From positions 1 through 64,000 of the forward strand of contig JAYELL010000108.1 in assembly GCA_034717495.1 (NCBI GenBank): 64,000 nucleotides of DNA. Reading direction: 5' to 3'. The notes under the pieces were generated by a model that was not told the DNA's origin, searched no databases, and worked only from the letters and a program-made list of their open reading frames with translations. Both the position numbers and the translations under genes were made by a program. This DNA is from Chloroflexota bacterium. Its GTDB lineage: Bacteria > Chloroflexota > Anaerolineae > JAAEKA01. Of the stretch, positions 1 through 64,000 are shown in pieces (within the stretch, counting starts at the first letter, position 1; each line of letters starts with the position of its first letter).

Positions 1-127
1 CGAACGGGATCTTGTTTTTCTGGCTGATGCGAGGCCAGTAGGGGCAGTGAATCGTGTGCAACTCCATGCTGCGTGGGTTGCCATATACGTAGTCTTCCGA
101 CTCCTTCACCGCCGTGATTTCGATCGT
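1..127. repeat. Direct repeat copy A (identical to 2151-2277)
   Basis: Every base of 1-127 matches 2151-2277 at an offset of 2150; divergence begins at 128. It encodes the same stretch of the shared C-terminal module in both peptidase genes. The repeat may continue left of the window. Confidence 0.95.
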
Positions 128-1990
128 TAGTTGCCCGGTCAGAACACCATCCTGCTCCTGCCCGATGATAATGGGGTAAACCTTCAAGTGCTCGGCCTGG
201 TGCGAAAAATCGATTTCCATGGTGACGGTGCCCTGTTGAAGCACATCCAGGGGGAAGTCGATCAACTGGCCCTTTTTGCCGCCCGGCAGAGCCAACCGCA
301 CCCAACGGCTGTTCTGGCTCACTGATGTGACGTGGTGGGAGGTCACACTCGTGGTCGCCAACCACACCGGAACTCGAAGTTGTATGTCGGTGTCTTCAGG
401 CAATTGGCTGGCATCGATGCTAAGTGTATTGCTCGACGGTGTCATGCCGCCTCGAACCAGAAAACTGGTCTTGGTTTTCCCTCCGGGAACGGCGTTCTGC
501 GGACTCACGTTGCGTTGGCCGACGTTGTTGTCATAGCGTACCAGAAGACTATGGTCGAGTTGGCCGGAGTAAATCTCCGGAAGGCTGTGATCGGCTGGTG
601 CGCTGGCAATCGCGAGCAGGCATTCATGATCAACGATCTGCGGTGTCCAGATGAAAGGTCCCACCGGCACTGAAGCACCGGCCGCAATCGAACCCGGGTA
701 GGAGATCGTTCCCATCTGCTGGAAGTGAGTGGGAAAAAGCATGGCGGTGCCCGGGTCGCAGTGGAATGCCTTCACTACGATACCAGACGCGGGTTGTGTG
801 CCGCGATTGTGCACCTGCACGTACATGTAGTTGGGCACGCCATTGATCGGAGCCTGGTGGCCGGCGGCAGGATCCTCACCGAAGTTTGGGTCGGTCGGAT
901 CAGTCGGATCGGCAGGGGGTGGGTTGTTGCGTACCCAGATGTCCGGACTCTTCCAGTGTGGCGACATGCTGGGCTGGTCGCCCGTGTCCGTGGCGCTGTC
1001 GCGGATGAAGAGATTCACCGCTGAGCCGCTTTCATCGGTGACATCAAGGCACAGATGGAGCAGTGTTGCCAGAGTCATGCGAGCCACCTGCGTCACGTAG
1101 GCGAAGTCGACCATGCTCACCGCATCGTTGCTGGTGTGATAGTGTGGGTTGTGACCTGCTTCGTAGGCTCCCGCGACGACCCACCCGCGTGCCTCGAAAG
1201 GCATGTAGTCGCTACCATAGATGTGGGAAAGCAATACGGGCATGTCAGAATAGTCTGCCGCCATCTGGGCCATGGTATCTCCCAGAGCTTGTGAGAGCTG
1301 ATCGTTGCTGCTGACGCTGTTGCCCATATCCCGCTCAATATTGATCGCATTGTCGGCGGGAGGGACACCAACCTGATCCAGGTTAATGAGCCGATGGACA
1401 TTGATTCCCCCGTCTTGCAGGTGCTGCGCGTAGGCGGTCGATCCCCAGTAGCCCTGTTCCTCGCCGGAAAATGCCGCGAACTGTACCGTGTCGCGCAGGT
1501 CAACATCTGCCAGAATGCGGGCCAACTCCAGTAGAACGGCCACACCAGTGGCATTGTCGTCCGCGCCCGGTGCCCGGTCTGTAACCCCACCCTGGACATT
1601 TATCGAATCGTAATGGGCACAGACAATAACAAGCTTGGGGTTGCTGTCGGAGCCAGGTTTGGTGCAGATGATGTTCTTCAATTGGTGGCCTTCCCGTGAA
1701 TACTGGTGGGAGACTACCGAACCGTAGCCGAAGCCGGAGAACTGACTGCTTAGCCAGGTGGCCGCCTGATCGATATAGGTCGATTGAGTGTGTCGCGTGT
1801 GGTAACTGCTCAGGTGGTGCACCCAATTCGACAGGTTTGTCTGGGACACCAGATCGGTCAAAACTGCGATGAATTTGTCCGGCAGTATGCCTGTCCATTT
1901 TCGCCTGGAGACTGCCCTGGCAACGGGAGGAGCTGGCGGCGGCTGCCGCTTATCGGGTGGAGGGTAGATTTCAAGATCAAAAGTTGACAT
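1..1990 (-). CDS. M28-family zinc metallopeptidase with C-terminal shared module (3' end beyond window)
   Basis: The frame is open from the ATG at 1990 to the left edge (663 codons), so the C-terminus is missing. An AGGAG precedes the start, and an in-frame TGA five codons upstream rules out a longer N-terminus. Residues about 80-300 carry the M28 aminopeptidase signature: His126 in HYDS, Asp144/145 in GADDN, Glu177/178 in GEEQG (catalytic base plus zinc ligand), Asp205 in NLDQVG and His285 in HYHTSND. All five di-zinc ligands are present, so an active amino- or carboxypeptidase is expected. No signal peptide or membrane segment is seen; the start is Pro-rich. From about residue 325 the protein matches the C-terminal part of the neighbouring M36 protein (IRDS..DTG, SPDIWVRNNPPPADPTDP, HNRGTQ, IWTPQIVDHECLL), including the beginning of the Cys-containing tail. 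Probably co-transcribed with the M36 gene 86 bp upstream. Confidence 0.9.
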   Translation of the reverse strand, partial: MSTFDLEIYPPPDKRQPPPAPPVARAVSRRKWTGILPDKFIAVLTDLVSQTNLSNWVHHLSSYHTRHTQSTYIDQAATWLSSQFSGFGYGSVVSHQYSREGHQLKNIICTKPGSDSNPKLVIVCAHYDSINVQGGVTDRAPGADDNATGVAVLLELARILADVDLRDTVQFAAFSGEEQGYWGSTAYAQHLQDGGINVHRLINLDQVGVPPADNAINIERDMGNSVSSNDQLSQALGDTMAQMAADYSDMPVLLSHIYGSDYMPFEARGWVVAGAYEAGHNPHYHTSNDAVSMVDFAYVTQVARMTLATLLHLCLDVTDESGSAVNLFIRDSATDTGDQPSMSPHWKSPDIWVRNNPPPADPTDPTDPNFGEDPAAGHQAPINGVPNYMYVQVHNRGTQPASGIVVKAFHCDPGTAMLFPTHFQQMGTISYPGSIAAGASVPVGPFIWTPQIVDHECLLAIASAPADHSLPEIYSGQLDHSLLVRYDNNVGQRNVSPQNAVPGGKTKTSFLVRGGMTPSSNTLSIDASQLPEDTDIQLRVPVWLATTSVTSHHVTSVSQNSRWVRLALPGGKKGQLIDFPLDVLQQGTVTMEIDFSHQAEHLKVYPIIIGQEQDGVLTGQLTIEITAVKESEDYVYGNPRSMELHTIHCPYWPRISQKNKIPF

Positions 1991-2010
1991 AATCGTTACT
2001 CCTAATCAAA

Positions 2011-2054
2011 GGGGATCGGACGACGGCCGATGGCTGACCAATCGCCCGATCCCC
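2011..2054 (-). other. Intergenic stem-loop between two peptidase genes
   Basis: Nine-base inverted arms (GGGGATCGG at 2011-2019 and CCGATCCCC at 2046-2054) lie in the 86-bp gap between the M36 stop and the M28 start. Only a short T-run follows in the minus direction. A partial terminator or mRNA-stabilising hairpin inside an operon is more likely than a full stop. Confidence 0.5.
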
Positions 2055-2076
2055 TACTTCATGTTTCAAGCCGCGA

Positions 2077-4857
2077 TCAGTCGATATGGTATTCTGGCAG
2101 GCAGAAAGCGCAGCCATCGTAACCACGAGCCAGTCCGTCCTGAACTCTGGCGAACGGGATCTTGTTTTTCTGGCTGATGCGAGGCCAGTAGGGGCAGTGA
2201 ATCGTGTGCAACTCCATGCTGCGTGGGTTGCCATATACGTAGTCTTCCGACTCCTTCACCGCCGTGATTTCGATCGTCAATTGCCCGGCCAGAACACCAT
2301 CCTGCTCCTGCCCGATGACAATGGGATAGACCTTCATATCCTCGGCCTGGTGAGAGAAGTCGATTTCCATCGACACATTTTTCTCCTCACGGGTCGCCAG
2401 GGGGAAGTCTTCCAGTCGGCCGATAGCGCCACCTTCCAGGCTCAAATACATCCAGCGGCTGTTAGAACTCTGAACCTGGAAGCCGGACATGCTGGCGGCC
2501 TCATCGACCAGGGTTCGAGCCAGACGCAGGGTGAAGCTGGTATCGGAAGGCAGTTCGCTTGCGTCGATATTGAGTGTGTTGATCGAGGGATGAGTGGTCC
2601 CGCGGATCATGAAGCTGGTCTTGGTCTTGCCGCCTGGCACCGCGTTCTGCGGGCTGACGTTTCGTTGACCAACGTTGTTGTCAAAGCGCACCAGTTTCCA
2701 GTGATCGACCACACCGGAAACGGTAGCGGTGATGGCGGGATCACTTGCCCCGTTCACCACAGCGAGCAGACATTCGTGATCTACAATCTGTGGTGTCCAG
2801 ATGAAGGGGCCGATCCGCGCTGAACCGCTCGCCGGAATGGCCTGGGTAATGGTCAGCGTGCCCATGCTGTTGAAGTGGGTTGGCCAGAGCATGCCAGTGC
2901 CAGGATTGCAGTTGAATGCCTCTACTGAAAAGGTGCCGGCCTGCGCCGCTTGCGTTCCCCGGTTGTGGACGTTCACATAGAGATAGTTCGGGACATTGTT
3001 GATGGGGGGTTGGTGCCCGTCGTCCGGGTTCTCGCCGAAATTCGGATCGGTTGGATCTGTTGGGTCTGCCGGCGGCGGATTGTTGCGTACCCAGATGTCC
3101 GGGGAGTGCCAATGCACCTGGGGACTGGCATGGGCACCGGTGTCACCGGCGCTGTCGCGAATGTAGAGATCAACGTTGCCAATCTGGGTCAGGTTGGTCC
3201 ATAAGCCACGCCGACGGAAGGCATCCCAGATGACCTTTTTGTGGAGTCCGCCCGTCCGGTTGCCATCGATGGCGATCAGAGCGTTGGCCAATACCCTGGC
3301 ATGATTGAACTGGTTGGTTGAGCTCGTGTTGTCAACCACCGTGGTCAACATCTCCATGTAGGTGCTGATTACTCTGTTTGCAGCTGCTTCACGCACAGCG
3401 GCGATGTCGGAGTCCCCGCCGATGTTGAGGAAGATATCCCACAGAGCCGTCGCCAGCACATTGCCCTTGAGGTACATGCCATAGCCCGCGAAACCGCTGT
3501 CGTCGAAGCGATGGCTCAGGTCCATCCGCCTGGTGGGTCCCCAGTGGCTCGTGCCACTGAAGTGCTGATCCCAGGGCATGGCTTCCTCGCGCTGAAACTG
3601 ATGCACATTGAAACGGTCCAGCCATGCTGCCGCCAGGAAGTCGTTAAAGCCCTCTTCGTAGCTGGTTTGTTCTGATCCGATCAGGTAGTGCAATGCATGC
3701 CCATACTCGTGCACAATCACACCTGGATCTGCGGCATCTGGTACACCACCTTCGCCAAAGGCGATGAACATGGAACCACTGACCGGCACTACGAAATGGG
3801 AGTTATCCTCGCCTGAGAACCCCTGCGGATCAACTTCGATGGCGCTGGTTGCGGCGTTGTTATAGGCCGTGAGATTGCGATCCCGCAGGTACCTGATCAA
3901 TTCGTCCAGATAGAAGTAGACCATGACGTTCAGGAGCTTGCGTTTCTTGGCGGTGAATTTGAAGTTGCTCGTAGCCTCTGGCGGAGCGAATGTCGGCGAT
4001 TCCCGCTCGGCGTTTTTCACCCATGTGCCTTCCAGCTTGTACTTGCCGTTGGAGGGCGATGTCAGATTGAGAAGATCGACTTCCTTCAATTCATTGTTGA
4101 GGGTGCTTTCGAGGGTGCTCCAACTCAGGTTGTCGTTCTGGGAACTGCGAATTGGATCTGGCCAGAAGACGTTTCCCTTTAGAGTGGCATACCGGCGCCG
4201 GTCCTTGACTGCAACCAGCTTACCGTTGCTCGCGTCTACCAACAGCTCCCACTGGCCATCTGGTCCGGTGGTATCCATGAATACTTGCCAGACCAGGTAA
4301 GGTTGCCCCACGGTGCCTTCGGTCAGGCCGAGCATTTCACCGCGAATGGCTGGAGCATTCATGACACCATCCGCGTCCACCGGGCGATGGCGGTAGACAA
4401 AAAGATTGGGTGTCCCGAATTCCAAGGTATCGAAACGCGTCTCGAAACGGTCCGTCAGTTGCTCAATGACGGCGTCTTCTGTCAATTGGGCTTGCGCCGG
4501 CCCCAACGAGGGTGGTAGATCGTAGTCGATACCGTTGACCGCCGAGCTGATCTGATTGTCCGATTTGCGCATCGAGACCACCATCTCAGCCCCGTAAACG
4601 GGCAGCGTATTGTGTTCCTGCTGGTAACGTACGGAGCGCGTCGAACTGCCCTCCACGGTCTCCGTTTCCGTGAGGGAAATTCCATCCAGTTTGAACAGGT
4701 CCTTGTTGGCTTTCAGAAACTGCTCTGGTGCCTTTTTGGCTTCGAGCGTAGCGCCCGCCGGCACTTCTACCAGTTCTGTTCCGAAGAAGCTGCGAACGGC
4801 GCCCGTTTCTTCATCGTAGGTCGTTCTCATGTCCTGGCTGGGGTTTAGCTTCGGCAT
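2077..4857 (-). CDS. M36 fungalysin-like metallopeptidase with FTP propeptide and shared C-terminal module
   Basis: Start chosen at the ATG at 4857 (926 aa) because AAAGGAGATC precedes it; an ATG at 4896 would add 13 residues and still give no signal peptide. An FTP/PepSY-like propeptide occupies about residues 30-230. The catalytic domain has the zinc motif HEYGH at 383-387, with Glu402 in EEGFND as the likely third ligand, as in M36/thermolysin-fold enzymes. From about residue 580 comes a Pro/Asp-rich linker and a CARDB-like beta-rich module nearly shared with the downstream M28 protein. The last 43 residues contain His884, His887, Cys888 and a CxxC at 916-919 in an Ada-like zinc-site spacing. 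Family members are normally secreted zymogens; the lack of a leader here is odd. Endopeptidase activity is well supported by motif; the cellular location is unknown. Confidence 0.9.
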   Translation of the reverse strand: MPKLNPSQDMRTTYDEETGAVRSFFGTELVEVPAGATLEAKKAPEQFLKANKDLFKLDGISLTETETVEGSSTRSVRYQQEHNTLPVYGAEMVVSMRKSDNQISSAVNGIDYDLPPSLGPAQAQLTEDAVIEQLTDRFETRFDTLEFGTPNLFVYRHRPVDADGVMNAPAIRGEMLGLTEGTVGQPYLVWQVFMDTTGPDGQWELLVDASNGKLVAVKDRRRYATLKGNVFWPDPIRSSQNDNLSWSTLESTLNNELKEVDLLNLTSPSNGKYKLEGTWVKNAERESPTFAPPEATSNFKFTAKKRKLLNVMVYFYLDELIRYLRDRNLTAYNNAATSAIEVDPQGFSGEDNSHFVVPVSGSMFIAFGEGGVPDAADPGVIVHEYGHALHYLIGSEQTSYEEGFNDFLAAAWLDRFNVHQFQREEAMPWDQHFSGTSHWGPTRRMDLSHRFDDSGFAGYGMYLKGNVLATALWDIFLNIGGDSDIAAVREAAANRVISTYMEMLTTVVDNTSSTNQFNHARVLANALIAIDGNRTGGLHKKVIWDAFRRRGLWTNLTQIGNVDLYIRDSAGDTGAHASPQVHWHSPDIWVRNNPPPADPTDPTDPNFGENPDDGHQPPINNVPNYLYVNVHNRGTQAAQAGTFSVEAFNCNPGTGMLWPTHFNSMGTLTITQAIPASGSARIGPFIWTPQIVDHECLLAVVNGASDPAITATVSGVVDHWKLVRFDNNVGQRNVSPQNAVPGGKTKTSFMIRGTTHPSINTLNIDASELPSDTSFTLRLARTLVDEAASMSGFQVQSSNSRWMYLSLEGGAIGRLEDFPLATREEKNVSMEIDFSHQAEDMKVYPIVIGQEQDGVLAGQLTIEITAVKESEDYVYGNPRSMELHTIHCPYWPRISQKNKIPFARVQDGLARGYDGCAFCLPEYHID
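2151..2277. repeat. Direct repeat copy B (identical to 1-127)
   Basis: Second copy of the 127-base exact repeat, inside the C-terminal module of the M36 gene. Flanking sequence in the module is similar but diverged, which points to recent gene conversion or duplication limited to this part. Confidence 0.95.
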
Positions 4858-4998
4858 TATTTGATCTCCTTTGTCGGAAAAGGGTTGACTGCTCATCTGT
4901 GGCCACGAGGAATGCTCTGTGTGAAATGTTTCTCCTTTCTCTTCTTTAAACGAGGAAGCCTCACGTTTTCAGGCGAATGGCGTGTACCAACGATCATG

Positions 4999-5035
4999 TT
5001 GACTTGTCTACTTGTTTACTTCTCCACTTCTCCCT
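4999..5035. repeat. TTGTCTAC-type octamer tract
   Basis: Consecutive octamers TTGTCTAC, TTGTTTAC, TTCTCCAC and TTCTCCCT at 5004-5035. They belong to the same repeat family as the inverted array at 10170-10304. The tract lies in the probable 5' untranslated region of the M36 gene. Confidence 0.7.
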
Positions 5036-5097
5036 TTCCTGAGTATAACAAATCAGTGCCTACAAAATGTCCACACCGGTTTTTTACCAGGAATCCT

Positions 5098-5126
5098 TTG
5101 ACAATTGCCGTTAATTGGCATACAAT
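5098..5126 (+). promoter_or_regulatory. alaS sigma-70 promoter
   Basis: TTGACA at 5098-5103, a 17-bp spacer and TACAAT at 5121-5126. The start point is predicted near 5133, giving a leader of about 66 nt. Confidence 0.8.
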
Positions 5127-5133
5127 TGAAGCA

Positions 5134-5150
5134 GCCGTCCTCTGGACGGC
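5134..5150 (+). other. 5' leader stem-loop of alaS
   Basis: GCCGTCC-TCT-GGACGGC, a perfect 7-bp stem beginning at the predicted transcript 5' end, followed by six T's at 5157-5162. It could be an attenuator or an RNA 5'-protecting hairpin. Confidence 0.55.
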
Positions 5151-5198
5151 GCGCAGTTTTTTAGGTGCAGTCAACAAAAAGGAAACGGGATTTCAGGT

Positions 5199-7916
5199 AT
5201 GAAGATCGCCCCACCGCGAACAGCGTCCGATGTTCGCCAGGCTTTTTTGGATTTCTTCGAAGAATATGGCCACACCCATGTGGCGAGTGCGCCCCTGGTG
5301 CCTCAAGGGGATGATACCCTGTTGTTCGTCAACGCGGGGATGGTCCAGTTCAAGGATACCTTCCTGGGCCTGGAAAAACGCCCCTATGATCGGGCCGCGT
5401 CGAGCCAGAAGTGCATGCGCGTTAGTGGCAAACACAATGATCTCGAAGAGGTCGGTCCATCCCCAAGACACCATACCTTTTTTGAGATGCTGGGAAACTT
5501 CTCCTTTGGCGACTATTTCAAACGGGATGCCATCTTGTTCGCCTGGCAATGTCTCACCAGGGTGTTTGCCATTCCCGAGGATCGTCTGGTCATCACTGTC
5601 TTTAAGGATGACGATGATGCATTGGCCGTATGGCGTGACGAAATCGGTATTCCCCTCGATCGAATCATGCGAATGGGGGAAAAGACCAACTTCTGGTCGA
5701 TGGGCGATACCGGCCCAACAGGCCCAACAAGTGAGCTGCACTATGATCAGGGAGCGGATGCCTGCACCTGCGGCGACCCCAAGTGCAGCGTGGCGCTGGA
5801 TAACGAGTGTGAACGCTGGCTGGAAGTCTGGAATCTGGTTTTCATGCAGTACAACCAGCATGCCGACGGCACCCGCACGCCGCTGGCCCAACATGGTGTC
5901 GACACCGGCATGGGTTTCGAGCGGCTGGTCAGTATTCTCCAGGGTGTCGACAACAACTACGACACCGATGTCTTTCAACCGATTATGCGGCGCGTCCAGG
6001 AGATGCTGAGACATAGTGACCAGCAGATGCAGGCTGAGACGGTCGCCTATCGCGTGATTGCCGATCATTCCCGGGCGATCACCTTCCTCATTGCCGACGG
6101 GGTCCTGCCTGGCAATGAAGGCCGTAACTATATCTTGCGCCTGGTCCTGAGGCGAGCGGCCAGGTTTGGCCGGCTGCTTGGTTTTAAAGAACCCTTCCTT
6201 TCCGACGTGTCGCAAGTAGTGATCGATACGATGGGCGGCGTCTACCCGGAAATCGTCGAACGTTCACAGTTCATTCTGGACACGATCCGCTACGAGGAGG
6301 AGCGATTCCTTCGCACGCTGGACGTGGGTCTTAGCCTGGTTGACAATCTCGTCCAACAGCTAACGGAGCAGGGCGAGACGACGATGCCTGGCGACGAGGT
6401 ATTCAAGCTCTGGGATACCTTTGGTTTCCCCTTGGACCTGACCCGCGATATCGCTGAGGAAAGCGGCTTGACCATCGATATGGTGGGCTACCAGAAGGCT
6501 CTGGAGAAACAGCGCAGGCGTGCCCGGGCAGCCGCCCACTTTGGTGCGGCCGAGGGCGAGGATCTTTCAGTATACGTGCAAGCTCTCGATCGTTTGCCCG
6601 ATGGTGGCGTCGATCATCTTTATCTGTTGGACACGCAACTGCCAGCCGAGGTCGCAGGCATTGTCGCCGACGGCGTCCTGGTCGACCAGGTGGAGGCGGG
6701 GCAGGAGGTGGAAATCATCCTGTCAAGCACCCCCTTCTACGTGGAGGCCGGCGGTCAGGTGAGTGACACCGGAGCCATTAGCGAGGATTGCGATCATCCC
6801 CGGTGGCAGGTGGATGTGAGCGACACCCGCTGTCCCATTCCCGGTGTCATCGTTCATGCCGGACGTGTGGCGCGTGGCGTGGTTTCCACCGGCGATCGTG
6901 CGATGGCCGCGGTTGATCTGGCGCGCCGGGCAGATATAGCTCGCAATCATTCCGCCACCCACATCCTGCACAGTGCACTGCACGGGGAGTTGGGGGATCA
7001 TGCTCGCCAGGCGGGGTCATTGGTGGCACCCGACCGCTTCCGCTTTGATTTTACCCATCCCTCTGCGGTCAGCGATGAACAATTGCAGCGCATCGAGCAG
7101 GCGGTCAACGACGCCGTATTCAGGAATGATCCGGTGACCGCCCGGTGGACTACCTACCGGGAAGCACTGGATAGCGGCGCGATGGCGCTCTTCGGAGAAA
7201 AATACGGCGACGAAGTGAGGGTAGTGGAAATCGGGCCAGCGAGCGACAAGTGGAGCAAGGAGCTTTGTGGCGGCACTCATGTCAGGAACGCCGGTGAAAT
7301 CGGCGCATTCCATATTGTCAGCGAGGGCAGCGTCGGTTCCGGCGCCCGCCGCATTGAGGCGGTGACTGGTCGCGGCGCACAGCAGTACCTGCAGGAACGT
7401 CTTGCGCTTCTCAAGCATACCGCAGCTATCCTGGGAGTACCGGAAGGGGAGGTGGCCCGAAGAGCAAGGGCATTGGTCGATCAGGCCTCGGCTCAACAAA
7501 AGGAGATCACTCGTCTCCAGGACAGGTTGGCTCGTCAGGAGTTCGAAGGCTTGTTGAACCAGGTCGTCCAGGTAGATGGTATCGACGTGCTGGCTGCCCA
7601 GGTAAATGCTGCCAATGCCAACATCATGGCTACGATGACCGATTGGTTCCGCGATCAGTTGCCTTCCGGTGTGGTTGTCCTGGGTGCAGCGATCAACGGC
7701 AAACCCAATTTCATAGCTTCTGTAACGGATGATCTTGTGACAAAGGGAATGCATGCCGGAAAGCTGGTTAAAGCGGTGGCCGAGCAGGTAGGCGGCGGCG
7801 GTGGTGGCCGGCCTACCATGGCCAGGGCAGGCGGCACAGATTTGGCAGGATTGCAGTCAGCCATTCGGTCGGTACCTGGGCTGGTTTCGGAACAACTCTC
7901 CGACTCCCAGGGTTGA
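5199..7916 (+). CDS. alaS: Alanyl-tRNA synthetase
   Basis: 905 aa, slightly longer than the usual 870-880. The cytosolic enzyme charges tRNA-Ala for translation. The class II catalytic core is at the N-terminus (SSQKCMRVSGKHNDLEEVG; FFEMLGNFSFGDYFK), followed by the tRNA-recognition region. The editing domain has zinc-site residues His584/His588 (NHSATHILH) and Cys690/His694 (CGGTH), and the C-Ala domain ends in the usual Gly-rich GGGGGGRP stretch. The ATG at 5199 follows a purine-rich AGGAAACGGGA. It is driven by a near-consensus promoter and followed after 16 bp by the baseplate-J-like gene, then by ruvX and mltG. An alaS-ruvX-mltG order recurs in many bacteria, which supports the identification. 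Confidence 0.98.
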   Translation: MKIAPPRTASDVRQAFLDFFEEYGHTHVASAPLVPQGDDTLLFVNAGMVQFKDTFLGLEKRPYDRAASSQKCMRVSGKHNDLEEVGPSPRHHTFFEMLGNFSFGDYFKRDAILFAWQCLTRVFAIPEDRLVITVFKDDDDALAVWRDEIGIPLDRIMRMGEKTNFWSMGDTGPTGPTSELHYDQGADACTCGDPKCSVALDNECERWLEVWNLVFMQYNQHADGTRTPLAQHGVDTGMGFERLVSILQGVDNNYDTDVFQPIMRRVQEMLRHSDQQMQAETVAYRVIADHSRAITFLIADGVLPGNEGRNYILRLVLRRAARFGRLLGFKEPFLSDVSQVVIDTMGGVYPEIVERSQFILDTIRYEEERFLRTLDVGLSLVDNLVQQLTEQGETTMPGDEVFKLWDTFGFPLDLTRDIAEESGLTIDMVGYQKALEKQRRRARAAAHFGAAEGEDLSVYVQALDRLPDGGVDHLYLLDTQLPAEVAGIVADGVLVDQVEAGQEVEIILSSTPFYVEAGGQVSDTGAISEDCDHPRWQVDVSDTRCPIPGVIVHAGRVARGVVSTGDRAMAAVDLARRADIARNHSATHILHSALHGELGDHARQAGSLVAPDRFRFDFTHPSAVSDEQLQRIEQAVNDAVFRNDPVTARWTTYREALDSGAMALFGEKYGDEVRVVEIGPASDKWSKELCGGTHVRNAGEIGAFHIVSEGSVGSGARRIEAVTGRGAQQYLQERLALLKHTAAILGVPEGEVARRARALVDQASAQQKEITRLQDRLARQEFEGLLNQVVQVDGIDVLAAQVNAANANIMATMTDWFRDQLPSGVVVLGAAINGKPNFIASVTDDLVTKGMHAGKLVKAVAEQVGGGGGGRPTMARAGGTDLAGLQSAIRSVPGLVSEQLSDSQG

Positions 7917-7932
7917 GTCACGGTTTAGCTCG

Positions 7933-9666
7933 ATGAGTGACGACTTCCAAACAGCTTCACCACAATCCGGGCAAGCATCGCTCCAGCCTGCTCTCTCCGT
8001 GGTTGAAGTGCCGGAAGATATCTCGGCAGCAGCCGTGCGCCAGGTTTTGCTGCAACACGCGGGCAGTCGAATTGCCCTGGTCTTCAGGTCGAATCCAGGT
8101 GCTAACGATGCGGCCGCTGGCGTTACCAGGGGATGGGCACAGATTCAGCGGGAGGGGCGGCCTTCCGACGAGGCAGGCCTGGTGCTGTTTCAGGTTTTGC
8201 GTCGACAGGCCGATGCACAGGGCAGTCAAGTTGCCATCGTTACACGCAACGAGCGCTTGCGTACCCAGGCCAACGATGCCGGTTTGCCCGTTTTCAGCAC
8301 GGTCGATGGCGCGCAGGATCATAGCTGGAACATGGGCCGTTCCCATTTGGACTACACCCCTCCCGGACCGTCCAGGAACCAGCGAGACACAATCAGCAGT
8401 CAGCGCAGGGCATGGTTGCCTTCGCGTTTTCGGCGTGTAGAAGTCTCCCAGGGGCGGCCGGGATCGACATCGCCCCTTCTGGAAGTGTTTGCGCTGGCTG
8501 CTGTGCTTTTCCTGAGTGTGGCCGCTGTTTCGGCCCTTTTGGCGTTCGTGGTGCCGTTGGCATCGGTCAAACTGGTGCCTGCCCAGGAGCCTATTGCCCA
8601 TCGGATTTCCCTGGTTGCCCGCACCGATGCCGAGACTGCTGAATACGGTAAGCTTCTGATACCCGCCCGCCGAATTGGCCAACGGGTAGAGGGGGATGGC
8701 ACGATCGAGGCTACCGGCAACCGTTCGGCTCCCGATCAGCCGGCGGTCGGGCAGGTCGTATTCACCAATCGCAGTTCCCAGCCCCAGGAGATCCCGGCAG
8801 GCACCGTGGTCGCTACCTCTACCGGCGCCAACGTCCGTTTTGAGACGCTGGAACCGGCATTGCTGGAGGGAGGCAGCGGTGCCCGGGTGCCCGTGGCGGT
8901 GCAGGCGCTCGAGCCAGGATCGGCAGGAAACGTGCGAGCCTTTTCGGTCAATACGGTCGAGGGGCCGATGGCATTGTCGCTAAATGTCATTAATCCGGCC
9001 AACATGGCCGGCGGTACCGTCAAGCAGGTGGCCGTGGTAACCCAGGCAGATAAGGATCGGCTACGAAGCCAGGTGTTGCAGCGGGTGACACAAGAGGCCT
9101 ACGTGGCCCTGGGTGATTTGCTGGACGAGGGTGAGTTTGTACCCCCCGATACGGTTGGAAGCCTGGTTGTTGCCGAGACATACGACCGCTTTACGGACGA
9201 GGAAGCCGATCAGGTGAGCCTTCGACTGCGCCTTCTTGCTACCGGAATCGCCGTTGACGGGGCCTCTGCTGAGGAATTTGCCCTCCGTGCGCTGGGCGAT
9301 GAGATTCCCCGGCGAGGACGGCTGCTTTCCGAGTCCATTGGTTTCACCCGGGGAAGCGAGACTGTTTCCTTCGACGGGGAAGATAACGCGGAAATCGCTT
9401 TTGATATGACCGCCAGCGGCGTTGCGGTAATCGACATCGATCCCGCCGCGGTGCGGGCCACGATTCGAGGGCTCCCGGAGGGGGAGGCTGTCGGCCAGCT
9501 CCAGCAAAACTGGCGACTGCAATCGCCTCCTGAGTTGACCCTGGGACCCGAATGGGTGCTTCCTGTGCTGCGAGAGCTGGATTTCAACTGGTTGCCTGTG
9601 CAGGTGGCGGACCGGGTGCCCTGGCTGCCATTTCGGACCCAGGTTCGGGTCGAGTTCATCGGTTAG
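7933..9666 (+). CDS. Baseplate J/gp47-like single-pass membrane protein
   Basis: 577 aa from the ATG at 7933; a longer open frame back to 7801 overlaps alaS and is unlikely. Residues about 20-140 form an alpha/beta region (AALVFRS-like strands, TRNERLR) resembling a nucleotide-binding or Rossmann-like fold. A single transmembrane helix follows at about 185-215. The extracytoplasmic part has the beta-rich pattern of baseplate J-type domains (VVFTNRSSQPQEIPAGTVV and following, about 265-420). Proteins annotated this way occur as lone chromosomal genes in Chloroflexota, with no phage tail genes nearby, and none are seen here. Function is unknown; an envelope structural role is an inference from its place between alaS, ruvX and mltG. 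Confidence 0.7.
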   Translation: MSDDFQTASPQSGQASLQPALSVVEVPEDISAAAVRQVLLQHAGSRIALVFRSNPGANDAAAGVTRGWAQIQREGRPSDEAGLVLFQVLRRQADAQGSQVAIVTRNERLRTQANDAGLPVFSTVDGAQDHSWNMGRSHLDYTPPGPSRNQRDTISSQRRAWLPSRFRRVEVSQGRPGSTSPLLEVFALAAVLFLSVAAVSALLAFVVPLASVKLVPAQEPIAHRISLVARTDAETAEYGKLLIPARRIGQRVEGDGTIEATGNRSAPDQPAVGQVVFTNRSSQPQEIPAGTVVATSTGANVRFETLEPALLEGGSGARVPVAVQALEPGSAGNVRAFSVNTVEGPMALSLNVINPANMAGGTVKQVAVVTQADKDRLRSQVLQRVTQEAYVALGDLLDEGEFVPPDTVGSLVVAETYDRFTDEEADQVSLRLRLLATGIAVDGASAEEFALRALGDEIPRRGRLLSESIGFTRGSETVSFDGEDNAEIAFDMTASGVAVIDIDPAAVRATIRGLPEGEAVGQLQQNWRLQSPPELTLGPEWVLPVLRELDFNWLPVQVADRVPWLPFRTQVRVEFIG

Positions 9667-9704
9667 CGGGTACCAGGTAACTGCACACCCCACCAAGCGG
9701 TGCG

Positions 9705-10208
9705 ATGATGGAAAGTGAAAACCCCTTGCCAAATGAGGGCCGTCTGATGGCCATTGACACCGGAGAGCGACGGGTTGGCGTTGCAATCTGCGATGCCCGC
9801 CAGGTTCTGGCAACGCCGCTGTCGGTGTTGACCAGGCGTTCAAAGGCTGAGGATTTCCAAAGGCTTGGACACATTGCCAGGGAAAACGAGATCGTTGGGC
9901 TGTTGGTTGGTCTTCCGCTCAACGCTGATGGCAGTGCTGGAACCCAGGCCAGACAGGCTGCCCGTTATGGGCATCGACTTGCTAGTTCCCTGGCCTTACC
10001 AGTGATTCTTTGGGATGAATATGGCTCCAGCCAGGAGGCAGCCAGGCGGCTTGCAGTAACTGGCAGGCGTTCGAACCGCGCCCATATCGACGCCGAAGCG
10101 GCTGCCATCATTCTGCAGGATTACCTGAATAGGGCGTCCATTGCAGCAGTTCAAGGGCAGACTGAGGAAACAAGGAAACAGGTAGACAAGGAACAGGGAA
10201 ACAAGTAA
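9705..10208 (+). CDS. ruvX: RuvX/YqgF-family Holliday-junction resolvase homologue
   Basis: 167 aa, typical for the family. The RNase-H-like fold is visible: MAIDTGERRVGVAICD (first catalytic Asp), VGLPLNADG, a LWDEYGSS strand (Glu) and IDAEAAAIILQDYL (last Asp). Members act in 16S rRNA 5'-end maturation and possibly in junction resolution. The last 15 or so codons (from about 10160) and the stop run through the octamer-repeat element, giving a low-complexity Lys/Gln/Glu tail that looks like repeat sequence captured into the gene. ATG 9705 is followed directly by a second ATG at 9708. Confidence 0.9.
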   Translation: MMESENPLPNEGRLMAIDTGERRVGVAICDARQVLATPLSVLTRRSKAEDFQRLGHIARENEIVGLLVGLPLNADGSAGTQARQAARYGHRLASSLALPVILWDEYGSSQEAARRLAVTGRRSNRAHIDAEAAAIILQDYLNRASIAAVQGQTEETRKQVDKEQGNK

Positions 10209-10304
10209 ACAAGTAAACAAGGAGCCAGGCCTTGGTGCATCGGCTAACTTATCTACTTGTCTACTTGTCTACTTGCCTACTTGTTCACCTATCTACTTCT
10301 CTGC
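10170..10304. repeat. Inverted octamer-repeat element between ruvX and mltG
   Basis: Left arm 10170-10224 is seven near-octamers of the ACAAGTAA/ACAAGGAA type. The right arm, 10249-10304, is seven octamers of the TTGTCTAC type, roughly the reverse complement. A 24-bp spacer separates them. The RNA could fold into an imperfect stem of about 50 bp. The ruvX stop codon (10206-10208) sits within an octamer, and mltG starts four bases after the element. Confidence 0.8.
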
Positions 10305-10307
10305 AAA

Positions 10308-11678
10308 ATGACCGAATCGAAACAGACCGATACCCAAGGCAATATCAAGCGGCGAACTGTGGGTTCTGCACCCGAACCGCGGACCTTGCCGCGCCGTGCC
10401 CGCAAACCACTTTATGTAGGGCAGAAACCAGCGCCGGCGGAGCGGAAACCGTTGCCCTGGTACGTCCGTTTGCTCGATCCTCGCATTTATCTGAAGCTGG
10501 CGATTTCGCTGGTTGCGCTATCGGCTGTAGGTTTGATGCTGGTAGTAGGTGGTCAGCACTTGAACCAGCAGTGGGAAGCGAAACCGGAACCGGCCCTGGG
10601 CCTTGTTCGTCCCGGCCAGGCAACGGGCGAGGCCCTGAGTCTCGATAACCTCGAGGACACTCTGATCGGCTTATACCTGCGAATGCAGCAGTCATCGCTG
10701 ACAGCGGCACCGGGTGCCAGCGATGCACCCGTTCCGTTTTTTATTGATTCGGGCGAGACGGCCACCAGTGTCGCCGACCGGCTGGCGGAGATGGGGCTGA
10801 TTAGCGATGCTGATCTATTCCGGCTGTACATGCGCTACAACGGCATCGACCAGAAACTGGAAGCAGGTGACTTCGTGCTTGCGCCCAATATGACCATGCC
10901 TGAAATTGCTCAATCGTTGCAGCGGGCCCTTGTTCAGGAGGTGGTTGTCACGGTGCCGGAAGGTTGGCGGGCCGAACAGGTTGCCGATATGCTTGCCGAA
11001 GAAGGAATCATGGATGCCGACGGTTTTATGGCGGCAGTTCGCGCCGGTGATCCAATGGCACTCGGATTGGGCGAGTATGATTTTTTGGCCGATCGGCCAC
11101 TGAGCGCCAGCCTGGAGGGCTATCTATTTCCCGACACTTACCGGGTTCCTGCTAAGTCTGATCCGGCGGATCTCCTTGGCGTCATGTTGGACAATTTCGA
11201 CGCCAAGATCTCATCTGAGATGCGAGCCGCAGCCGTTGCCTCTGGCCTGAGTCTCTATCAGGCTCTGATATTGGCGTCCATTGTCGAACGAGAGGCGGTT
11301 CAGGCGGATGAACGGCCCCTTATTGCCAGCGTTTATCGGAATCGGCTGTCAGGTGCCTGCGACGAAGAGGTGGGCGGCCTCTATTTGCAGGCGGATCCCA
11401 CCGTGCAATATGCCCGCGGTCGTCCTGGGGATTGGTGGTGGAAGCCCCAATCTATAGAGGATTACCAGCACGTTCAGGATCCCTACAACACCTACCTATA
11501 TCCGGGTCTGCCTCCAGGTCCCATTGCCACTCCCGGTTTATCAGCCCTGGAATCGACGATTCGACCTGCTGAAACGCAGTATTGTTTTTTTGTCGCCACC
11601 GGCGACGAGGGCCGTCATGTGTTTGCCCGAACCCTGGCCGAACATGAGGCAAACGTGGCAGCCTACCAGTCACAGTAA
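10308..11678 (+). CDS. mltG: Endolytic murein transglycosylase MltG (YceG-like)
   Basis: 456 aa from the ATG at 10308. An upstream in-frame start at 10257 would translate the octamer repeat and is rejected. The basic, Pro-rich cytoplasmic N-terminus precedes one transmembrane helix at about residues 60-85. A LysM-like segment follows, then the YceG catalytic domain with the family motif LILASIVEREA, whose Glu is the expected catalytic acid, plus DPTVQYA and YNTYLYPGLPPGPI. The enzyme cleaves nascent glycan strands at the membrane and sets strand length. Its presence indicates that the organism makes peptidoglycan. Stop at 11678 leads closely into the next gene. Confidence 0.95.
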   Translation: MTESKQTDTQGNIKRRTVGSAPEPRTLPRRARKPLYVGQKPAPAERKPLPWYVRLLDPRIYLKLAISLVALSAVGLMLVVGGQHLNQQWEAKPEPALGLVRPGQATGEALSLDNLEDTLIGLYLRMQQSSLTAAPGASDAPVPFFIDSGETATSVADRLAEMGLISDADLFRLYMRYNGIDQKLEAGDFVLAPNMTMPEIAQSLQRALVQEVVVTVPEGWRAEQVADMLAEEGIMDADGFMAAVRAGDPMALGLGEYDFLADRPLSASLEGYLFPDTYRVPAKSDPADLLGVMLDNFDAKISSEMRAAAVASGLSLYQALILASIVEREAVQADERPLIASVYRNRLSGACDEEVGGLYLQADPTVQYARGRPGDWWWKPQSIEDYQHVQDPYNTYLYPGLPPGPIATPGLSALESTIRPAETQYCFFVATGDEGRHVFARTLAEHEANVAAYQSQ

Positions 11679-11747
11679 TCGACCGTGAGGTTGAGCCTGC
11701 ATGAACAGCGTTTTTGGCCTACCTGTTTGCGTTTACCAGGAAAAGAA

Positions 11748-12878
11748 GTGTTAGACCCATCGATTTGCAGGCGGTCTCCATCATTCTATGTTGGGATGTT
11801 ACTGGTTGTGGTCCTGAGCCAATTTCTGCTTGGGTGCTACGGCAGTACCAGGCCAGTGGTAAAATTGGGCTTGATTGCACCTTTCGAAGAGTTGTACCGG
11901 GATGATGGTTACCGCGCTCTCCATGCCGCAAAACTGGCTATTAACCGGCGAAACGCATCGGGCGGTATCGCCGGACATTCGGTAGCCCTGCTGGCGCTAA
12001 ACGACAACGGCCGCGCCGAAGAAGCTACCCTGCAGGCTCGGAAACTGGCTGTCGATCGGGATGTCCTGGGCGTGATCGGCCCAATCCAGTTGCATACGGC
12101 CGTTGCAGCTGGCTCCGAGTTGGGCGCCCATGGATTGCCCTGGATTGTGCCTGTTTCAATCGAGACAAAGGATTTGGGGAATGGCTTTGGCCTGGCCGCC
12201 GGGCCGGAGGAACTGGGCGAAAGAGCCGTTACCTTTCTGGTCGAAAAGGGAGTCGACGACAGGATCGTCATCTTTAGTGACCAGCCAACTGCATTCGCTG
12301 GTGCCCGCAGGGCCGCTGCCATGTCCGGGATTGATCTTCTGGAGATGCCGTTAGATGTGGAGGCCCCTGCACCGGCCGGGCAGGGATATGTGTGGCTCAA
12401 CGGGGCCGAGGATGGCGCCAGACTCGCAGAGCAAATCAGTTCTGACATCCTGGCAAATTCTCCCCTGATTGGCAGCCAGGGGATTGGTTCATCGGTGTTC
12501 CCGGCTCGCGCAGACTCCGCAGCCGCCGGTACCTGGTGGATGAGTTCCGGCCCCGGGCGAGGACAGTTAGATCCAGCTTTTATTAAGGCGTACCGGGAGT
12601 TGGCAGGCATGGACCCCGGTCCACAGGAAGCACTGATCTACGATGCGGCAAACTTGTATCTCGATGCGATCGAGCGGACCGTGGAGCAGAGGGACTCGCT
12701 GACGCGCGAGTCTGTGCGGGAAGCGATTCTGGCTTTGGGACAGCAGGGCTGGCAGGGGGTTTCAGGCCAGGTAAGCTGGCAGGCCTGCGACTGCGGTTCT
12801 GACGTGCCATGCTGGCGATGGCAGGACGCTCCTTTGAATCTTTTTCCCGTAGAATCGGGCATTGCCGTGGAGGATTAG
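11748..12878 (+). CDS. Leu/Ile/Val-type periplasmic-binding lipoprotein
   Basis: The start is uncertain. GTG 11748, preceded by AGGAAAAG, gives 376 aa and a short lipoprotein leader with two Arg; GTG 11685 would add 21 residues. The lipobox FLLGC follows a hydrophobic stretch. The mature protein has type I periplasmic-binding-protein features: KLGLIAPF, AINRRNASGGIAG, LALNDNGRAEEAT, VLGVIGPIQ and GLPWIVPVSI. It presumably binds a small ligand at the outer face of the membrane. No permease or ATPase of the branched-chain type lies in the window, so it may serve as a receptor or use a transporter elsewhere. The ligand cannot be read from sequence. It is followed after 3 bp by the glycosyltransferase. 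Confidence 0.8.
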   Translation: MLDPSICRRSPSFYVGMLLVVVLSQFLLGCYGSTRPVVKLGLIAPFEELYRDDGYRALHAAKLAINRRNASGGIAGHSVALLALNDNGRAEEATLQARKLAVDRDVLGVIGPIQLHTAVAAGSELGAHGLPWIVPVSIETKDLGNGFGLAAGPEELGERAVTFLVEKGVDDRIVIFSDQPTAFAGARRAAAMSGIDLLEMPLDVEAPAPAGQGYVWLNGAEDGARLAEQISSDILANSPLIGSQGIGSSVFPARADSAAAGTWWMSSGPGRGQLDPAFIKAYRELAGMDPGPQEALIYDAANLYLDAIERTVEQRDSLTRESVREAILALGQQGWQGVSGQVSWQACDCGSDVPCWRWQDAPLNLFPVESGIAVED

Positions 12879-12881
12879 GAA

Positions 12882-14096
12882 ATGCGTGTAATGGTGATGT
12901 CCTGGGAGTATCCTCCTCATATCACCGGAGGCATGGGAGAGCATGTGAAGCAGATTGTGCCCGCCCTGCTGGCGCTGGACCCTGGTCTGGCGGTTGACGT
13001 TGTAACCCCGACCTTTTTCGGCGAGACAGCGGTCGACAAATCGCCGCAATTGACCATCCACCGGGTCGCCGTCGAAAGGCCACGGCGAAACGAATTCTTC
13101 GACGATGTGCAGCGCGCCAACAGGGTGCTCGCCGCAGCGGCAGATGATATCTATCGCGAGTCTGGCGATGTTGACTTCATCCATGTTCATGATTGGTTGA
13201 CCGGACCGGCCAGTCTGGTGCTGAATCAGACCTTCGGTGTTCCGATATTGACCACCGTGCATGCCACTGAAAGAGGGCGTTATCGGGGGTCTCTTCACAG
13301 CGAAATGTCCCGGGCAATCGACTCTGTTGAATGTGAGTTGGCTCAGCGATCTGGCCAAATCATTGCGTGCAGCAAGGTCATGGCTCATGAGGTCTGTAAC
13401 TATTTTGGTATTGGCTGCCACAAGCTCAGCGTCATACCCAACGGAGTCGACGCTACGAGGTTTCGGCCGTTGAGAGAATCGGACCACACCGAGTTTCGTC
13501 TTCAATACGCAGAGCCAGACGAGTGCATCATATTCAATGTGGGCCGCCTCGTCTATGAAAAGGGTGCTGATCTTGTCATCGAGGCTGCCCCGGCCATCTT
13601 AACACGATTTCCCAAAACGAAGTTTGTCATTGGTGGTCGCGGACCTCTGCTTCCCGGCCTTGAGCAGCGCAGCGCCGAGTTGGGCCTGGAGGATAGAGTG
13701 ATCTTAGCCGGCTATCTGAGCGACCTCGACCGGGACCAGCTTTATGTCATCGCAGACTGCTGTGTTTTTCCAAGCCGGTACGAACCCTTTGGGATTGTTG
13801 CCCTCGAGAGCATGGCTGCCGGTACGCCGGTAGTTGCCAGTGGTGTGGGAGGCCTGGGAACAGTGGTAACTCATGAGGTTACCGGCCTGACCATTTTTTC
13901 CGAAAATGTGGACTCGTTGGCCTGGGGAATCATCCAGACGCTGGGGGATCCGATCGCCGCCGAAAGACGGGCAAACCGGGCACTGGATGCCGTTGAGACC
14001 TGTCTTGCCTGGCCAGTGATTGCCGGCATGACTCTTGAGCTCTACCATGATTTCTCGAAAGCGGGCGAGCAATTGGAAAGAGCCGCGGATCTGTGA
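12882..14096 (+). CDS. GT4-family glycosyltransferase
   Basis: 404 aa with the GT-B fold. The N-terminal domain opens with SWEYPPHITGGMGEHV, the glycine-rich acceptor-side loop found in GT4 and starch/glycogen-synthase-like enzymes. HVHDWLTG and ATERGRYRGSLHS follow. The C-terminal domain has NVGRLVYEKGADLVIEA, a Gly-rich strand and the EPFGIVALESMA motif, whose first Glu contacts the nucleotide sugar. An alpha-glucan or glycolipid product is plausible, but the substrate is not determined. The start is coupled to the preceding lipoprotein gene (GAGGATTAGGAA upstream). The stop codon lies in the loop of the terminator. Confidence 0.88.
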   Translation: MRVMVMSWEYPPHITGGMGEHVKQIVPALLALDPGLAVDVVTPTFFGETAVDKSPQLTIHRVAVERPRRNEFFDDVQRANRVLAAAADDIYRESGDVDFIHVHDWLTGPASLVLNQTFGVPILTTVHATERGRYRGSLHSEMSRAIDSVECELAQRSGQIIACSKVMAHEVCNYFGIGCHKLSVIPNGVDATRFRPLRESDHTEFRLQYAEPDECIIFNVGRLVYEKGADLVIEAAPAILTRFPKTKFVIGGRGPLLPGLEQRSAELGLEDRVILAGYLSDLDRDQLYVIADCCVFPSRYEPFGIVALESMAAGTPVVASGVGGLGTVVTHEVTGLTIFSENVDSLAWGIIQTLGDPIAAERRANRALDAVETCLAWPVIAGMTLELYHDFSKAGEQLERAADL

Positions 14097-14142
14097 CCCG
14101 CGGCCCTTTCTAAATCTTTTTTCGCCCGGGCATTGCCCGGGC
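14082..14142. terminator. Double stem-loop terminator between convergent genes
   Basis: The first hairpin (GCCGCGG 14082-14088 / CCGCGGC 14098-14104) is followed by a CCTTTCT...CTTTTTT tract. The second (GCCCGGGC-ATT-GCCCGGGC, 14124-14142) lies just beyond. Together they separate the plus-strand GT4 gene from the minus-strand lipoprotein gene. Confidence 0.75.
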
Positions 14143-14214
14143 AGGTTCTGTTGATATCTCAGCAACCAGCGGTTGAGACCGATGGCTGTTGCGGGAAGTA
14201 AGCTCCGTTGTCGA

Positions 14215-15432
14215 TTACTCGGTGGTGGCCATGATCTGGGTTTGACCGGTGTTGTCGTCTTCCGTGATGAGTACCGCTAAAGACTGGCCATCTTTTGTAA
14301 ACTCCAGGCTCGTGAAGCCACCCATGGACATCGAGGAGTCCTCGTTCTTGGTCCAACCCAGGTCCGCTAGCACCTCTTCGTAAAAGACCAGAACGTCTTC
14401 CACTGACAAATCGCTTGCCATCGTGAGGAATTCGGCGCTTGCCATCATGACGGTGGCGCCATCCGGGGTGGGAAAGCCCTCATCTTCAAAGCCTGCCAGT
14501 TCCGTTCCCTGCGTTGCCTCATCCGGGATTTCAATCACCAGGTCGCTGTTAACGTCGGACAGCTCGAACTCCATGTGCATGGAACCTTCTCCAAGTCCGA
14601 TGGTCAGGGGACCGCCGCCCCCTTCCTTAACCACCACATCGAGTACATACTTGGTGACAAAATCGCCATCCTTGGCGATCCAGACTTCGCCCTCAGCATC
14701 GACCTTGCTGGTGTCGGTGCCCAGCCAGAGTGCCATGCTGTTTTCGTTGAAGGCATAGTGGCGGCTGGCCATCCCGTTGATTTTTTCGTCGGGACGGATG
14801 CGGTGCAGATCTTCCAGGTTGGAGAAGAGCACCCCGGAGTTGGTGAGAAAGGCACTATTCGGATCACCGAAGGGGGTGTTAGCGCCACCGATGCGGATCC
14901 ATCCTTCGCCAGACAGGTTTCCGATGAACTCGTCGCCTATCTGGTAGAATTCAATGGTCTCCTCGTCCAAACTGGCATCAGCGTCAGCGCCCAGATCTTC
15001 GTAGCTCATCGTCATGTACCGAGCCATGGGATCCCGGGTGTATTCGGACGTGATTTCCACGCGACTCTCGCCGGCCAACTCATCATCGCCGGTGGACTTG
15101 GTTACCACCATGGTGGTACTGCGATAGCTGTCCAGGTCATCCAGCGAGGCAAGCTGTTCCGCGGTGATCACAGCCTCATCTTCCTGAGCTTCCTCCTGGA
15201 CTGGTTCGGGCGTCGCTGTTGGAGGGACGGGTGTCGCGGTCGGTTCTTCCGCAGCAGGCGCTGGCGGCGGTGCTACGGTTTCCTCGGCGTCTTCTGGCTC
15301 CACAACTTCCGAGGAACCGGCGTCCTGATCTATCACAGCTGTGTCTTCAGGGGCGGACTGGTCGCCGCCGCCGCAGGCGGCAACGAAGACGAGAATCAGA
15401 ATCAAAAATAGGGGCAGAAAAACACGTCTCAT
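14215..15432 (-). CDS. Lipoprotein with Pro/Glu-rich linker, LolA/LppX-like fold suspected
   Basis: 405 aa. It starts with a clear lipoprotein leader (MRRVFLPLFLILILVFVAAC), and AAGGAG precedes the ATG. A low-complexity Asp/Glu/Pro/Thr linker spans about residues 25-90. Then comes a beta-rich region with alternating strands (ITSEYTRDPMARYMTMSYE, EFYQIGDEFIGN, GWIRIGG, SRHYAFNENSMALWLG, GEVWIAKDGDFVTKYVLDV) of the kind seen in LolA/LppX-like outer-surface proteins that hold lipid. The C-terminal part (SVEDVLVFYEEVLADLGW) resembles a small stand-alone domain. Function is unknown. It has its own strong promoter. Confidence 0.8.
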   Translation of the reverse strand: MRRVFLPLFLILILVFVAACGGGDQSAPEDTAVIDQDAGSSEVVEPEDAEETVAPPPAPAAEEPTATPVPPTATPEPVQEEAQEDEAVITAEQLASLDDLDSYRSTTMVVTKSTGDDELAGESRVEITSEYTRDPMARYMTMSYEDLGADADASLDEETIEFYQIGDEFIGNLSGEGWIRIGGANTPFGDPNSAFLTNSGVLFSNLEDLHRIRPDEKINGMASRHYAFNENSMALWLGTDTSKVDAEGEVWIAKDGDFVTKYVLDVVVKEGGGGPLTIGLGEGSMHMEFELSDVNSDLVIEIPDEATQGTELAGFEDEGFPTPDGATVMMASAEFLTMASDLSVEDVLVFYEEVLADLGWTKNEDSSMSMGGFTSLEFTKDGQSLAVLITEDDNTGQTQIMATTE

Positions 15433-15486
15433 TTTTTACTCCTTAAGTCGGGCACGATGCCTTTGGGGGTTGTTGATGCGATGCGA

Positions 15487-15515
15487 ATAGTACACTCAAA
15501 AATGACTGTTGTCAA
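15487..15515 (-). promoter_or_regulatory. Promoter of the lipoprotein gene
   Basis: On the minus strand: TTGACA (15515-15510), 17-bp spacer, TACTAT (15492-15487). It leaves a leader of about 48 nt before the ATG at 15432. Confidence 0.75.
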
Positions 15516-15620
15516 ACCGAACGGAGAGAGTGGGCAGCAATTCCGAATATGCAGCGGAGCCCAGGTTGTGCGAAGCTTCCTTGACGCCATACCACATCTC
15601 TATAACCAACAACCATAATG

Positions 15621-17912
15621 TCAACCGGGCACGACCTTGATGGCATAGATGGTGGCCCTACTGCCGGGCGGACCCTCGTACTGGAGCGCGATTCGAGTGT
15701 TTCCCTCTGGAAAGAGAATCGCATCAGATCGGAAGGTACTTGTTGTTTGACTTTGCCAGGTCATAAACTCGCTGCCATCTTCTGTCAGCAAACGCAGTGT
15801 GCCACTGGCCGGAAGCTCAGCGCTAAGTTCAATCATCAAGGGTTGCGCCTGGGGCAGCACCAGTTCCAGGCTCGACGGGTTTTCCGGTGATAATTCCCGC
15901 CAAAATAAACCAGCACTGTCGACCTGCCGGGGTGCCCAACCTGGATCGAGGATCATGTATGGCTTGCGCACCGCCGGTTCGGCCACGCGGAATACGGTTA
16001 AGCGGTCATCCTCGTAATCGGGGTTTGCCCCGTAGGGCTCGAAGATCTCCCGTGCCATGGCCTCGGTGATCTCTCTTTCGGGGCCGCCAGGCATCTTATA
16101 ACGATCCAGTACAACCCAGCCGACGCCCAGCAGATCGTTCAGCACCTGCATGCCTTGCTCGCCCAGATCAAAGCTGCCGGTATGGATATCTTCGCCCAGA
16201 AACCTGAATTGATTTAATACAGGAGCACGTTCGCGCAGCGTTTGCGGATCGTCACGTGTGATGTAGCCATTGATGATTGGCTTTCCGTGCACTGTCTGGA
16301 ATAGGAGATAGCCTGGTCGTTCCCAGTTAGCGGGCAGATTCAAGACCGCCAGGTTCGATGGGTCGTCGGATAACGTTTGATACCAGTCGGGGGTATCCGG
16401 CGCACTTAGCGGGTAGGGGACCGGCAGGAACTCGAAGAGGATCAGCAGCAGTGCAATGGCCGAAACAGCAGGTGCTATGAGTTTTCCTGGCGACCGCGGA
16501 AGTTTTGTTGATAGCCAATCTGTCAGCCCGACAAGGCCAAAGGCAGCGGCGATGCCAAGACAAAGCATGACGATGACATCCATGCGGCTGACTGACCGGC
16601 TGAGTTTGATGAAGGGAACCACATTGTACAGCAAGGCATAGGGCAGGGGAATCTCGCCGCCATCCGGCAGCAGGTCGGTGCGCCCATTGACATGGAGCAC
16701 CGGCCCCTGGGCCAACAGGGCAAAAACCAGTGCCGCCAGGATCCAGAATCCAGGCCCCAGGGGAAGGATGGTTGTGATAGCCCGGCGTTCCTTTGTTGGT
16801 TTTCGTATAGTCAATAAGGCTATGCCTGCCAGGAAAAGCACGGTGAATCCGGCAAAGACCGAAAACTCACTTGGCGTCGAAGTAAATGCGGCGCTGCGGG
16901 CAAGGGCCCATTGACCCCAGAGAGGATGGAACACCTGGGGCGTTACGAAAGCCAGGAGATCGGCCGAGAGGGTGAGGGTCTCGCCGAAATCCCTCACGAG
17001 AAAGGTGTTTTCGCCTTGATTGACTCCAAAAACCATGGGCAGCAGCAGGGGCGAGAGTGTAACTCCAAAAAACACGCCGGCCGCAATGACCATGCCCAGT
17101 CCCTGCCAGGTCAGACGGCGCTGGACAAGGCGGACCAGGAGCACCAGGGCCGTGAAGAAGATGCAGTACATTGCATAGTACCAGTCGCATAACCCCACAA
17201 ACATCAGGAACAAACCTGCCTTGAGGGTATCGGCCAGCCAGGGCCGCCAGAGCAGGTTCGGCTTTCTTGACGATGCGTCCGCCGGGCGCAGAACATAACC
17301 AAATCTGCCACCCGCTACGGCCCGTTGCTCTGAACGGTCGAGGCCGCGCAGCAAGGTTAGAATGAAAAAGGGAATCCATTGAAGGACGATCAGCTGGAGG
17401 TGGCCCAGCAGGTGTGCGAAGTGGTAGGGAGAGAAGGCAAAGACCAGTCCCGCAAGAAAAGCGCCAACTTGTATGATGGATTGACTGCCAGACGATATAT
17501 CCCGGCCATCACCGTCGATTCGCCATCGCCCGATCACGTACAGAGCCAGTAGATAGGCGCCGTAGGCACCGAAGATAAAGCTGAAAAGGACCGCTGCGTT
17601 GTACGCTTGAAGGAGACCAAACGCTGTTTGGATGTTCAGGAACATGAGCCCGTTGAAGGGCGCCATGGTCTGGTAGCGCAGGTCAACGCCTGTCGGAACA
17701 TGGAGAATGTCGGAAAAGTAGGCGGAGCTCTGGTTCTCGAGCCAGGCTGATCGCATCCACCAGAGATTCCAGACGTTCTGCCATCCGTCGAATCCATCGC
17801 CCGGAATGGCGTTACCCAGATGTTTGGCCAACGGCCAGGTCATGATCAGGGTGACGCCCAGGTAGAGGGCCAGGATAATCAGGTGGCGTTGCCAGCGACG
17901 ATTTTGGGTCAT
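15621..17912 (-). CDS. Large polytopic membrane protein (GT-C/YfhO-like)
   Basis: 763 aa. About 11-12 hydrophobic helices occupy the first 500 residues, followed by an extracytoplasmic C-terminal beta-rich region of about 230 residues. The first loop after helix 1 (PLAKHLGNAIPGDGFDGWQNVWNLWWM) carries acidic residues in the place where GT-C glycosyltransferases keep their catalytic Asp. The overall plan, many helices then a soluble domain, is that of GT-C/YfhO-like enzymes that move sugars from a lipid carrier. The exact family was not identified. No strong ribosome-binding site is seen at ATG 17912. It lies 45 bp after the cyclodeaminase-family gene on the same strand. Confidence 0.7.
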   Translation of the reverse strand: MTQNRRWQRHLIILALYLGVTLIMTWPLAKHLGNAIPGDGFDGWQNVWNLWWMRSAWLENQSSAYFSDILHVPTGVDLRYQTMAPFNGLMFLNIQTAFGLLQAYNAAVLFSFIFGAYGAYLLALYVIGRWRIDGDGRDISSGSQSIIQVGAFLAGLVFAFSPYHFAHLLGHLQLIVLQWIPFFILTLLRGLDRSEQRAVAGGRFGYVLRPADASSRKPNLLWRPWLADTLKAGLFLMFVGLCDWYYAMYCIFFTALVLLVRLVQRRLTWQGLGMVIAAGVFFGVTLSPLLLPMVFGVNQGENTFLVRDFGETLTLSADLLAFVTPQVFHPLWGQWALARSAAFTSTPSEFSVFAGFTVLFLAGIALLTIRKPTKERRAITTILPLGPGFWILAALVFALLAQGPVLHVNGRTDLLPDGGEIPLPYALLYNVVPFIKLSRSVSRMDVIVMLCLGIAAAFGLVGLTDWLSTKLPRSPGKLIAPAVSAIALLLILFEFLPVPYPLSAPDTPDWYQTLSDDPSNLAVLNLPANWERPGYLLFQTVHGKPIINGYITRDDPQTLRERAPVLNQFRFLGEDIHTGSFDLGEQGMQVLNDLLGVGWVVLDRYKMPGGPEREITEAMAREIFEPYGANPDYEDDRLTVFRVAEPAVRKPYMILDPGWAPRQVDSAGLFWRELSPENPSSLELVLPQAQPLMIELSAELPASGTLRLLTEDGSEFMTWQSQTTSTFRSDAILFPEGNTRIALQYEGPPGSRATIYAIKVVPG

Positions 17913-17957
17913 TGGTGAGGGGTGGAGAAAAGCAAAGCGGGCTTACTGAGCTCGGTT

Positions 17958-18581
17958 TTAGGCACGCTCACGGGCGATGCGCGTCACCGATTCCTCCAGC
18001 GATGCGCCTTGTTCCTGGAGCTCATCAGCCCTGGTCTGGCACTTTCGGACAAACTGCTCATCTTCAATGTCGGCCAGATTAACCATCACATTCAGGGACG
18101 CGCCTGCCAGGCCCGCGCGGGCGATCAAGGCCCCCACGGAGGCGTCGGTGAGGGCGTTGACGTTTCCCGATATCGAGACCTTTAGCAGTAGTTCCAGGGT
18201 CTCGACACAAGCCTCCATGGTCTGAAGAGGTGTCAGGCTGGCCTCTTTGAGAGCATCCTGGATGGCCTCATCGCGAATACTGATTTCCTGGTCGGACGAT
18301 TTTGGCAGTCGATAGGCGGCGCTTACCTGGCTGTAGGCGGCTGCATCGTCATCGGCAAGCTGCGTCAGGTGACTTCGCAGCGCGTCAGCCTGGGCGACAA
18401 CCGCCGTCATTTCAGCTTCCACAGAGGCATATCTTTTGCGGCCTACTGTCAGCCGGCCGACCATGGCCGCCAGCGAGGCACCAAGGGCTCCAGCCAACGC
18501 CGAGGCGCTGCCTCCTCCCGGGGTTGGGCTACCCGATGCCAAAGTTGTCAGGAAGTTGTCCAGATCGAATGTGCGTATCAT
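17958..18581 (-). CDS. fchA: Cyclodeaminase/cyclohydrolase family protein (FTCD_C, FchA-like)
   Basis: 207 aa, the full length of the FTCD_C family. The N-terminal motif LASGSPTPGGGSASALAGA is diagnostic. The rest is an all-helical fold with GNVNALTDASVGALIARAGL near the end. Family members are formimino-THF cyclodeaminases or methenyl-THF cyclohydrolases in one-carbon folate metabolism. Which reaction applies cannot be read from sequence alone, and no other folate gene is nearby. The ATG at 18581 is preceded by AGGAGGG. A promoter at 18692-18719 gives a leader of about 105 nt. Confidence 0.85.
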   Translation of the reverse strand: MIRTFDLDNFLTTLASGSPTPGGGSASALAGALGASLAAMVGRLTVGRKRYASVEAEMTAVVAQADALRSHLTQLADDDAAAYSQVSAAYRLPKSSDQEISIRDEAIQDALKEASLTPLQTMEACVETLELLLKVSISGNVNALTDASVGALIARAGLAGASLNVMVNLADIEDEQFVRKCQTRADELQEQGASLEESVTRIARERA

Positions 18582-18691
18582 GGTCGTAACCCTCCTAAAA
18601 TGCTGCTACGAGTAAAGGGAGAAAAGCAAATGCCAACGGCATTGTACGACAGGTTAGATGGTTTACCAAGTTCTACCGGGGCTGGACGCTA

Positions 18692-18719
18692 CTATTAGAC
18701 TTTTGTTAGATTCTGTCAA
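18692..18719 (-). promoter_or_regulatory. Promoter of the fchA-like gene
   Basis: Minus strand TTGACA (18719-18714), 16-bp spacer, TAATAG (18697-18692). Confidence 0.6.
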
Positions 18720-18752
18720 CTGGATGGATAATCATCTTCAGGGGATCCCCAG

Positions 18753-18764
18753 TTGTGGTATAAT
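18753..18764 (+). promoter_or_regulatory. Extended -10 promoter of hsp20-lon
   Basis: TTGTGGTATAAT: a perfect TATAAT at 18759-18764 with an upstream TGTGG and no good -35. The palindrome GGGGATCCCC at 18741-18750 lies immediately upstream, where a regulator could bind. No CIRCE element is present. Confidence 0.55.
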
Positions 18765-18815
18765 GCGACAGGATCATCAGGCTGAAAGGTCAATTTGAGT
18801 GCGGAGATAATTCGG

Positions 18816-19250
18816 ATGAGTGAACGAATACTTTATCAGCATATGGGAATTGGACGACTCCGGCTTGCCCGGGAAGGTCAGTGGGCTTCCGGAGGCACGC
18901 ATTTCCAACCCCCGACCGACGTCTATGAAACCGATGACTTGGTCGTTGTGGTTGTTGAGGTCGCCGGGTTGCTGGAGGGCGAGTACGAAGTGACCCTTTC
19001 GGAGCAGGATCGTGTGCTCACGGTCGTAGGCCGGCGCCAATCACCCGAGCCGTTGGCGGGCAAGGTGACTTATTATCGCCTTGAGATTCCATTTGGCACG
19101 TTTCTTGCCCGGGTAGAACTGCCTGGAGCGGTCACGAAGGCCGAAGAGGCCGAAGCTGTTTACGCCGATGGCTTTCTGGTCATTACACTGCAAAAACCGA
19201 AACCGCGTCAGGTACCGGTCGACACTGTTGATTCAGAGGACAGCGCGTAG
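18816..19250 (+). CDS. Small heat-shock protein, Hsp20/alpha-crystallin family
   Basis: 144 aa from the ATG at 18816 (GGAG nine bases upstream); a TTG at 18795 is a weaker alternative. The alpha-crystallin core spans about residues 30-130, with PPTDVYETDDLVVVVVEVAGL at its start, the beta strands LTVVGRR and YYRLEIPFGTFLARVELP, and a final ADGFLVITLQKP strand. Such ATP-independent holdases bind unfolding protein in the cytosol. The C-terminal IXI-type anchor seen in oligomeric members is not obvious (PRQVPVDTV). It lies 67 bp upstream of lon, with the same GCGGAGATAAT leader motif before both starts. Confidence 0.92.
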   Translation: MSERILYQHMGIGRLRLAREGQWASGGTHFQPPTDVYETDDLVVVVVEVAGLLEGEYEVTLSEQDRVLTVVGRRQSPEPLAGKVTYYRLEIPFGTFLARVELPGAVTKAEEAEAVYADGFLVITLQKPKPRQVPVDTVDSEDSA

Positions 19251-19317
19251 AACTTCCAACAACGGGAAGTGTACCTGTTGAAGATCGAGATTTCAGGCTG
19301 AATGCGGAGATAATCGC

Positions 19318-21873
19318 GTGGCATTATTCGGACGAAGTAAGGAAAACGAAGAGAGTATGTTTGAGGATCAAGAATTCGATATGGATGAGTTACCACAGGA
19401 CATCGACGTGGCGGACATCGAATATGAGAATCAGGAACTGCCCATTTTGCCCCTGCGGGGGGTAGTGGTATTTCCCATGATGTGGCTACCTCTGACGGTA
19501 GGGCAGGCAAGGTCGGTCCGGCTCATCGATGAGGCGTTGGGAGAATCGGAGCCTCGGATCATCGGACTCGTGACCAGCAAAGACCCCGAAAACGAAGAGC
19601 CATTACCTGATGAAATATATGAAATTGGTACCATGGCGGTAGTGCATAGGATGCTGCGTGCGCCGGATGGCACTATCCGTCTCATTGTCCAGGGGCTGGA
19701 GCGTATCAAGATCGAGGAATATGTCCAGATCGATCCCTACCTGCGTGCCCGGGTCACGGAGATTCCTGACCTTATGGAGGAAACCGTTGAGTTGGAGGCG
19801 CTCTCTCGAAATGCGCAGGAACAGTTCCGCCAGTTGATATCCCTTGTCCCCCATCTGCCAGAAGAACTGGAGATGGCGGCAATGAACGTCGAAGACGCGC
19901 GCCAGCTGGTTTATCTTATCGCATCAAGTCTCCGGCTGGAGATCGAGACAGCTCAGGAATTGCTTGAGCTGGACAGTGTTACCGAAAAACTGCACAAGCT
20001 GACTGCCTACCTGACCAAGGAACTGGAGGTATTGGAACTGGGTCGACAAATCCAGTCGGAGGCCGTGGGCGAGATGGAGAAGATGCAGCGGGATTTCTAC
20101 CTGCGGGAGCAGCTCAAGGCTATCCAGAAGGAACTCGGCGAGGGCGATGATCAGGAAACTGAGATCCAGGAGTTGGAGGAACGCATTTCGCAAGCGGGCA
20201 TGTCCGAGGAGGCTGAGAAAGAGGCGCGCCGTGAGCTGGATCGCATGCGCAAGATGCCGGTCCAGGCCGCCGAGTATAGTGTGATCAAAACCTATTTGGA
20301 CTGGATGGTGAGTCTGCCCTGGCAGCAGAGTTCTGAAGACAACCTTGACATCGCTCATGCTCGCCAGGTCCTCGATGAGGATCACTATGGGCTTGACGAA
20401 ATCAAGGATCGGATCCTGGAATATCTGGCAGTCCGAAAGCTCAAGCTGGACCGCAAGAGCGAGGATACCGATGAGCTCACTGAGGCTGATATGATTCGAC
20501 GGGAACGCGAGGGAGTGATCCTCTGTTTCGTCGGGCCTCCTGGTGTCGGGAAGACATCACTCGGCCTTAGCATCGCCCGGGCCATGGGACGGAAATTCGT
20601 GCGACTTGCTCTGGGCGGCATTCGCGATGAGGCGGAGATTCGCGGCTTTCGCCGCACGTATATCGGATCCATGCCAGGTCGAGTAATCCAGAGTTTGCGT
20701 CGCGTGGAATCCAAGAACCCGGTTTTCATGCTTGATGAAGTTGACAAACTGGGCAGGGATTTCCGGGGCGATCCAAGTTCCGCTTTGCTGGAGGTGCTCG
20801 ACCCCGAGCAGAATCGGGAATTCCGCGATCATTATCTGGATGTTCCCTTTGATCTGAGCCATGTCATGTTTATCACCACTGCCAATATGCTTGATACGAT
20901 CCCTGGCCCCTTGCTCGACCGCATGGAGATCATTGAGCTCCATAGCTATACCACCGACGACAAGGTCAAGATCGCTCAGGGTTTCCTGGTGCCACGCCAG
21001 ATCCGTGAGAATGCCCTGCGACCTGATGAGATCGAGTTTCAGGAGGAGACACTGCGTCGCATTGTTCGCGATTACACGAGGGAGGCTGGTGTGCGAGGTC
21101 TGGAGCGCACCATCGGCACGATCTGCCGCAAGGTAGCGACCAAGGTTGCTGAGAACGGATCCGAAGCGCTGTATGTAATCACGCCTGACGTGTTGGTGGA
21201 TTATCTGAAAAAGCCCAAGTTCTTCGATGAGGTTGCCGATCGTACCGAGATCCCGGGGGTAGCCACAGGGTTGGCGTGGACCATGACCGGCGGAGACATC
21301 CTTTTCCTGGAGGCGACGCGCATGCCAGGGAAAAAGGACTTCTCCGTGACAGGCCAGTTGGGCGACGTCATGAAGGAAAGCGCTCGCGCTGCCATGAGCT
21401 GGGTACGGGCCAACGCAGACAAATGGGGTATTGATCCCGACTTCTTTGAGAACTCGGATATCCATCTGCATGTGCCGGCCGGTGCTGTGCCCAAGGATGG
21501 TCCCAGTGCCGGGGTGGCGATGGCAACTGCGCTGGTATCCCTGTTAACGGGACGTTCGGTGAAGGCCAATGTGGGAATGACTGGTGAAATCACCTTGCGT
21601 GGAAAAGTGTTGCCCGTTGGTGGAGTCAAGGAGAAGGTGCTGGCCGCCCGACGGGCAGGCCTCGGTACGGTAATCCTGCCTGTCCGCAATGAGAAGGACC
21701 TGGACGACGTTCCCGAACGTGTTCGGGAGGATATGACCTTCATCTTTGCGGAGTGGGTCGACGATGTTTTGGAAGCGGCGCTGGAACCGCCTGGGGATAG
21801 TCCTAGTGAAAACGGGCGTGACCCGGCGGACGGTGTGTCCGAGACGGCAGAGATCGATGCGGTTCCCGCGTAG
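19318..21873 (+). CDS. lon: ATP-dependent Lon protease
   Basis: 851 aa with a GTG start at 19318, preceded by GCGGAGATAAT as in hsp20. Order of parts: an acidic N-terminal extension, the Lon N/PUA-like substrate domain ([13 protein letters not shown]), a coiled-coil, the AAA+ module with Walker A GPPGVGKT at 406-413 and Walker [11 protein letters not shown], then the serine-lysine protease domain with Ser730 in KDGPSAG and the catalytic Lys near 773 in GGVKEKV. It degrades misfolded and short-lived regulatory proteins in the cytosol. Pairing with a small heat-shock protein suggests a stress operon that holds or destroys damaged proteins. Confidence 0.98.
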
Positions 21874-21925
21874 GGTCTACCCGCTAACAGGAAAAGGGGT
21901 CGCTGGCATGCGTGCGACTTTGCGG

Positions 21926-21941
21926 GACTGTTTGAACAGTC
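21926..21941. promoter_or_regulatory. 16-bp palindrome, candidate operator
   Basis: GACTGTTTGAACAGTC is a perfect palindrome (7-bp arms, TG centre). It lies in the 208-bp gap between lon and the next gene, about 140 bp before that gene. It is too tight to fold as an RNA hairpin, so a dimeric protein-binding site is the simplest reading. No partner regulator is identified. Confidence 0.4.
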
Positions 21942-22081
21942 TAGTCCATGGGCTTGTTGGGTCTTCAAAGTGTGCCTCGCTGCATCAGGCGGGTTTCCAG
22001 GCCTGAATCTCAGCTTTCGAGCGGCCAGGGGAGACCTTCGACCCCTTTTCAAACAGCTACTGAAACTCTGGAGAAGAGGCT

Positions 22082-22705
22082 ATGGCGATAAACTGGGACG
22101 AAAACCTCAACGAACTCCGTGTTGACGGCGGTCAAATCAGTGCCGTGAAATGTGGCGTGTTACCGGCCAGCGAGGCGTATAATCTTGAAGATGGAGAACA
22201 ATATTTCCAATTGATCTCGGCCAACTTTATCAACGAGATCGATGCGCGGGGCCAGCATTCGCTTTACGTGGATGTGGTGGATGAGAACAGCAATCGCCTG
22301 GATGGCACGACGGTAGTCCACGGCTGGCCGTGGAAGAAGTGGCCGGACGAGGACGAGCATGTATCCGAAAAGATCTTTGGTGCTCATCTGGCCAACTGGG
22401 GAATCTACGCCAACTATGATCCCAATAAGGAGGAATATGGTCCCTATTGGGCCAAGGTCGATGGCAAGTCTGACGTGTTTTACGGCATGGGGTTGCCCTG
22501 GAACCGGCATGTAAGCTGGTCCCTGGTCTTTCAACGTGCTGTGGCCGGTGACTCAAGGGGTGATATTTCGCCACCACCTGCGCCTGACGAATCAGTTGTG
22601 GTCAAAAAACTGGAATCGATCGAGGATCGCTTGTTGGCTCTGGAGACGGAACTGAGGGCTCTACGAGAGGCCCTGGCAGAGCGGGATGATCACCCCATCA
22701 CATAG
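22082..22705 (+). CDS. Conserved-looking protein of unknown function with C-terminal coiled coil
   Basis: 207 aa; GGAGAAGAGGCT precedes the ATG. No signal peptide. Residues about 15-155 form a beta-rich, Trp/Tyr/Gly-rich domain (VHGWPWKKWPDEDE, WGIYANYDPNKEEYGPYWAKVDGKSDVFYGMGLPWNRHV) with the look of a carbohydrate- or ligand-binding beta-sandwich. A Pro-rich hinge follows, then a short heptad-repeat helix at about 170-200 (VVKKLESIEDRLLALETELRAL) that probably oligomerises. I do not recognise a characterised family. It lies between lon and the amidohydrolase, 28 bp before the latter, so the two may be co-transcribed. Confidence 0.75.
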   Translation: MAINWDENLNELRVDGGQISAVKCGVLPASEAYNLEDGEQYFQLISANFINEIDARGQHSLYVDVVDENSNRLDGTTVVHGWPWKKWPDEDEHVSEKIFGAHLANWGIYANYDPNKEEYGPYWAKVDGKSDVFYGMGLPWNRHVSWSLVFQRAVAGDSRGDISPPPAPDESVVVKKLESIEDRLLALETELRALREALAERDDHPIT

Positions 22706-22732
22706 CTGAGTGAAACGGAGAGGAAGAGGGCA

Positions 22733-24064
22733 GTGGCAAGGGTGTTGATTGAACATGCAGATGTGATTACTCTCGACGAGCCCGGCAGGGTCCTTCGAGA
22801 CACTTCGGTTGCCGTGGAGGGTGATCGGATCGTCGCGGTCGGGGAGGTTCCTTCAGGTTTCGATGCCGATGAGATGCTCGACGCCAGCAACAAGGTTCTG
22901 ATGCCTGGCTTTGTAAATGCTCACACCCACGCGCCCATGACCTTCGAACGGGGTTGGGCTGAAGATCTTCCTTTGGATCGATGGTTCAATGAGCGGGTAT
23001 GGGTCGTTGAATCCCAGCTCAGCGAGGATGATGTCTATTGGGGCGCGATGCTGGCGGCCGCCGAGATGATCCGTGCTGGTACGATCGGCTTTGCCGATCA
23101 TTACTTTTATATGGACCGCGTCGCGGAAGTTGTCGAACAAACAGGATTGCGGGCAATGTTGGCCTGGTGTGTGTTTGGGGAAGAAGACACCATCGGTATC
23201 GACCTGGCGGGAACAGTCGACTTTGTTCAACGGTGGCAAGGGGCTGCCAACGATCGCATCCACACGGTTCTGGGCCCCCATTCGCCCTATATGTGTTCTC
23301 CCTATTTCCTGGCTCGGACGGCTGCCGTCGCGGCCCGTATCGACACTGGTATCCACATTCATCTGGCCGAGTCCCGAGAGCAGGTCGCCAATTCGTTGGC
23401 AAGCCATGACCGCACTCCCGTGGAAGTACTGGAGGCCAATGGCGTGTTCGACGTGCCTGCCATCGCCGCCCACTGCATCTACCTCAACGAGGTGGATAAG
23501 GAGATCCTTGCCCGCCATGACGTGACCGTCGTTCAATGCCCCAACTGCCATATGAAACTGGGGATGGGGGTAACGCCGGTACCTGAATTGTTAAGCCTGG
23601 GTGTCAATGTCGCATTGGGAACGGACGGTACGGCCAGTAGCAACGATCTCAACATGCTGAAGGAGGCCCGTCTTTCAGCCTTGATTCAGAAGCATGAGCA
23701 CGCAGATCCCGAAATCATGCCGGGCGATCTGCCGCTGCGCATGGCGACGCAAAACGGCGCTCGAGCGCTCGGTTGGCCTGATAGTGGCGTTGTTGCCCCT
23801 GGCATGGCGGCCGATCTGATCCTGGTTGACTGCGACCAACCTCACTGGCGTCCCCGGCATGATCTGATGGCCAATCTATTACATGCGGCTCAGGGAAACG
23901 ATATCAGCCACGTCATGGTGGCGGGGCAATGGTTGATGAAAGACCGCAACCTGCTCACGATGGATGAGGATCGGATCCTGTGGGAGGCTGAACGGCGCGC
24001 GTTGGCGTTGGTGGATCAGGATCTGACTGTTGTTCGCTCTTACGATGCGGGGATAGCGAAATGA
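22733..24064 (+). CDS. Amidohydrolase, MTA/SAH deaminase-like
   Basis: 443 aa with a GTG start at 22733 after GAGAGGAAGAGG. Amidohydrolase-superfamily metal site: HTH at about residues 64-66, HIHLAES at about 206, HCIYL at about 245 and the Asp of GTDGTASSNDLNM at about 299. The last motif and the overall length match the cytosine/guanine/MTA-SAH deaminase branch (MtaD, TrzA/AtzA-like). The likely reaction is hydrolytic deamination of 5'-methylthioadenosine or S-adenosylhomocysteine in the cytosol, but a related purine substrate is possible. An mtnP-like phosphorylase at 48797 would act on the same compound. Confidence 0.88.
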   Translation: MARVLIEHADVITLDEPGRVLRDTSVAVEGDRIVAVGEVPSGFDADEMLDASNKVLMPGFVNAHTHAPMTFERGWAEDLPLDRWFNERVWVVESQLSEDDVYWGAMLAAAEMIRAGTIGFADHYFYMDRVAEVVEQTGLRAMLAWCVFGEEDTIGIDLAGTVDFVQRWQGAANDRIHTVLGPHSPYMCSPYFLARTAAVAARIDTGIHIHLAESREQVANSLASHDRTPVEVLEANGVFDVPAIAAHCIYLNEVDKEILARHDVTVVQCPNCHMKLGMGVTPVPELLSLGVNVALGTDGTASSNDLNMLKEARLSALIQKHEHADPEIMPGDLPLRMATQNGARALGWPDSGVVAPGMAADLILVDCDQPHWRPRHDLMANLLHAAQGNDISHVMVAGQWLMKDRNLLTMDEDRILWEAERRALALVDQDLTVVRSYDAGIAK

Positions 24065-24087
24065 GTCGTCGCCAGGCTTGACGTCTT

Positions 24088-24116
24088 TTGACAGCTAATG
24101 GTATATCGGTTAGAAT
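24088..24116 (+). promoter_or_regulatory. Promoter of the EF-G gene
   Basis: TTGACA (24088-24093), 17-bp spacer, TAGAAT (24111-24116). The predicted start is near 24123, giving a leader of nearly 190 nt. Confidence 0.75.
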
Positions 24117-24126
24117 AAAACATAAG

Positions 24127-24163
24127 CCGCCGGCAGTTCGCCCTGAGGTGACGCTGGCGGCGG
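24127..24163 (+). other. Stem-loop at the 5' end of the EF-G leader
   Basis: CCGCCGGCAG (24127-24136) pairs with CTGGCGGCGG (24154-24163) with one mismatch. It begins about four bases after the predicted start point. It may also terminate read-through from the amidohydrolase gene, although only a weak T-run follows. Confidence 0.5.
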
Positions 24164-24310
24164 AATTTGTTTGCCCAGGGCCGGTGATTTGCGGATATCG
24201 CGATCAAAGTTTTCGACTACCCTGGTCGAGCAGCGCGAACCGATGATTGCTTGCAAGGCTGGCAGCTAGATATAAGGCCAAAATGACTTAGTCAGGAGGA
24301 TCGACCGTTT

Positions 24311-26389
24311 ATGAAGAAGTATGATTCCGACCATGTTCGCAGTATAGCTCTGGTCGGACACAGCGGTTCTGGCAAGACATCGCTCTCGGAAGCCATGTTG
24401 TTCGACGCCGGTGGCCTTACGCGCATGGGGCGCGTCGAGGATGGCAACACCGTTTCCGACTACGATTCCGAGGAACGACGGCGGGGCATCTCAATTAGCA
24501 TGGCCATCGTTCCGGTGGAGTGGAAAGACTACAAGGTCAACGTCTTGGACGCGCCAGGCTACATGGACTTCGTGGGGGATGTCTATAGTGCCTGTTCGGC
24601 GGCCGATGCCGCCGTGGTCGTCGTTGATGCTGTGTCAGGGGTCGAGGTTGGTACCGAACTTGCCTGGCAGGTGACCGATGAGGTTTCCGTTCCCCATATC
24701 ATCTTTGTCAACAAGATGGACCGGGAAAACGCCGATTATCAGCGTGTGCTGCAGAACCTGCGCGAGGTATTTGGCGCTAACTTCGTGCCAGTGCAGATCC
24801 CTATCGGCAGTGAGACATCCTTCAGTGGGGTTGTCGATCTGATTTCCAGGAAATCGTATTTGGGCGAGGATGGCACCGAGGGTGACGTGCCCGCGGATCT
24901 GGCAGACGAGGTCGCCGAGGCTCACACCAACTTGATGGAGGCAGCTGCCGAAGGCGATGATGATCTGATTATGAAGTACCTGGAAGGCGAAGATCTGGAA
25001 CCTTCCGAGATCATGCAGGGCCTTGAGGCTGGCATACGTAGTGGTGACATTGTCCCAGTATGTTTTGGCTCTGCTACCCATAATATCGGTATTCAGGGCT
25101 TCCTACAGTCCCTCACGACATTGGTACCCACCTTCACCGGTGGCGATGGAGTGGCCGTAAAGGACTCTGGTGGCGAGGAAAGCCTGCTGGCCCCTGATCC
25201 TTCGCGTTCCCCGATCCTCTTTGCCTTCAAGACGGTAGCCGACCCTTACGTTGGTAAGGTGACCTACTTCAAGGTAGTAGGTGGAAAGCTGGATTCTGAG
25301 TTCAGCCGACTTTTCAATACAAGGACAGAATCCGAAGAACGCCTCGGCCAGTTTTATGTCGTTCAGGGTAAGGAGCTCATCAATATCGACGGTGCCTCTC
25401 TTGGAGATATCGCAGCGGTCGCCAAACTGAGCGAGACGATCACCGGTGATACCCTGGCTGTGCGGGATGAGGAGATATTTGTGGTGGGACCGGAGTATCC
25501 GAGCCCGCTCTACGAAGTGGCCATTCATCCTGTAACCCAGCAAGACTCGGCCAAGATGGGTCCTGCCTTGACTCGCCTTCGGGAACAGGATCCTACACTC
25601 CGTTGGCGCTACGAAACCGGTACCCGCCAGACCATTCTCTCCGGTATGGGCGATACTCACATTGATGTTGCCGTACGGAACCTGGAAGAGAAGTTCGGCG
25701 TAAGTGTGATTACAAGCGTGCCCAAGGTACCCTATCACGAAACGGTTACCCGATCTGCACAGGATTCATACCGCCACAAGAAGCAGACTGGCGGCGCAGG
25801 ACAGTTTGCCGAAGTTCATATGGAAGTCAAGCCATTGGACCGGGGTGTCGGCTTCGAATATGATACGAAACGTGTCTTCGGAGGTTCGATCAGTAACTCC
25901 TTTTTCCCCTCCATCGAAAAGGGAATCCGGTCTGTTCTGGAAAATGGCGTAATTGCGGGCTATCCCGTGGTCGATGTGCGCTGTGAGGTCTACGATGGCA
26001 AAATGCATCCGGTCGACTCCAAGGATATCGCATTTCAGATTGCCGGTCGCGAGGTGTTCCGAGGAGCCTTTTCCGAGGCGGGTCCGGTTTTGCTGGAGCC
26101 CATCGTCGACGTCGCTGTGACCGTACCAGATGAGTACGTGGGCGACATTATCGGTGACTTGAACACGCGTCGAGCTCTGGTTCAGGGCATGGGCCAGGAA
26201 CGTGGCAAGAGTGTGATCCAGGCTCAGGTGCCTCTGGCCGAGATGCAACGCTATGCCACAGAGCTTCGCTCCCTGACTCAGGGACGAGGGGTATACACGC
26301 TGGAGACCTCCCACTACGCGATCGTTCCCAACAATATCGCTCAGGAGATCATTGAGGAAACAAGGAAGGAAAAGGAAGAAGGCAAATAG
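24311..26389 (+). CDS. Elongation factor G, EF-G2-like paralogue
   Basis: 692 aa; AGGAGG lies upstream of the ATG. Domain order is that of EF-G: G domain with P-loop GHSGSGKTSL, switch region SEERRRGISIS, DAPGYMDF and NKMD; domain II; and domains III-V (YRHKKQTGGAGQFAEV, RALVQGM). The P-loop sequence differs from canonical EF-G (AHIDAGKTT) and matches the EF-G-like/EF-G2 subgroup. Some members of that group promote translocation and others have lost it. It is a monocistronic unit with a strong promoter and terminator. A canonical fusA would be expected elsewhere in the genome, with rpsL/rpsG; none is nearby. Confidence 0.93.
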   Translation: MKKYDSDHVRSIALVGHSGSGKTSLSEAMLFDAGGLTRMGRVEDGNTVSDYDSEERRRGISISMAIVPVEWKDYKVNVLDAPGYMDFVGDVYSACSAADAAVVVVDAVSGVEVGTELAWQVTDEVSVPHIIFVNKMDRENADYQRVLQNLREVFGANFVPVQIPIGSETSFSGVVDLISRKSYLGEDGTEGDVPADLADEVAEAHTNLMEAAAEGDDDLIMKYLEGEDLEPSEIMQGLEAGIRSGDIVPVCFGSATHNIGIQGFLQSLTTLVPTFTGGDGVAVKDSGGEESLLAPDPSRSPILFAFKTVADPYVGKVTYFKVVGGKLDSEFSRLFNTRTESEERLGQFYVVQGKELINIDGASLGDIAAVAKLSETITGDTLAVRDEEIFVVGPEYPSPLYEVAIHPVTQQDSAKMGPALTRLREQDPTLRWRYETGTRQTILSGMGDTHIDVAVRNLEEKFGVSVITSVPKVPYHETVTRSAQDSYRHKKQTGGAGQFAEVHMEVKPLDRGVGFEYDTKRVFGGSISNSFFPSIEKGIRSVLENGVIAGYPVVDVRCEVYDGKMHPVDSKDIAFQIAGREVFRGAFSEAGPVLLEPIVDVAVTVPDEYVGDIIGDLNTRRALVQGMGQERGKSVIQAQVPLAEMQRYATELRSLTQGRGVYTLETSHYAIVPNNIAQEIIEETRKEKEEGK

Positions 26390-26424
26390 GCTTTCAACCA
26401 GCACTAACCTCAAAATGGGCAATC

Positions 26425-26460
26425 ACGGCTCCGTTGCGGATTCTTGCGCAACGGAGCCGT
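26425..26460. terminator. Bidirectional terminator between EF-G and histidine kinase genes
   Basis: Perfect 14-bp arms (26425-26438 and 26447-26460) with an 8-base loop, followed by TTGTTT on the plus side. The convergent kinase gene ends at 26465. Confidence 0.9.
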
Positions 26461-26464
26461 TTGT

Positions 26465-28102
26465 TTAACTCAGCTCTTCCAGGGGAACGGCCAAAAGGAC
26501 CATGGTACCATTCTCTTGCCCGGGTCGCGGTGATGTGATGGTCAAAACGGCCTGGATTTTCTCGGCTCGTTCTCTCATGTTGAGCAGGCCGAATTTTCCC
26601 CGGTCTCGATGGGTTCTGTCGGTCGTGCCGGTATCGAAGCCACCACCGTTGTCTTCTATCTCGACGATCAACATGGGTTCCCGTACCCACAAACGCAGCC
26701 ATATCTGGCTGGCGTTGGCATGACGCATGATGTTGCTCAGCGCTCCCATCATGATCAGGTAGACAATCGCCTCGTTGTCCCGGTTGGTGAACGTTGGCAG
26801 GGGCTCCGACGTAAGGTTGATGTCATGGCCCCGCTGGCGCTGCCGCTGGACATGACTTTGGAGAACCGCCAGCAATCCCTTGCTTTCGAGGATCAATGGG
26901 CGAAGTTCGAATAGGGAATGGCGGATTTGGTTATTGGCCTGCTGAGCCAGATCTCTGAGATAATCGAACTCCTCTTCCAGGTTCTTATCGCCCGAGATGG
27001 CCAGGCGACGGGTGACTTCAAGATTCATGATCAGCGCCGACATAATCTGAGCAGCGCTGTCGTGCAGATTGCGAGCCAATCGGTGTCGCACATCTTCCTC
27101 GGTCCGAAGTATCCGGTCTCGCTCTTCTCGTAAGCTGATATAGAGGCGAGCGTTGTCCAACGCAATTGAAGCCTGGGCGGCCAACAAGGTCAACCAGTCC
27201 AGATCTTCCGCACTGAAGTCCTCGTCATCTTCCTTGTTCAGCACCTCCAAGACTCCAAGCGCCTGTCCCTTGACCATCAAAGGAACGCAGATGATGTTTC
27301 TGGTGACCTGGCCCGAGGATCCGTCGACACGGGGGGAAAACCTGCCGTCCTCTCGAACGTTATTGACGATGGCAGGTTGCCCATTGCGCGCGACCCAACC
27401 CGCTACACCTTCAGTGACAGGCACGCGGAGTTGCTGAAGTCGATCGGTGTTTTCGCCATACGAATAGGCGATTTCCAGTTCCTGCGTTTCGTTGTCGAAC
27501 AGCAACATTGACGATGATGTGGCCCCAAGCGCATTGACGGCCAGAGCCGTCGTACCTTCCAGAATCGCATCCATATCAAGAGAGGAGGAGATGGCCAGGC
27601 TGACCTCATTGAGCACGTTCAGCTGGGTCAGCCGGCGTTGCATCTGGTAACGTTCCGATGCAAGGAGGCTCAGCCTGCTGATCGTCTGGACCAGCGCGTT
27701 GATCGATCGCAGTTTCGATAGCGAACACAGGGACTCCGGGGGAAAAAAAAGACTCAGGCCGCCAACAAGCTCGTGTCCCTGCCGGATCGGGACATGGCAT
27801 AGGGGCAATACAGGGTGGGTCTCCGAACTTGCTATGGGTGGAAGGCTTCGCAGCGAACCACGTCCCGAAGGCATCCAATCGACGACATCGAGAAGCTTTG
27901 ACTCCCATTTTTTGATCGCCTCTTGCGCGGCCTCGTCCAGATATCCAGTCTCATGGCGCTCGGGATTCTGGAGATCAACCAGGACCTGTCCACCACGGGC
28001 GCCGTAGGTTTCCGCGATCCATTGCAGGGCCCCAGCCCACAGGGCGCTGGGACCATGCTCCGTCACCAAGCGAATCAGGGTTTCAAGGATTTGATCGTCC
28101 AT
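26465..28102 (-). CDS. GAF-domain sensor histidine kinase (NarL-partner type)
   Basis: 545 aa, no transmembrane segment, so a soluble sensor. An N-terminal GAF-like region (about 1-145) is followed by a canonical GAF domain at about 165-310. Then comes a HisKA_3 dimerisation/phospho-acceptor helix with His347 in RHRLARNLHDSAAQ. The HATPase domain has an N-box (MMGALSNIMRHANAS) and a G-box (VEIEDNGGGFD, GKFGLLNMRERA). Kinases of this type phosphorylate LuxR/NarL-type response regulators, but none is adjacent, so it is an orphan kinase in this window. Its promoter ends only eight bases before the ATG, which suggests a leaderless transcript. Confidence 0.93.
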   Translation of the reverse strand: MDDQILETLIRLVTEHGPSALWAGALQWIAETYGARGGQVLVDLQNPERHETGYLDEAAQEAIKKWESKLLDVVDWMPSGRGSLRSLPPIASSETHPVLPLCHVPIRQGHELVGGLSLFFPPESLCSLSKLRSINALVQTISRLSLLASERYQMQRRLTQLNVLNEVSLAISSSLDMDAILEGTTALAVNALGATSSSMLLFDNETQELEIAYSYGENTDRLQQLRVPVTEGVAGWVARNGQPAIVNNVREDGRFSPRVDGSSGQVTRNIICVPLMVKGQALGVLEVLNKEDDEDFSAEDLDWLTLLAAQASIALDNARLYISLREERDRILRTEEDVRHRLARNLHDSAAQIMSALIMNLEVTRRLAISGDKNLEEEFDYLRDLAQQANNQIRHSLFELRPLILESKGLLAVLQSHVQRQRQRGHDINLTSEPLPTFTNRDNEAIVYLIMMGALSNIMRHANASQIWLRLWVREPMLIVEIEDNGGGFDTGTTDRTHRDRGKFGLLNMRERAEKIQAVLTITSPRPGQENGTMVLLAVPLEELS

Positions 28103-28110
28103 ATCAGTTC

Positions 28111-28139
28111 ATTGTAGCAGCCGATAAGCATGATGACAA
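28111..28139 (-). promoter_or_regulatory. Histidine-kinase promoter abutting the start codon
   Basis: Minus strand TTGTCA (28139-28134), 17-bp spacer, TACAAT (28116-28111). Only eight bases separate the -10 from the ATG at 28102. There is no room for a Shine-Dalgarno in the transcript. Confidence 0.65.
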
Positions 28140-28179
28140 GCTTGCTCAACCATTTGAACGGTTTGACCGACTGATCTTA

Positions 28180-28208
28180 TTGACGCTGCATAAAATGTCG
28201 TCTATAAT
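28180..28208 (+). promoter_or_regulatory. Promoter of the APC-permease gene
   Basis: TTGACG (28180-28185), 17-bp spacer, perfect TATAAT (28203-28208). It is near consensus and gives a leader of about 120 nt. Confidence 0.85.
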
Positions 28209-28215
28209 AGGCCCG

Positions 28216-28233
28216 TTGTTCAATATTGGACAA
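28216..28233 (+). other. Stem-loop at the 5' end of the APC leader
   Basis: TTGTTCAA-TA-TTGGACAA pairs over eight positions with one G-U in RNA. It begins at the predicted transcription start. Confidence 0.45.
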
Positions 28234-28336
28234 TCGATGCTTCACGTCCCGCACACTCACCTGCTTCAGAGCATCTCGGAGTACGTTCCAGCACCTCAGT
28301 CGTTAGCTCTGCGGCGCATTGGAAGAAAGGATACGT

Positions 28337-30805
28337 ATGGCGGCACCAATATCCCGCAAGCTCTCTAATTCATTCGAGGGCGCATTGGCTGGCGGCGGTG
28401 ATCCCGCAACCTCACCCCTTTACGTTTTTGGACCATTTCTGAAACTTATCGTCATTGCCGGCGTGGCTAAGATCACCTTTGGTGCCAGTATCTGGCTGGT
28501 GGTATTTACGGTGGTAGCGGTGTCGGCTATGTATCGCCTGGTGATGCGCTGGGTGACGGATGGCAGCGGCGGTAGCGGCCTGAGTGAAGAGGAATTTGGC
28601 CCCTGGGCAGTCAAGGTTAACGCAGGCATCACCTTTATCGAATATACGTTGACTTTCCTGGTCAGTATGGCGGCCATGGTCACCTTCATGGCTGATCGCC
28701 TTCCCGCCCTTAATCAAGATATTTTTGGCATCCAATACCGCACCTTCGTTGCGATCATTCTCAGTATCATCACAGGCTGGTTGGTGAATCGAGGGCCAAA
28801 AGTTGCTGCCCGTGTCTTCGGCCCTGCAACAGCAGGAGTGCTGGCGTTGCTGTGGATAATGATCCTGACCAGTATCTGGCAGCGCTATGCTCCAAATGGA
28901 ATTCTTCACGGAGTCCCTTTGGTCCCCGGCATAAACCTCGAAGCTTTCAAACCGGAGTACCTGTTCCAGTATACCCTGGGCGGATTTGCCCGCATCTTGG
29001 CGTTGATGACCGGAATCGAGGTGTTCGCCAATCTGGTGGCTGCCTACGAGGGTGACGACGAGTCCAAATCGCGTAAGGCCTTCGGTAGTTTGGTCATTGT
29101 TATGGGAACCACTTCGCTGACCATGTTGATCGTTGGCCCTGCAATTGCCGCTCTTTCCGACATTGAGCATGCGGAGAAGGTGTCTGTCTTTACCCAGACG
29201 ATGGATACATTGCTTCCATCGCCGCTTCCGATGATCGGTACGGTCGTCGGAATCCTTGTACTGCTCTCAGCTTCGGCGGCCAGTGCTCAGGGCCTTCAGA
29301 ATTTGGCACTGGGCCTGAAAGACCGGCATTATGTTCCGGCGATTCTCGGCCAACGCAATCAATTTGGCGTGGCCAACTGGCCAGTTTGGATCGAGGTCGG
29401 GATCGTGGTGCTTATGTTCCTGGTTGCTGGAACTAACGAGGAGACCTATTTGGCCATCTATGCCGCTGGCGTTTTTATCCTGTTGAGCATGACAGGATGG
29501 GCTACGGCCAAACGCCTGATCCGGTTTATCAGGGAAGGCCAGGGCGGCAAGCAAATAGTAATGCTGATCGGGGTCGTTTTTGCCGCCGTCCTTTCGACGG
29601 GTGCTACTACCATTATTTTCGTTGAACGTTTCACGGAAGGTGCATGGCTCTATATTCCAATGATCGCTGGCCTATTCTTGTTTTTCACCTATTTCCGCCG
29701 CAAGCTGGGCGATCCAAGCCCCCTCATGGAGGAATTGGGACAGCGCGAGCAGGCTATGTGGGGTTTGGGAATACCGCCCGGGTCAGCTGATCTGCCTGAC
29801 GCAGCAATGGTAGATTTCGGTTCCACACTCGCTGCGCAGGCGGCCATCACCGGTACCGACCAACTTATCGTTCCAGCAAGTAGCTGGCGAGGAGAAAAGG
29901 CTGAGATCGACAAGGTAGTGGTTTCGCTGGACGGCTCGGAGTTTGGAGAATACGCATTGCCCATGGCCCAGGCTGTATGTGAGGTTACCGGTGCATCACT
30001 GGTTCTTGTGTCGGTGATTCCGGTCAAGGGCTTGCTGCGGGTCCTGCCCAATTCACCCGGCGGTGAGATGGAGTCGGGGCAGGCCGAGCGCGAAACCTAC
30101 TTGAGCCAGGTTGCTGGAAAGATGCAGTCGGCCGGCATTGAGACAGAGTACTATGTGGCAGTCGGACCGGTGGCAGAGGCCATCAACACAGTAACGCGCG
30201 AAACCGATGCCGACATGTTGATCATGAGTACCCATGGACGATCGGGCATGGATCGCTTCCTGATAGGAAGCGTCGCCAATGCAGTCGTACAACTGGCTAC
30301 CGCACCAATCATGCTGCTACGGCCCGATGACGAAATGCCTCCCACCACGTTGGAAATGGACGAGGTCCTGGTGACCCTGGATGGTTCCAGCTATTCTGAG
30401 CGCGTGCTTCCCTATGCCAAAACATTGGCCGATGCTATCGACGGCGAAATTATTCTGCTGACCGTGCCACAGGTACCTGAACCGGAAATGTATGGCGCTC
30501 ACTACGATGCTGTCAAGGAACTGCGTGACATAGCAGAGGTCAACGCGCAGCGCTATCTGGATTCGGTGGCGCACAATCTGCGGCAAGATGGGGCCAACGT
30601 TCGGGCTATCGTGACAGGTTCCCGGCCGGCGACCACTATCGTGGAAACCGCCGAGGCCGAAGGAGCCGATCTGATTATGCTGGCAACCCATGGCAGGGGT
30701 GGAATGGACCGTCTGGTGGTTGGCAGTGTGGCCGACCGCGTGGTGCACCACACGAACTGTCCAGTGTTCCTCGTGCCGGTGCACGAGCGTCGCACGCCCC
30801 ATTGA
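28337..30805 (+). CDS. APC-superfamily permease fused to two universal-stress-protein domains
   Basis: 822 aa from the ATG at 28337 (AAAGGA upstream); an in-frame TTG at 28319 is rejected. Residues 1-460 hold about 12 transmembrane helices of the APC (amino acid/polyamine/cation) superfamily, with the early motif FEGALAGGGDPATSPLYVFGPF. A cytoplasmic linker follows. Then come two tandem UspA domains, about 515-655 and 670-815, each ending in a Gly-rich nucleotide-binding motif (STHGRSGMDRFLIGSVAN; ATHGRGGMDRLVVGSVADRV). Usp domains of this kind bind ATP or AMP, so transport may respond to energy state. Substrate could be an amino acid or a cation such as K+. No ydaO-type leader was recognised. 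Confidence 0.9.
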   Translation: MAAPISRKLSNSFEGALAGGGDPATSPLYVFGPFLKLIVIAGVAKITFGASIWLVVFTVVAVSAMYRLVMRWVTDGSGGSGLSEEEFGPWAVKVNAGITFIEYTLTFLVSMAAMVTFMADRLPALNQDIFGIQYRTFVAIILSIITGWLVNRGPKVAARVFGPATAGVLALLWIMILTSIWQRYAPNGILHGVPLVPGINLEAFKPEYLFQYTLGGFARILALMTGIEVFANLVAAYEGDDESKSRKAFGSLVIVMGTTSLTMLIVGPAIAALSDIEHAEKVSVFTQTMDTLLPSPLPMIGTVVGILVLLSASAASAQGLQNLALGLKDRHYVPAILGQRNQFGVANWPVWIEVGIVVLMFLVAGTNEETYLAIYAAGVFILLSMTGWATAKRLIRFIREGQGGKQIVMLIGVVFAAVLSTGATTIIFVERFTEGAWLYIPMIAGLFLFFTYFRRKLGDPSPLMEELGQREQAMWGLGIPPGSADLPDAAMVDFGSTLAAQAAITGTDQLIVPASSWRGEKAEIDKVVVSLDGSEFGEYALPMAQAVCEVTGASLVLVSVIPVKGLLRVLPNSPGGEMESGQAERETYLSQVAGKMQSAGIETEYYVAVGPVAEAINTVTRETDADMLIMSTHGRSGMDRFLIGSVANAVVQLATAPIMLLRPDDEMPPTTLEMDEVLVTLDGSSYSERVLPYAKTLADAIDGEIILLTVPQVPEPEMYGAHYDAVKELRDIAEVNAQRYLDSVAHNLRQDGANVRAIVTGSRPATTIVETAEAEGADLIMLATHGRGGMDRLVVGSVADRVVHHTNCPVFLVPVHERRTPH

Positions 30806-30851
30806 CAGCAGAATAGCTGGCTTTTGGTACGAACTGCCGGAGGAAAATAAT

Positions 30852-30886
30852 GGCCCCGTGGGCAAAAGTCACCTGCGGGGCCTTTT
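30852..30886 (+). terminator. Rho-independent terminator after the APC-Usp gene
   Basis: GGCCCCG (30852-30858) and CGGGGCC (30876-30882), followed by TTTT. It sits between convergent genes. Confidence 0.8.
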
Positions 30887-30920
30887 CGATTTCACTGATC
30901 AGGCAGCTGCGATTGCGCCA

Positions 30921-33900
30921 TCAGGGACGAATTCGCCCTGGCGCGTCGGGTGACATGGCAGGGGGCGGCAGGGTGTCCACGGGACGGACACTGTCGGGTA
31001 TGATGAGGTCGTCGGGATTCATGAAGTACTGCGGGTCGCAATGGCCTCCCCAGCCGTCGGCTCGATCGAAGGGGTAGATACGGATTCCGAAATGCAGGTG
31101 GGGACCAGTGCTGCCACCGGTGTTGTCCGACGGGCCAAGAGGCTGGCCGCGAGATACCTGATCGCCGATCGATACGGTGACTCGCTCCATGTGTCCGTAG
31201 ATCGATTCTCCCCACTCATGGGTCAGTTTCACAAAGTTGCCGTAGCCACCCTTGTCGAAGCCGGCCTGGGTAACCTCGCCGTCGTCGGTTGCCCGGAGGT
31301 TTGTGCCGTTCGGAGTGCCGAAATCGAGGCCATTGTGGCCGCGCAGGGCGACGCCGTTGTAGCTGTATTGTTTGTAATACTGAGGGTTTTTTCCAAATAG
31401 CTGGGTTACTCGCCATCGCCCTTCGAAGGGTGTGCCCAGGATGATGCGATCCTGAAACTGAATGGGAACCAGGAAACGCTCTCCTGTCGCACCCACCTGA
31501 ACGACCCATCCCTCGATCTTTTTGCCGTCAACGTCTGCCTGAATGTGCCACCAGACCAGAAGGTCCGCCTCTTCCGGACCAGCTGTGATTACAGCCTCGC
31601 TGCCGGGCGGTAAAACACCCAGGACATCGGAATCATTCTTGTCTGCATATCCGGGCGACCGGCGCATATTCACCCCTTCGATGTAGGCATTGTAAACGCT
31701 GTTACCAGGCTGGAAGGTGGCCGTGGGCACAGGTTTATCGGTCGAGGGCGCTGGAGGTTGGCTGGTAGCCAGCAAAGTGGTGCCATTGGGACTGATCTCG
31801 GCAACCCACCCCTCGATGGCCTGATCTTCCAGGGTGAGGAAACGAATGTGCCACCAGGGTAGCTCATCCTTCTCGGTAGGGCCATCGAGTACCGTTATCT
31901 CAGCGCCGAAGGGCAACTCGAAGAGCACATCATCACCGTCTTTGTTTACATAACCTGGAGATCTTCGGGCATTCAAGACCGTGGCCGCGAAAGCGGAATC
32001 TCCGGGGGTAATACGCTTGGGTTCGGGCGACGGTACAGGTTTGGGTTGCGGTTCTACCTCCGGATCGATGGGTTGAGGCTCTGGTGGGGAAGGGGGCACC
32101 GGTTCGGGATCCGGCGGGATCGCGTCGACTCGCGGCAACACGGTCAGCACCGGGGTACCGGCAAGGGAGGTGGCGGCCAGCCAACCTTCCCAGGCTCGAC
32201 CACCGGCGGCTGTGTAGCGGATGAGCCACCAGGTCAAACCGTCGGCGTCCTGAGGGCCAGCGACGATATCGATTTCAACCTCAGGTGGGATCTCATGGAG
32301 AATATCTGAATCGGGTTTATTGCGCCAACCGGGCGCCAGGCGCAGATAGATAGTGGTTGTTGTTTTTGCCCGATCGCCGGGAATCATTTCCTCCAGCGAG
32401 GGCGCTGCTGGCCTCGGCTCTTGGGGTTCTGGCCCTGGCTCGGGAACAGGTTGCGGCACCGGATCGGGAACCGGATTTGTTGGCGTCGGCTCCGGTCGCG
32501 GTGGCATTGGGATGTCGCGCACGAGTAGTACAGCGCCTAGCGGGCCTGCCTGAGCCGCCCAACCATCGAATCGATTTCCGAACTGGCTGACAAAGCGGAT
32601 GCCCCACCAGAGAAGATTGTCGGCAAACTCGGGTCCGCGCACGACGTCAACCCGAATCTCGCCGGGGATCTCGTAGATGATATCCCCTGGCGGTTTGTTG
32701 CGATAGCCGGCCGTGCGTCGCAGCACGACTGTCTCGCGGGTGATAGCCGGCTCGCCAATTCGCAGCGTTGGTTCCGGCCTTGGCACGGGAACCGGCACCG
32801 GTACAGGCGCTGGTTTCGGCGGTTCTGGCACAGGAACCGGTTCTGGTTCTGGCACCGGCTCCGGGCTGGGTGCAGGTTGGGGAGCCGGTACGGGCGGCGG
32901 GGTGGGCGCTGGTCCAGGTGTTGGCTCCGGGGAAGGCATTGCCACCAGGAGGATTGTTCCATCGCTGTAGCTCTCGGCCGCCCAGCCCGCAAAGGGATTG
33001 CCGTAGCGACTGATGTACTTGACGCGCCACCACGTTACGCCCTCTTTCTGCTCCGGCCCTTCAGAGATCGTCAGCTGCTGTCGAGCGGGAACATTGATAA
33101 TGATGTCGTTGGATGGTTTGCCGATGCGACCGGCAGTTCGTCGCAATGGGATAACAGCGGTGGTGGTGGCCTGGTCGCCGATTTCAATAGGCGCCGGTTC
33201 TGGCTCGGGCGCCGGCACCGGCTCTGGCTCGGGCACAGGTTCTGGTTCCGGGACCTCTGCTCTGGGGGAAAGTAATACCTTGCCACTGGCGCTCTTTTCG
33301 GCTGCCCAGCCATCTACCGGGCGGCGTCCCGGCTCCACAAAGCGGATTTGCCACCAGATCAAACCGTCGACCTGCTGCGGGCCCTTGAGGACAGTTGCCT
33401 CGCTGTCAGGAACCAAATGAAATAACACGTCGTCGTTAGGCTTGTCCCGATAACCAGGCGATTTTCGAACAGTTACCTCTTGCCGGGCGACAATGCGCAT
33501 TCCCGGCTCCAGCGCGGAAGGCAGGGATGGCTGTGGTTCCGGCGCTGGCGGTTCGGCGGGCCTGGTTTCCACCAGCAGTGCTGCCCCGGTAGCACTGGCT
33601 TGAGCAACCCAACCATCGACGGAAACGCTCTCGTCGCGATGGCGAACCCGCCACCATACCAGGCCGTCGGCGATCTTCGCGCTCGAAAGAATGGTGAACT
33701 CGCTGCCTCGGGGCAGTTTCGCGACGAGGTCATCCTCAGGTTTGTTCAGGTAACCGGGGCTCTTTCGAACAGACAGAAGGTCTGCGGCAAAAACATGCTG
33801 GCCCAATTCGAACTTGGCAGGAACGATCAAACTCTCGCGCCAGCGGTAGTCATGACCCAGCGCCTGGCGGAAGTCGTCGACGACTCCCTGTTTGCCTTCA

Positions 33901-34913
33901 ATGACCCACCTGTCTTTCCGGGGCCATCGGTAGAGGATCAGTGAGCGTATCTGTTGATGGCCGGACCGGCGATTCCAGTGGTCAATCTCACCGTATGCCC
34001 GCCGGACCCAGCCGTTGTTCTTGTTGAGCCACGGCACGTCCTGATCGGTTTCAGTGACGTAGCAAGGCAGGTGGCGCATGGAGCTGGGAACGGCTTCCAG
34101 GAAGTCGCGATAGGTACGGAAGTTGTACTGGTAGTGCTCAAACGGGGCCCCCATGCGACGATTGGTATAGATTTCCGCCGGGTCGGAGGAGTGGGTATAG
34201 GCATGAATGGTGATGCCGTCGCAGTTGCGTGGACCGATGGCATTCAGGATATCACGGAAGTATTGTATCCAGTCGCCCTGGGAATTGCCGCTGTAGCTCG
34301 TCTGATTGTTCCAGGGCGCCACGGCGCCAACCAATACCTGGTCATCTTTGTGGCCTGGCACTCCGTGAATCGCATCGCGGCAAAGCTGATAACAGCGCGC
34401 GTACTTCTGAGGGGTGATGACCTCGCCAGGATTGACGATGGAACTGCCTGCCCGGCCGGGTGGGAGCAAGGCGCTAAAGCGTTCCGGAAGGCCCCGCGAG
34501 CGGGAAACCGGATCATCATCAACCGGGTCCACCGGGCTGGAAACAGGGCCCCGCGAGTGATTGATTTGAACCCCCGGGCGCTCGACGGCATAGTTCATCT
34601 CGTTGCCGATGATCCATATTTTGCAACCGTTGCTGGCGCCAACAAAATTGGCGCAGCGCTGCGCAAAACTGGTGTAGCGGCTGCTATGGGGAATGGTGCC
34701 GGCTGGCTCGTAGCCGTTGTTGATGCGGCAGATAACGCCAATATCTTGGTTACTCCAGGAAGAGAAATCCTTTCCCCCGCGATCATTTGATTCGGAGCCG
34801 ATTGCTTCAGTGAACAGTACCCAACCCGGTTTCCCGGCCTCAAGCATATGGCGTTCGCCGCCGGGCTCATGGATACCGAAAATGTAGGGCGAGTCAAACA
34901 GAGGGCGAGGCAT
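30921..34913 (-). CDS. Giant modular wall hydrolase: GH-A-like domain, seven SH3-like repeats, M23 peptidase
   Basis: 1330 aa. Residues 1-360 look like a TIM-barrel glycosidase of clan GH-A type: IFGIHEP, acid/base candidate Glu105 in IIGNEMN, ITIHAYTHSSDP and nucleophile candidate Glu289 in YVTETD. From residue 371 there are seven SH3-like repeats of about 80 residues. Each has an RRSPGY..K..DD block, a P.GSE..V..GP..DGL.WW.IR core and GWVA..S..G..LL; Pro/Glu linkers separate them. The last 170 residues are an M23 (lysostaphin-like) peptidase with HNGLDF and GPHLHFG zinc motifs. It looks like a peptidoglycan or wall-polymer hydrolase. There is no signal peptide, and an in-frame TAG two codons before the ATG excludes one. 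GGAG precedes the start. Exact sugar substrate unknown. Confidence 0.85.
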   Translation of the reverse strand: MPRPLFDSPYIFGIHEPGGERHMLEAGKPGWVLFTEAIGSESNDRGGKDFSSWSNQDIGVICRINNGYEPAGTIPHSSRYTSFAQRCANFVGASNGCKIWIIGNEMNYAVERPGVQINHSRGPVSSPVDPVDDDPVSRSRGLPERFSALLPPGRAGSSIVNPGEVITPQKYARCYQLCRDAIHGVPGHKDDQVLVGAVAPWNNQTSYSGNSQGDWIQYFRDILNAIGPRNCDGITIHAYTHSSDPAEIYTNRRMGAPFEHYQYNFRTYRDFLEAVPSSMRHLPCYVTETDQDVPWLNKNNGWVRRAYGEIDHWNRRSGHQQIRSLILYRWPRKDRWVIEGKQGVVDDFRQALGHDYRWRESLIVPAKFELGQHVFAADLLSVRKSPGYLNKPEDDLVAKLPRGSEFTILSSAKIADGLVWWRVRHRDESVSVDGWVAQASATGAALLVETRPAEPPAPEPQPSLPSALEPGMRIVARQEVTVRKSPGYRDKPNDDVLFHLVPDSEATVLKGPQQVDGLIWWQIRFVEPGRRPVDGWAAEKSASGKVLLSPRAEVPEPEPVPEPEPVPAPEPEPAPIEIGDQATTTAVIPLRRTAGRIGKPSNDIIINVPARQQLTISEGPEQKEGVTWWRVKYISRYGNPFAGWAAESYSDGTILLVAMPSPEPTPGPAPTPPPVPAPQPAPSPEPVPEPEPVPVPEPPKPAPVPVPVPVPRPEPTLRIGEPAITRETVVLRRTAGYRNKPPGDIIYEIPGEIRVDVVRGPEFADNLLWWGIRFVSQFGNRFDGWAAQAGPLGAVLLVRDIPMPPRPEPTPTNPVPDPVPQPVPEPGPEPQEPRPAAPSLEEMIPGDRAKTTTTIYLRLAPGWRNKPDSDILHEIPPEVEIDIVAGPQDADGLTWWLIRYTAAGGRAWEGWLAATSLAGTPVLTVLPRVDAIPPDPEPVPPSPPEPQPIDPEVEPQPKPVPSPEPKRITPGDSAFAATVLNARRSPGYVNKDGDDVLFELPFGAEITVLDGPTEKDELPWWHIRFLTLEDQAIEGWVAEISPNGTTLLATSQPPAPSTDKPVPTATFQPGNSVYNAYIEGVNMRRSPGYADKNDSDVLGVLPPGSEAVITAGPEEADLLVWWHIQADVDGKKIEGWVVQVGATGERFLVPIQFQDRIILGTPFEGRWRVTQLFGKNPQYYKQYSYNGVALRGHNGLDFGTPNGTNLRATDDGEVTQAGFDKGGYGNFVKLTHEWGESIYGHMERVTVSIGDQVSRGQPLGPSDNTGGSTGPHLHFGIRIYPFDRADGWGGHCDPQYFMNPDDLIIPDSVRPVDTLPPPAMSPDAPGRIRP

Positions 34914-35065
34914 TCGCTACGACTCCGTGTTGATCAACGATGTGTGCAATGATTGGAGCGCAAACTCCGTGCGTCTTTTTGTACCCGCCGTGAGGCAGCG
35001 GTGCGGATGGAAAGCATCTGTCCTTGCCGAAGAGAGTGACAGATCGTTTTCACCGACTGAACACT

Positions 35066-35095
35066 ATTGTACCACAAATGTGCCGAGTTCGGCAA
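35066..35095 (-). promoter_or_regulatory. Probable promoter of the GH/SH3/M23 gene
   Basis: Minus strand TTGCCG (35095-35090), 18-bp spacer, TACAAT (35071-35066), in a TTTGTGG context like the hsp20 promoter. Confidence 0.45.
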
Positions 35096-35107
35096 CGACT
35101 TCGCTAC

Positions 35108-35137
35108 TTGCATAGTTCAGCATCCTTCGGCTATACT
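35108..35137 (+). promoter_or_regulatory. Probable promoter of the secreted protein at 35203
   Basis: TTGCAT (35108-35113), 18-bp spacer, TATACT (35132-35137). Confidence 0.5.
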
Positions 35138-35202
35138 GTCCGCGTCAGTCCACTCAAGCATTCAGTTTTACCGCATTTTGTTTTACAGGACTGGAGGTCT
35201 CC

Positions 35203-36183
35203 GTGATTTCAAGTCGACTCTTTTTCGCCATTGTCCTGTCTCTTGCAACAATAATGTCAGGCGGTCTCTCGATCCTTGCGTCAGCCGACGCGTTGATTCC
35301 GCAGCAGGAAGAACTGGTATGGCAACCAAGCTGGTGGACGGAACCGGGGCAGGAGCGGAAGCCGCAGGATGGCGAGAACCCTCTCTTTCTGCCCTTTATT
35401 GCTTTGAGTGACTCGACTCCGGAGTCGGGGTGGCATTACTTTGTTTCGGAGATCATCACGGGGTCGGCGTCATGCGCCAGCACAGGCTTCGCTGGTGTGG
35501 TCCGCGATGATGCCGGTGTGCCGAAGGCAGGTGTTCAGGTAAAGGTCTGGGCGGCTGAATCAGGCCAGGATAGTTACCTGTCTGAGCCTACGGGCGGGGA
35601 TGGGGTCTGGCGGGTGGTTATCGACGATTCGCAGCCGGTTGCCGGTAGGTGGAAGCTTGCCGTGGTCAACAGCCAGCAGGAGCCAATCTCTCCGGTCATC
35701 GGACAAGTTGCTTACCAGGATGATCCATCTGCCGTGGAAGCGCCTGGTATTCCGACCCACGATGATTGCGTCAACGGGCACCAATGGCTCACAGTTGGTT
35801 TCGAGCAGCGGCAGGAGTTTCCTGAATTCACGGTGGCGTCGGTACGATTCATCTCTTGTCGCGATAATCATTTTGATCACAACATTCGCCTGTGGGTAAT
35901 CGATGTGGAGGGCAATGGCATTCGGTACATTCCGGTGCTGTTCTGGGAGGAAAACGGATTCGGTGATGGCCTTCTCACCGGTACCGATCCTTTCAAGCCA
36001 CCCGGCTATCTGGATTACCCGATCTGGGAGCGCCAGACCTGGTCCACGGAGATCCTGACGGGTACCACTGACACCTCCTATCCGGTCAGCAGTGAGACTC
36101 CCCCTATTCTCGAGGATTGCAGCGGCAACGCCTGGGGTCACTACTCCTATGAAATCGTCTTCCAGCGACGTGATCTGCCCTGA
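35203..36183 (+). CDS. Secreted protein with carboxypeptidase-regulatory-like domain
   Basis: 326 aa with a GTG start; CTGGAGG lies eight bases upstream. Residues 1-30 are a classical signal peptide (hydrophobic FFAIVLSLATIM core, cleavage likely after ASADA). Residues about 95-170 have an Ig-like carboxypeptidase-regulatory or Cna-B type fold (GFAGVVRDDAGVPKAGVQVKVW, GVWRVVIDD). Four or more Cys in the mature part (CASTG, DDCVNGHQW, FISCRDN, DCSGNAW) may form disulfides, consistent with VKOR/DsbA genes in the window. Function is unknown. It is divergent from the GH/SH3/M23 gene, so the two may share a regulatory region of 289 bp. Confidence 0.75.
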   Translation: MISSRLFFAIVLSLATIMSGGLSILASADALIPQQEELVWQPSWWTEPGQERKPQDGENPLFLPFIALSDSTPESGWHYFVSEIITGSASCASTGFAGVVRDDAGVPKAGVQVKVWAAESGQDSYLSEPTGGDGVWRVVIDDSQPVAGRWKLAVVNSQQEPISPVIGQVAYQDDPSAVEAPGIPTHDDCVNGHQWLTVGFEQRQEFPEFTVASVRFISCRDNHFDHNIRLWVIDVEGNGIRYIPVLFWEENGFGDGLLTGTDPFKPPGYLDYPIWERQTWSTEILTGTTDTSYPVSSETPPILEDCSGNAWGHYSYEIVFQRRDLP

Positions 36184-36322
36184 GCGGCTTCGAGCCCTGG
36201 AATGAGTATCTCAGGTAGCAGCAGCCCTTGCCGGTGTATCCCGGCTTGTTGCAGTATGGTGCCTTGAATTGCTCGTGATCCGCTCGCTTCCACCGTGATG
36301 CAGGAGCTGATTGTCGAGAGGC

Positions 36323-36351
36323 TTGGCGCCTTCTTCCGGATATGGTAAGAT
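36323..36351 (+). promoter_or_regulatory. Promoter of the peptide-transporter operon
   Basis: TTGGCG (36323-36328), 17-bp spacer, TAAGAT (36346-36351). An inverted repeat TTGCCA (36351-36356) / TGGCAA (36371-36376) overlaps the predicted start point and could be an operator. The rest of the 297-bp gap shows nothing else recognisable. Confidence 0.6.
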
Positions 36352-36480
36352 TGCCAACCGATAGCCACCCTGGCAAGAGGTAAAGTAGGTTGGAAGGGCC
36401 AGGGCGTCTGGTCCCACTTCAATTCGTCCCGTTCGTTCTCGTCCACAATCGAGATCGTCCGGAATAAGGAGGGAGAAATC

Positions 36481-38079
36481 ATGAAAAAGAGATCCTTGCC
36501 CACCCTTGGGCCCAGTTTCCTCTCGTTGAGCGTTCTATTGGTTCTTGCCCTGTTGACGGCAAGTTGCGTGGCGCCGTCGGGACCGGTGCCGGCCGCGCCG
36601 CTGGAATCGGGTGAAGCGCCCGCAGCAGCCCCGGAGGCCAGCACCCTGCGGGTCGCCCTGGATATTCCCGTGCAACTTGATCCGGCTTTTGCATCGTCGG
36701 ACAGTGAAATCGCAATCCTGAATGCCGTTTACGACTACCTGGTAGACATCGATCACGAAAACAAGGTGCAACCCCGACTCGCCAGCGCTGCCAGGATCAG
36801 CGCCGACGGTTTGAATTATACCCTCGAGATTGACCCCGATGCGACCTTCCACGACGGGTCGCCGGTGACAGCCGCTGATGTCATCTGGACCTTCAATCGC
36901 TTGCGTGATCCCGAGGCTGGTTTGCCGACCAGTGACCTCTACAGCAACATCACCGACATTTTCACCGTTCCCAACTCGGCTGATCCTTCTGAATCCAAAA
37001 CAGTGGTCTTTCAGCTGATAAAACCCGATCCTTTCTTCCAGTTCAACTTGAGCGATAATCATGCGCTTGTCGTCAAAGAGGGCACCGAAGACTTCACCCA
37101 GTTTAACGGCAGCGGGCCCTTCAAGGTTGCCGACTACCGGCCGGAAAATCGTATGGATCTGGTGGCCAACGAGGACTATTTCATCGACGGAAAGCCGGGC
37201 GTGGAGGCAGTGGAGTTCATATTCTTCAGTGATCAGGCTGCCAGTGTGGATGCTCTGCGGGGTGGCCAGGTTGATCTGGTGATGCGCATGCCGACACCGC
37301 TGTTCCTGACGCTGGAACAGGAGGAAGGAATCAATACAGTGTCGATCCCGACCAACGGATTCGATCTGGTGCGGCTCCGTTCTGACCGGGAACCCGGCAA
37401 CGATCCTCGGGTCGTCGAGGCGTTCAAGCTGGCAACGGACCGTAACGCGATCTTCGAGCAGGTTACCCTCGGTCTCGGCGCGGTGGGCCGCGACAGTCCC
37501 ATCGGTCCGCTCTACGTCGACTATTATAGCGAGGAAACCCCCGTCAAGGAACGGGATACTGAAGCGGCCAAGGCGCTTTTGGCGGATGCAGGCTATCCCG
37601 ATGGCCTTGAGATGACCATCCACGTGCCTGACTCGGGCGATCGTCCCGACCTGGCAGTGGTACTCAAGGAGCAGTGGGCCGAAGCTGGAATCAATGTGGA
37701 CGTTTCGGTGGAGCCTGAAAGCGTCTATTATGGCGATAACGGCTGGCTGGAAGCGGATCTGGGCATCACAGGTTGGGGTTCCCGCCCGATTCCCCAGTTC
37801 TACCTGGACGTCATGCTGAAGTGTGGTGCCAAGTGGAATGAATCCCATTTCTGTGACGAGGAGTTTGATCGACTTGCAGAGCTGGCTGGCACGACTCTCA
37901 ACGAAGAGGAGCGTACCGAGGCGTACCACGACATCCAGACCCTCTTGCTTGAAAGAGGTCCGGTGATCATTCCTTATTTCTTCGCCCAGTTAGGCGCCAT
38001 CAGTGACCAGTTCGATGGCTTCAATATGAAAGCGTTCGCTGGACGCACTGATCTGGCCGGTATCCAGCCCGTTCAGTAG
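36481..38079 (+). CDS. ABC transporter substrate-binding lipoprotein, peptide/nickel family (SBP_bac_5)
   Basis: 532 aa; AAGGAGGGAGA precedes the ATG. A lipoprotein leader ends in LLTASC. An Ala/Pro/Glu linker leads to the family-5 solute-binding fold: TLRVALDIPVQLDPAF, YTLEIDPDATFHDGSPVTAADVIWTFNRL (the family signature region) and FNGSGPFKVADY. It captures oligopeptides, or a similar ligand, outside the membrane for the permease encoded downstream. A hairpin separates it from the permease genes and probably allows higher expression of the binding protein. Ligand specificity is not deducible. Confidence 0.92.
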   Translation: MKKRSLPTLGPSFLSLSVLLVLALLTASCVAPSGPVPAAPLESGEAPAAAPEASTLRVALDIPVQLDPAFASSDSEIAILNAVYDYLVDIDHENKVQPRLASAARISADGLNYTLEIDPDATFHDGSPVTAADVIWTFNRLRDPEAGLPTSDLYSNITDIFTVPNSADPSESKTVVFQLIKPDPFFQFNLSDNHALVVKEGTEDFTQFNGSGPFKVADYRPENRMDLVANEDYFIDGKPGVEAVEFIFFSDQAASVDALRGGQVDLVMRMPTPLFLTLEQEEGINTVSIPTNGFDLVRLRSDREPGNDPRVVEAFKLATDRNAIFEQVTLGLGAVGRDSPIGPLYVDYYSEETPVKERDTEAAKALLADAGYPDGLEMTIHVPDSGDRPDLAVVLKEQWAEAGINVDVSVEPESVYYGDNGWLEADLGITGWGSRPIPQFYLDVMLKCGAKWNESHFCDEEFDRLAELAGTTLNEEERTEAYHDIQTLLLERGPVIIPYFFAQLGAISDQFDGFNMKAFAGRTDLAGIQPVQ

Positions 38080-38122
38080 TGCACCCTGCGTCGTTCCAAA
38101 CTGTAGTTTGATATGTCATTCT

Positions 38123-38154
38123 CAAGGCGGGTGGGAGATATCCTGCCCGCCTTG
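38123..38154 (+). other. Intercistronic stem-loop after the binding-protein gene
   Basis: CAAGGCGGG (38123-38131) pairs with CCCGCCTTG (38146-38154), with no T-run after it. This is a typical mRNA-stabilising or partial-termination hairpin between a binding-protein gene and its permease genes. Confidence 0.65.
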
Positions 38155-38259
38155 CAAGTCCGGGTTCAGGGGAAGTCGAGCCGGCGATGGCAGCGATCCA
38201 TTGGCGTTTCTTGAAGCAATTCCCTGTAACTCCCGTCATCAGCAAAGGGGACTCCAGGC

Positions 38260-39138
38260 GTGACAGTCTTCGCTTCAACCGACGAACCGGCGAGACGTAA
38301 TCGCCATCAGCCTGGCATTCTTCGCCAGCTCTATGCCCGACCAGCATCGGCTTTCGGCACCACCGTCGTCCTTCTCTTTCTGCTTGTTGCCCTATTTGGC
38401 CCGTTGATTGCACCGTATGGGGCTACGGAACAAATACCTTCAGAGGCAAGGCAACCACCTTCTGCAGACCATCCCTTTGGCACCGACCGGCTGGGCAGGG
38501 ATGTTTTCAGCCGCGTTGTATTGGGAGCCAGGGACATCCTCGCTCTGGCTGGTTTGGGTACCCTCATTGCAGTGTTTTTTGGTACAGTCGTTGGGCTTTT
38601 CAGCGCATACCAGGGCGGATGGGTTGACGAGGTGGTCTTTCGCATATTCGACAGCTTGCTTGCCATACCGGCGCTTCTTCTGGCCCTTCTCTTGCTCGGA
38701 ACAATTGGCCCGTCCAGAAACAGCGTGCTGGTTGTGATTGCGATCGTCTACACGCCGATCGTCGCCCGGGTCGTACGTAGCGTGGTCCTCTCTGTCAAAC
38801 CGAAGGGCTTCATCGAGGCGGCGCGAGTCCAGGGAGAAAGCCTGGGTCACATTCTGTTTCGCGAGATTTTGCCCTCCGTGAGGCCGGCCCTGGCTGTCGA
38901 GACCGCCCTGCGCTTTTCCTATGCGATCTTTCTGGTGGCATCTCTGGGGTTCCTGGGAGTCGGTGTTCAGCCGCCCAATCCTGACTGGGGCCTGATGGTG
39001 GCCGAGGCCAGGAACTACTACGCCCTGACTCCCTGGGCATTGATTTTTCCCGCGGCTGCCATCTCGTTGCTTGTAATCGGCGTAAACCTTTCGGCTGATG
39101 GCTTGAAGCGTGCGTTGCATACGTCAGGCCGATCATGA
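38260..39138 (+). CDS. ABC transporter permease, DppC/OppC-type
   Basis: 292 aa, GTG start at 38260 with AAAGGGG upstream. A soluble N-terminal segment precedes one helix and a periplasmic stretch with the DppC mark HPFGTDRLGRDVFSRVVLGAR. Five more helices follow, with the EAA loop (EAARVQGESLGHILFREILPSVRPAL) that docks on the ATPase. It forms the heteromeric channel with the permease encoded at 41281. The stop overlaps the ATPase start by 4 bp (ATGA at 39135-39138), so the two are translationally coupled. Confidence 0.93.
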   Translation: MTVFASTDEPARRNRHQPGILRQLYARPASAFGTTVVLLFLLVALFGPLIAPYGATEQIPSEARQPPSADHPFGTDRLGRDVFSRVVLGARDILALAGLGTLIAVFFGTVVGLFSAYQGGWVDEVVFRIFDSLLAIPALLLALLLLGTIGPSRNSVLVVIAIVYTPIVARVVRSVVLSVKPKGFIEAARVQGESLGHILFREILPSVRPALAVETALRFSYAIFLVASLGFLGVGVQPPNPDWGLMVAEARNYYALTPWALIFPAAAISLLVIGVNLSADGLKRALHTSGRS

Positions 39139-41276
39139 TGACGAGAGCGATACGTTCTGGCGGGAAACACCATCGGCCACCGATTCTTCAGATCGAAGAT
39201 CTGACAGTGTCCTATCAACAGGGCAGCCAATGGCTGGACGCGGTGCGGAACGTATCGCTGCAGATCGAGCCAGCCCAGACTTATGGGTTGGTGGGCGAGA
39301 GCGGGTCCGGGAAGTCGACATTGGCTCACGCAATCCTGCGGGTGTTGGGCGAGAACGGGGAAGTGCGTGGAGGCTCCATCAAGCTGGAAGGCCTTGATCT
39401 CCTGGCGTTGTCGGACGCCGAAATGCGGCGGGTTTGGCGGGATGATATCAAGTTGGTGCCTCAGGATCCGCGCTCTTCGTTGAATCCCTCTATGCGGATT
39501 GGGGATCAGCTTCTGGAAGCTCTTGTGGGACACGTCTCCAAGGCTGAGTCCCAGGAACGTATGCTTGAACTGTTGACTCAGGTGCGTATTGCCGATCCTG
39601 AGCGGGTTGCTGCCAGCTATCCTCATCAATTGAGCGGCGGTATGCAGCAACGGGTCATGATAGCCATGGCCTTGACGACTGAACCTCTGCTCATGGTGTT
39701 GGATGAGCCAACAACCAACCTGGATGTCACCACCGAAGCAACTATTTTGGATCTTTTCCGGGACTTGATTCGGGATAGCCAGACGGCGGTTCTCTATGTA
39801 TCCCATAACCTTGGTGTGGTAACCAGCATCTGTGACCGGGTTGCAGTGCTCTACGCCGGAGAGCTGGTGGAAGATTCATCAGTTTCGGCCATCTACCATC
39901 AGCCCTTGCACCCATACACGCTGGCGTTGCTGGACAGCGTGCCACGGCTGGGCCAGAACAAGCAGCAGGTGGCTCTACAGCCTATCTCCGGGACGATTCC
40001 GGGGCTCACCGAACTGCCACCGGCCTGTGTCTTTGCGCCACGATGTGAGATTGCCATCGATCGCTGTCACTCTGAGCGTCCCATCCTGGAGCAGCCGGAG
40101 TCCTGGTCCGGCCAATCGACAAGACGTGTTCGTTGTTATCGATGGCGCGAGGTCGCTGACGGCACCCTGGTCTATCCATCGTCAAAGTACACAGCCTACC
40201 CGGACCCGAGTGCGGACGATTCCGGGATTTCGCCAACGGTTCTGGGTGTCGACTCTCTCGAAAAGCGTTTTCCAGTTCAACGTTCTTTTGGAGAATGGTT
40301 GCGGCGTGCGCCAGGTCGGGAAGTGCGGGCGGTTGATGGTCTGAGTTTTCAGATTAATCGGGGCAGGACCCTGGGATTGGTAGGCGAAAGCGGCAGTGGA
40401 AAAACCACGGTTGCTCGCTGTGTGATCGGCCTCACGGAACCAAATTCGGGTGAAATCAGTTTACTCGAGATGCCGTTGCAGCCCCGGATATCCGATCGGG
40501 ATCGAAGCCTCATGGGCCATCTGCAGATGGTTTTTCAGAACCCCCAGGAGGCACTCAATCCCTACCGCACGGTGCAAGATGCCCTGGCCCGGCCCTTGAT
40601 GCGTCTGGCTGGCGTGCCATCATCACAGATCGATTCCGAGGTCGCGAAACTGTTGAGTACCGTCAAGCTGGATCCTGCCTTTGCTGATCGTTATCCCAAC
40701 CAACTGAGCGGGGGCGAAAAGCAACGGGTTGCCATCGCGCGGGCTTATGCATCTAACCCAGATTTATTGATCTTCGATGAATCGGTATCGGCCCTGGATG
40801 TCTCGGTGCAGGCAGCGATTCTAAATTTGCTCAATGACCTGCAGAGTGAGATAGGCAGCGCGTATCTGTTCATTTCCCATGACCTGGCCGTTGTAGGATA
40901 TCTGGCCGACGATATCATGGTTATGTACCTGGGCGAGGAAATGGAATCGGGCACAACCCACCAGATATTCGAACCCCCCTTTCACCCTTATACCGAGGCC
41001 CTTCTATCCTCGATACCGCTGCTGGATCCGGATGCAGAGGAGGACCGAATCCATCTGGAAGGTGACGTGCCCAGCCCCGTGAACGTGCCCACGGGTTGTC
41101 GATTCCATACCCGCTGTCCTCGCTTTTTGGGACAGGTCTGTGTCGACGAGGCACCACCATGGCAACAACTCAGCGACGGGCACCGCATTCATTGCCATAT
41201 TCCGGCTGCTGACCTGGAAATGATACAGCAATTGGCACCTGGCGCCATCGGCGTAGCAACGCCCAACCTGGAGTGA
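39135..41276 (+). CDS. Fused two-domain peptide ABC transporter ATPase (DppD-DppF type)
   Basis: 713 aa, about twice the size of a single subunit. The N-terminal ATPase has Walker A GESGSGKST, signature LSGGMQQRV and Walker B LLMVLDEPTT, then an oligopeptide-transporter C-terminal segment with clustered Cys (PACVFAPRCEIAIDRCH), a site that binds a 4Fe-4S cluster in some homologues. The C-terminal ATPase has GESGSGKTT, LSGGEKQRV and LLIFDESVSALD and ends in the same Cys pattern (TGCRFHTRCPRFLGQVC). Both sites look intact, so it should energise uptake as a covalent pair. Fusion fixes 1:1 stoichiometry. Gene order (binding protein, C-type permease, fused ATPase, B-type permease) differs from the common B-C-D-F order. 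Confidence 0.94.
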   Translation: MMTRAIRSGGKHHRPPILQIEDLTVSYQQGSQWLDAVRNVSLQIEPAQTYGLVGESGSGKSTLAHAILRVLGENGEVRGGSIKLEGLDLLALSDAEMRRVWRDDIKLVPQDPRSSLNPSMRIGDQLLEALVGHVSKAESQERMLELLTQVRIADPERVAASYPHQLSGGMQQRVMIAMALTTEPLLMVLDEPTTNLDVTTEATILDLFRDLIRDSQTAVLYVSHNLGVVTSICDRVAVLYAGELVEDSSVSAIYHQPLHPYTLALLDSVPRLGQNKQQVALQPISGTIPGLTELPPACVFAPRCEIAIDRCHSERPILEQPESWSGQSTRRVRCYRWREVADGTLVYPSSKYTAYPDPSADDSGISPTVLGVDSLEKRFPVQRSFGEWLRRAPGREVRAVDGLSFQINRGRTLGLVGESGSGKTTVARCVIGLTEPNSGEISLLEMPLQPRISDRDRSLMGHLQMVFQNPQEALNPYRTVQDALARPLMRLAGVPSSQIDSEVAKLLSTVKLDPAFADRYPNQLSGGEKQRVAIARAYASNPDLLIFDESVSALDVSVQAAILNLLNDLQSEIGSAYLFISHDLAVVGYLADDIMVMYLGEEMESGTTHQIFEPPFHPYTEALLSSIPLLDPDAEEDRIHLEGDVPSPVNVPTGCRFHTRCPRFLGQVCVDEAPPWQQLSDGHRIHCHIPAADLEMIQQLAPGAIGVATPNLE

Positions 41277-41280
41277 ATCA

Positions 41281-42225
41281 ATGGGCCGTTACATCGTAAG
41301 ACGCCTTGGATTTCTGGTCCTGACACTCTTGTTGACCTCATTGATTGTCTTCGTCGTCACGCAGATGTTGCCGGGCGATGTGGCGCGCATTACCTTGGGA
41401 CGTGAAGCCAGCGAGGCGGCTGTGCAACAATTGCGGGTGGAATTGGGGCTCGACAAGCCCTGGCCCATCCAGTATTTCACCTGGTTGGGCAACTTCCTGA
41501 CCGGCAATTGGGGAGTGTCCTACAGCACGGGCCTGCCAGTGCGCCCCCTGGTCATGGAGCGATTGGGTAATTCCATGATGCTCGGTGCGCTGACGATGCT
41601 GATTGCAGTCCCTCTGTCGGTTTTCCTCGGTGTGGTGGCTGGTTTGAAGGAGGACAAGGCAGCGGATAATGTCATCAGTATTTCATCGCTGGCCGTTGTG
41701 GGTTTGCCGGAGTTCGTGACCGGCTTCGTGCTTATTCAGATCTTCGCCTTTCGGCTCGATCTTTTTCCGGCAAACTCCTCTATCAGGCCAGGAACCGGGT
41801 TTTTCGAGGCATTGCCCCAGCTTGTCTTGCCTGCACTGACCGCGACCCTGGTTCTTCTTGCCTACGTAACCCGCCTGACGCGCGCTGGCGTGGTCGAGGA
41901 ATTGAAGCAGGACTATGTGCGGACAGCCAGGACCAAGGGGATACCGGAGCGTCAGGTGATCGTCAAACACGTCCTGCGTAATGCGCTGTTACCGACCATC
42001 ACCATTATTGCTATCAGTTTCGGCTGGCTGATCAGTGGCTTGATCGTAATCGAAAACGTCTTTAACTACCCAGGGCTGGGCCGGCTGCTTACTTTTGCGA
42101 TTGACCGGAGGGACATGCCATTGTTGCAGGCGATTACTCTGGTCACTGTACTTGTGTTTGCCCTGGCCAACCTGGGGGCAGATCTGTTATATGCCATGCT
42201 CAATCCCAGGATCCGGCTCAAGTGA
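41281..42225 (+). CDS. ABC transporter permease, DppB/OppB-type
   Basis: 314 aa; starts 4 bp after the ATPase stop. Six transmembrane helices; the N-terminus MGRYIVRRLGFLVLTLLLTS and the first loop (MLPGDVARITLGREAS, GLDKPWPIQYFTWLGNFLTGNWGVS) are typical of OppB/DppB. The EAA loop is DYVRTARTKGIPERQVIVKHVLRNALLP. It pairs with the C-type permease. It is the last gene of the transporter operon, ending 6 bp before a convergent gene with no visible terminator. Confidence 0.93.
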   Translation: MGRYIVRRLGFLVLTLLLTSLIVFVVTQMLPGDVARITLGREASEAAVQQLRVELGLDKPWPIQYFTWLGNFLTGNWGVSYSTGLPVRPLVMERLGNSMMLGALTMLIAVPLSVFLGVVAGLKEDKAADNVISISSLAVVGLPEFVTGFVLIQIFAFRLDLFPANSSIRPGTGFFEALPQLVLPALTATLVLLAYVTRLTRAGVVEELKQDYVRTARTKGIPERQVIVKHVLRNALLPTITIIAISFGWLISGLIVIENVFNYPGLGRLLTFAIDRRDMPLLQAITLVTVLVFALANLGADLLYAMLNPRIRLK

Positions 42226-42231
42226 CATGGA

Positions 42232-42735
42232 TCATTGTGCGTGATCCAGCAGCAAAAGGCCACTGCTGCTTCGCTCTGCCATCCAGCCCTCGGTGCCCAG
42301 AATGTCAAGGCGCCACCAGGACAGCCCATCGGCGTCGCTGGGTCCCTCCAGGATCCATCCCATGCTGCCTGGCGGCACAGAAATCAGAACGTCGCCGGCT
42401 GGCTTTTTCTGATAGCCCGGCGACCGGCGCAGGTTTACATTGCTTCCACTGGCGTTCATGATACCATCGCCGATGTTGAAGCGCCCTTCGGAGACTGCCG
42501 CTTGAGTGTCACTTGCCGGCAAGGCCGTTGGGTGGGGCGGTGGAGTCCATGAGGGTCTCGAACCCAGGTCAGGCAGCTCGCCGCCGATGGAGATCCAGGT
42601 CAGGCCTGCCAGGCCGCACAGCGAGAGAATCAGAGCCGTAACCAGGGCCCATTGCAGCGTGCGGTCTTTTCGGCGTCGCCGGCTTGAGTCGGTGAGCCGG
42701 GTGGAGGGTGGCTGCTGGCGCGATGAATTACCCAT
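42232..42735 (-). CDS. Membrane-anchored single SH3-like repeat protein
   Basis: 167 aa from the ATG at 42735. A longer frame to 42948 would overlap the divergent phosphoesterase gene and is rejected. A basic N-terminus (SSRRRRKDR) is followed by one transmembrane helix at about 28-48, a Pro-rich linker and one C-terminal SH3-like repeat (VNLRRSPGYQKKPAGD, PPGSMGWILEGPSDADGLSWWRLD, TEGWMAERSS). This is the same module as the seven repeats of the giant protein at 30921. It probably displays a wall- or polymer-binding domain on the outer membrane face. The promoter sits immediately before the start codon, so a leaderless mRNA is likely. Confidence 0.8.
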   Translation of the reverse strand: MGNSSRQQPPSTRLTDSSRRRRKDRTLQWALVTALILSLCGLAGLTWISIGGELPDLGSRPSWTPPPHPTALPASDTQAAVSEGRFNIGDGIMNASGSNVNLRRSPGYQKKPAGDVLISVPPGSMGWILEGPSDADGLSWWRLDILGTEGWMAERSSSGLLLLDHAQ

Positions 42736-42741
42736 GATGCC

Positions 42742-42769
42742 ATTATAGCAAATGACCGTCAGGTGACAA
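42742..42769 (-). promoter_or_regulatory. Promoter abutting the start of the SH3 membrane protein
   Basis: Minus strand TTGTCA (42769-42764), 16-bp spacer, perfect TATAAT (42747-42742). Six bases separate the -10 from the ATG, so transcription should begin at or next to the A of the start codon. Confidence 0.7.
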
Positions 42770-42823
42770 ACCAGCCTGGGTCTCGGCCAAACGCAGACTG
42801 TCAGGAACGAAAGAGGTGAACCG

Positions 42824-43339
42824 ATGCGAATCGCAGTGATATCCGACGTGCACGACAATATCTGGAATCTTTCCGATGCTCTCGACAGAATTGCCGAACA
42901 GGAGGCGGGGGCACTGATTTTCTGCGGGGATTTCTGTGCCCCCTTCACTCTGGCTCAGATCGGCCAGGATTTCAATGGACCGGTACACTGCGTGTTTGGC
43001 AACAACGATGGCGATCCGCGGTTGTTATTGGCGAACGCGCAGGCAGCCGGCAACGTGACCTTGCATGGCGAATTTGCTGAGTTGGCCTTCGACGGGCGAC
43101 GAGTGGCGGTTAATCATTATCCGGAAATCGCCCAATACCTTGCCCGGTCGGGCGAATTCGACCTGGTCTGCTATGGGCACAATCATCAGGCTAAGGTGGA
43201 GAGAATGGGAAAGACGATTTTGGCTAACCCCGGGGAGGTGATGGGCAGGTTCGGCGATCCGACCTACGGAATCTACGATTCCGGAATGGGCGATTTTTCG
43301 CTCCATCCGGTATTGCATCACTGTAACCCGGTTGACTAG
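42824..43339 (+). CDS. YfcE/MJ0936-type metallophosphoesterase
   Basis: 171 aa; AGAGGTGA precedes the ATG. All metal-site motifs of the calcineurin-like fold are present: DVHDN at 8-12, GDFC, GNND, a His in the VNHYPE strand, and GHNH near the end. The small cytosolic enzymes of this family hydrolyse phosphodiesters in vitro; their physiological substrate is often unknown. It is divergently placed from the SH3 membrane-protein gene with 88 bp between. Confidence 0.9.
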   Translation: MRIAVISDVHDNIWNLSDALDRIAEQEAGALIFCGDFCAPFTLAQIGQDFNGPVHCVFGNNDGDPRLLLANAQAAGNVTLHGEFAELAFDGRRVAVNHYPEIAQYLARSGEFDLVCYGHNHQAKVERMGKTILANPGEVMGRFGDPTYGIYDSGMGDFSLHPVLHHCNPVD

Positions 43340-43389
43340 AGTTCAATCATTGAATTCGTGTAGTCAGTTAACTATAGAATCGGGAGAAT

Positions 43390-44097
43390 TCAATCAGGGC
43401 CAGACTCATGAGAGGGGGAGGGTGATGGGCTGGAACTGTTTTTGCCGGGGATAATGACGGCAAGCCAGGAGGCAAGTACAACAAGGAGAATACCGATCGC
43501 TGTTTGCCAGGGACCCCGACCAACGCTGACCGGTTTCCCGAAGATGGCATCCAGGGCGGGTTGGAGGCGGGCAAGGGCTTCCAGCGGTGCGTAAATCGAC
43601 GCCGCAGCCAGGAGACTCAGAAACAGGGCCACTATCCAGCCGGAGATCCGTCTGAGCAAGGGATAACTCAGGAGCGCAGCTACCAGACATAACGCGATGA
43701 GCACGCTTTGTTTCAGGAACTCATCTGTCTGCAGCAGTTCGGGGGTCCAGGCCGGTGGCAGCATTGACAGGGCAACCGGGACCGCAGCTAGATTCAACAG
43801 CCAACGAATGAGGCGGGGAAACCGAAACTCGGCGCGGTGTGCCAGGAGACTCAGGCTCAGGCTGAGAGTCACCAGGGGAAGGAAAAAGACCTCTCGCGTC
43901 AATTGAATGACGCCACTGCGCACCTCGGCAACGAATTTAACATACTCGGGGAAGTCGAGACCGAGGATACGAAGCGCCGCCGACTCGGACCATATCCAGG
44001 CTCCCCAATAGCCCAGGGCTAATAAGAGCCAGCCGATCAGGAGAATCAGCGTGGCCGTAACAGGATGAAAGGCGATTCCTTTGAGCCTGCTGGTCAT
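43390..44097 (-). CDS. Polytopic membrane protein of unknown function in a glycan cluster
   Basis: 235 aa from the ATG at 44097, which overlaps the stop of the upstream GT4 gene by ATGA (translational coupling). Six hydrophobic segments are visible: about 10-30, 60-80, 95-115, 130-150, 155-175 and 200-220. A short Ser/Pro tail follows. No enzyme motif was recognised. Its position as last gene of the ligase-GtrA-GT4 unit suggests a part in glycan export or lipid-carrier handling; this is inference only. Confidence 0.7.
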   Translation of the reverse strand: MTSRLKGIAFHPVTATLILLIGWLLLALGYWGAWIWSESAALRILGLDFPEYVKFVAEVRSGVIQLTREVFFLPLVTLSLSLSLLAHRAEFRFPRLIRWLLNLAAVPVALSMLPPAWTPELLQTDEFLKQSVLIALCLVAALLSYPLLRRISGWIVALFLSLLAAASIYAPLEALARLQPALDAIFGKPVSVGRGPWQTAIGILLVVLASWLAVIIPGKNSSSPSPSPSHESGPD

Positions 44098-45230
44098 GGT
44101 CGGGAGAAAACGCGTTCGTAGGTGGACAACAAGGTTTGGGCTGCCGACTCCCATGTGAAGCGTCGCGCCTGGGCGAGACCGCGTTGGCGCAACTCACTTC
44201 GCAAGCTGTCGTTTTCGATAAGGAGCCTCATAGCACTGATCAGCCCAACTTCGTCGGCCGCATCGACCAACAAAGCCGCGTCGCCTGCGGCCTCAGGCAG
44301 CGAGGAATTGTCCGAGCAGACCACCGGGGTTCCACAGGCCATCGCCTCCACAACCGGGATACCAAACCCCTCGTACCAGGTGGGAAGAGCGAACAGATCA
44401 GCGGCACTATAGAGGTGTGGCAGGTCGGCGTCCTCGACGAAGCCGGTGAAGGTAATGTCCTCGCGGAAATCGGACTCGTCGGCAACTCTGAATATCTCGT
44501 TGGTTAGCCAACCCTTCCCCCCGGCGATTACCAGTCGATGAGGATGGTCTGTTTCCCGGCGCAATCGATCCCACGACCTGATCAAACCAGGCCAGTTCTT
44601 GCGAGGTTCCAACGTGCTCACTCCCAGGATGAAGGGGGCGCGCCCCAGGCCGTATTTTTCTCGCACAATCTGCAGGCCAGGGGAATTGGTCAGGGGTTGG
44701 AAGCGATGGTCGACGCCCGGATAGACTACGGTGATCTGTTCCTCGTCGACGTTCATTAGATCTACCAGGTCGCGTTTTGTGCTCTTGCTGTCGGCGAGGA
44801 TATGGTTCGCTCTGCGCACTGAATGGGGTACCGTGTTGGCCAGGAAGCAGCGGAGTCGTTCGTCAGCATATTCGGGTACCGTCAGGAAGCTGAGGTCATG
44901 GATGGTTAACAAGGTTTTGGCTCGTCGCACCGGAGGCAGGGCAAAGTCTGAGGCGTGATACAGGTCGGACGGGCTCGATAACCAGTCCACAGGCAACGGT
45001 ACCTTCAACCGATGCCAGCCGATGGTCAGCCAGCGACTGGCAATGGGGACGATCCGAACGTCCATGCCATCGGGTGCTTTGACAAGACCTTCGGGCGGGC
45101 TTCCGAAAACCAGCAGGGTCACCTTGTGTTTGTCCAGCAAAGGAGCCAACGCGTTGACAAGACCACGGGTGTGTCGACCGATGCCTGCACCCTGGTGCAC
45201 CGCCGGGGTATAATCAATGGTGATGTGCAC
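44094..45230 (-). CDS. GT4-family glycosyltransferase (mannosyltransferase-like)
   Basis: 378 aa; the start is GTG at 45230. GT-B fold: HQGAGIGRHTRGLVNAL near the N-terminus, DLYHASDFALPP, HDLSFLTVPEYA, the linker ILGVSTLEPRKNWPGLI and the C-terminal donor motif YEGFGIPVVEAMACGTPVVCSD with the E-x7-E pattern. It most resembles the WbaZ/mannosyltransferase-like group. It should add a hexose to a lipid-linked or surface glycan at the cytoplasmic face. Flanked by gtrA (29 bp upstream) and a coupled membrane protein. Confidence 0.92.
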   Translation of the reverse strand: MHITIDYTPAVHQGAGIGRHTRGLVNALAPLLDKHKVTLLVFGSPPEGLVKAPDGMDVRIVPIASRWLTIGWHRLKVPLPVDWLSSPSDLYHASDFALPPVRRAKTLLTIHDLSFLTVPEYADERLRCFLANTVPHSVRRANHILADSKSTKRDLVDLMNVDEEQITVVYPGVDHRFQPLTNSPGLQIVREKYGLGRAPFILGVSTLEPRKNWPGLIRSWDRLRRETDHPHRLVIAGGKGWLTNEIFRVADESDFREDITFTGFVEDADLPHLYSAADLFALPTWYEGFGIPVVEAMACGTPVVCSDNSSLPEAAGDAALLVDAADEVGLISAMRLLIENDSLRSELRQRGLAQARRFTWESAAQTLLSTYERVFSRP

Positions 45231-45259
45231 GATATTACAATCTCACATCCCTTGAGTTC

Positions 45260-45751
45260 TTATTCGATCCCCTTGTAGGTCCAAAGCCGGTTGGCACCGT
45301 AGTTCCAGAATAATACGACACCGATGGCAGTTATCTTGGCCAGGTTATAGTCGAGGGGGTCGGCAATAACCTGGCTTGTCAATTGGTAAACCAACCAGAG
45401 CACCAGATTGTTGATTGCCAGGCCAATGATATTGACAGCGGCAAATTGGGCCAACTGTGAGTGAAGGGGGCGTTCTCGACTCTCGGGAAAGGTCCAGAGC
45501 CGATTCCAGGTGAAGTTACTCAGAACCGCCACCGTGAATGAAATGCTGTTAGCCACCAGCAGCGGCAGGCCAAATACCTTGATTAACAGGTTTAGCACCG
45601 TCAAATCGACGACCATACCGATGGCGCCGACGGTGGCAAACTTCAGGAACCGGGTCAACTCCTTGGGGCTAAGGCCAGTTCGATGGGATAACCGGTCGAG
45701 CAGGTTGTTGAAAAGTGTTTGCGGCAATCGTGTTTCTACGGAATGAGACAT
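45260..45751 (-). CDS. GtrA-family membrane protein
   Basis: 163 aa with four transmembrane helices. Starts with LTRFLKFATVGAIGMVVDLTVLNLL, the standard GtrA opening, followed by SISFTVAVLSNFTWNRLWTFPES. GtrA-like proteins are thought to help flip polyprenyl-phosphate-linked sugars across the membrane for surface glycan decoration. The ATG at 45751 is 4 bp after the O-antigen-ligase stop, so the two are co-transcribed. Confidence 0.93.
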   Translation of the reverse strand: MSHSVETRLPQTLFNNLLDRLSHRTGLSPKELTRFLKFATVGAIGMVVDLTVLNLLIKVFGLPLLVANSISFTVAVLSNFTWNRLWTFPESRERPLHSQLAQFAAVNIIGLAINNLVLWLVYQLTSQVIADPLDYNLAKITAIGVVLFWNYGANRLWTYKGIE

Positions 45752-45754
45752 TGA

Positions 45755-47248
45755 CTAAGAGTTTCCAACGGTTTCGATGGGACGCTGGTTGATTTTTGGA
45801 TAATTGCCGATAAGTGGGCCGCTGTCCAGCACTGCCATGACACCCAGCATCAAGGCAAAGTGCAGGTACATGTGTTGCACCCATAGATTGTCAAACAGGT
45901 TATGGATCGTGATCTGTGCCCAGGCACCCAGCACTCCAGCACCGACAGCTGCCACGTAGCGGTCCCGGTTTGAAGCTGCCCGGATCGCGCGCCAGCCGGC
46001 GGCAACCCAGAATACCAGGTAGGCAACGAAGCCCAGCAGGCCACTCTCCGCACCAAAATTCAGATAGACATTATGGGCGTGGCCCAGCGCCTCTTGCCAG
46101 CGCGGCAGTGCGTACCGGGCATAGGCGGCGCCGTAGTTTCCGATACCCACGCCCAGCCAGGGCTGGTCTGCCCACATGGCCTTGGCTGCTTCCCAGTGAG
46201 CCAGGCGTTCGATGACGGCGAAGTTCTCGTCGGTCACCTCGATCCGCTGCACTTCGACCAATCCCAGATAGGTCTCCAGGTCGGCCAGCCGCTCAACCAG
46301 CGGGTCGGGAATCAAGTTCGCCCACCCGAATATCATACCCGATCCGAGCAGGGCAATCAGGATAACCACCAGTAATGGTGCAGCACGGCGACTGAGTGCC
46401 AAAAGGACGACCATAGTCGATCCTGCAAAGGCGATCCAGGCGCCCCGACTCCAACTCAGCAACAATCCCAGGGAGATCAGCAATGCCGTCGCGAACAACA
46501 CCAGCCGCAAAACGATCCCTGGCCAGCCGTGAAGCCGCTGGCCAGCCGAGGGCGTCAGGCTCCAAATGGCCAGGCTAATGGCCAAAGGCGCGACCATACC
46601 GAGGTAGCCGGCGTAGGGGTTTGGCTGGCGGAAGCTACCATGGGCTCTCATAAAGCGGCCCATCAACACAAAAGGATCGGGGCCCGTCTGCGTTATGAAT
46701 TGGTAGAGTCCGAGCAGTGCCTGGCCCACTCCCGCCAGAAGCAGCGCTGCCAGGACCCAGCCTGCGAAACGAGCCGGCAGGATCGCAACCACGCAGGTGT
46801 AAAGTGCTAACACCTGGAGCCATTTCACCAGTTCCGGAATCCCTTCCTTGTAGGAGCCTGCTCCTGGAAGGGAAAGCGCCAGCGCCAGCGCGAACAACAC
46901 CAGAGGCACCGTCAAGGGAGCCCACGGAATAACCAGGGATCCCTGGGCGAATCCCTTCAGCAGCCATGCTCCCAATGCCAATAACAAGAGCAGGTCTGCA
47001 CCGTCCACCGGTAAATTTCCCACGGGCAGTGGCATGGCTGCTGCAAATGGAATGGAGAGGCCAAGTGCGACAAGCCCTAGCCAGGGCCGAACCAGGATTG
47101 CCAGGGTAATAGCCATACCGATCAGAATGGCTATGCTCCAGAGTGGTGTCACCAGTGCGATAAACGCAGCCAGAATAATGGTGATCAGTCCAATTGCCAG
47201 TGGCTGCCGGTCGAACCCTGTTTCGGTCCCGAGAAGGGAGCTGTTCAT
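45755..47248 (-). CDS. O-antigen ligase/polymerase family membrane protein
   Basis: 497 aa from the ATG at 47248. A TTG at 47320 would lie on the promoter -35 and is rejected. About 12 transmembrane helices; a large extracytoplasmic loop with WADQPWLGVGIGNYGAAY and ALGHAHNVYLNF is the Wzy_C/WaaL signature (His near 385). Such enzymes polymerise or transfer lipid-carried glycans outside the membrane. First gene of the unit that also holds gtrA, a GT4 enzyme and a membrane protein, so the cluster likely builds a surface polysaccharide or glycoprotein glycan. Confidence 0.9.
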   Translation of the reverse strand: MNSSLLGTETGFDRQPLAIGLITIILAAFIALVTPLWSIAILIGMAITLAILVRPWLGLVALGLSIPFAAAMPLPVGNLPVDGADLLLLLALGAWLLKGFAQGSLVIPWAPLTVPLVLFALALALSLPGAGSYKEGIPELVKWLQVLALYTCVVAILPARFAGWVLAALLLAGVGQALLGLYQFITQTGPDPFVLMGRFMRAHGSFRQPNPYAGYLGMVAPLAISLAIWSLTPSAGQRLHGWPGIVLRLVLFATALLISLGLLLSWSRGAWIAFAGSTMVVLLALSRRAAPLLVVILIALLGSGMIFGWANLIPDPLVERLADLETYLGLVEVQRIEVTDENFAVIERLAHWEAAKAMWADQPWLGVGIGNYGAAYARYALPRWQEALGHAHNVYLNFGAESGLLGFVAYLVFWVAAGWRAIRAASNRDRYVAAVGAGVLGAWAQITIHNLFDNLWVQHMYLHFALMLGVMAVLDSGPLIGNYPKINQRPIETVGNS

Positions 47249-47265
47249 TGCATTAACACCATTTC

Positions 47266-47320
47266 GCCCCGGGAATCGGGGCTGATCTGCTATCTTACGG
47301 TCAAAGCGATCCTTTGTCAA
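47266..47320 (-). promoter_or_regulatory. Promoter and 5' hairpin of the glycan cluster
   Basis: Minus strand TTGACA (47320-47315), 17-bp spacer, TAAGAT (47297-47292). The predicted start is near 47285. A GCCCCG-GGAAT-CGGGGC stem-loop (plus-strand sequence, 47266-47282) begins three bases later and ends 17 nt before the ATG. Confidence 0.7.
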
Positions 47321-47372
47321 ACGTGGCCTTCGCCAGTTCGGTCTCCGTTCGATTTTCGGCGCTTCCCCGGCT

Positions 47373-47382
47373 GTGGTATACT
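47373..47382 (+). promoter_or_regulatory. Extended -10 promoter of dsbA-vkor
   Basis: GTGGTATACT with TATACT at 47377-47382, and a weak -35. The TGTGG context is shared with the hsp20 promoter. Confidence 0.45.
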
Positions 47383-47437
47383 GGTGCCCGATTTATCGCG
47401 AATTGTTATTGAAAACTTGATTGAATCTGAGGAGACT

Positions 47438-48199
47438 ATGGCTAAGAAAAAGAAGAAACGATCGAGCAGTGGACAGAGTACTGCCCAGCCGACAACGCCA
47501 ACCAAGACTTCCTACCGAGACCGCAAGCGAAAGCAAAACCAGACGTGGCTCTGGGTGGCAGCAGCAGTCGCAGTGGTTGCGGTTGGCGCCATCCTGTTTT
47601 TTACCAATCAAAGCCAGGCGTCTGTGAGTGAACCGCCTGCAGCTACCGGTTTGAGCGCTGACCTGGTAGATCGGTCGACAATGGGCAGTGCCGTTGCTCC
47701 AGTGGTGGTCACGGAATACTCCGATTTCGGCTGCCCCGCCTGCAAAACCTTCGCTGAAACAAGTGGCAAGCAACTCAAGGAAGAGTATGTGAATCCGGGA
47801 GTTGTACGATTTGAGTACAAGCACTACCCCCTACCCCAACATGAACCGGGTGCAAGCTGGGCAGCCAACGCAGCCGAGTGTGCGGCCGATCAGGGTCTGT
47901 TCTGGGAAATGCACGATTTTCTCTACCAGGAACAGGGTAAGCAGGGCCCCAATACCTTCACCCAGGGCCGTTTGCGCAACATGGCGGACGCTCTGGGCTT
48001 GGATAGCACGGCCTTTGACAGGTGTTTGAGTCGCCAGGACCACGGCGATGTGATCCGTGATGACATCAACGAGGCTCGCAACCTCTTCGTCAACTCGACA
48101 CCCACTGTCTTTGTCAATGGCAAGAAGGTTGCATCACCGGTGTATTCGGAGATCAAGGCTGCGGTCGACGCGGAGCTGGAAGCACAGGGGGACGGCTAG
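47438..48199 (+). CDS. Membrane-anchored DsbA-like thiol oxidoreductase
   Basis: 253 aa from the ATG at 47438 (GAGGAG upstream). A very basic N-terminus (MAKKKKKRSSSG) precedes one transmembrane helix at about 38-58. The extracytoplasmic thioredoxin_4/DsbA domain has the active site FGCPACKTF at about residues 100-108 and the cis-Pro region NSTPTVFVNGKK near the C-terminus. It would introduce or shuffle disulfides in exported proteins. VKOR, encoded 3 bp downstream, is the natural partner that re-oxidises it. Confidence 0.93.
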   Translation: MAKKKKKRSSSGQSTAQPTTPTKTSYRDRKRKQNQTWLWVAAAVAVVAVGAILFFTNQSQASVSEPPAATGLSADLVDRSTMGSAVAPVVVTEYSDFGCPACKTFAETSGKQLKEEYVNPGVVRFEYKHYPLPQHEPGASWAANAAECAADQGLFWEMHDFLYQEQGKQGPNTFTQGRLRNMADALGLDSTAFDRCLSRQDHGDVIRDDINEARNLFVNSTPTVFVNGKKVASPVYSEIKAAVDAELEAQGDG

Positions 48200-48202
48200 G
48201 GG

Positions 48203-48688
48203 ATGATGGCCCAGACTCGAAATTGGCAGGACTGGCTGGAACTGATTCTGATCTTTGCAGGAATTGCTGTTGCCACCTACCTGACATACATCAAGCTATT
48301 CGGACTGGAGGCGTATTGCGCCGGAGTGGGTAACTGCGAGGCTGTGCAGACCAGCCCATATGCCGAGCTGTTCGGGATTCCGGTCGCCATCCTCGGCTTG
48401 CTGACCTATCTGGCACTTCTGGTGTTATTCCTCGTGAAATGGTTCGATTGGAGAGACCTGGGCCAGCTGGCAACTCAACTGTTTTTCCTGGTTACCCTGG
48501 TTGGTTTGCTTTTCTCCGTCTATTTGACCTATCTTGAACTCTTTGTGATCCTGGCGATTTGCCCATGGTGCGTCGCTTCTGCACTGGTCATGCTGGGCCT
48601 GTTCTTCCTGGCTCTGGCAGATGTCCTCGGAGGGGAACCGGAGTACGCCGTTGAGTCGGTGCCGGGAGAGGCCGGCCACAGACGTTGA
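48203..48688 (+). CDS. Vitamin K epoxide reductase family protein (DsbB substitute)
   Basis: 161 aa with four transmembrane helices. The redox centre CPWC is in the last helix (ILAICPWCVASAL), with the shuttle Cys pair in the first extracytoplasmic loop (EAYCAGVGNCEAV). Bacterial VKOR passes electrons from DsbA to quinone and replaces DsbB in many lineages. Adjacent to the DsbA-like gene on the same transcript. The hairpin at 48706 ends the operon. Confidence 0.94.
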   Translation: MMAQTRNWQDWLELILIFAGIAVATYLTYIKLFGLEAYCAGVGNCEAVQTSPYAELFGIPVAILGLLTYLALLVLFLVKWFDWRDLGQLATQLFFLVTLVGLLFSVYLTYLELFVILAICPWCVASALVMLGLFFLALADVLGGEPEYAVESVPGEAGHRR

Positions 48689-48705
48689 TCGGGGTTTCAC
48701 CTGGC

Positions 48706-48751
48706 AACAGAGGCGGCGCATCGTCGATGTAAGCGATGCGCCGCCTCTGTT
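48706..48751. terminator. Strong bidirectional terminator, 18-bp stem
   Basis: Perfect arms of 18 bases (48706-48723 and 48734-48751) with a 10-base loop, between the VKOR gene and the convergent mtnP. The A and T ends of the arms give short U-tracts in both directions. Confidence 0.92.
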
Positions 48752-48796
48752 CTTTGCTGGGCTTTCGTTATAAGCGAGCTCGGTCCCAATGCAACG

Positions 48797-49675
48797 TCAG
48801 CTGTATTTGTCGATGAACAGGCTTAACTGTTTCCTGGCCTTCTCGGGCCAATAGGCCCTGTCGGTAAACAGAGCATTCTGTAAGGCGTTGCGGTAGGGGC
48901 TGGGCCCTGCGTTTGCCAGCATCCTGACAGCATTGCGTACGGAGTCCTGAGCAATTACGGCATTTTGTGTCAATATCCGTACTACTGCCTCGACGGTTAC
49001 GGGCTCCTCGCTTTCATGCCATACGTCGTAGTCGGTGATATGGGCCATGATGGCAAAGCTCATCTCTGCTTCACGAGCGAGGAATGCCTCTGGGGTGGTT
49101 GTCATACCGATGATATCGAAGCCCAGTTGACGAAAGGCGTTGCTTTCGGCTTTCGTACTGAAACGGGGACCCTCGATCGTCACAAATGTGCCACCATGGT
49201 GGGCTGTTGCCCCGGTTTCCTTTACTGCGCGGAGGCAGACCTCGGAAAGGTATTCGCAGAAGGGGTTCGCTACGGCGATATGGGCGACGATCCCCTCTGT
49301 GCCCACTTTTGGATCATCGAAAAATGAAAGGCTTCGCAGGCGTGTGCGGTCAAAGACCTGATCCGGTATTACGATGTCGCCGGGAGTCAATCTCTCTCTC
49401 AGGCTGCCACAGGCGCTTACGCCGATCAGGTATTCTACCCCCAGTCTCTTGAAGCCCCAGATATTGGCTCGAAAGGGCAATCGGGTCGGGCTGATACGGT
49501 GCCCGCGACCGTGGCGGCTGAGAAATGCGACTCGTTGTCCTTCGAGGGATCCAACGATGAAGGCATCGGAGGGTTTGCCAAAGGGTGTGTCTAACCACAC
49601 CTCCTCAATATTCTCGAGAGCGTCCATTTGATAGACGCCGCTGCCGCCGATCACGCCTATACGTACGGGATCCAT
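48797..49675 (-). CDS. mtnP: S-methyl-5'-thioadenosine phosphorylase
   Basis: 292 aa. Trimeric PNP/MTAP fold: IGVIGGSGVY at the start (phosphate loop), RHGRGHRISPTRLPFRANIWGFK, GTFVTIEGPRFSTKAESN and GMTTTPEAFLAREAEM, which is the MTAP/PNP substrate signature. It phosphorolyses MTA from polyamine synthesis to adenine and methylthioribose-1-phosphate; a general purine nucleoside phosphorylase role cannot be excluded. No other methionine-salvage genes are adjacent. Confidence 0.92.
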   Translation of the reverse strand: MDPVRIGVIGGSGVYQMDALENIEEVWLDTPFGKPSDAFIVGSLEGQRVAFLSRHGRGHRISPTRLPFRANIWGFKRLGVEYLIGVSACGSLRERLTPGDIVIPDQVFDRTRLRSLSFFDDPKVGTEGIVAHIAVANPFCEYLSEVCLRAVKETGATAHHGGTFVTIEGPRFSTKAESNAFRQLGFDIIGMTTTPEAFLAREAEMSFAIMAHITDYDVWHESEEPVTVEAVVRILTQNAVIAQDSVRNAVRMLANAGPSPYRNALQNALFTDRAYWPEKARKQLSLFIDKYS

Positions 49676-49771
49676 AGGTGCCAGCTTCCTTTCTTCCAGG
49701 AGTGTGAGTGAATGACCTGGCTATTTTACTGCTTTTTCCGGGAAATGGGCAACTGGAACCGCAGCTGAGAT

Positions 49772-50626
49772 CTACCAGAAGCCGCTTTCTTCGGTGTAGC
49801 CAGCTTCTTCGGCTGCCTCGATCGTCGCGGCAACGATTTGCGCATGGATGACGCCGTTACTGGCGATCAATCCCCACCGCTGGCGGAAATCCGACCTATT
49901 GTATACCAGGGGCCGTCCCCAGGCATCGGTGATCGTACCTCCTGCTGCCCGCAGAATGGCGTCCGGAGCGCAAGTGTCCCATTCCTTAAGGCCGGGGGCG
50001 GGATGGATGTAGAGATCGCAGACGCCGGTGCTGAGTAAACCGACCTTCAAACCCACGCTGCCGCTCGGTTGATCCAGGATGACGCCCAGTTTACGACAGA
50101 CGGTATCTACCAGGGGGTCACGGTGGGACCGGCTCGCTACTAAACGCATCTGTGAGGGGGAGGTTTCGGTGGAGACCGAGAGAGCGGATACTGTTCCCTC
50201 GCGGACGACTTCGGCGAGTTCACCCGGAACGGCGCGATACAGCAAATCAGATACCGGTTGAAATACGATACCCAGTGCCGGTTTGCCGTCGATAGCCAGG
50301 CCAACCATGATGGAGAATTCACCGATCCTATCAATAAATTCCCTGGTACCGTCAAGGGGGTCGACGATCCACACCCGTTGCCGCGAAAGGCGATCGAGAT
50401 CATCTGTCGCTTCCTCTGAAAGGATCCCATCGCCGGGAAAGGCATGCTGGAGACCCCTCACCAGGTATTCGTTGGCTGCCCGGTCGGCGGCGGTGACCGG
50501 GTCGTTGGTCCCTTTCCATTCAACGTCGATATTTCCGTCGTAGACGTTTTGGACCAGGACACCTGCCTCCCGGACCAGGCGTTCAGCCGTGGGCAGTTCC
50601 AGTTCCAGAAGCTCGGCGTGGTGCAA
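49772..50626 (-). CDS. Inositol monophosphatase/CysQ-family phosphatase
   Basis: 284 aa from TTG 50626, chosen because GGAGG lies six bases upstream. The frame continues to 50869 but would run through the tmRNA gene, so longer starts are rejected. Metal-binding motifs of the Li+-sensitive phosphatase fold: GTNDPVTAADRAANEYL, SEEATDD, WIVDPLDGTREFI and EWDTCAPDAILRAAGG. The last motif and the DPLDGTREF variant favour 3'(2'),5'-bisphosphate nucleotidase (CysQ) over inositol phosphatase. That role would recycle PAP from sulfate assimilation; no sulfur genes are nearby, so the substrate is uncertain. Confidence 0.88.
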   Translation of the reverse strand: MHHAELLELELPTAERLVREAGVLVQNVYDGNIDVEWKGTNDPVTAADRAANEYLVRGLQHAFPGDGILSEEATDDLDRLSRQRVWIVDPLDGTREFIDRIGEFSIMVGLAIDGKPALGIVFQPVSDLLYRAVPGELAEVVREGTVSALSVSTETSPSQMRLVASRSHRDPLVDTVCRKLGVILDQPSGSVGLKVGLLSTGVCDLYIHPAPGLKEWDTCAPDAILRAAGGTITDAWGRPLVYNRSDFRQRWGLIASNGVIHAQIVAATIEAAEEAGYTEESGFW

Positions 50627-50659
50627 TATGTTCCTCCAGCGATAGTCAACTCTGATCGT

Positions 50660-50697
50660 AAAAAAGTACGGGCTGACCGTGTAGATGGCCAGCCCGT
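50660..50697 (-). terminator. ssrA terminator
   Basis: On the minus strand ACGGGCTG (50697-50690) pairs with CAGCCCGT (50675-50668), followed by six T's (50665-50660). It starts five bases past the tmRNA 3' end. Confidence 0.85.
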
Positions 50698-50701
50698 GCC
50701 A

Positions 50702-51136
50702 GGTGGAGATGGCGGGAATCGAACCCGCGTCCGAAACATTCAACCGAGGATATACTACAAGCTTAGTCGCTGCTTTGGGTGTTCGCCGTCCGGCCGACCA
50801 GCGACGGTCTACCGTTGGATGGCTAGCAGATGAACCAGAGGGGGGCCTCTGGCCTTGGGCAAGTCCCATCTGCGTCAGACTTGCTGCATCTCAGCAGTTA
50901 TGACAGCTTGTCTTGCGACCCGCGAGAACCATCGCAAGGGCTGCCTCGAGTTGTTACCCGAGGGGGCGGCTACCTTACTCTAGACAGCGAGGGCCAGTTG
51001 GCCAGCATTGCTGCGCGGAGCAAAGGTGAAAGCCTTGCCAGTGTTGGCAGTTAAAGGTTTTGCGCCTGTTTTACGAGGTAACGCACCTCGGCTTGCAATC
51101 CTGGGTCAGCCTGCCCCGTCGAAGCCGATCATCCCC
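50702..51136 (-). ncRNA. ssrA: Transfer-messenger RNA (tmRNA)
   Basis: Minus strand. The 5' end GGGGATGATCGGCTTCGACG is the typical tmRNA start, and GGGGATG pairs with CATCTCC at the 3' end. The T-arm CGGGTTCGATTCCCG lies at the 3' side, with discriminator A then CC; the genome has T instead of the final A, so the CCA end must be completed by a nucleotidyltransferase. The mRNA-like part is at 51048-50980: resume codon GCC, then 22 codons reading ANTGKAFTFA...GQLALAV, then TAG. The upstream CGTAAAA and TTTAACT context fits resume-codon placement. About 435 nt, longer than usual. It rescues stalled ribosomes with SmpB, encoded 45 bp upstream. Confidence 0.96.
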
Positions 51137-51149
51137 ATGATTACTCGAG

Positions 51150-51178
51150 ATTATACCACGGACCGGCTGTCGCGCCAA
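51150..51178 (-). promoter_or_regulatory. ssrA promoter
   Basis: Minus strand TTGGCG (51178-51173), 17-bp spacer, perfect TATAAT (51155-51150). Located in the 44-bp smpB-ssrA gap, so tmRNA has its own promoter. The mature 5' end at 51136 is 14 nt beyond the -10, consistent with 5' trimming. Confidence 0.75.
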
Positions 51179-51180
51179 AG

Positions 51181-51651
51181 TCAGCGGTGCATATCTTTCA
51201 CAACCCGACGCATTTCCCGGTCGATATCCCGTTTGGCAATGGTCTGCCGTTTGTCGTATTGTCTTTTTCCGTGGGCAAGTCCCAGTTCAACCTTTGCGCG
51301 GCCATCCTTCAGGTAAAGCCGCAAGGGAATCAGTGTCCAGCCTTTTTCCTGGATCCGACCGGCCATCTTGTTGATCTCGCGGCGATGGAGAAGTAATTTG
51401 CGGTCTCGCCGGGGCTCGTGGTTTTCGCGATTGCCATGGGCATAAGGTGCAATATGAGCACCCACAAGCCACGCCTCGCCGCTGCGAATCTGGGCAAAGC
51501 TGTCTCGAAGGTTCACGCGACCGGCCCGAATTGATTTTATCTCGGTGCCGGTCAGCACGATACCCGCCTCGATCGTATCGTTGATGTGGTAGTCATAGCG
51601 GGCTTTTCGATTGGTCGCGATTACCTTGATCCCGTTATCGTCAGATTTCAT
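51181..51651 (-). CDS. smpB: SsrA-binding protein SmpB
   Basis: 156 aa, standard length. Family motifs: [59 protein letters not shown] and a basic C-terminal tail ([20 protein letters not shown]). The tail mimics an mRNA in the decoding centre, and the barrel holds the tmRNA D-arm region. It lies between the S41 protease genes and ssrA on the same strand. No good Shine-Dalgarno is visible; translation may depend on the upstream gene, 9 bp away. Confidence 0.98.
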
Positions 51652-51660
51652 TGTTTGCAG

Positions 51661-53091
51661 CTACTGTCCGAAGTTCTCCAGTAGATATTCGATTGCCTTT
51701 TCCAGCTGTGGGTCTCGGTCTTCGGCTCGATCCTCCAGGGATCGTTCCACCTGAATATCCGGCACCAGGCCTGCACCGTGGATCTGCTGATCGGCCGGCG
51801 TAAACCAGCGGGCAGTCGTAACGCTGAGCATCGACCCATCGCTCAACTCATGGGGCACCTGAACCGACCCCTTGCCAAAGGTGGTCTCGCCGGCCAAAAC
51901 GCCACGACTGGTATCCTGTATGGCACCGGCCAGTATCTCGGAGGCACTGGCGCTGGCCTCGTTGACCAGAACGACAAGTGGGATGTCAAGGGCGCGTCCA
52001 TTCCCACTGGCTTCGTAGACCTGTTCCTCTCCGTCGCTGAATCGTTCTACCAATATGGGCCCATCCTCGATAAACTCACTGGAGATATCGACGGCGGTGC
52101 GCAAAAAACCGCCAGGATTGCCTCGGAGATCGAGAATAAGCCCGACCGGCTCCTGCTCCTGCAATTCATCCAGGGCATCTCTTAGTTGGCGGGTTGACGG
52201 CGTGCTGAATTCCCCTAACCGGATGTAGGCGATATTGTTGTCCAGCATTTCATATTCGACCGCTGGAATGGATATCCGGTCTCGCTTCACGGTGATCTCG
52301 CGTGATTCCTGTTCGGGCGAACGAACTAGAAGAACGACCTTACTGCCCTTGGGGCCTCGGATCAGCTGGATGGCATCCTGCAGGCTCATGTCGGTCACAT
52401 CGACATCGTCAACCGCCAGAATGATGTCGTCGCGGCGGATACCGGCTTCCCATGCCGGCTGGCCTTCGAAGGGTTCCACGATCAGGACGCCGCCATCCTC
52501 GGCCGTATCCACCCGGGCACCAATGCCCTCGAAACTGCCGTTGAGCCCCTCGTTGAAGAACTCAGCTTGCTCCGGGTTTCGCAGGAATGTGTAATCATCT
52601 TCCAGGGCAAACGTCACGCCATTGATAGCTCCGTAAATCAGAGGGCTGGGCTCGGGCAGAGTGCCGAATTGCTGCTCCAGCGTTTCAACGACCGCTTCCA
52701 GGATGTCGTCAGAAGTGTCTTCCAGATCCAGAGACTCGTCTTGCTCATACTCGGCCGCACGCAACATTCCGGTGACCAGGGCGCCCACCATTTCCGGTGT
52801 CTCTGGCAGCTCACCGTAAAAGTCTTCGTTCAAAGCATCCCAGGCCTCCCAAAGCAGATCGAATTCTCTGGGAAGATCGCTATTGGCAGTTATCCGGGGA
52901 AGGTTCATGCCCTCTGGCCCGGTCCGTTCAAAGGGCATGTCTTTCAGCGATGCAATCTGCGGTGAGGTGACTCTGCCCGTGCCGAAACCGGCACCAAAGC
53001 CGGCGAAAAAAGTCATGAACCCCAGGCCCGCGATTACGGCGAGGACAAGGATCCATTTCCAGGTATTGTTGCTATCGTTGTTTTCCATCAA
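51661..53091 (-). CDS. S41 C-terminal processing peptidase (CtpA-like), copy 1
   Basis: 476 aa; ATG 53091, with a second ATG at 53088. One N-terminal transmembrane helix at about 12-35 anchors it outside the cell. A helical N-terminal part follows, then a PDZ domain at about 185-265 (VEPFEGQPAWEAGIRRDDIILAVDD), then the S41 protease core with LILDLRGNPGGFL and catalytic VNEASASASEIL (Ser), FGKGSVQ (Lys). CTPs trim or degrade exported proteins from the C-terminus. It is 18 bp downstream of a paralogue, and the pair precedes smpB-ssrA. Confidence 0.94.
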   Translation of the reverse strand: MMENNDSNNTWKWILVLAVIAGLGFMTFFAGFGAGFGTGRVTSPQIASLKDMPFERTGPEGMNLPRITANSDLPREFDLLWEAWDALNEDFYGELPETPEMVGALVTGMLRAAEYEQDESLDLEDTSDDILEAVVETLEQQFGTLPEPSPLIYGAINGVTFALEDDYTFLRNPEQAEFFNEGLNGSFEGIGARVDTAEDGGVLIVEPFEGQPAWEAGIRRDDIILAVDDVDVTDMSLQDAIQLIRGPKGSKVVLLVRSPEQESREITVKRDRISIPAVEYEMLDNNIAYIRLGEFSTPSTRQLRDALDELQEQEPVGLILDLRGNPGGFLRTAVDISSEFIEDGPILVERFSDGEEQVYEASGNGRALDIPLVVLVNEASASASEILAGAIQDTSRGVLAGETTFGKGSVQVPHELSDGSMLSVTTARWFTPADQQIHGAGLVPDIQVERSLEDRAEDRDPQLEKAIEYLLENFGQ

Positions 53092-53109
53092 ATCCTCGGT
53101 ATCTCGTTG

Positions 53110-54324
53110 TCATCCCTGCTGATTGAGCAGGTGTTTGATTGCTTCTTCAAGGGGAGCATCTCGCTCGTCCTCATGGGATACTTCCAGATCGGGAGTCAGC
53201 CCGATCTCGTTGATCTCGTGGCCATTAGGTGTCAACCAGCGAGCAACTGTCACGTGAATGGATGAACCGTCGCTGAGATCGTGGACCAGCTGTACCGATC
53301 CCTTGCCGAAGGTCTTCTCACCGATCAATTTTGCTCGTGCACGGTCTTGCAGCGCGCCCGCCACGATTTCCGCCGCGCTGGCCGTTGCTCCGTCGACCAG
53401 GATCGCCATGGGCCAGTTGGGGGCCTTGTTGCCCCCTGAAACACGGAACGTTTGTTCACTGCCATCGCTGTGGTGTTCAAATAACACGACCCCATCCTTC
53501 AGAAAGCGGCTAGCCACGTCAACAGAAGCCTGAAGAAGGCCTCCACTGTTGTTTCTCAAGTCAACTATCAGATGCCGGGCTTCCTGATCTCGCAACTCCG
53601 TAAGCGCCTGATCCAGCTCATTGGCCGTTCGATCGCTAAACAGGCTGATAGCAACGTATCCAACCTGGGGCACCTCTTCGAGCATGCGCCATTCCACAGA
53701 GGGCGTCTCAAGGCGTTCGCGGGCGATAGCCATCGTAAGCAGTGCCGGCTCGTCACCGCGCCGGATTTGAAGGCTTACTTGCTCGCCAACCGGGCCGCGT
53801 ATCAGGGCTACGACATCGTCGGCGGTCATATCAGGTTGGATGGTCGTGTCATCGACCGAGACAAGGATGTCTTCCTTTTCAATGCCGGCTCTGTCCGCTG
53901 GCCGGTCTGGCATAGGATCGAGCCGGATATTTCCAGATTCGTCTCTGGTGACCCAGGCGCCAATGCCACCGAACTCTCCGCTTAGTTCTTCACGCTCCCG
54001 TTGCCGTGGCTGTGGTTCGATGAAGTAAGTGTAGGGGTCCTCGTACTCTTGTGCGAGCCCCTGGATCGCTCCGTACGTTCGATGTTGGGTATCCGGTTGG
54101 TCACCAAAGAAATCTCGTTGTAAAATATGCCAGGCTTCCCAGAAGACATCGAAATCAGTATCCTGCAGGTCGGCCTGGGTTTCCGCGAATCCAACGCTGG
54201 CAACCGACAACGGATCCCGACCCGAGCCGGTAATGAGGGCGTGGGTGCCGAAGCCCGCCAGGAAGATAAGCGCAATGGTTGCCAGAACAAGACCGGCAAT
54301 GGAAAGTGTGCGTAACAGCTGCAT
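53110..54324 (-). CDS. S41 C-terminal processing peptidase (CtpA-like), copy 2
   Basis: 404 aa from the ATG at 54324; a TTG at 54333 adds three residues. One N-terminal helix (LSIAGLVLATIALIFLAGFGTHAL), then a helical part with FWEAWHILQRDFFG, a PDZ domain at about 110-190 and the S41 core (LIVDLRNNSGGLL, catalytic Ser in VDGATASAAEIV and Lys in FGKGSVQ). Both catalytic residues are intact. It is a tandem paralogue of the downstream gene at clearly diverged identity, so an old duplication. Its own promoter lies 47 bp upstream. Confidence 0.94.
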   Translation of the reverse strand: MQLLRTLSIAGLVLATIALIFLAGFGTHALITGSGRDPLSVASVGFAETQADLQDTDFDVFWEAWHILQRDFFGDQPDTQHRTYGAIQGLAQEYEDPYTYFIEPQPRQREREELSGEFGGIGAWVTRDESGNIRLDPMPDRPADRAGIEKEDILVSVDDTTIQPDMTADDVVALIRGPVGEQVSLQIRRGDEPALLTMAIARERLETPSVEWRMLEEVPQVGYVAISLFSDRTANELDQALTELRDQEARHLIVDLRNNSGGLLQASVDVASRFLKDGVVLFEHHSDGSEQTFRVSGGNKAPNWPMAILVDGATASAAEIVAGALQDRARAKLIGEKTFGKGSVQLVHDLSDGSSIHVTVARWLTPNGHEINEIGLTPDLEVSHEDERDAPLEEAIKHLLNQQG

Positions 54325-54636
54325 GGAAATCAACGAAATCGAGTATGTTTTGGTTAATTTTAATCAACTGATTGTAGCATACAAGAATCGGTGGCGCAAA
54401 ACACCGACCAGCAGGGCAATGCAGCGCCTCAAGTATACCTGGATGGCGAGGAAAATGGGGTGACCCAGCTTCCCGAGCGCTGCACCCTCGGTACGTCCGG
54501 ACAGGCTATTTGTTCGGGAGCAGGAGAATGCGGGTGGTTATACCAGGTCTTCGTGTAGTAATTTCCGCTATATCTTTACACTTTGATGCTCCTGACTAAA
54601 CGATAGGCTTTGCGAAACGGATTTGAAGGGTGGTTT
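54325..54636. other. Divergent intergenic region between S41 and TlpA genes
   Basis: 312 bp. Contains the S41 promoter and an AT-rich stretch (54340-54380) with an inverted repeat GTTAAT-TTTA-ATCAAC at 54353-54368 near the predicted start. No gene or clear plus-strand promoter is seen. Confidence 0.6.
54371..54399 (-). promoter_or_regulatory. Promoter of the S41-S41-smpB unit
   Basis: Minus strand TTGCGC (54399-54394), 17-bp spacer, TACAAT (54376-54371). Confidence 0.5.
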
Positions 54637-55188
54637 ATGAGCGAAATGCGTGCTGAATCCACTTGGTGGAATATGCTGGTCAAGGGAATTGCCATTGCGG
54701 TGCCGGTGGCATTGATCATCGGTGGGGCAGTGGGGTTGTTCCTGGCCTGGAATCAGGCTTCGTTGCCCGGCGATCCTATGGCGCAACGATTGCCCGATAT
54801 CGAGCTGGAAACGTTGGAAGGGCAACCAATGAATCTCCAGGATCTGGCTGGACAGCCTTTGTTACTCAATTTCTGGGCAACCTGGTGCCCTCCCTGCATT
54901 GAAGAAATGCCTGCCTTGCAGGAGGCGCAGCTTGCTTACGGAAATAACGATGTTTTGATCGTGGCAATCAATCAAGGGGAAGACCGGGCTGCTGTGCAGG
55001 AATTCGTCGACAGGCATGGCATGTCCCTGCTCGTACTTCTGGACGAGCAGGGAAGCGCACGGCAATACCTGGATGTTGATTACCTGCCGACAACTTTCTT
55101 TGTCGACAGCTTCGGTGTCATCCGGAGCCGCTGGGAAAGCCTTCTGGAACGGGAGCAAATGAGACAGGGAATCCGAGCGCTGAACTGA
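54637..55188 (+). CDS. TlpA/ResA-like membrane-anchored thioredoxin
   Basis: 183 aa from the ATG at 54637 (GAAGGG upstream). One transmembrane helix at about 15-40. The AhpC/TSA-Redoxin type thioredoxin fold faces outward: IELETLEGQPMNLQDLAGQPLLLNFWATWCPPCIEEMP holds the CPPC active site, and YLPTTFFVDSFGVI holds the cis-Pro. It probably reduces disulfides in exported apo-proteins, for example in cytochrome c maturation, or passes electrons to other carriers. No cytochrome maturation gene is adjacent. Confidence 0.93.
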   Translation: MSEMRAESTWWNMLVKGIAIAVPVALIIGGAVGLFLAWNQASLPGDPMAQRLPDIELETLEGQPMNLQDLAGQPLLLNFWATWCPPCIEEMPALQEAQLAYGNNDVLIVAINQGEDRAAVQEFVDRHGMSLLVLLDEQGSARQYLDVDYLPTTFFVDSFGVIRSRWESLLEREQMRQGIRALN

Positions 55189-55934
55189 AAATGGACCAGA
55201 GAGACCCGGCAAAGTGGGGCGGTTGGTTCATCAGGGCAGCTGCCTTCATGATTCTGCCCCACCTGCCATCGCGGCCGGTCAGGGTTCTCTGAAAATAGCT
55301 GGGAGCTCCGATCCTTGGAGCAATATCGGGATCGTTGCTGGCACGGAGGAGAGGGTTTTCTAGAAACTCGTATACTATGCGAAGCAATTTGTTGACATAA
55401 AAGATGCTGCGGGAGATTATTTCGCTCGTCTTCGGCGTCGCACGTTCGCATCTCCTCGATTCTCCGGGCTAACTCAACCAGTTTTCTTTGGAGTGTACGC
55501 AGGCAACTGCTGGATTCGTCGGTCCTGGCAGTAGGGGGTGAGCAAAAGAGCAATTTCCGGTCAGGAGTGGTAACTATGTCAAGTTCGGACCAGATACAGC
55601 CCTCCGAAGGGATATTGGGTGACATAACAGCCATAGTGTGTACATCAGAATCGGCCTCCATTAGCCCTGTTCCCGCGCCAGCGCTCTATCATTTGCAACT
55701 GCAATCCCGATTTGGGATGGAAAGCCAGCCCGGGCAAACCCGCGTCGACCCGCGCCGCTCGGCCGATTCCTCCCTGTTTATTGCTCAGTTTCGTAACCTG
55801 ATCAGATGGCGCACGAATGTCTCCTGGCGAGATCCCGTGGTCCCCTCCTGGACTCAGCAGTGTTTGCTGTGTGGAATAGAATGTTATGTAAATACTTGTG
55901 CTTTATTTGTGAACTTGTGAAATGGTGCTGTTTT
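55189..55934. other. 746-bp region without a convincing gene
   Basis: Short open frames occur on both strands, for example 55567-55920 (+) and 55080-55661 (-), but none has a clear domain, codon pattern or ribosome-binding site. The minus-strand frame contains a plausible amphipathic stretch (LQRKLVELARRIEEM) that could be a gene remnant. An AT-rich segment at about 55870-55935 directly precedes the beta-helix gene and may hold its promoter. No repeats or mobile-element ends were seen. Confidence 0.5.
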
Positions 55935-57845
55935 ATGTTTCGAATTCCAGACTCCCTTATTAGCCTGCCCTACCTGTTCATTCTAACCCTTTTCCCCATC
56001 CTGCTCAGCCCGGGAACCATCAGTGTGGTGACCGACTGCAGCCGATTTGGCCCCGGTCCCGGCACGTTGCATGCCGCCCTACCGGCTGGAGGCGAGATAT
56101 CTTTTGAATGTGACGGCGTTATCCTGGTGCCGGAGATACAGATCGGCTCCGACACCTCCCTACTGGCCAATGGCCACACTGTGACTCTGACGGGAGATTA
56201 CCAGAACCGGATAATTTATGTCAACCCGTCGAGCGCCCTGCTTCTGGATGGAATCCGCGTCTCAAGCGGCAAGGCTGTGCAGGGTGGCGGTATCTACAAT
56301 GCCGGCACCCTGCAACTGGTCGACAGCGTTGTGGCTGGAAATATGGTCGAAGGCGAACACGCCGCTGGCGGCGGAATCTTCAACACGGGCACGGTCACCC
56401 TTACGAATTCGTACATTTCCAGCAACCATGGTGGAACTGGCAGCACTGGCGGCGGTATCCACAGCGCCACGGGTCGCCTCACTGTGGTCGACAGTGTGAT
56501 CGAAGGCAACCAAATCGATGCTGAGGGTTTGGGCGCTGGTGTTTACATTGACAACGGTGATGGGCTGTTTTCCAATAGCTCTGTCAGGGATAACCAGGTA
56601 GATGTGTCTGGTTATGGCGCCGGCATAGTTGTTCGTGGTGCCAGGGTGCGTTTAACTTCCAGCCACATCACTGGCAACCGGGCGCCAGTTGACGGATATG
56701 TCGGTGGAATCGCCAACAGCGGTGTGATGACCTTCACGGAGGTACTGGTTAGTGATAACCACTCTGATCAGGGTATCGGCGGCATCGCCAACGGTGGCAC
56801 CATGTTCCTTGACGACAGCAACATCGCCAGCAATGGTGCGACTGCTGGCGAGACGGGGGCGATTTTCAACTCTGGTTTCATTCGAATCGCTGGTTCCCGT
56901 GTCACCTTTAATCAGTCAGCGGGCCCGGGCGCTATTGTCAACCTGGGAACCGTGTTGCTGGAGAAAAGCACGGTGGGAGACAATGCCGGTGGTGCCCTCT
57001 ACAACGCGGGTTTGGCCCTGGTGACCGACAGCATTGTCGAGGAAAACGAGAGTTTCGCCTATGGTGGTGGCGGAGTTCGCAACGAGGGCACGCTTCGGCT
57101 TGAGAATAGCACTGTCCGGAATAACTTCTGCGCTCTTCCCGGAGGTGGCGTGTTCAATTCGGGAACGATTTCGATGGTAAACAGCACTGTGAGCGGCAAC
57201 CGGTCTACCAGCTCAGGCGGCGGGTTTTTTTCCAGCGGAAATGCCTCGATGACCAACGGCACCGTGAGCGGCAATCTGGCGTGGCAAACGCAGGGCGGCA
57301 GTGGAGGCGGCATACAGAATGCCGGAACGCTCACATTGACCCACGTTACTGTGGCAAACAACAGCCTGGTTGGCGCCCCGGGCGTCCATCAGGCTGCCCT
57401 GTTGCCGTTACTTCTGAAGTCCTCTGAAGATGGCGATGGCGCCGGAATTTACAACAGCGGCAGCTTAACGATGCACAATAGCATCGTTGCCGGCCATCCA
57501 GATGGCGATTGTCTTGGTGCATCCGGGTCAAGCCTGACGGCGCGCTTCACGTTGATCGCAGGCCCCGTCGGGACCTGCGGCGTGTCAGACGGCCTCGATG
57601 GCAACATTGTCGGCCAGGACCCCCACCTGGGGCCTCTGCTGGATTATGGAGGAAGCACTCAGACTCAGCCACTATTCAGCGGCAGTCCAGCTATCAATGC
57701 CGGAAGCAACGGCCTGGCAGTTGATCCCGATGGAAATCCATTGAAAAGCGATCAGCGAGGCCAGGAATTTCCCCGCAATCTCTATTCCCTGGTTGATCTC
57801 GGTGCCGTTGAGTGGAGGGGCTACTGGCTGCCCCTGGTCGAGTGA
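55935..57845 (+). CDS. Secreted right-handed beta-helix protein
   Basis: 636 aa from the ATG at 55935, giving a signal-peptide-like start (PYLFILTLFPILLSPGTI); ATGs at 55881 and 55806 are less likely. The body is about 20 short repeats of the type GGGIYNAGTLQLVDSVVAGN / GGGIFNTGTVTLTNSYISSN, one per helix coil, as in the polymorphic outer-membrane/pectate-lyase-like families. It ends with the common closing block QPLFSGSPAINAGSNG..., DQRG and SLVDLGAVEW. There are no catalytic motifs of known polysaccharide lyases, so adhesion or surface display is more likely than an enzyme. No anchoring motif is seen at the C-terminus. The long upstream gap suggests independent regulation or acquisition. 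Confidence 0.85.
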   Translation: MFRIPDSLISLPYLFILTLFPILLSPGTISVVTDCSRFGPGPGTLHAALPAGGEISFECDGVILVPEIQIGSDTSLLANGHTVTLTGDYQNRIIYVNPSSALLLDGIRVSSGKAVQGGGIYNAGTLQLVDSVVAGNMVEGEHAAGGGIFNTGTVTLTNSYISSNHGGTGSTGGGIHSATGRLTVVDSVIEGNQIDAEGLGAGVYIDNGDGLFSNSSVRDNQVDVSGYGAGIVVRGARVRLTSSHITGNRAPVDGYVGGIANSGVMTFTEVLVSDNHSDQGIGGIANGGTMFLDDSNIASNGATAGETGAIFNSGFIRIAGSRVTFNQSAGPGAIVNLGTVLLEKSTVGDNAGGALYNAGLALVTDSIVEENESFAYGGGGVRNEGTLRLENSTVRNNFCALPGGGVFNSGTISMVNSTVSGNRSTSSGGGFFSSGNASMTNGTVSGNLAWQTQGGSGGGIQNAGTLTLTHVTVANNSLVGAPGVHQAALLPLLLKSSEDGDGAGIYNSGSLTMHNSIVAGHPDGDCLGASGSSLTARFTLIAGPVGTCGVSDGLDGNIVGQDPHLGPLLDYGGSTQTQPLFSGSPAINAGSNGLAVDPDGNPLKSDQRGQEFPRNLYSLVDLGAVEWRGYWLPLVE

Positions 57846-57885
57846 TCTCAGGATTCGCCATTCACTGGGACAATGCTGACGCCAC

Positions 57886-59247
57886 TCACTGCGCTTTCGT
57901 CGCATAGGGCTGCATGCGCCCCCACAACCGCCTGGGCAACAGGCCCTGGATACGCACCCCTTCCCCGGTATGCTCTTCCTCCTGGATCAATCCGTGGGTA
58001 TGCCACAGGCTGACAAGATCTCCTACGCTATAAGGGATGAGTACCTCAACTGGCAATAGATTTCGATTGAGTACTTGCTCGATCCGTTCCAGCAGTTCCT
58101 CCATTCCCCACCCTGCCGCGGCGGAGATTGGTATCGCGTCCGGGAATTGGTCTCCCAGGGACTCTCGTACGTCATCTGGATCTCTCAGTAAATCGATCTT
58201 ATTCAGGGCAGTGATCAGCGGTTTGTCGGTAATGCCAATGTCTCGTAGCACCTCCCCAACTGTCAGTGCCTGTTGCAATGCATTCGGGTGTGTTATGTCA
58301 ACAATATGGAGCAGCAGGTCCGACTCGGCGATTTCCTCCAGGGTTGCCCGAAAGGCAGCGACAAGCGTCGTTGGCAGCTTCTGAATGAATCCGACTGTAT
58401 CACTGACCAGCGTCTCTCTCCCACTGGGCAACGCGATCCGGCGGGTAGTCGGATCAAGCGTCGCGAAGAGTATGTCCTCGGCCAGCACTCCTGCCCCGTC
58501 GCCCTGAGGACTGGCGACTCGAGTCAGGGTGTTGATCAAGGTGCTTTTTCCTGCATTGGTATACCCCACCAGGGAAACAGTATTTAGGGACGCGCTTCGT
58601 CGTCGCTGCCGGTGGCGTTCTCGATGGCTGCGCACATCCTCCAGCTCTCGCTTCAAATGTGCAATTCGTCGCCCGATCTCGCGGCGGTCAACCTCCATCT
58701 GGGTTTCGCCAGGCCCTCTCAGCCCCACCCCCCCTGCCCCACCGCGTGCCGAGCCACCACCGGCCTGCCGGGCAAGGTGGGTCCAGGCACGGGTTAGTCG
58801 CGGCAGCCTATACTCGTACTGCGCCAACTCGACCTGCAAAGCACCGTCGCGCGTCTTGGCGTGCCTGGCGAAAATATCGAGGATGAGGGCGGTGCGATCC
58901 AATACCTTCACATCCTCATCGCCGATAGCCTTTTCGATCTCACGCTGCTGTCGGGGGCTGAGTTCCTCATCGAACAACACTGCGGTGGCACCCAGAGTCG
59001 TACGCATGTCCAGCAACTCTTCCAACTTGCCGCTGCCGATGAGTGTGGCCGGATTTGGCCTGGCGATTCGTTGATAGGTTTGCCCAAGCACCCGAATCCC
59101 GGCCGTTTCAGCCAGCTGCTCCAGCTCGGCCAGGGAGTCGGCCACGCCGAACATTCCCGGCGACGACTTGAACTCGATTCCGACTAATACAGCGGTTTCT
59201 TCGGGTTGGTCGGAATAGTAGTAGCGATCCGTTTCGTTTTGTGACAA
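57886..59247 (-). CDS. hflX: Ribosome-associated GTPase HflX
   Basis: 453 aa from TTG 59247; GGAG lies in the end of the upstream aminotransferase gene, whose stop is four bases away. The longer frame to 59499 overlaps that gene and is rejected. The N-terminal HflX domain (TLIGSGKLEEL, VLFDEELSPRQQREIE, DRTALILDIFARHAKTRDGALQVELAQ) leads into the Gly-rich linker GGGSARGGAGGVGLRGPGETQ. The G domain has P-loop GYTNAGKST at 228, DTVGFIQKLP and ALNKID. HflX splits stalled or hibernating 70S ribosomes after stress. This complements smpB-ssrA in the same window. Confidence 0.97.
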   Translation of the reverse strand: MSQNETDRYYYSDQPEETAVLVGIEFKSSPGMFGVADSLAELEQLAETAGIRVLGQTYQRIARPNPATLIGSGKLEELLDMRTTLGATAVLFDEELSPRQQREIEKAIGDEDVKVLDRTALILDIFARHAKTRDGALQVELAQYEYRLPRLTRAWTHLARQAGGGSARGGAGGVGLRGPGETQMEVDRREIGRRIAHLKRELEDVRSHRERHRQRRRSASLNTVSLVGYTNAGKSTLINTLTRVASPQGDGAGVLAEDILFATLDPTTRRIALPSGRETLVSDTVGFIQKLPTTLVAAFRATLEEIAESDLLLHIVDITHPNALQQALTVGEVLRDIGITDKPLITALNKIDLLRDPDDVRESLGDQFPDAIPISAAAGWGMEELLERIEQVLNRNLLPVEVLIPYSVGDLVSLWHTHGLIQEEEHTGEGVRIQGLLPRRLWGRMQPYATKAQ

Positions 59248-59251
59248 GTCT

Positions 59252-60412
59252 TTATAGCTCCAATGTTTGAAGGCGATCGAGTGCGGTCTCAATGGTATCA
59301 GTTTCCTGGCCCACACTGATGCGCACGTATCCCGAGCCACTGGGCCCATAGGCATCGCCTGGCGTGATGCTGACACCGGTCTCCATGAGCACCTTATCGG
59401 CGAATCCCCTGGACGTGTAACCGGGCGGCACTTTGCCCCAGATATACAGGCTTGCCTGGGGCGTCTCGGCTTCAAGCCCCATAGGACGGATGGTCTCAAG
59501 GATCATGTCCCGGCGTTTCTGGTATTCAGCATTACGGGCATCCATCCATGTCCGGTCATGGGCCAGGCCTACCGCGGCAGCATCCTGAATCGGGCGGAAA
59601 ATCCCACTGTCGATATTGCTTTTCGTCTGAAGCAGCGCAGCTACGGCAACGGGATTGCCCACTGCCATGCCTACACGCCAGCCAGCCATGTTGTGGCTCT
59701 TGCTCATGGAATTGAATTCCAGGGTCACGTCCTTTGCATCGGGTACCTCCAAGGCACTGTGGGGACGATGGCTTTCGAAGGATACCTCGGCATAAGGCAG
59801 ATCGGAGCAGAGCAGGATAGCATTCTCCCGGCAAAATGCCACGGCCTCTTCATAGAAAGAGAGGGGCGCAACAGCGCCAGTGGGATTATTGGGATAGCTT
59901 ATCCACATCAATCGGGCACGCGCTGCAACATCTTTCGGAATGGCTTTCAGATCAGGCAGCCAGCCCAATTCTGGCTCCAGCTTTGCGAAATATACCTCTG
60001 CGCCTGCCAGTTTGGCACCCATCTGGTAGGTTGGATATCCCGGATCGGGCACGATGGCGATGTCTCCCTCATCGAGCCAGGCCAGTGCGATGTTGGCCAG
60101 CCCTTCCTTTGACCCGAGCAAGGGCAAGATCTCCGAACCTGGATCCAGATAAACACCAAATCGATCCTGGTAGTAGTTTGCAATCGCCTGTTTAAGCGCT
60201 GGTGTACCCGCATAACCGGCATAACCATGTTTCTTCGGGTCCTGCAATGAACGCTCGAGCGCTTCAATGATGAAATCAGGCGGTGGCATGTCGGGCTGTC
60301 CTATGTCCAGTCGAATGACATCGAGGCCCTCGGACTGTAGTTTTCGCAAACGGGCACCGTGTGCTGCAAATACATACATGGGAACATTGTTGAGCCGTGC
60401 TGCTGGTTGCAT
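59252..60412 (-). CDS. Class I/II PLP aminotransferase (LL-DAP/aspartate aminotransferase-like)
   Basis: 386 aa; GGAG precedes the ATG. Fold type I features: RLDIGQPDMPPP, GYAGYAGTPALKQAI, YPNNPTGA (Asn contacts PLP), SDLPYAEVSFES (Asp/Tyr) and SMSKSHNMAGWR with the Schiff-base Lys. C-terminal VRISVGQETDTIETAL carries the substrate-carboxylate Arg. It is close to the DapL/aspartate/alanine aminotransferase branch; the donor and acceptor cannot be fixed from sequence. Sits 4 bp after the M28-like gene and 4 bp before hflX in one tight transcription unit. Confidence 0.9.
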   Translation of the reverse strand: MQPAARLNNVPMYVFAAHGARLRKLQSEGLDVIRLDIGQPDMPPPDFIIEALERSLQDPKKHGYAGYAGTPALKQAIANYYQDRFGVYLDPGSEILPLLGSKEGLANIALAWLDEGDIAIVPDPGYPTYQMGAKLAGAEVYFAKLEPELGWLPDLKAIPKDVAARARLMWISYPNNPTGAVAPLSFYEEAVAFCRENAILLCSDLPYAEVSFESHRPHSALEVPDAKDVTLEFNSMSKSHNMAGWRVGMAVGNPVAVAALLQTKSNIDSGIFRPIQDAAAVGLAHDRTWMDARNAEYQKRRDMILETIRPMGLEAETPQASLYIWGKVPPGYTSRGFADKVLMETGVSITPGDAYGPSGSGYVRISVGQETDTIETALDRLQTLEL

Positions 60413-60416
60413 TATT

Positions 60417-61433
60417 TTAATTCTCCAAGTATTCCTGTAGGACCCGCCCTACCCGGTCGAGGCTGGAGGCTCGGATCTTGTCGGTGGTATCCTGGCTTGT
60501 TCTCAGGAAGGTGTAGTCGGCATCGACGATATTGGCTGCGGGGATGTCGCGACTTCGGAAGTCGAAGACACCATTGTCGAAACTGGGCTCCGTCTCGGGG
60601 ACGAACCATCGGGAATAACCTAAACGCTCTCCGATGTCCCAGAGTTCCCTGCTTAGATCGGGGTCCGAATTCCCGTCGATCAAGAGAAGCTGGTCTGCAT
60701 CGCCCGCCAAATCGATCAATACTACGGCGTCAGGTTCGGTGGAAAGGTTCTGGGCAAGGAAGGTTGCGCCAGCCGAGATCGGTTCACCTGTAAGGCCGCG
60801 GGGATCGTAATGGCCGTCGAGGAAAGCCAACCACACTTCGCTGTTGAGACTATCCTGGTCCATGATTCGGGCGAGCTCCAGCAGGACTGCCGTACCGCTG
60901 CCTCCATCGTTGGCTCCTGGTACCGGCGAGTCCCGATTTTCGATTCCCGGGTCCAGATCGGCAACCGGGCTGGTGTCGTAGTGGCTGGCAATGATCACAA
61001 GGCCTGCGTTTCCGGAACCGGTCTTGGCGATGAGGTTCTTCATTGGGATTCCACCCAAGTCGAAAGGGCTTTCTTCAACCAACCAACCGGAACGATTTAG
61101 TTCGTCGACGATAAGCTCCGAAACGGCCTTGTGCCCGCTGGTTCCGACCGCCCTGGGTCCCAGAGCAACCTGGGATCCTACGTAGCCTTGTGCGATCGTG
61201 CCATCGAAGAAACGCCTGGCTGGCGTTGCCCCGTCCGGGGTCTCGGAGGGGGATTCAAGGCTGTCGACCGCGCTCATAGTGGGCACTCCGGCAGGTTCCG
61301 GTGCAGCCTTGGGTAACAAGGCAATGACTGTGCGCCCTGCCCAATACAGGGCCAGCACCAATATGCCGAGCAGCAACAGTTCCAGCCAATTGTTTTGCAG
61401 CCATCTTGTGATGGATGGTCGATCGTTTTGCAT
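60417..61433 (-). CDS. Membrane-anchored M28/glutaminyl-cyclase-like protein with degenerate metal site
   Basis: 338 aa from the ATG at 61433; a TTG at 61463 overlaps the der stop codon. One transmembrane helix at about 18-40, then an extracytoplasmic M28 fold. The first ligands are present (SHYDTSPVAD, PGANDGGSG). The block that normally reads DGEE is FLDGHYDPRG, so the general-base Glu and the Glu ligand are replaced. The block that normally reads HTxxDT is LRTSQDTTDKI, with Arg for the ligand His. LIDLAG keeps the Asp. It may be a non-catalytic binding protein or use altered chemistry. Co-transcribed with der, the aminotransferase and hflX. Confidence 0.8.
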   Translation of the reverse strand: MQNDRPSITRWLQNNWLELLLLGILVLALYWAGRTVIALLPKAAPEPAGVPTMSAVDSLESPSETPDGATPARRFFDGTIAQGYVGSQVALGPRAVGTSGHKAVSELIVDELNRSGWLVEESPFDLGGIPMKNLIAKTGSGNAGLVIIASHYDTSPVADLDPGIENRDSPVPGANDGGSGTAVLLELARIMDQDSLNSEVWLAFLDGHYDPRGLTGEPISAGATFLAQNLSTEPDAVVLIDLAGDADQLLLIDGNSDPDLSRELWDIGERLGYSRWFVPETEPSFDNGVFDFRSRDIPAANIVDADYTFLRTSQDTTDKIRASSLDRVGRVLQEYLEN

Positions 61434-61459
61434 GCCGGGAGTTTGCCTTCTATATCGTT

Positions 61460-62824
61460 TCAATTCTCGCTTCGTTTGCGGAACACCAGTTTGATGGGCG
61501 TGCCCAGGAAGGGATAATGTGCCCTGATCTGGTTCTCCAGATAGCGTCTGTAGGTGAAGTGAACCAGTTCTGTGTCGTTTACGAATATGGCAAAGACCGG
61601 TGGTGCCACGTCGGCCTGGGTCGCATAATAGATTTTCAACTGGCGGCCCGTTTTACTGGGCAGGCGGTGGCGATCAACCGCCCGCCTGATGACACGATTG
61701 ACCTCAGACGTGGGGAGCCGAACATGCCGTTCAGCTTGAATCTTCTGCGCCACCCCGATGACTTTGTGAACCCGTTGCCGCGTAAGCGCTGAAATAAACA
61801 ATAAGGGAACCCAGTCAATGAACTTGAAGTCAGCCCGAATACGCTGGGTAAACTCGTGCATGGTGTAAGTGTCTTTGACAACCAGGTCCCACTTGTTGAC
61901 CAGTACCATCACTCCTTTCCACTCGTCAAGGGCATAGCTGGCGATGTGAGCATCCTGGGCCGTTACCCCCTCGCTGGCATCGATCATCAGCGCCACGACA
62001 TCCGCTTTTTGAACCGCCCGCAAGGCACGCATAACACTGTATTTTTCGATTCCCCGTTCAACCCGACCGCGGCGGCGGATTCCAGCAGTGTCGATTAGCA
62101 CGACTGGTTCATTTTCCCACAGGAGGCGCATGTCAATGGCATCCCGTGTTGTTCCTGGTACACTGCTGACGATCGAGCGCTCCTGGCCGATAAGCGCGTT
62201 CAGCAGCGACGATTTGCCTACATTGGGTCGACCGATGATGGCAATTTTCAAAGCGTCATCTTCCGGGTCCTGTTCTATTTCGGGAAGACGCTTGACAACC
62301 ACATCCAGAAGATCCCCTGTGCCTGTTCCATGGAATGCTGAGACGGGAAAGGGTTCGCCCAAGCCAAGTTCGTAGAATTCCAGCGCTGCCAATCGACGCG
62401 CCTCATTATCTGCTTTGTTGGCTGCCAGCACAACCGGTTTTTCGGTGCGACGCAAGACGTCGGCCACATCTGTGTCGCCCGCGGTGATACCATCCCGGGC
62501 ATCTACCATAAAGACAATGACGTCTGCCTCCTCGATTGCAACCTGGGCCTGCTCACGGATTTCACGCCGGAAATCGGCCGATGCCACACCGAGCGGAGCA
62601 ATACCGCGGCGGGCACCTGCATCCACTCCCTCGGTCAACTCGATTCCTCCTGTATCTACAAGCGTAAATGGCACTGAGGTCCATTCGGCATCGGCATACA
62701 GCCGGTCACGAGTTGTGCCGGGAAGGTCCTCGACAATAGCCAGGCGTTTTCCGGCGATGCGGTTGAATAAGGTACTTTTTCCGACGTTCGGTCGGCCTAC
62801 TAGCGCTACAATTGGAAGTGGCAT
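61460..62824 (-). CDS. der: Ribosome-assembly GTPase Der (EngA)
   Basis: 454 aa, standard length. Two tandem G domains: P-loop GRPNVGKSTLFN at about 9-20 with DLPGTTRD and DTGGIEL, then GRPNVGKSSLLN near 190 with SSVPGTTRDAID, DTAGIRRRG and NKWD. A C-terminal KH-like domain ends in GTPIKLVFRKR. Der is needed for 50S subunit maturation. First cluster gene after the YbbR-domain gene, 36 bp downstream of it. Confidence 0.98.
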   Translation of the reverse strand: MPLPIVALVGRPNVGKSTLFNRIAGKRLAIVEDLPGTTRDRLYADAEWTSVPFTLVDTGGIELTEGVDAGARRGIAPLGVASADFRREIREQAQVAIEEADVIVFMVDARDGITAGDTDVADVLRRTEKPVVLAANKADNEARRLAALEFYELGLGEPFPVSAFHGTGTGDLLDVVVKRLPEIEQDPEDDALKIAIIGRPNVGKSSLLNALIGQERSIVSSVPGTTRDAIDMRLLWENEPVVLIDTAGIRRRGRVERGIEKYSVMRALRAVQKADVVALMIDASEGVTAQDAHIASYALDEWKGVMVLVNKWDLVVKDTYTMHEFTQRIRADFKFIDWVPLLFISALTRQRVHKVIGVAQKIQAERHVRLPTSEVNRVIRRAVDRHRLPSKTGRQLKIYYATQADVAPPVFAIFVNDTELVHFTYRRYLENQIRAHYPFLGTPIKLVFRKRSEN

Positions 62825-62860
62825 TGATTTGATCGATTCTAGATGAGCACTTCACCATTT

Positions 62861-64000
62861 TTAGTTGCCTGGCTTGCCAGGCGTTGAACTTGGCGTCACA
62901 GGCAAAGGCGAAGTGGTGGCAATCACGGTTTGGGTCGCAGCAAGCGGAAACGACAACTCCTCGGTAACAATCTCGGAGATCTGAATCTCTATGGTCTGCG
63001 GAAGTAGGCTGGTAACAGTGACATTGTCCTGGACAACGGGCGTAAGGGCGACGGAGTGCAACCCTGGCCCCAGATCTATCAGATCAATAATGACTGCAAC
63101 GAGGCCAGGTTCCATCGCCTCAAGTATCGACACTGGTCCGCGAACGATGAGATCCACTGTGTCGATTGGCAAAGTCCGCGTCAACCCGGGGCCGAGGCCC
63201 TGGATCGTGGGAACAACTTGCATGGTTCGGCTGGTGATAATCGGGTCCACCTGGATGCGCACTCCTACCCCGGGAACACCTACGACGGCCAGCGATTCTG
63301 GCAACTGCAAGGCCAGCTGAGCAGCTACATCCTCGGTCGCATTGGCGATATCAATCGGCATGGTTTCTACAAAGCCGGGAAGTTCTTCGAAGGCATCCGG
63401 GCTTCCTCGCAGCGTTACCAGGCTCGGATCGACGACGATCCCGGTAACCTGGTAACCCGGAGCCACTGATCCCGTATAGGGCACCCGGACACTGAAGTCG
63501 CGATACCCGGGCCGCTGATCGATTGTTACCTTCACCTGAACCGAGCGGGGGTCGATCTGGGTGCCCGCGATAACGGGTTCATTTCGCTGATTACGCAACG
63601 AGACGGGCTGCTGGCGGGTCAGGTCTTCTCGGGCACCGGCGATAGCAACCTCGACTACGGCTCGCTCAACTTCCTGCACCTCGCTTGGCGTGCCGGTTAT
63701 CAGAACTTCGGTAGGAGTCACCATGCTTGTGAGCCATTCATAGCCAAAAACCGGAGTGCCCAGCACGTCTACTTCAACTGGTATGCTCAACGTCACTATT
63801 TCCTCGAGATTGATGACCAGGCTGTTCGGTTTGATGTCGAGGATCTCGACGTCCCCGCCAGGATAACCGGCCACCAACTCGACGCTGTGACGTCCAGCGT
63901 TCAGGTTGGTCAGGTCGGCAATGACCTGAAAATCCTCAGCCCGCAGTTTCTCGTCCCATACCTGACGAGGTGCGCGAACGGTCAGGACCACCTCATCGAG
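62861..64000 (-). CDS. YbbR-domain protein, CdaR-like (5' end beyond window)
   Basis: 380 codons present; the N-terminus lies to the right of the window, and the in-frame GTG at 63991 is internal. At least three YbbR repeats are visible, with the pattern ..ADLTNLNAGRHSVELV.., ..VTIDQRPGYRDFSVRVPYTGSVAPGYQVTGIVVDPSLVTLRGSP, and ..VDLIVRGPVSILEAMEPGLVAVIIDLIDLGPGLHSVALTPVV. CdaR-type proteins sit outside the membrane, anchored by one helix, and modulate the diadenylate cyclase CdaA encoded beside them in many bacteria. A Thr/Pro-rich C-terminal tail ends the protein. Whether cdaA lies to the right cannot be seen. Confidence 0.85.
   Translation of the reverse strand, partial: LDEVVLTVRAPRQVWDEKLRAEDFQVIADLTNLNAGRHSVELVAGYPGGDVEILDIKPNSLVINLEEIVTLSIPVEVDVLGTPVFGYEWLTSMVTPTEVLITGTPSEVQEVERAVVEVAIAGAREDLTRQQPVSLRNQRNEPVIAGTQIDPRSVQVKVTIDQRPGYRDFSVRVPYTGSVAPGYQVTGIVVDPSLVTLRGSPDAFEELPGFVETMPIDIANATEDVAAQLALQLPESLAVVGVPGVGVRIQVDPIITSRTMQVVPTIQGLGPGLTRTLPIDTVDLIVRGPVSILEAMEPGLVAVIIDLIDLGPGLHSVALTPVVQDNVTVTSLLPQTIEIQISEIVTEELSFPLAATQTVIATTSPLPVTPSSTPGKPGN

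Follow-up and report, generated by a model that had tools for sequence, protein, structure and literature searches.

A C-terminal module with a predicted Ada-type finger, shared by adjacent M36 and M28 metallopeptidases of a Chloroflexota bacterium, as a candidate docking tail

The DNA analysed here (the window) is a stretch of 64,000 nucleotides from a Chloroflexota bacterium of the class Anaerolineae (GCA_034717495.1) and covers positions 1 to 64,000 of contig JAYELL010000108.1 (C108). At the start of the window lie two metallopeptidase genes that belong to different families and carry the same C-terminal module. The features at this locus are the following.

2077..4896, minus strand: gene for an M36 (fungalysin-type) metallopeptidase with an FTP/PepSY-like propeptide and the C-terminal module
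3175..4857, minus strand: propeptide and catalytic region of the M36 protein, with HEYGH at residue 396
2080..3174, minus strand: shared module, M36 copy, 365 aa
2635..3174 (approximate), minus strand: module domain A, an N-terminal collar with SPDIWVR and a CARDB/Ig-like beta sandwich
2257..2634 (approximate), minus strand: module domain B, a second Ig-like beta sandwich
2080..2241, minus strand: module domain C, a putative Ada-type zinc finger with predicted ligands H897, C901, C929 and C932 (M36 protein)
2144..2277, no strand: 134-nt exact repeat, M36 copy, shared with window 1-127 and the end of contig C34; putative core of gene conversion
1..127, no strand: M28 copy of the same repeat, 127 nt at the contig start
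2..1990, minus strand: gene for an M28 (LapA-like) metallopeptidase that also bears the module, cut off by the contig edge
2..1018, minus strand: shared module, M28 copy, first 339 codons, with the remainder on contig C34:44990-44797

The M36 protein is 939 aa long when read from its first ATG (4896) and 926 aa from the conserved start, a downstream Met at 4857 that is the start position of its orthologs and was also used in the initial annotation. Pfam searches identified Peptidase_M36 (4.8e-7; 29.8 bits with a cut-off of 23.3) and FTP (1.9e-5) domains in this protein, and the HEYGH motif is intact. The M28 gene lies 86 nt downstream on the same strand in an operon-like arrangement, and the window encodes 663 of the probable 687 aa of its product. 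This protein matched Peptidase_M28 (3.3e-34; 118.8 bits with a cut-off of 21.3) and its metal-site motifs, read by eye, are intact. As a comparison, the M28 part scored 84 bits against the Legionella LapA aminopeptidase, which is below the equivalog cut-off of 600. A gene reading as alaS diverges from the M36 gene at 5199. Two other places in the window, both on the minus strand, were noted by eye. One has an apparent tandem pair of adjacent PDZ/S41-type peptidase ORFs (51661-54333), and the other encodes a 1330-aa protein, apparently without a Sec signal, in which SPGY..KP occurs as a repeat several times and the C-terminus is M23-like (30921-34913).

A BLASTP comparison of the two proteins showed that their tails are 67% identical over 341 aa (E = 2e-150), and the same comparison gave no alignment between the catalytic parts. 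These data confirm the original observation that adjacent metallopeptidases of different families share one C-terminal module of more than 300 residues. The M28 copy is incomplete in the window because position 1 is the end of contig C108 (C108:1). The assembly breaks there because of the 134-nt exact repeat, 127 nt of which are present at each of the two contig ends, C108 and C34, which have an exact end-to-end overlap of 120 nt. Since there are two ways into the repeat and two out, and one pair is already joined within C108, we infer from this overlap, by elimination, that C34 is joined to C108. C34 would then continue the M28 frame (...GYDGCAFCLPAYNTG) and provide the last 24 codons of the gene (ARVQDGLARGYDGCAFCLPAYNTG), with the stop at C34:44799-44797. 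With this end added, the full module would be about 365 aa in both proteins. The source genome contains these two copies only; a third match is the missing M28 end.

An AlphaFold model of the module, calculated with 15 sequences (mean pLDDT 82.9), predicts two beta sandwiches followed by a small domain at the C-terminus. In this model, domains A and B are all-beta and their fold matches are to generic Ig-like pairs with TM scores of only ~0.2, and matches to transglutaminase and integrin were set aside as generic Ig-like. In neither window protein did the module match a Pfam family, and the M28 copy gave no match up to an E-value of 5. Likewise, no CARDB match was seen in these proteins up to an E-value of 1, and the curated cut-off of 22.7 bits was not reached. 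The evidence for a CARDB-like (PF07705) domain A comes from relatives, where L022 scored 31.6 bits, above the cut-off of 22.7, and L085, L029 and L024 matched below it. By these matches, the CARDB-like beta region described initially is correct for the first domain, which resembles CARDB and the DUF11/NEW3 Ig-like group. The window modules differ from CARDB in having the conserved SPDIWVR collar and then domain B and the finger. By contrast, the segment NNPPPADPTDPTDP, initially taken as a linker between the catalytic domain and the module, is an insertion inside domain A that lies about 30 residues after the module start and is absent from most distant relatives.

To examine the small C-terminal domain, the last 68 residues were modelled alone (pLDDT 83.0). 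The top four PDB matches of this model were all to the N-domain of Ada (1u8b, TM 0.69, rmsd 1.6) and only Ada structures were found at a probability above 0.6, yet the E-values were just 0.1–0.6. A profile made from 11 fingers ranked Ada chains first with E-values of 0.003–0.0075 (0.003 for 1adn), and the next match, which is unrelated, had an E-value of 0.8. The cut-off of 23 bits for the Ada family PF02805 was reached by a thermonuclease finger (23.9 bits) and not by the fingers of relatives L083 (14.6 bits) and L107 (12.5 bits). His, Cys, Cys and Cys at the ligand positions are invariant in 11 of 11 fingers and have the same x3 and x2 spacing as in the Ada N-terminal zinc domain (PF02805; PDB 1adn, 1u8b, 1wpk, 1zgw). 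From the model and the profile, we consider that the tail of the module has an Ada-type fold, and the fold matches together with the invariant ligands predict that it binds zinc. The Cys-containing tail that had been noted before thus appears to be an Ada-type zinc finger. The finger does not have the four Cys ligands of Ada, which include the methyl-accepting Cys38. A His aligns to Cys38 and the other three Cys are kept and, because of this His, Ada chemistry is not expected. The setting is also different, since Ada is a DNA repair protein and the finger is at the C-terminus of enzymes. C-terminal Ada-type fingers of the same H, C, C, C type are found on thermonuclease and MBL-fold proteins of bacteria and Methanothrix (L071, L073, L079, L096 and the plasmid hits H6, H7 and H11); these proteins have no A and B domains and, in Anaerolineae, their fingers end in a GY.PC..C type motif.

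We surveyed 396 genomes of the class and found a match to the A+B profile (E 1e-6) in 62 of them, representing 47 of 222 genera. The finger profile (1e-4) matched in 15 genomes of this survey, mostly in thermonuclease or lipoprotein-like proteins with a wider Ada-type finger. The Pfam domains found ahead of A+B, with or without a finger, were C1A, C13, S8, VWA, Gln_deamidase_2, Tyrosinase and CAP. The module therefore follows catalytic or binding domains of seven or more unrelated families, and tyrosinase, protein glutaminase, CAP and VWA among them are not peptidases. This supports the mobile module suggested in the initial annotation, which had named restriction to one family, or being an ordinary extension of a catalytic domain, as findings against it; the range of attached families speaks against both. 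An M36-like HEFGH enzyme with a related module is found in Mesorhizobium, and a tyrosinase version is from a MAG named Terriglobia. Plasmid-borne relatives occur in Mesorhizobium, Paracoccus and Methanomethylovorans hollandica DSM 15978, where the plasmid encodes a C13 domain followed by A, B and the finger. The two parts of the module are also found separately. The finger without A+B is behind astacin and one S8 protein, and this astacin scored 271 bits against Legionella LegP (equivalog cut-off 300). Many relatives carry A+B without a finger, so the finger is dispensable for whatever A and B do.

The M36-M28 operon with both tails was found in two Methanothrix MAGs (L082, L083) and one Chlorobiaceae MAG (L084), where the taxa are those of the MAG names. 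A loose echo of this pair is seen on the Mesorhizobium onobrychidis plasmid pOM4 (L108, 6297-11650), where genes for an M36-like module protein, a phosphoglycerate mutase family protein and a module-less M28 peptidase are grouped. A search of viral contigs and phages found no relatives, so there is no sign of a phage module, and no description of the module was found in the open-access literature. The initial annotation further suggested that a dedicated partner for export or docking could recognise the module. The eight loci that we inspected share no recurrent neighbour; their flanks differ and appear by eye to be housekeeping or unrelated genes, and they offered no candidate for such a partner.

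We compared fourfold degenerate sites between the two tails of each operon. In the window pair, 23 of 24 such sites are identical in module codons 301–365 versus 39 of 96 upstream. Identity is also raised in the L083 pair over these codons (14/20 vs 39/99) and in the L082 pair over a longer tract, codons 186–365, that includes domain B (65/83 vs 41/74). There is no clear excess in the L084 pair (4/7 vs 16/68). Trees of codons 301–365 rejected a grouping of all M36 tails (p-AU 2e-4) and a grouping of all M28 tails (p-AU 5e-7). In the domain A tree, the four M36 copies group together (65/99), and forcing the window pair together was not rejected at the 0.05 level (p-AU 0.07). The plain reading of these patterns is that gene conversion has homogenised the 3' ends in the window and L082 pairs. 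It would be a further step to attribute this to selection for a shared partner, and neighbouring homologous genes can also convert each other neutrally, with no partner in common.

The enzymes to which the tail is attached look like secretory enzymes, and we searched them for Sec signals using a home-made hydrophobicity rule with uncurated start codons. The rule recognised no Sec signal in the 14 finger-bearing enzymes, of which the L082 M36 is N-terminally cut, whereas it found Sec or lipoprotein-like signals in nine of nine proteins bearing the wider Ada-type finger. By the same rule, only 4 of 43 A+B proteins without a finger, some of them N-terminally cut, were positive, so the absence of a signal is a trait of most carriers found and not of the finger alone. 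As a comparison, substrates of the T9SS are unrelated exoenzymes that share a C-terminal beta domain, which in outline the module resembles. The M36 protein does not have the marks of a T9SS substrate, since no Sec signal was recognised and its M36 part matches the T9SS-dependent M36 model (NF038113) weakly, at 33 bits with a cut-off of 885 and with the best stretch N-terminal.

We propose that the tail, about 365 residues long, is an interchangeable C-terminal module that is not catalytic and serves in docking, with a zinc finger at its tip, and we consider the chance that this is correct to be about even. The two tandem Ig/CARDB-like sandwiches A and B, joined directly to the enzyme, would hold up the finger as the contact tip. 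Since the M36 endopeptidase and the M28 aminopeptidase are encoded in one operon and would display near-identical tips, both could be recruited to a common partner or surface, and endo- and exo-cleavage could follow one another there. In this picture, domain A would have diverged with each enzyme, and gene conversion would have kept the tip alike between both genes. Of this proposal, docking, a common partner and the joint action of both peptidases are what we infer.

It is possible, but rather unlikely, that the module does no docking and is simply a stabilising or folding appendage spread by domain shuffling. Beta-sandwich appendages are common on hydrolases, the module is fused directly behind the catalytic domains and A+B often occur without the finger, all of which would fit such a role. 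However, the module accompanies seven or more domain folds that are unrelated to each other, VWA among them, and so cannot be adapted to any single one. In the fingers sampled, moreover, the four metal ligands are invariant.

We think it unlikely that the module binds a protein or glycan substrate outside the cell or on its surface, after the enzymes are set free by lysis or in some other way. The CARDB-like domain A (31.6 bits in L022, cut-off 22.7) and the Sec-like signals of some A+B carriers (L026, L029, L088) are consistent with this, and the enzyme types that bear the module are mostly secretory kinds. By contrast, the hydrophobicity rule recognised no Sec signal in the finger-bearing members, and Pfam searches of the window proteins and relatives matched no glycan-binding family.

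Because Sec signals were missing, we also looked for an extracellular contractile injection system (eCIS), which could load the enzymes as effectors or release them with the particle. In the source genome, a run of genes at C34:2787-27896 (L112, L113) reads by eye as an eCIS cluster. Its sheath (PF04984) and Pvc16_N (PF14065) genes were matched by profile, and a 1351-aa protein with DUF4157-like motifs and AAA-like and baseplate-like genes were recognised by eye. Between this cluster and the probable M28 stop lie ~17 kb with unrelated genes, a distance for which no test had been set in advance, and the peptidases are thus not encoded within the eCIS locus as would be expected of eCIS cargo. 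Pvc16_N was found in 4 of 19 genomes or records tested, including G660, which has the M36-M28 pair, and G127, which has the glutaminase version. In G394 (L118, C549), the gene for a module-bearing protein (4346-6850) is separated from Pvc16_N by 1.5 kb, and a sheath-like gene is close by. Together with the contrast in Sec signals between the finger-bearing enzymes (0/14) and the proteins with the wider finger (9/9), these observations favour such a route. Against this, Pvc16_N was not found in the finger-enzyme genomes G659, G661, G662, G023, G349 and G462, some of which are incomplete MAGs, and the proximity on C34 depends on a join drawn from assembly overlap. For eCIS, the loading signals that are known lie at the N-terminus (PMC11297309); the module is C-terminal. 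Across the class, Pvc16_N occurs in 123 of 396 genomes and is not associated with the module, being present in 15 of 62 carriers and 108 of 334 others (odds ratio 0.67, p 0.23). We therefore reject eCIS as a general delivery route and regard loading onto such a particle as improbable in the present case.

The contig does end inside a 134-nt exact repeat, which might point to a recent duplication at this locus, or to an error of assembly, as the origin of the shared tail. We consider this extremely improbable and reject it as a full explanation, because the copies differ at 57 of 96 fourfold sites upstream of the repeat and three other genomes have this operon with both tails.

Returning to the docking module that we favour, a more specific form of it is that the finger-tipped module serves as a C-terminal address that takes enzymes without a Sec signal to one machine or surface, or anchors them there, with gene conversion keeping the tails of operon partners matched since both would have to fit the same receptor. 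We offer this speculatively and think it unlikely to be right in full. If it were, a C-terminal address would span many unrelated enzyme families in both bacteria and archaea.

Together, these data define a portable tail that, as a unit, is absent from Pfam and NCBIfam as searched and that ranges over Chloroflexota-type genomes, methanogenic archaea and MAGs named Chlorobiaceae and Terriglobia. The tails of the M36-M28 pair offer a natural case of concerted evolution between genes that are otherwise unrelated, limited to one of their ends. The tail sits on enzymes that look secretory and have no recognised Sec signal, and one tail shared by many enzymes gives a practical way into the question of how they are localised.
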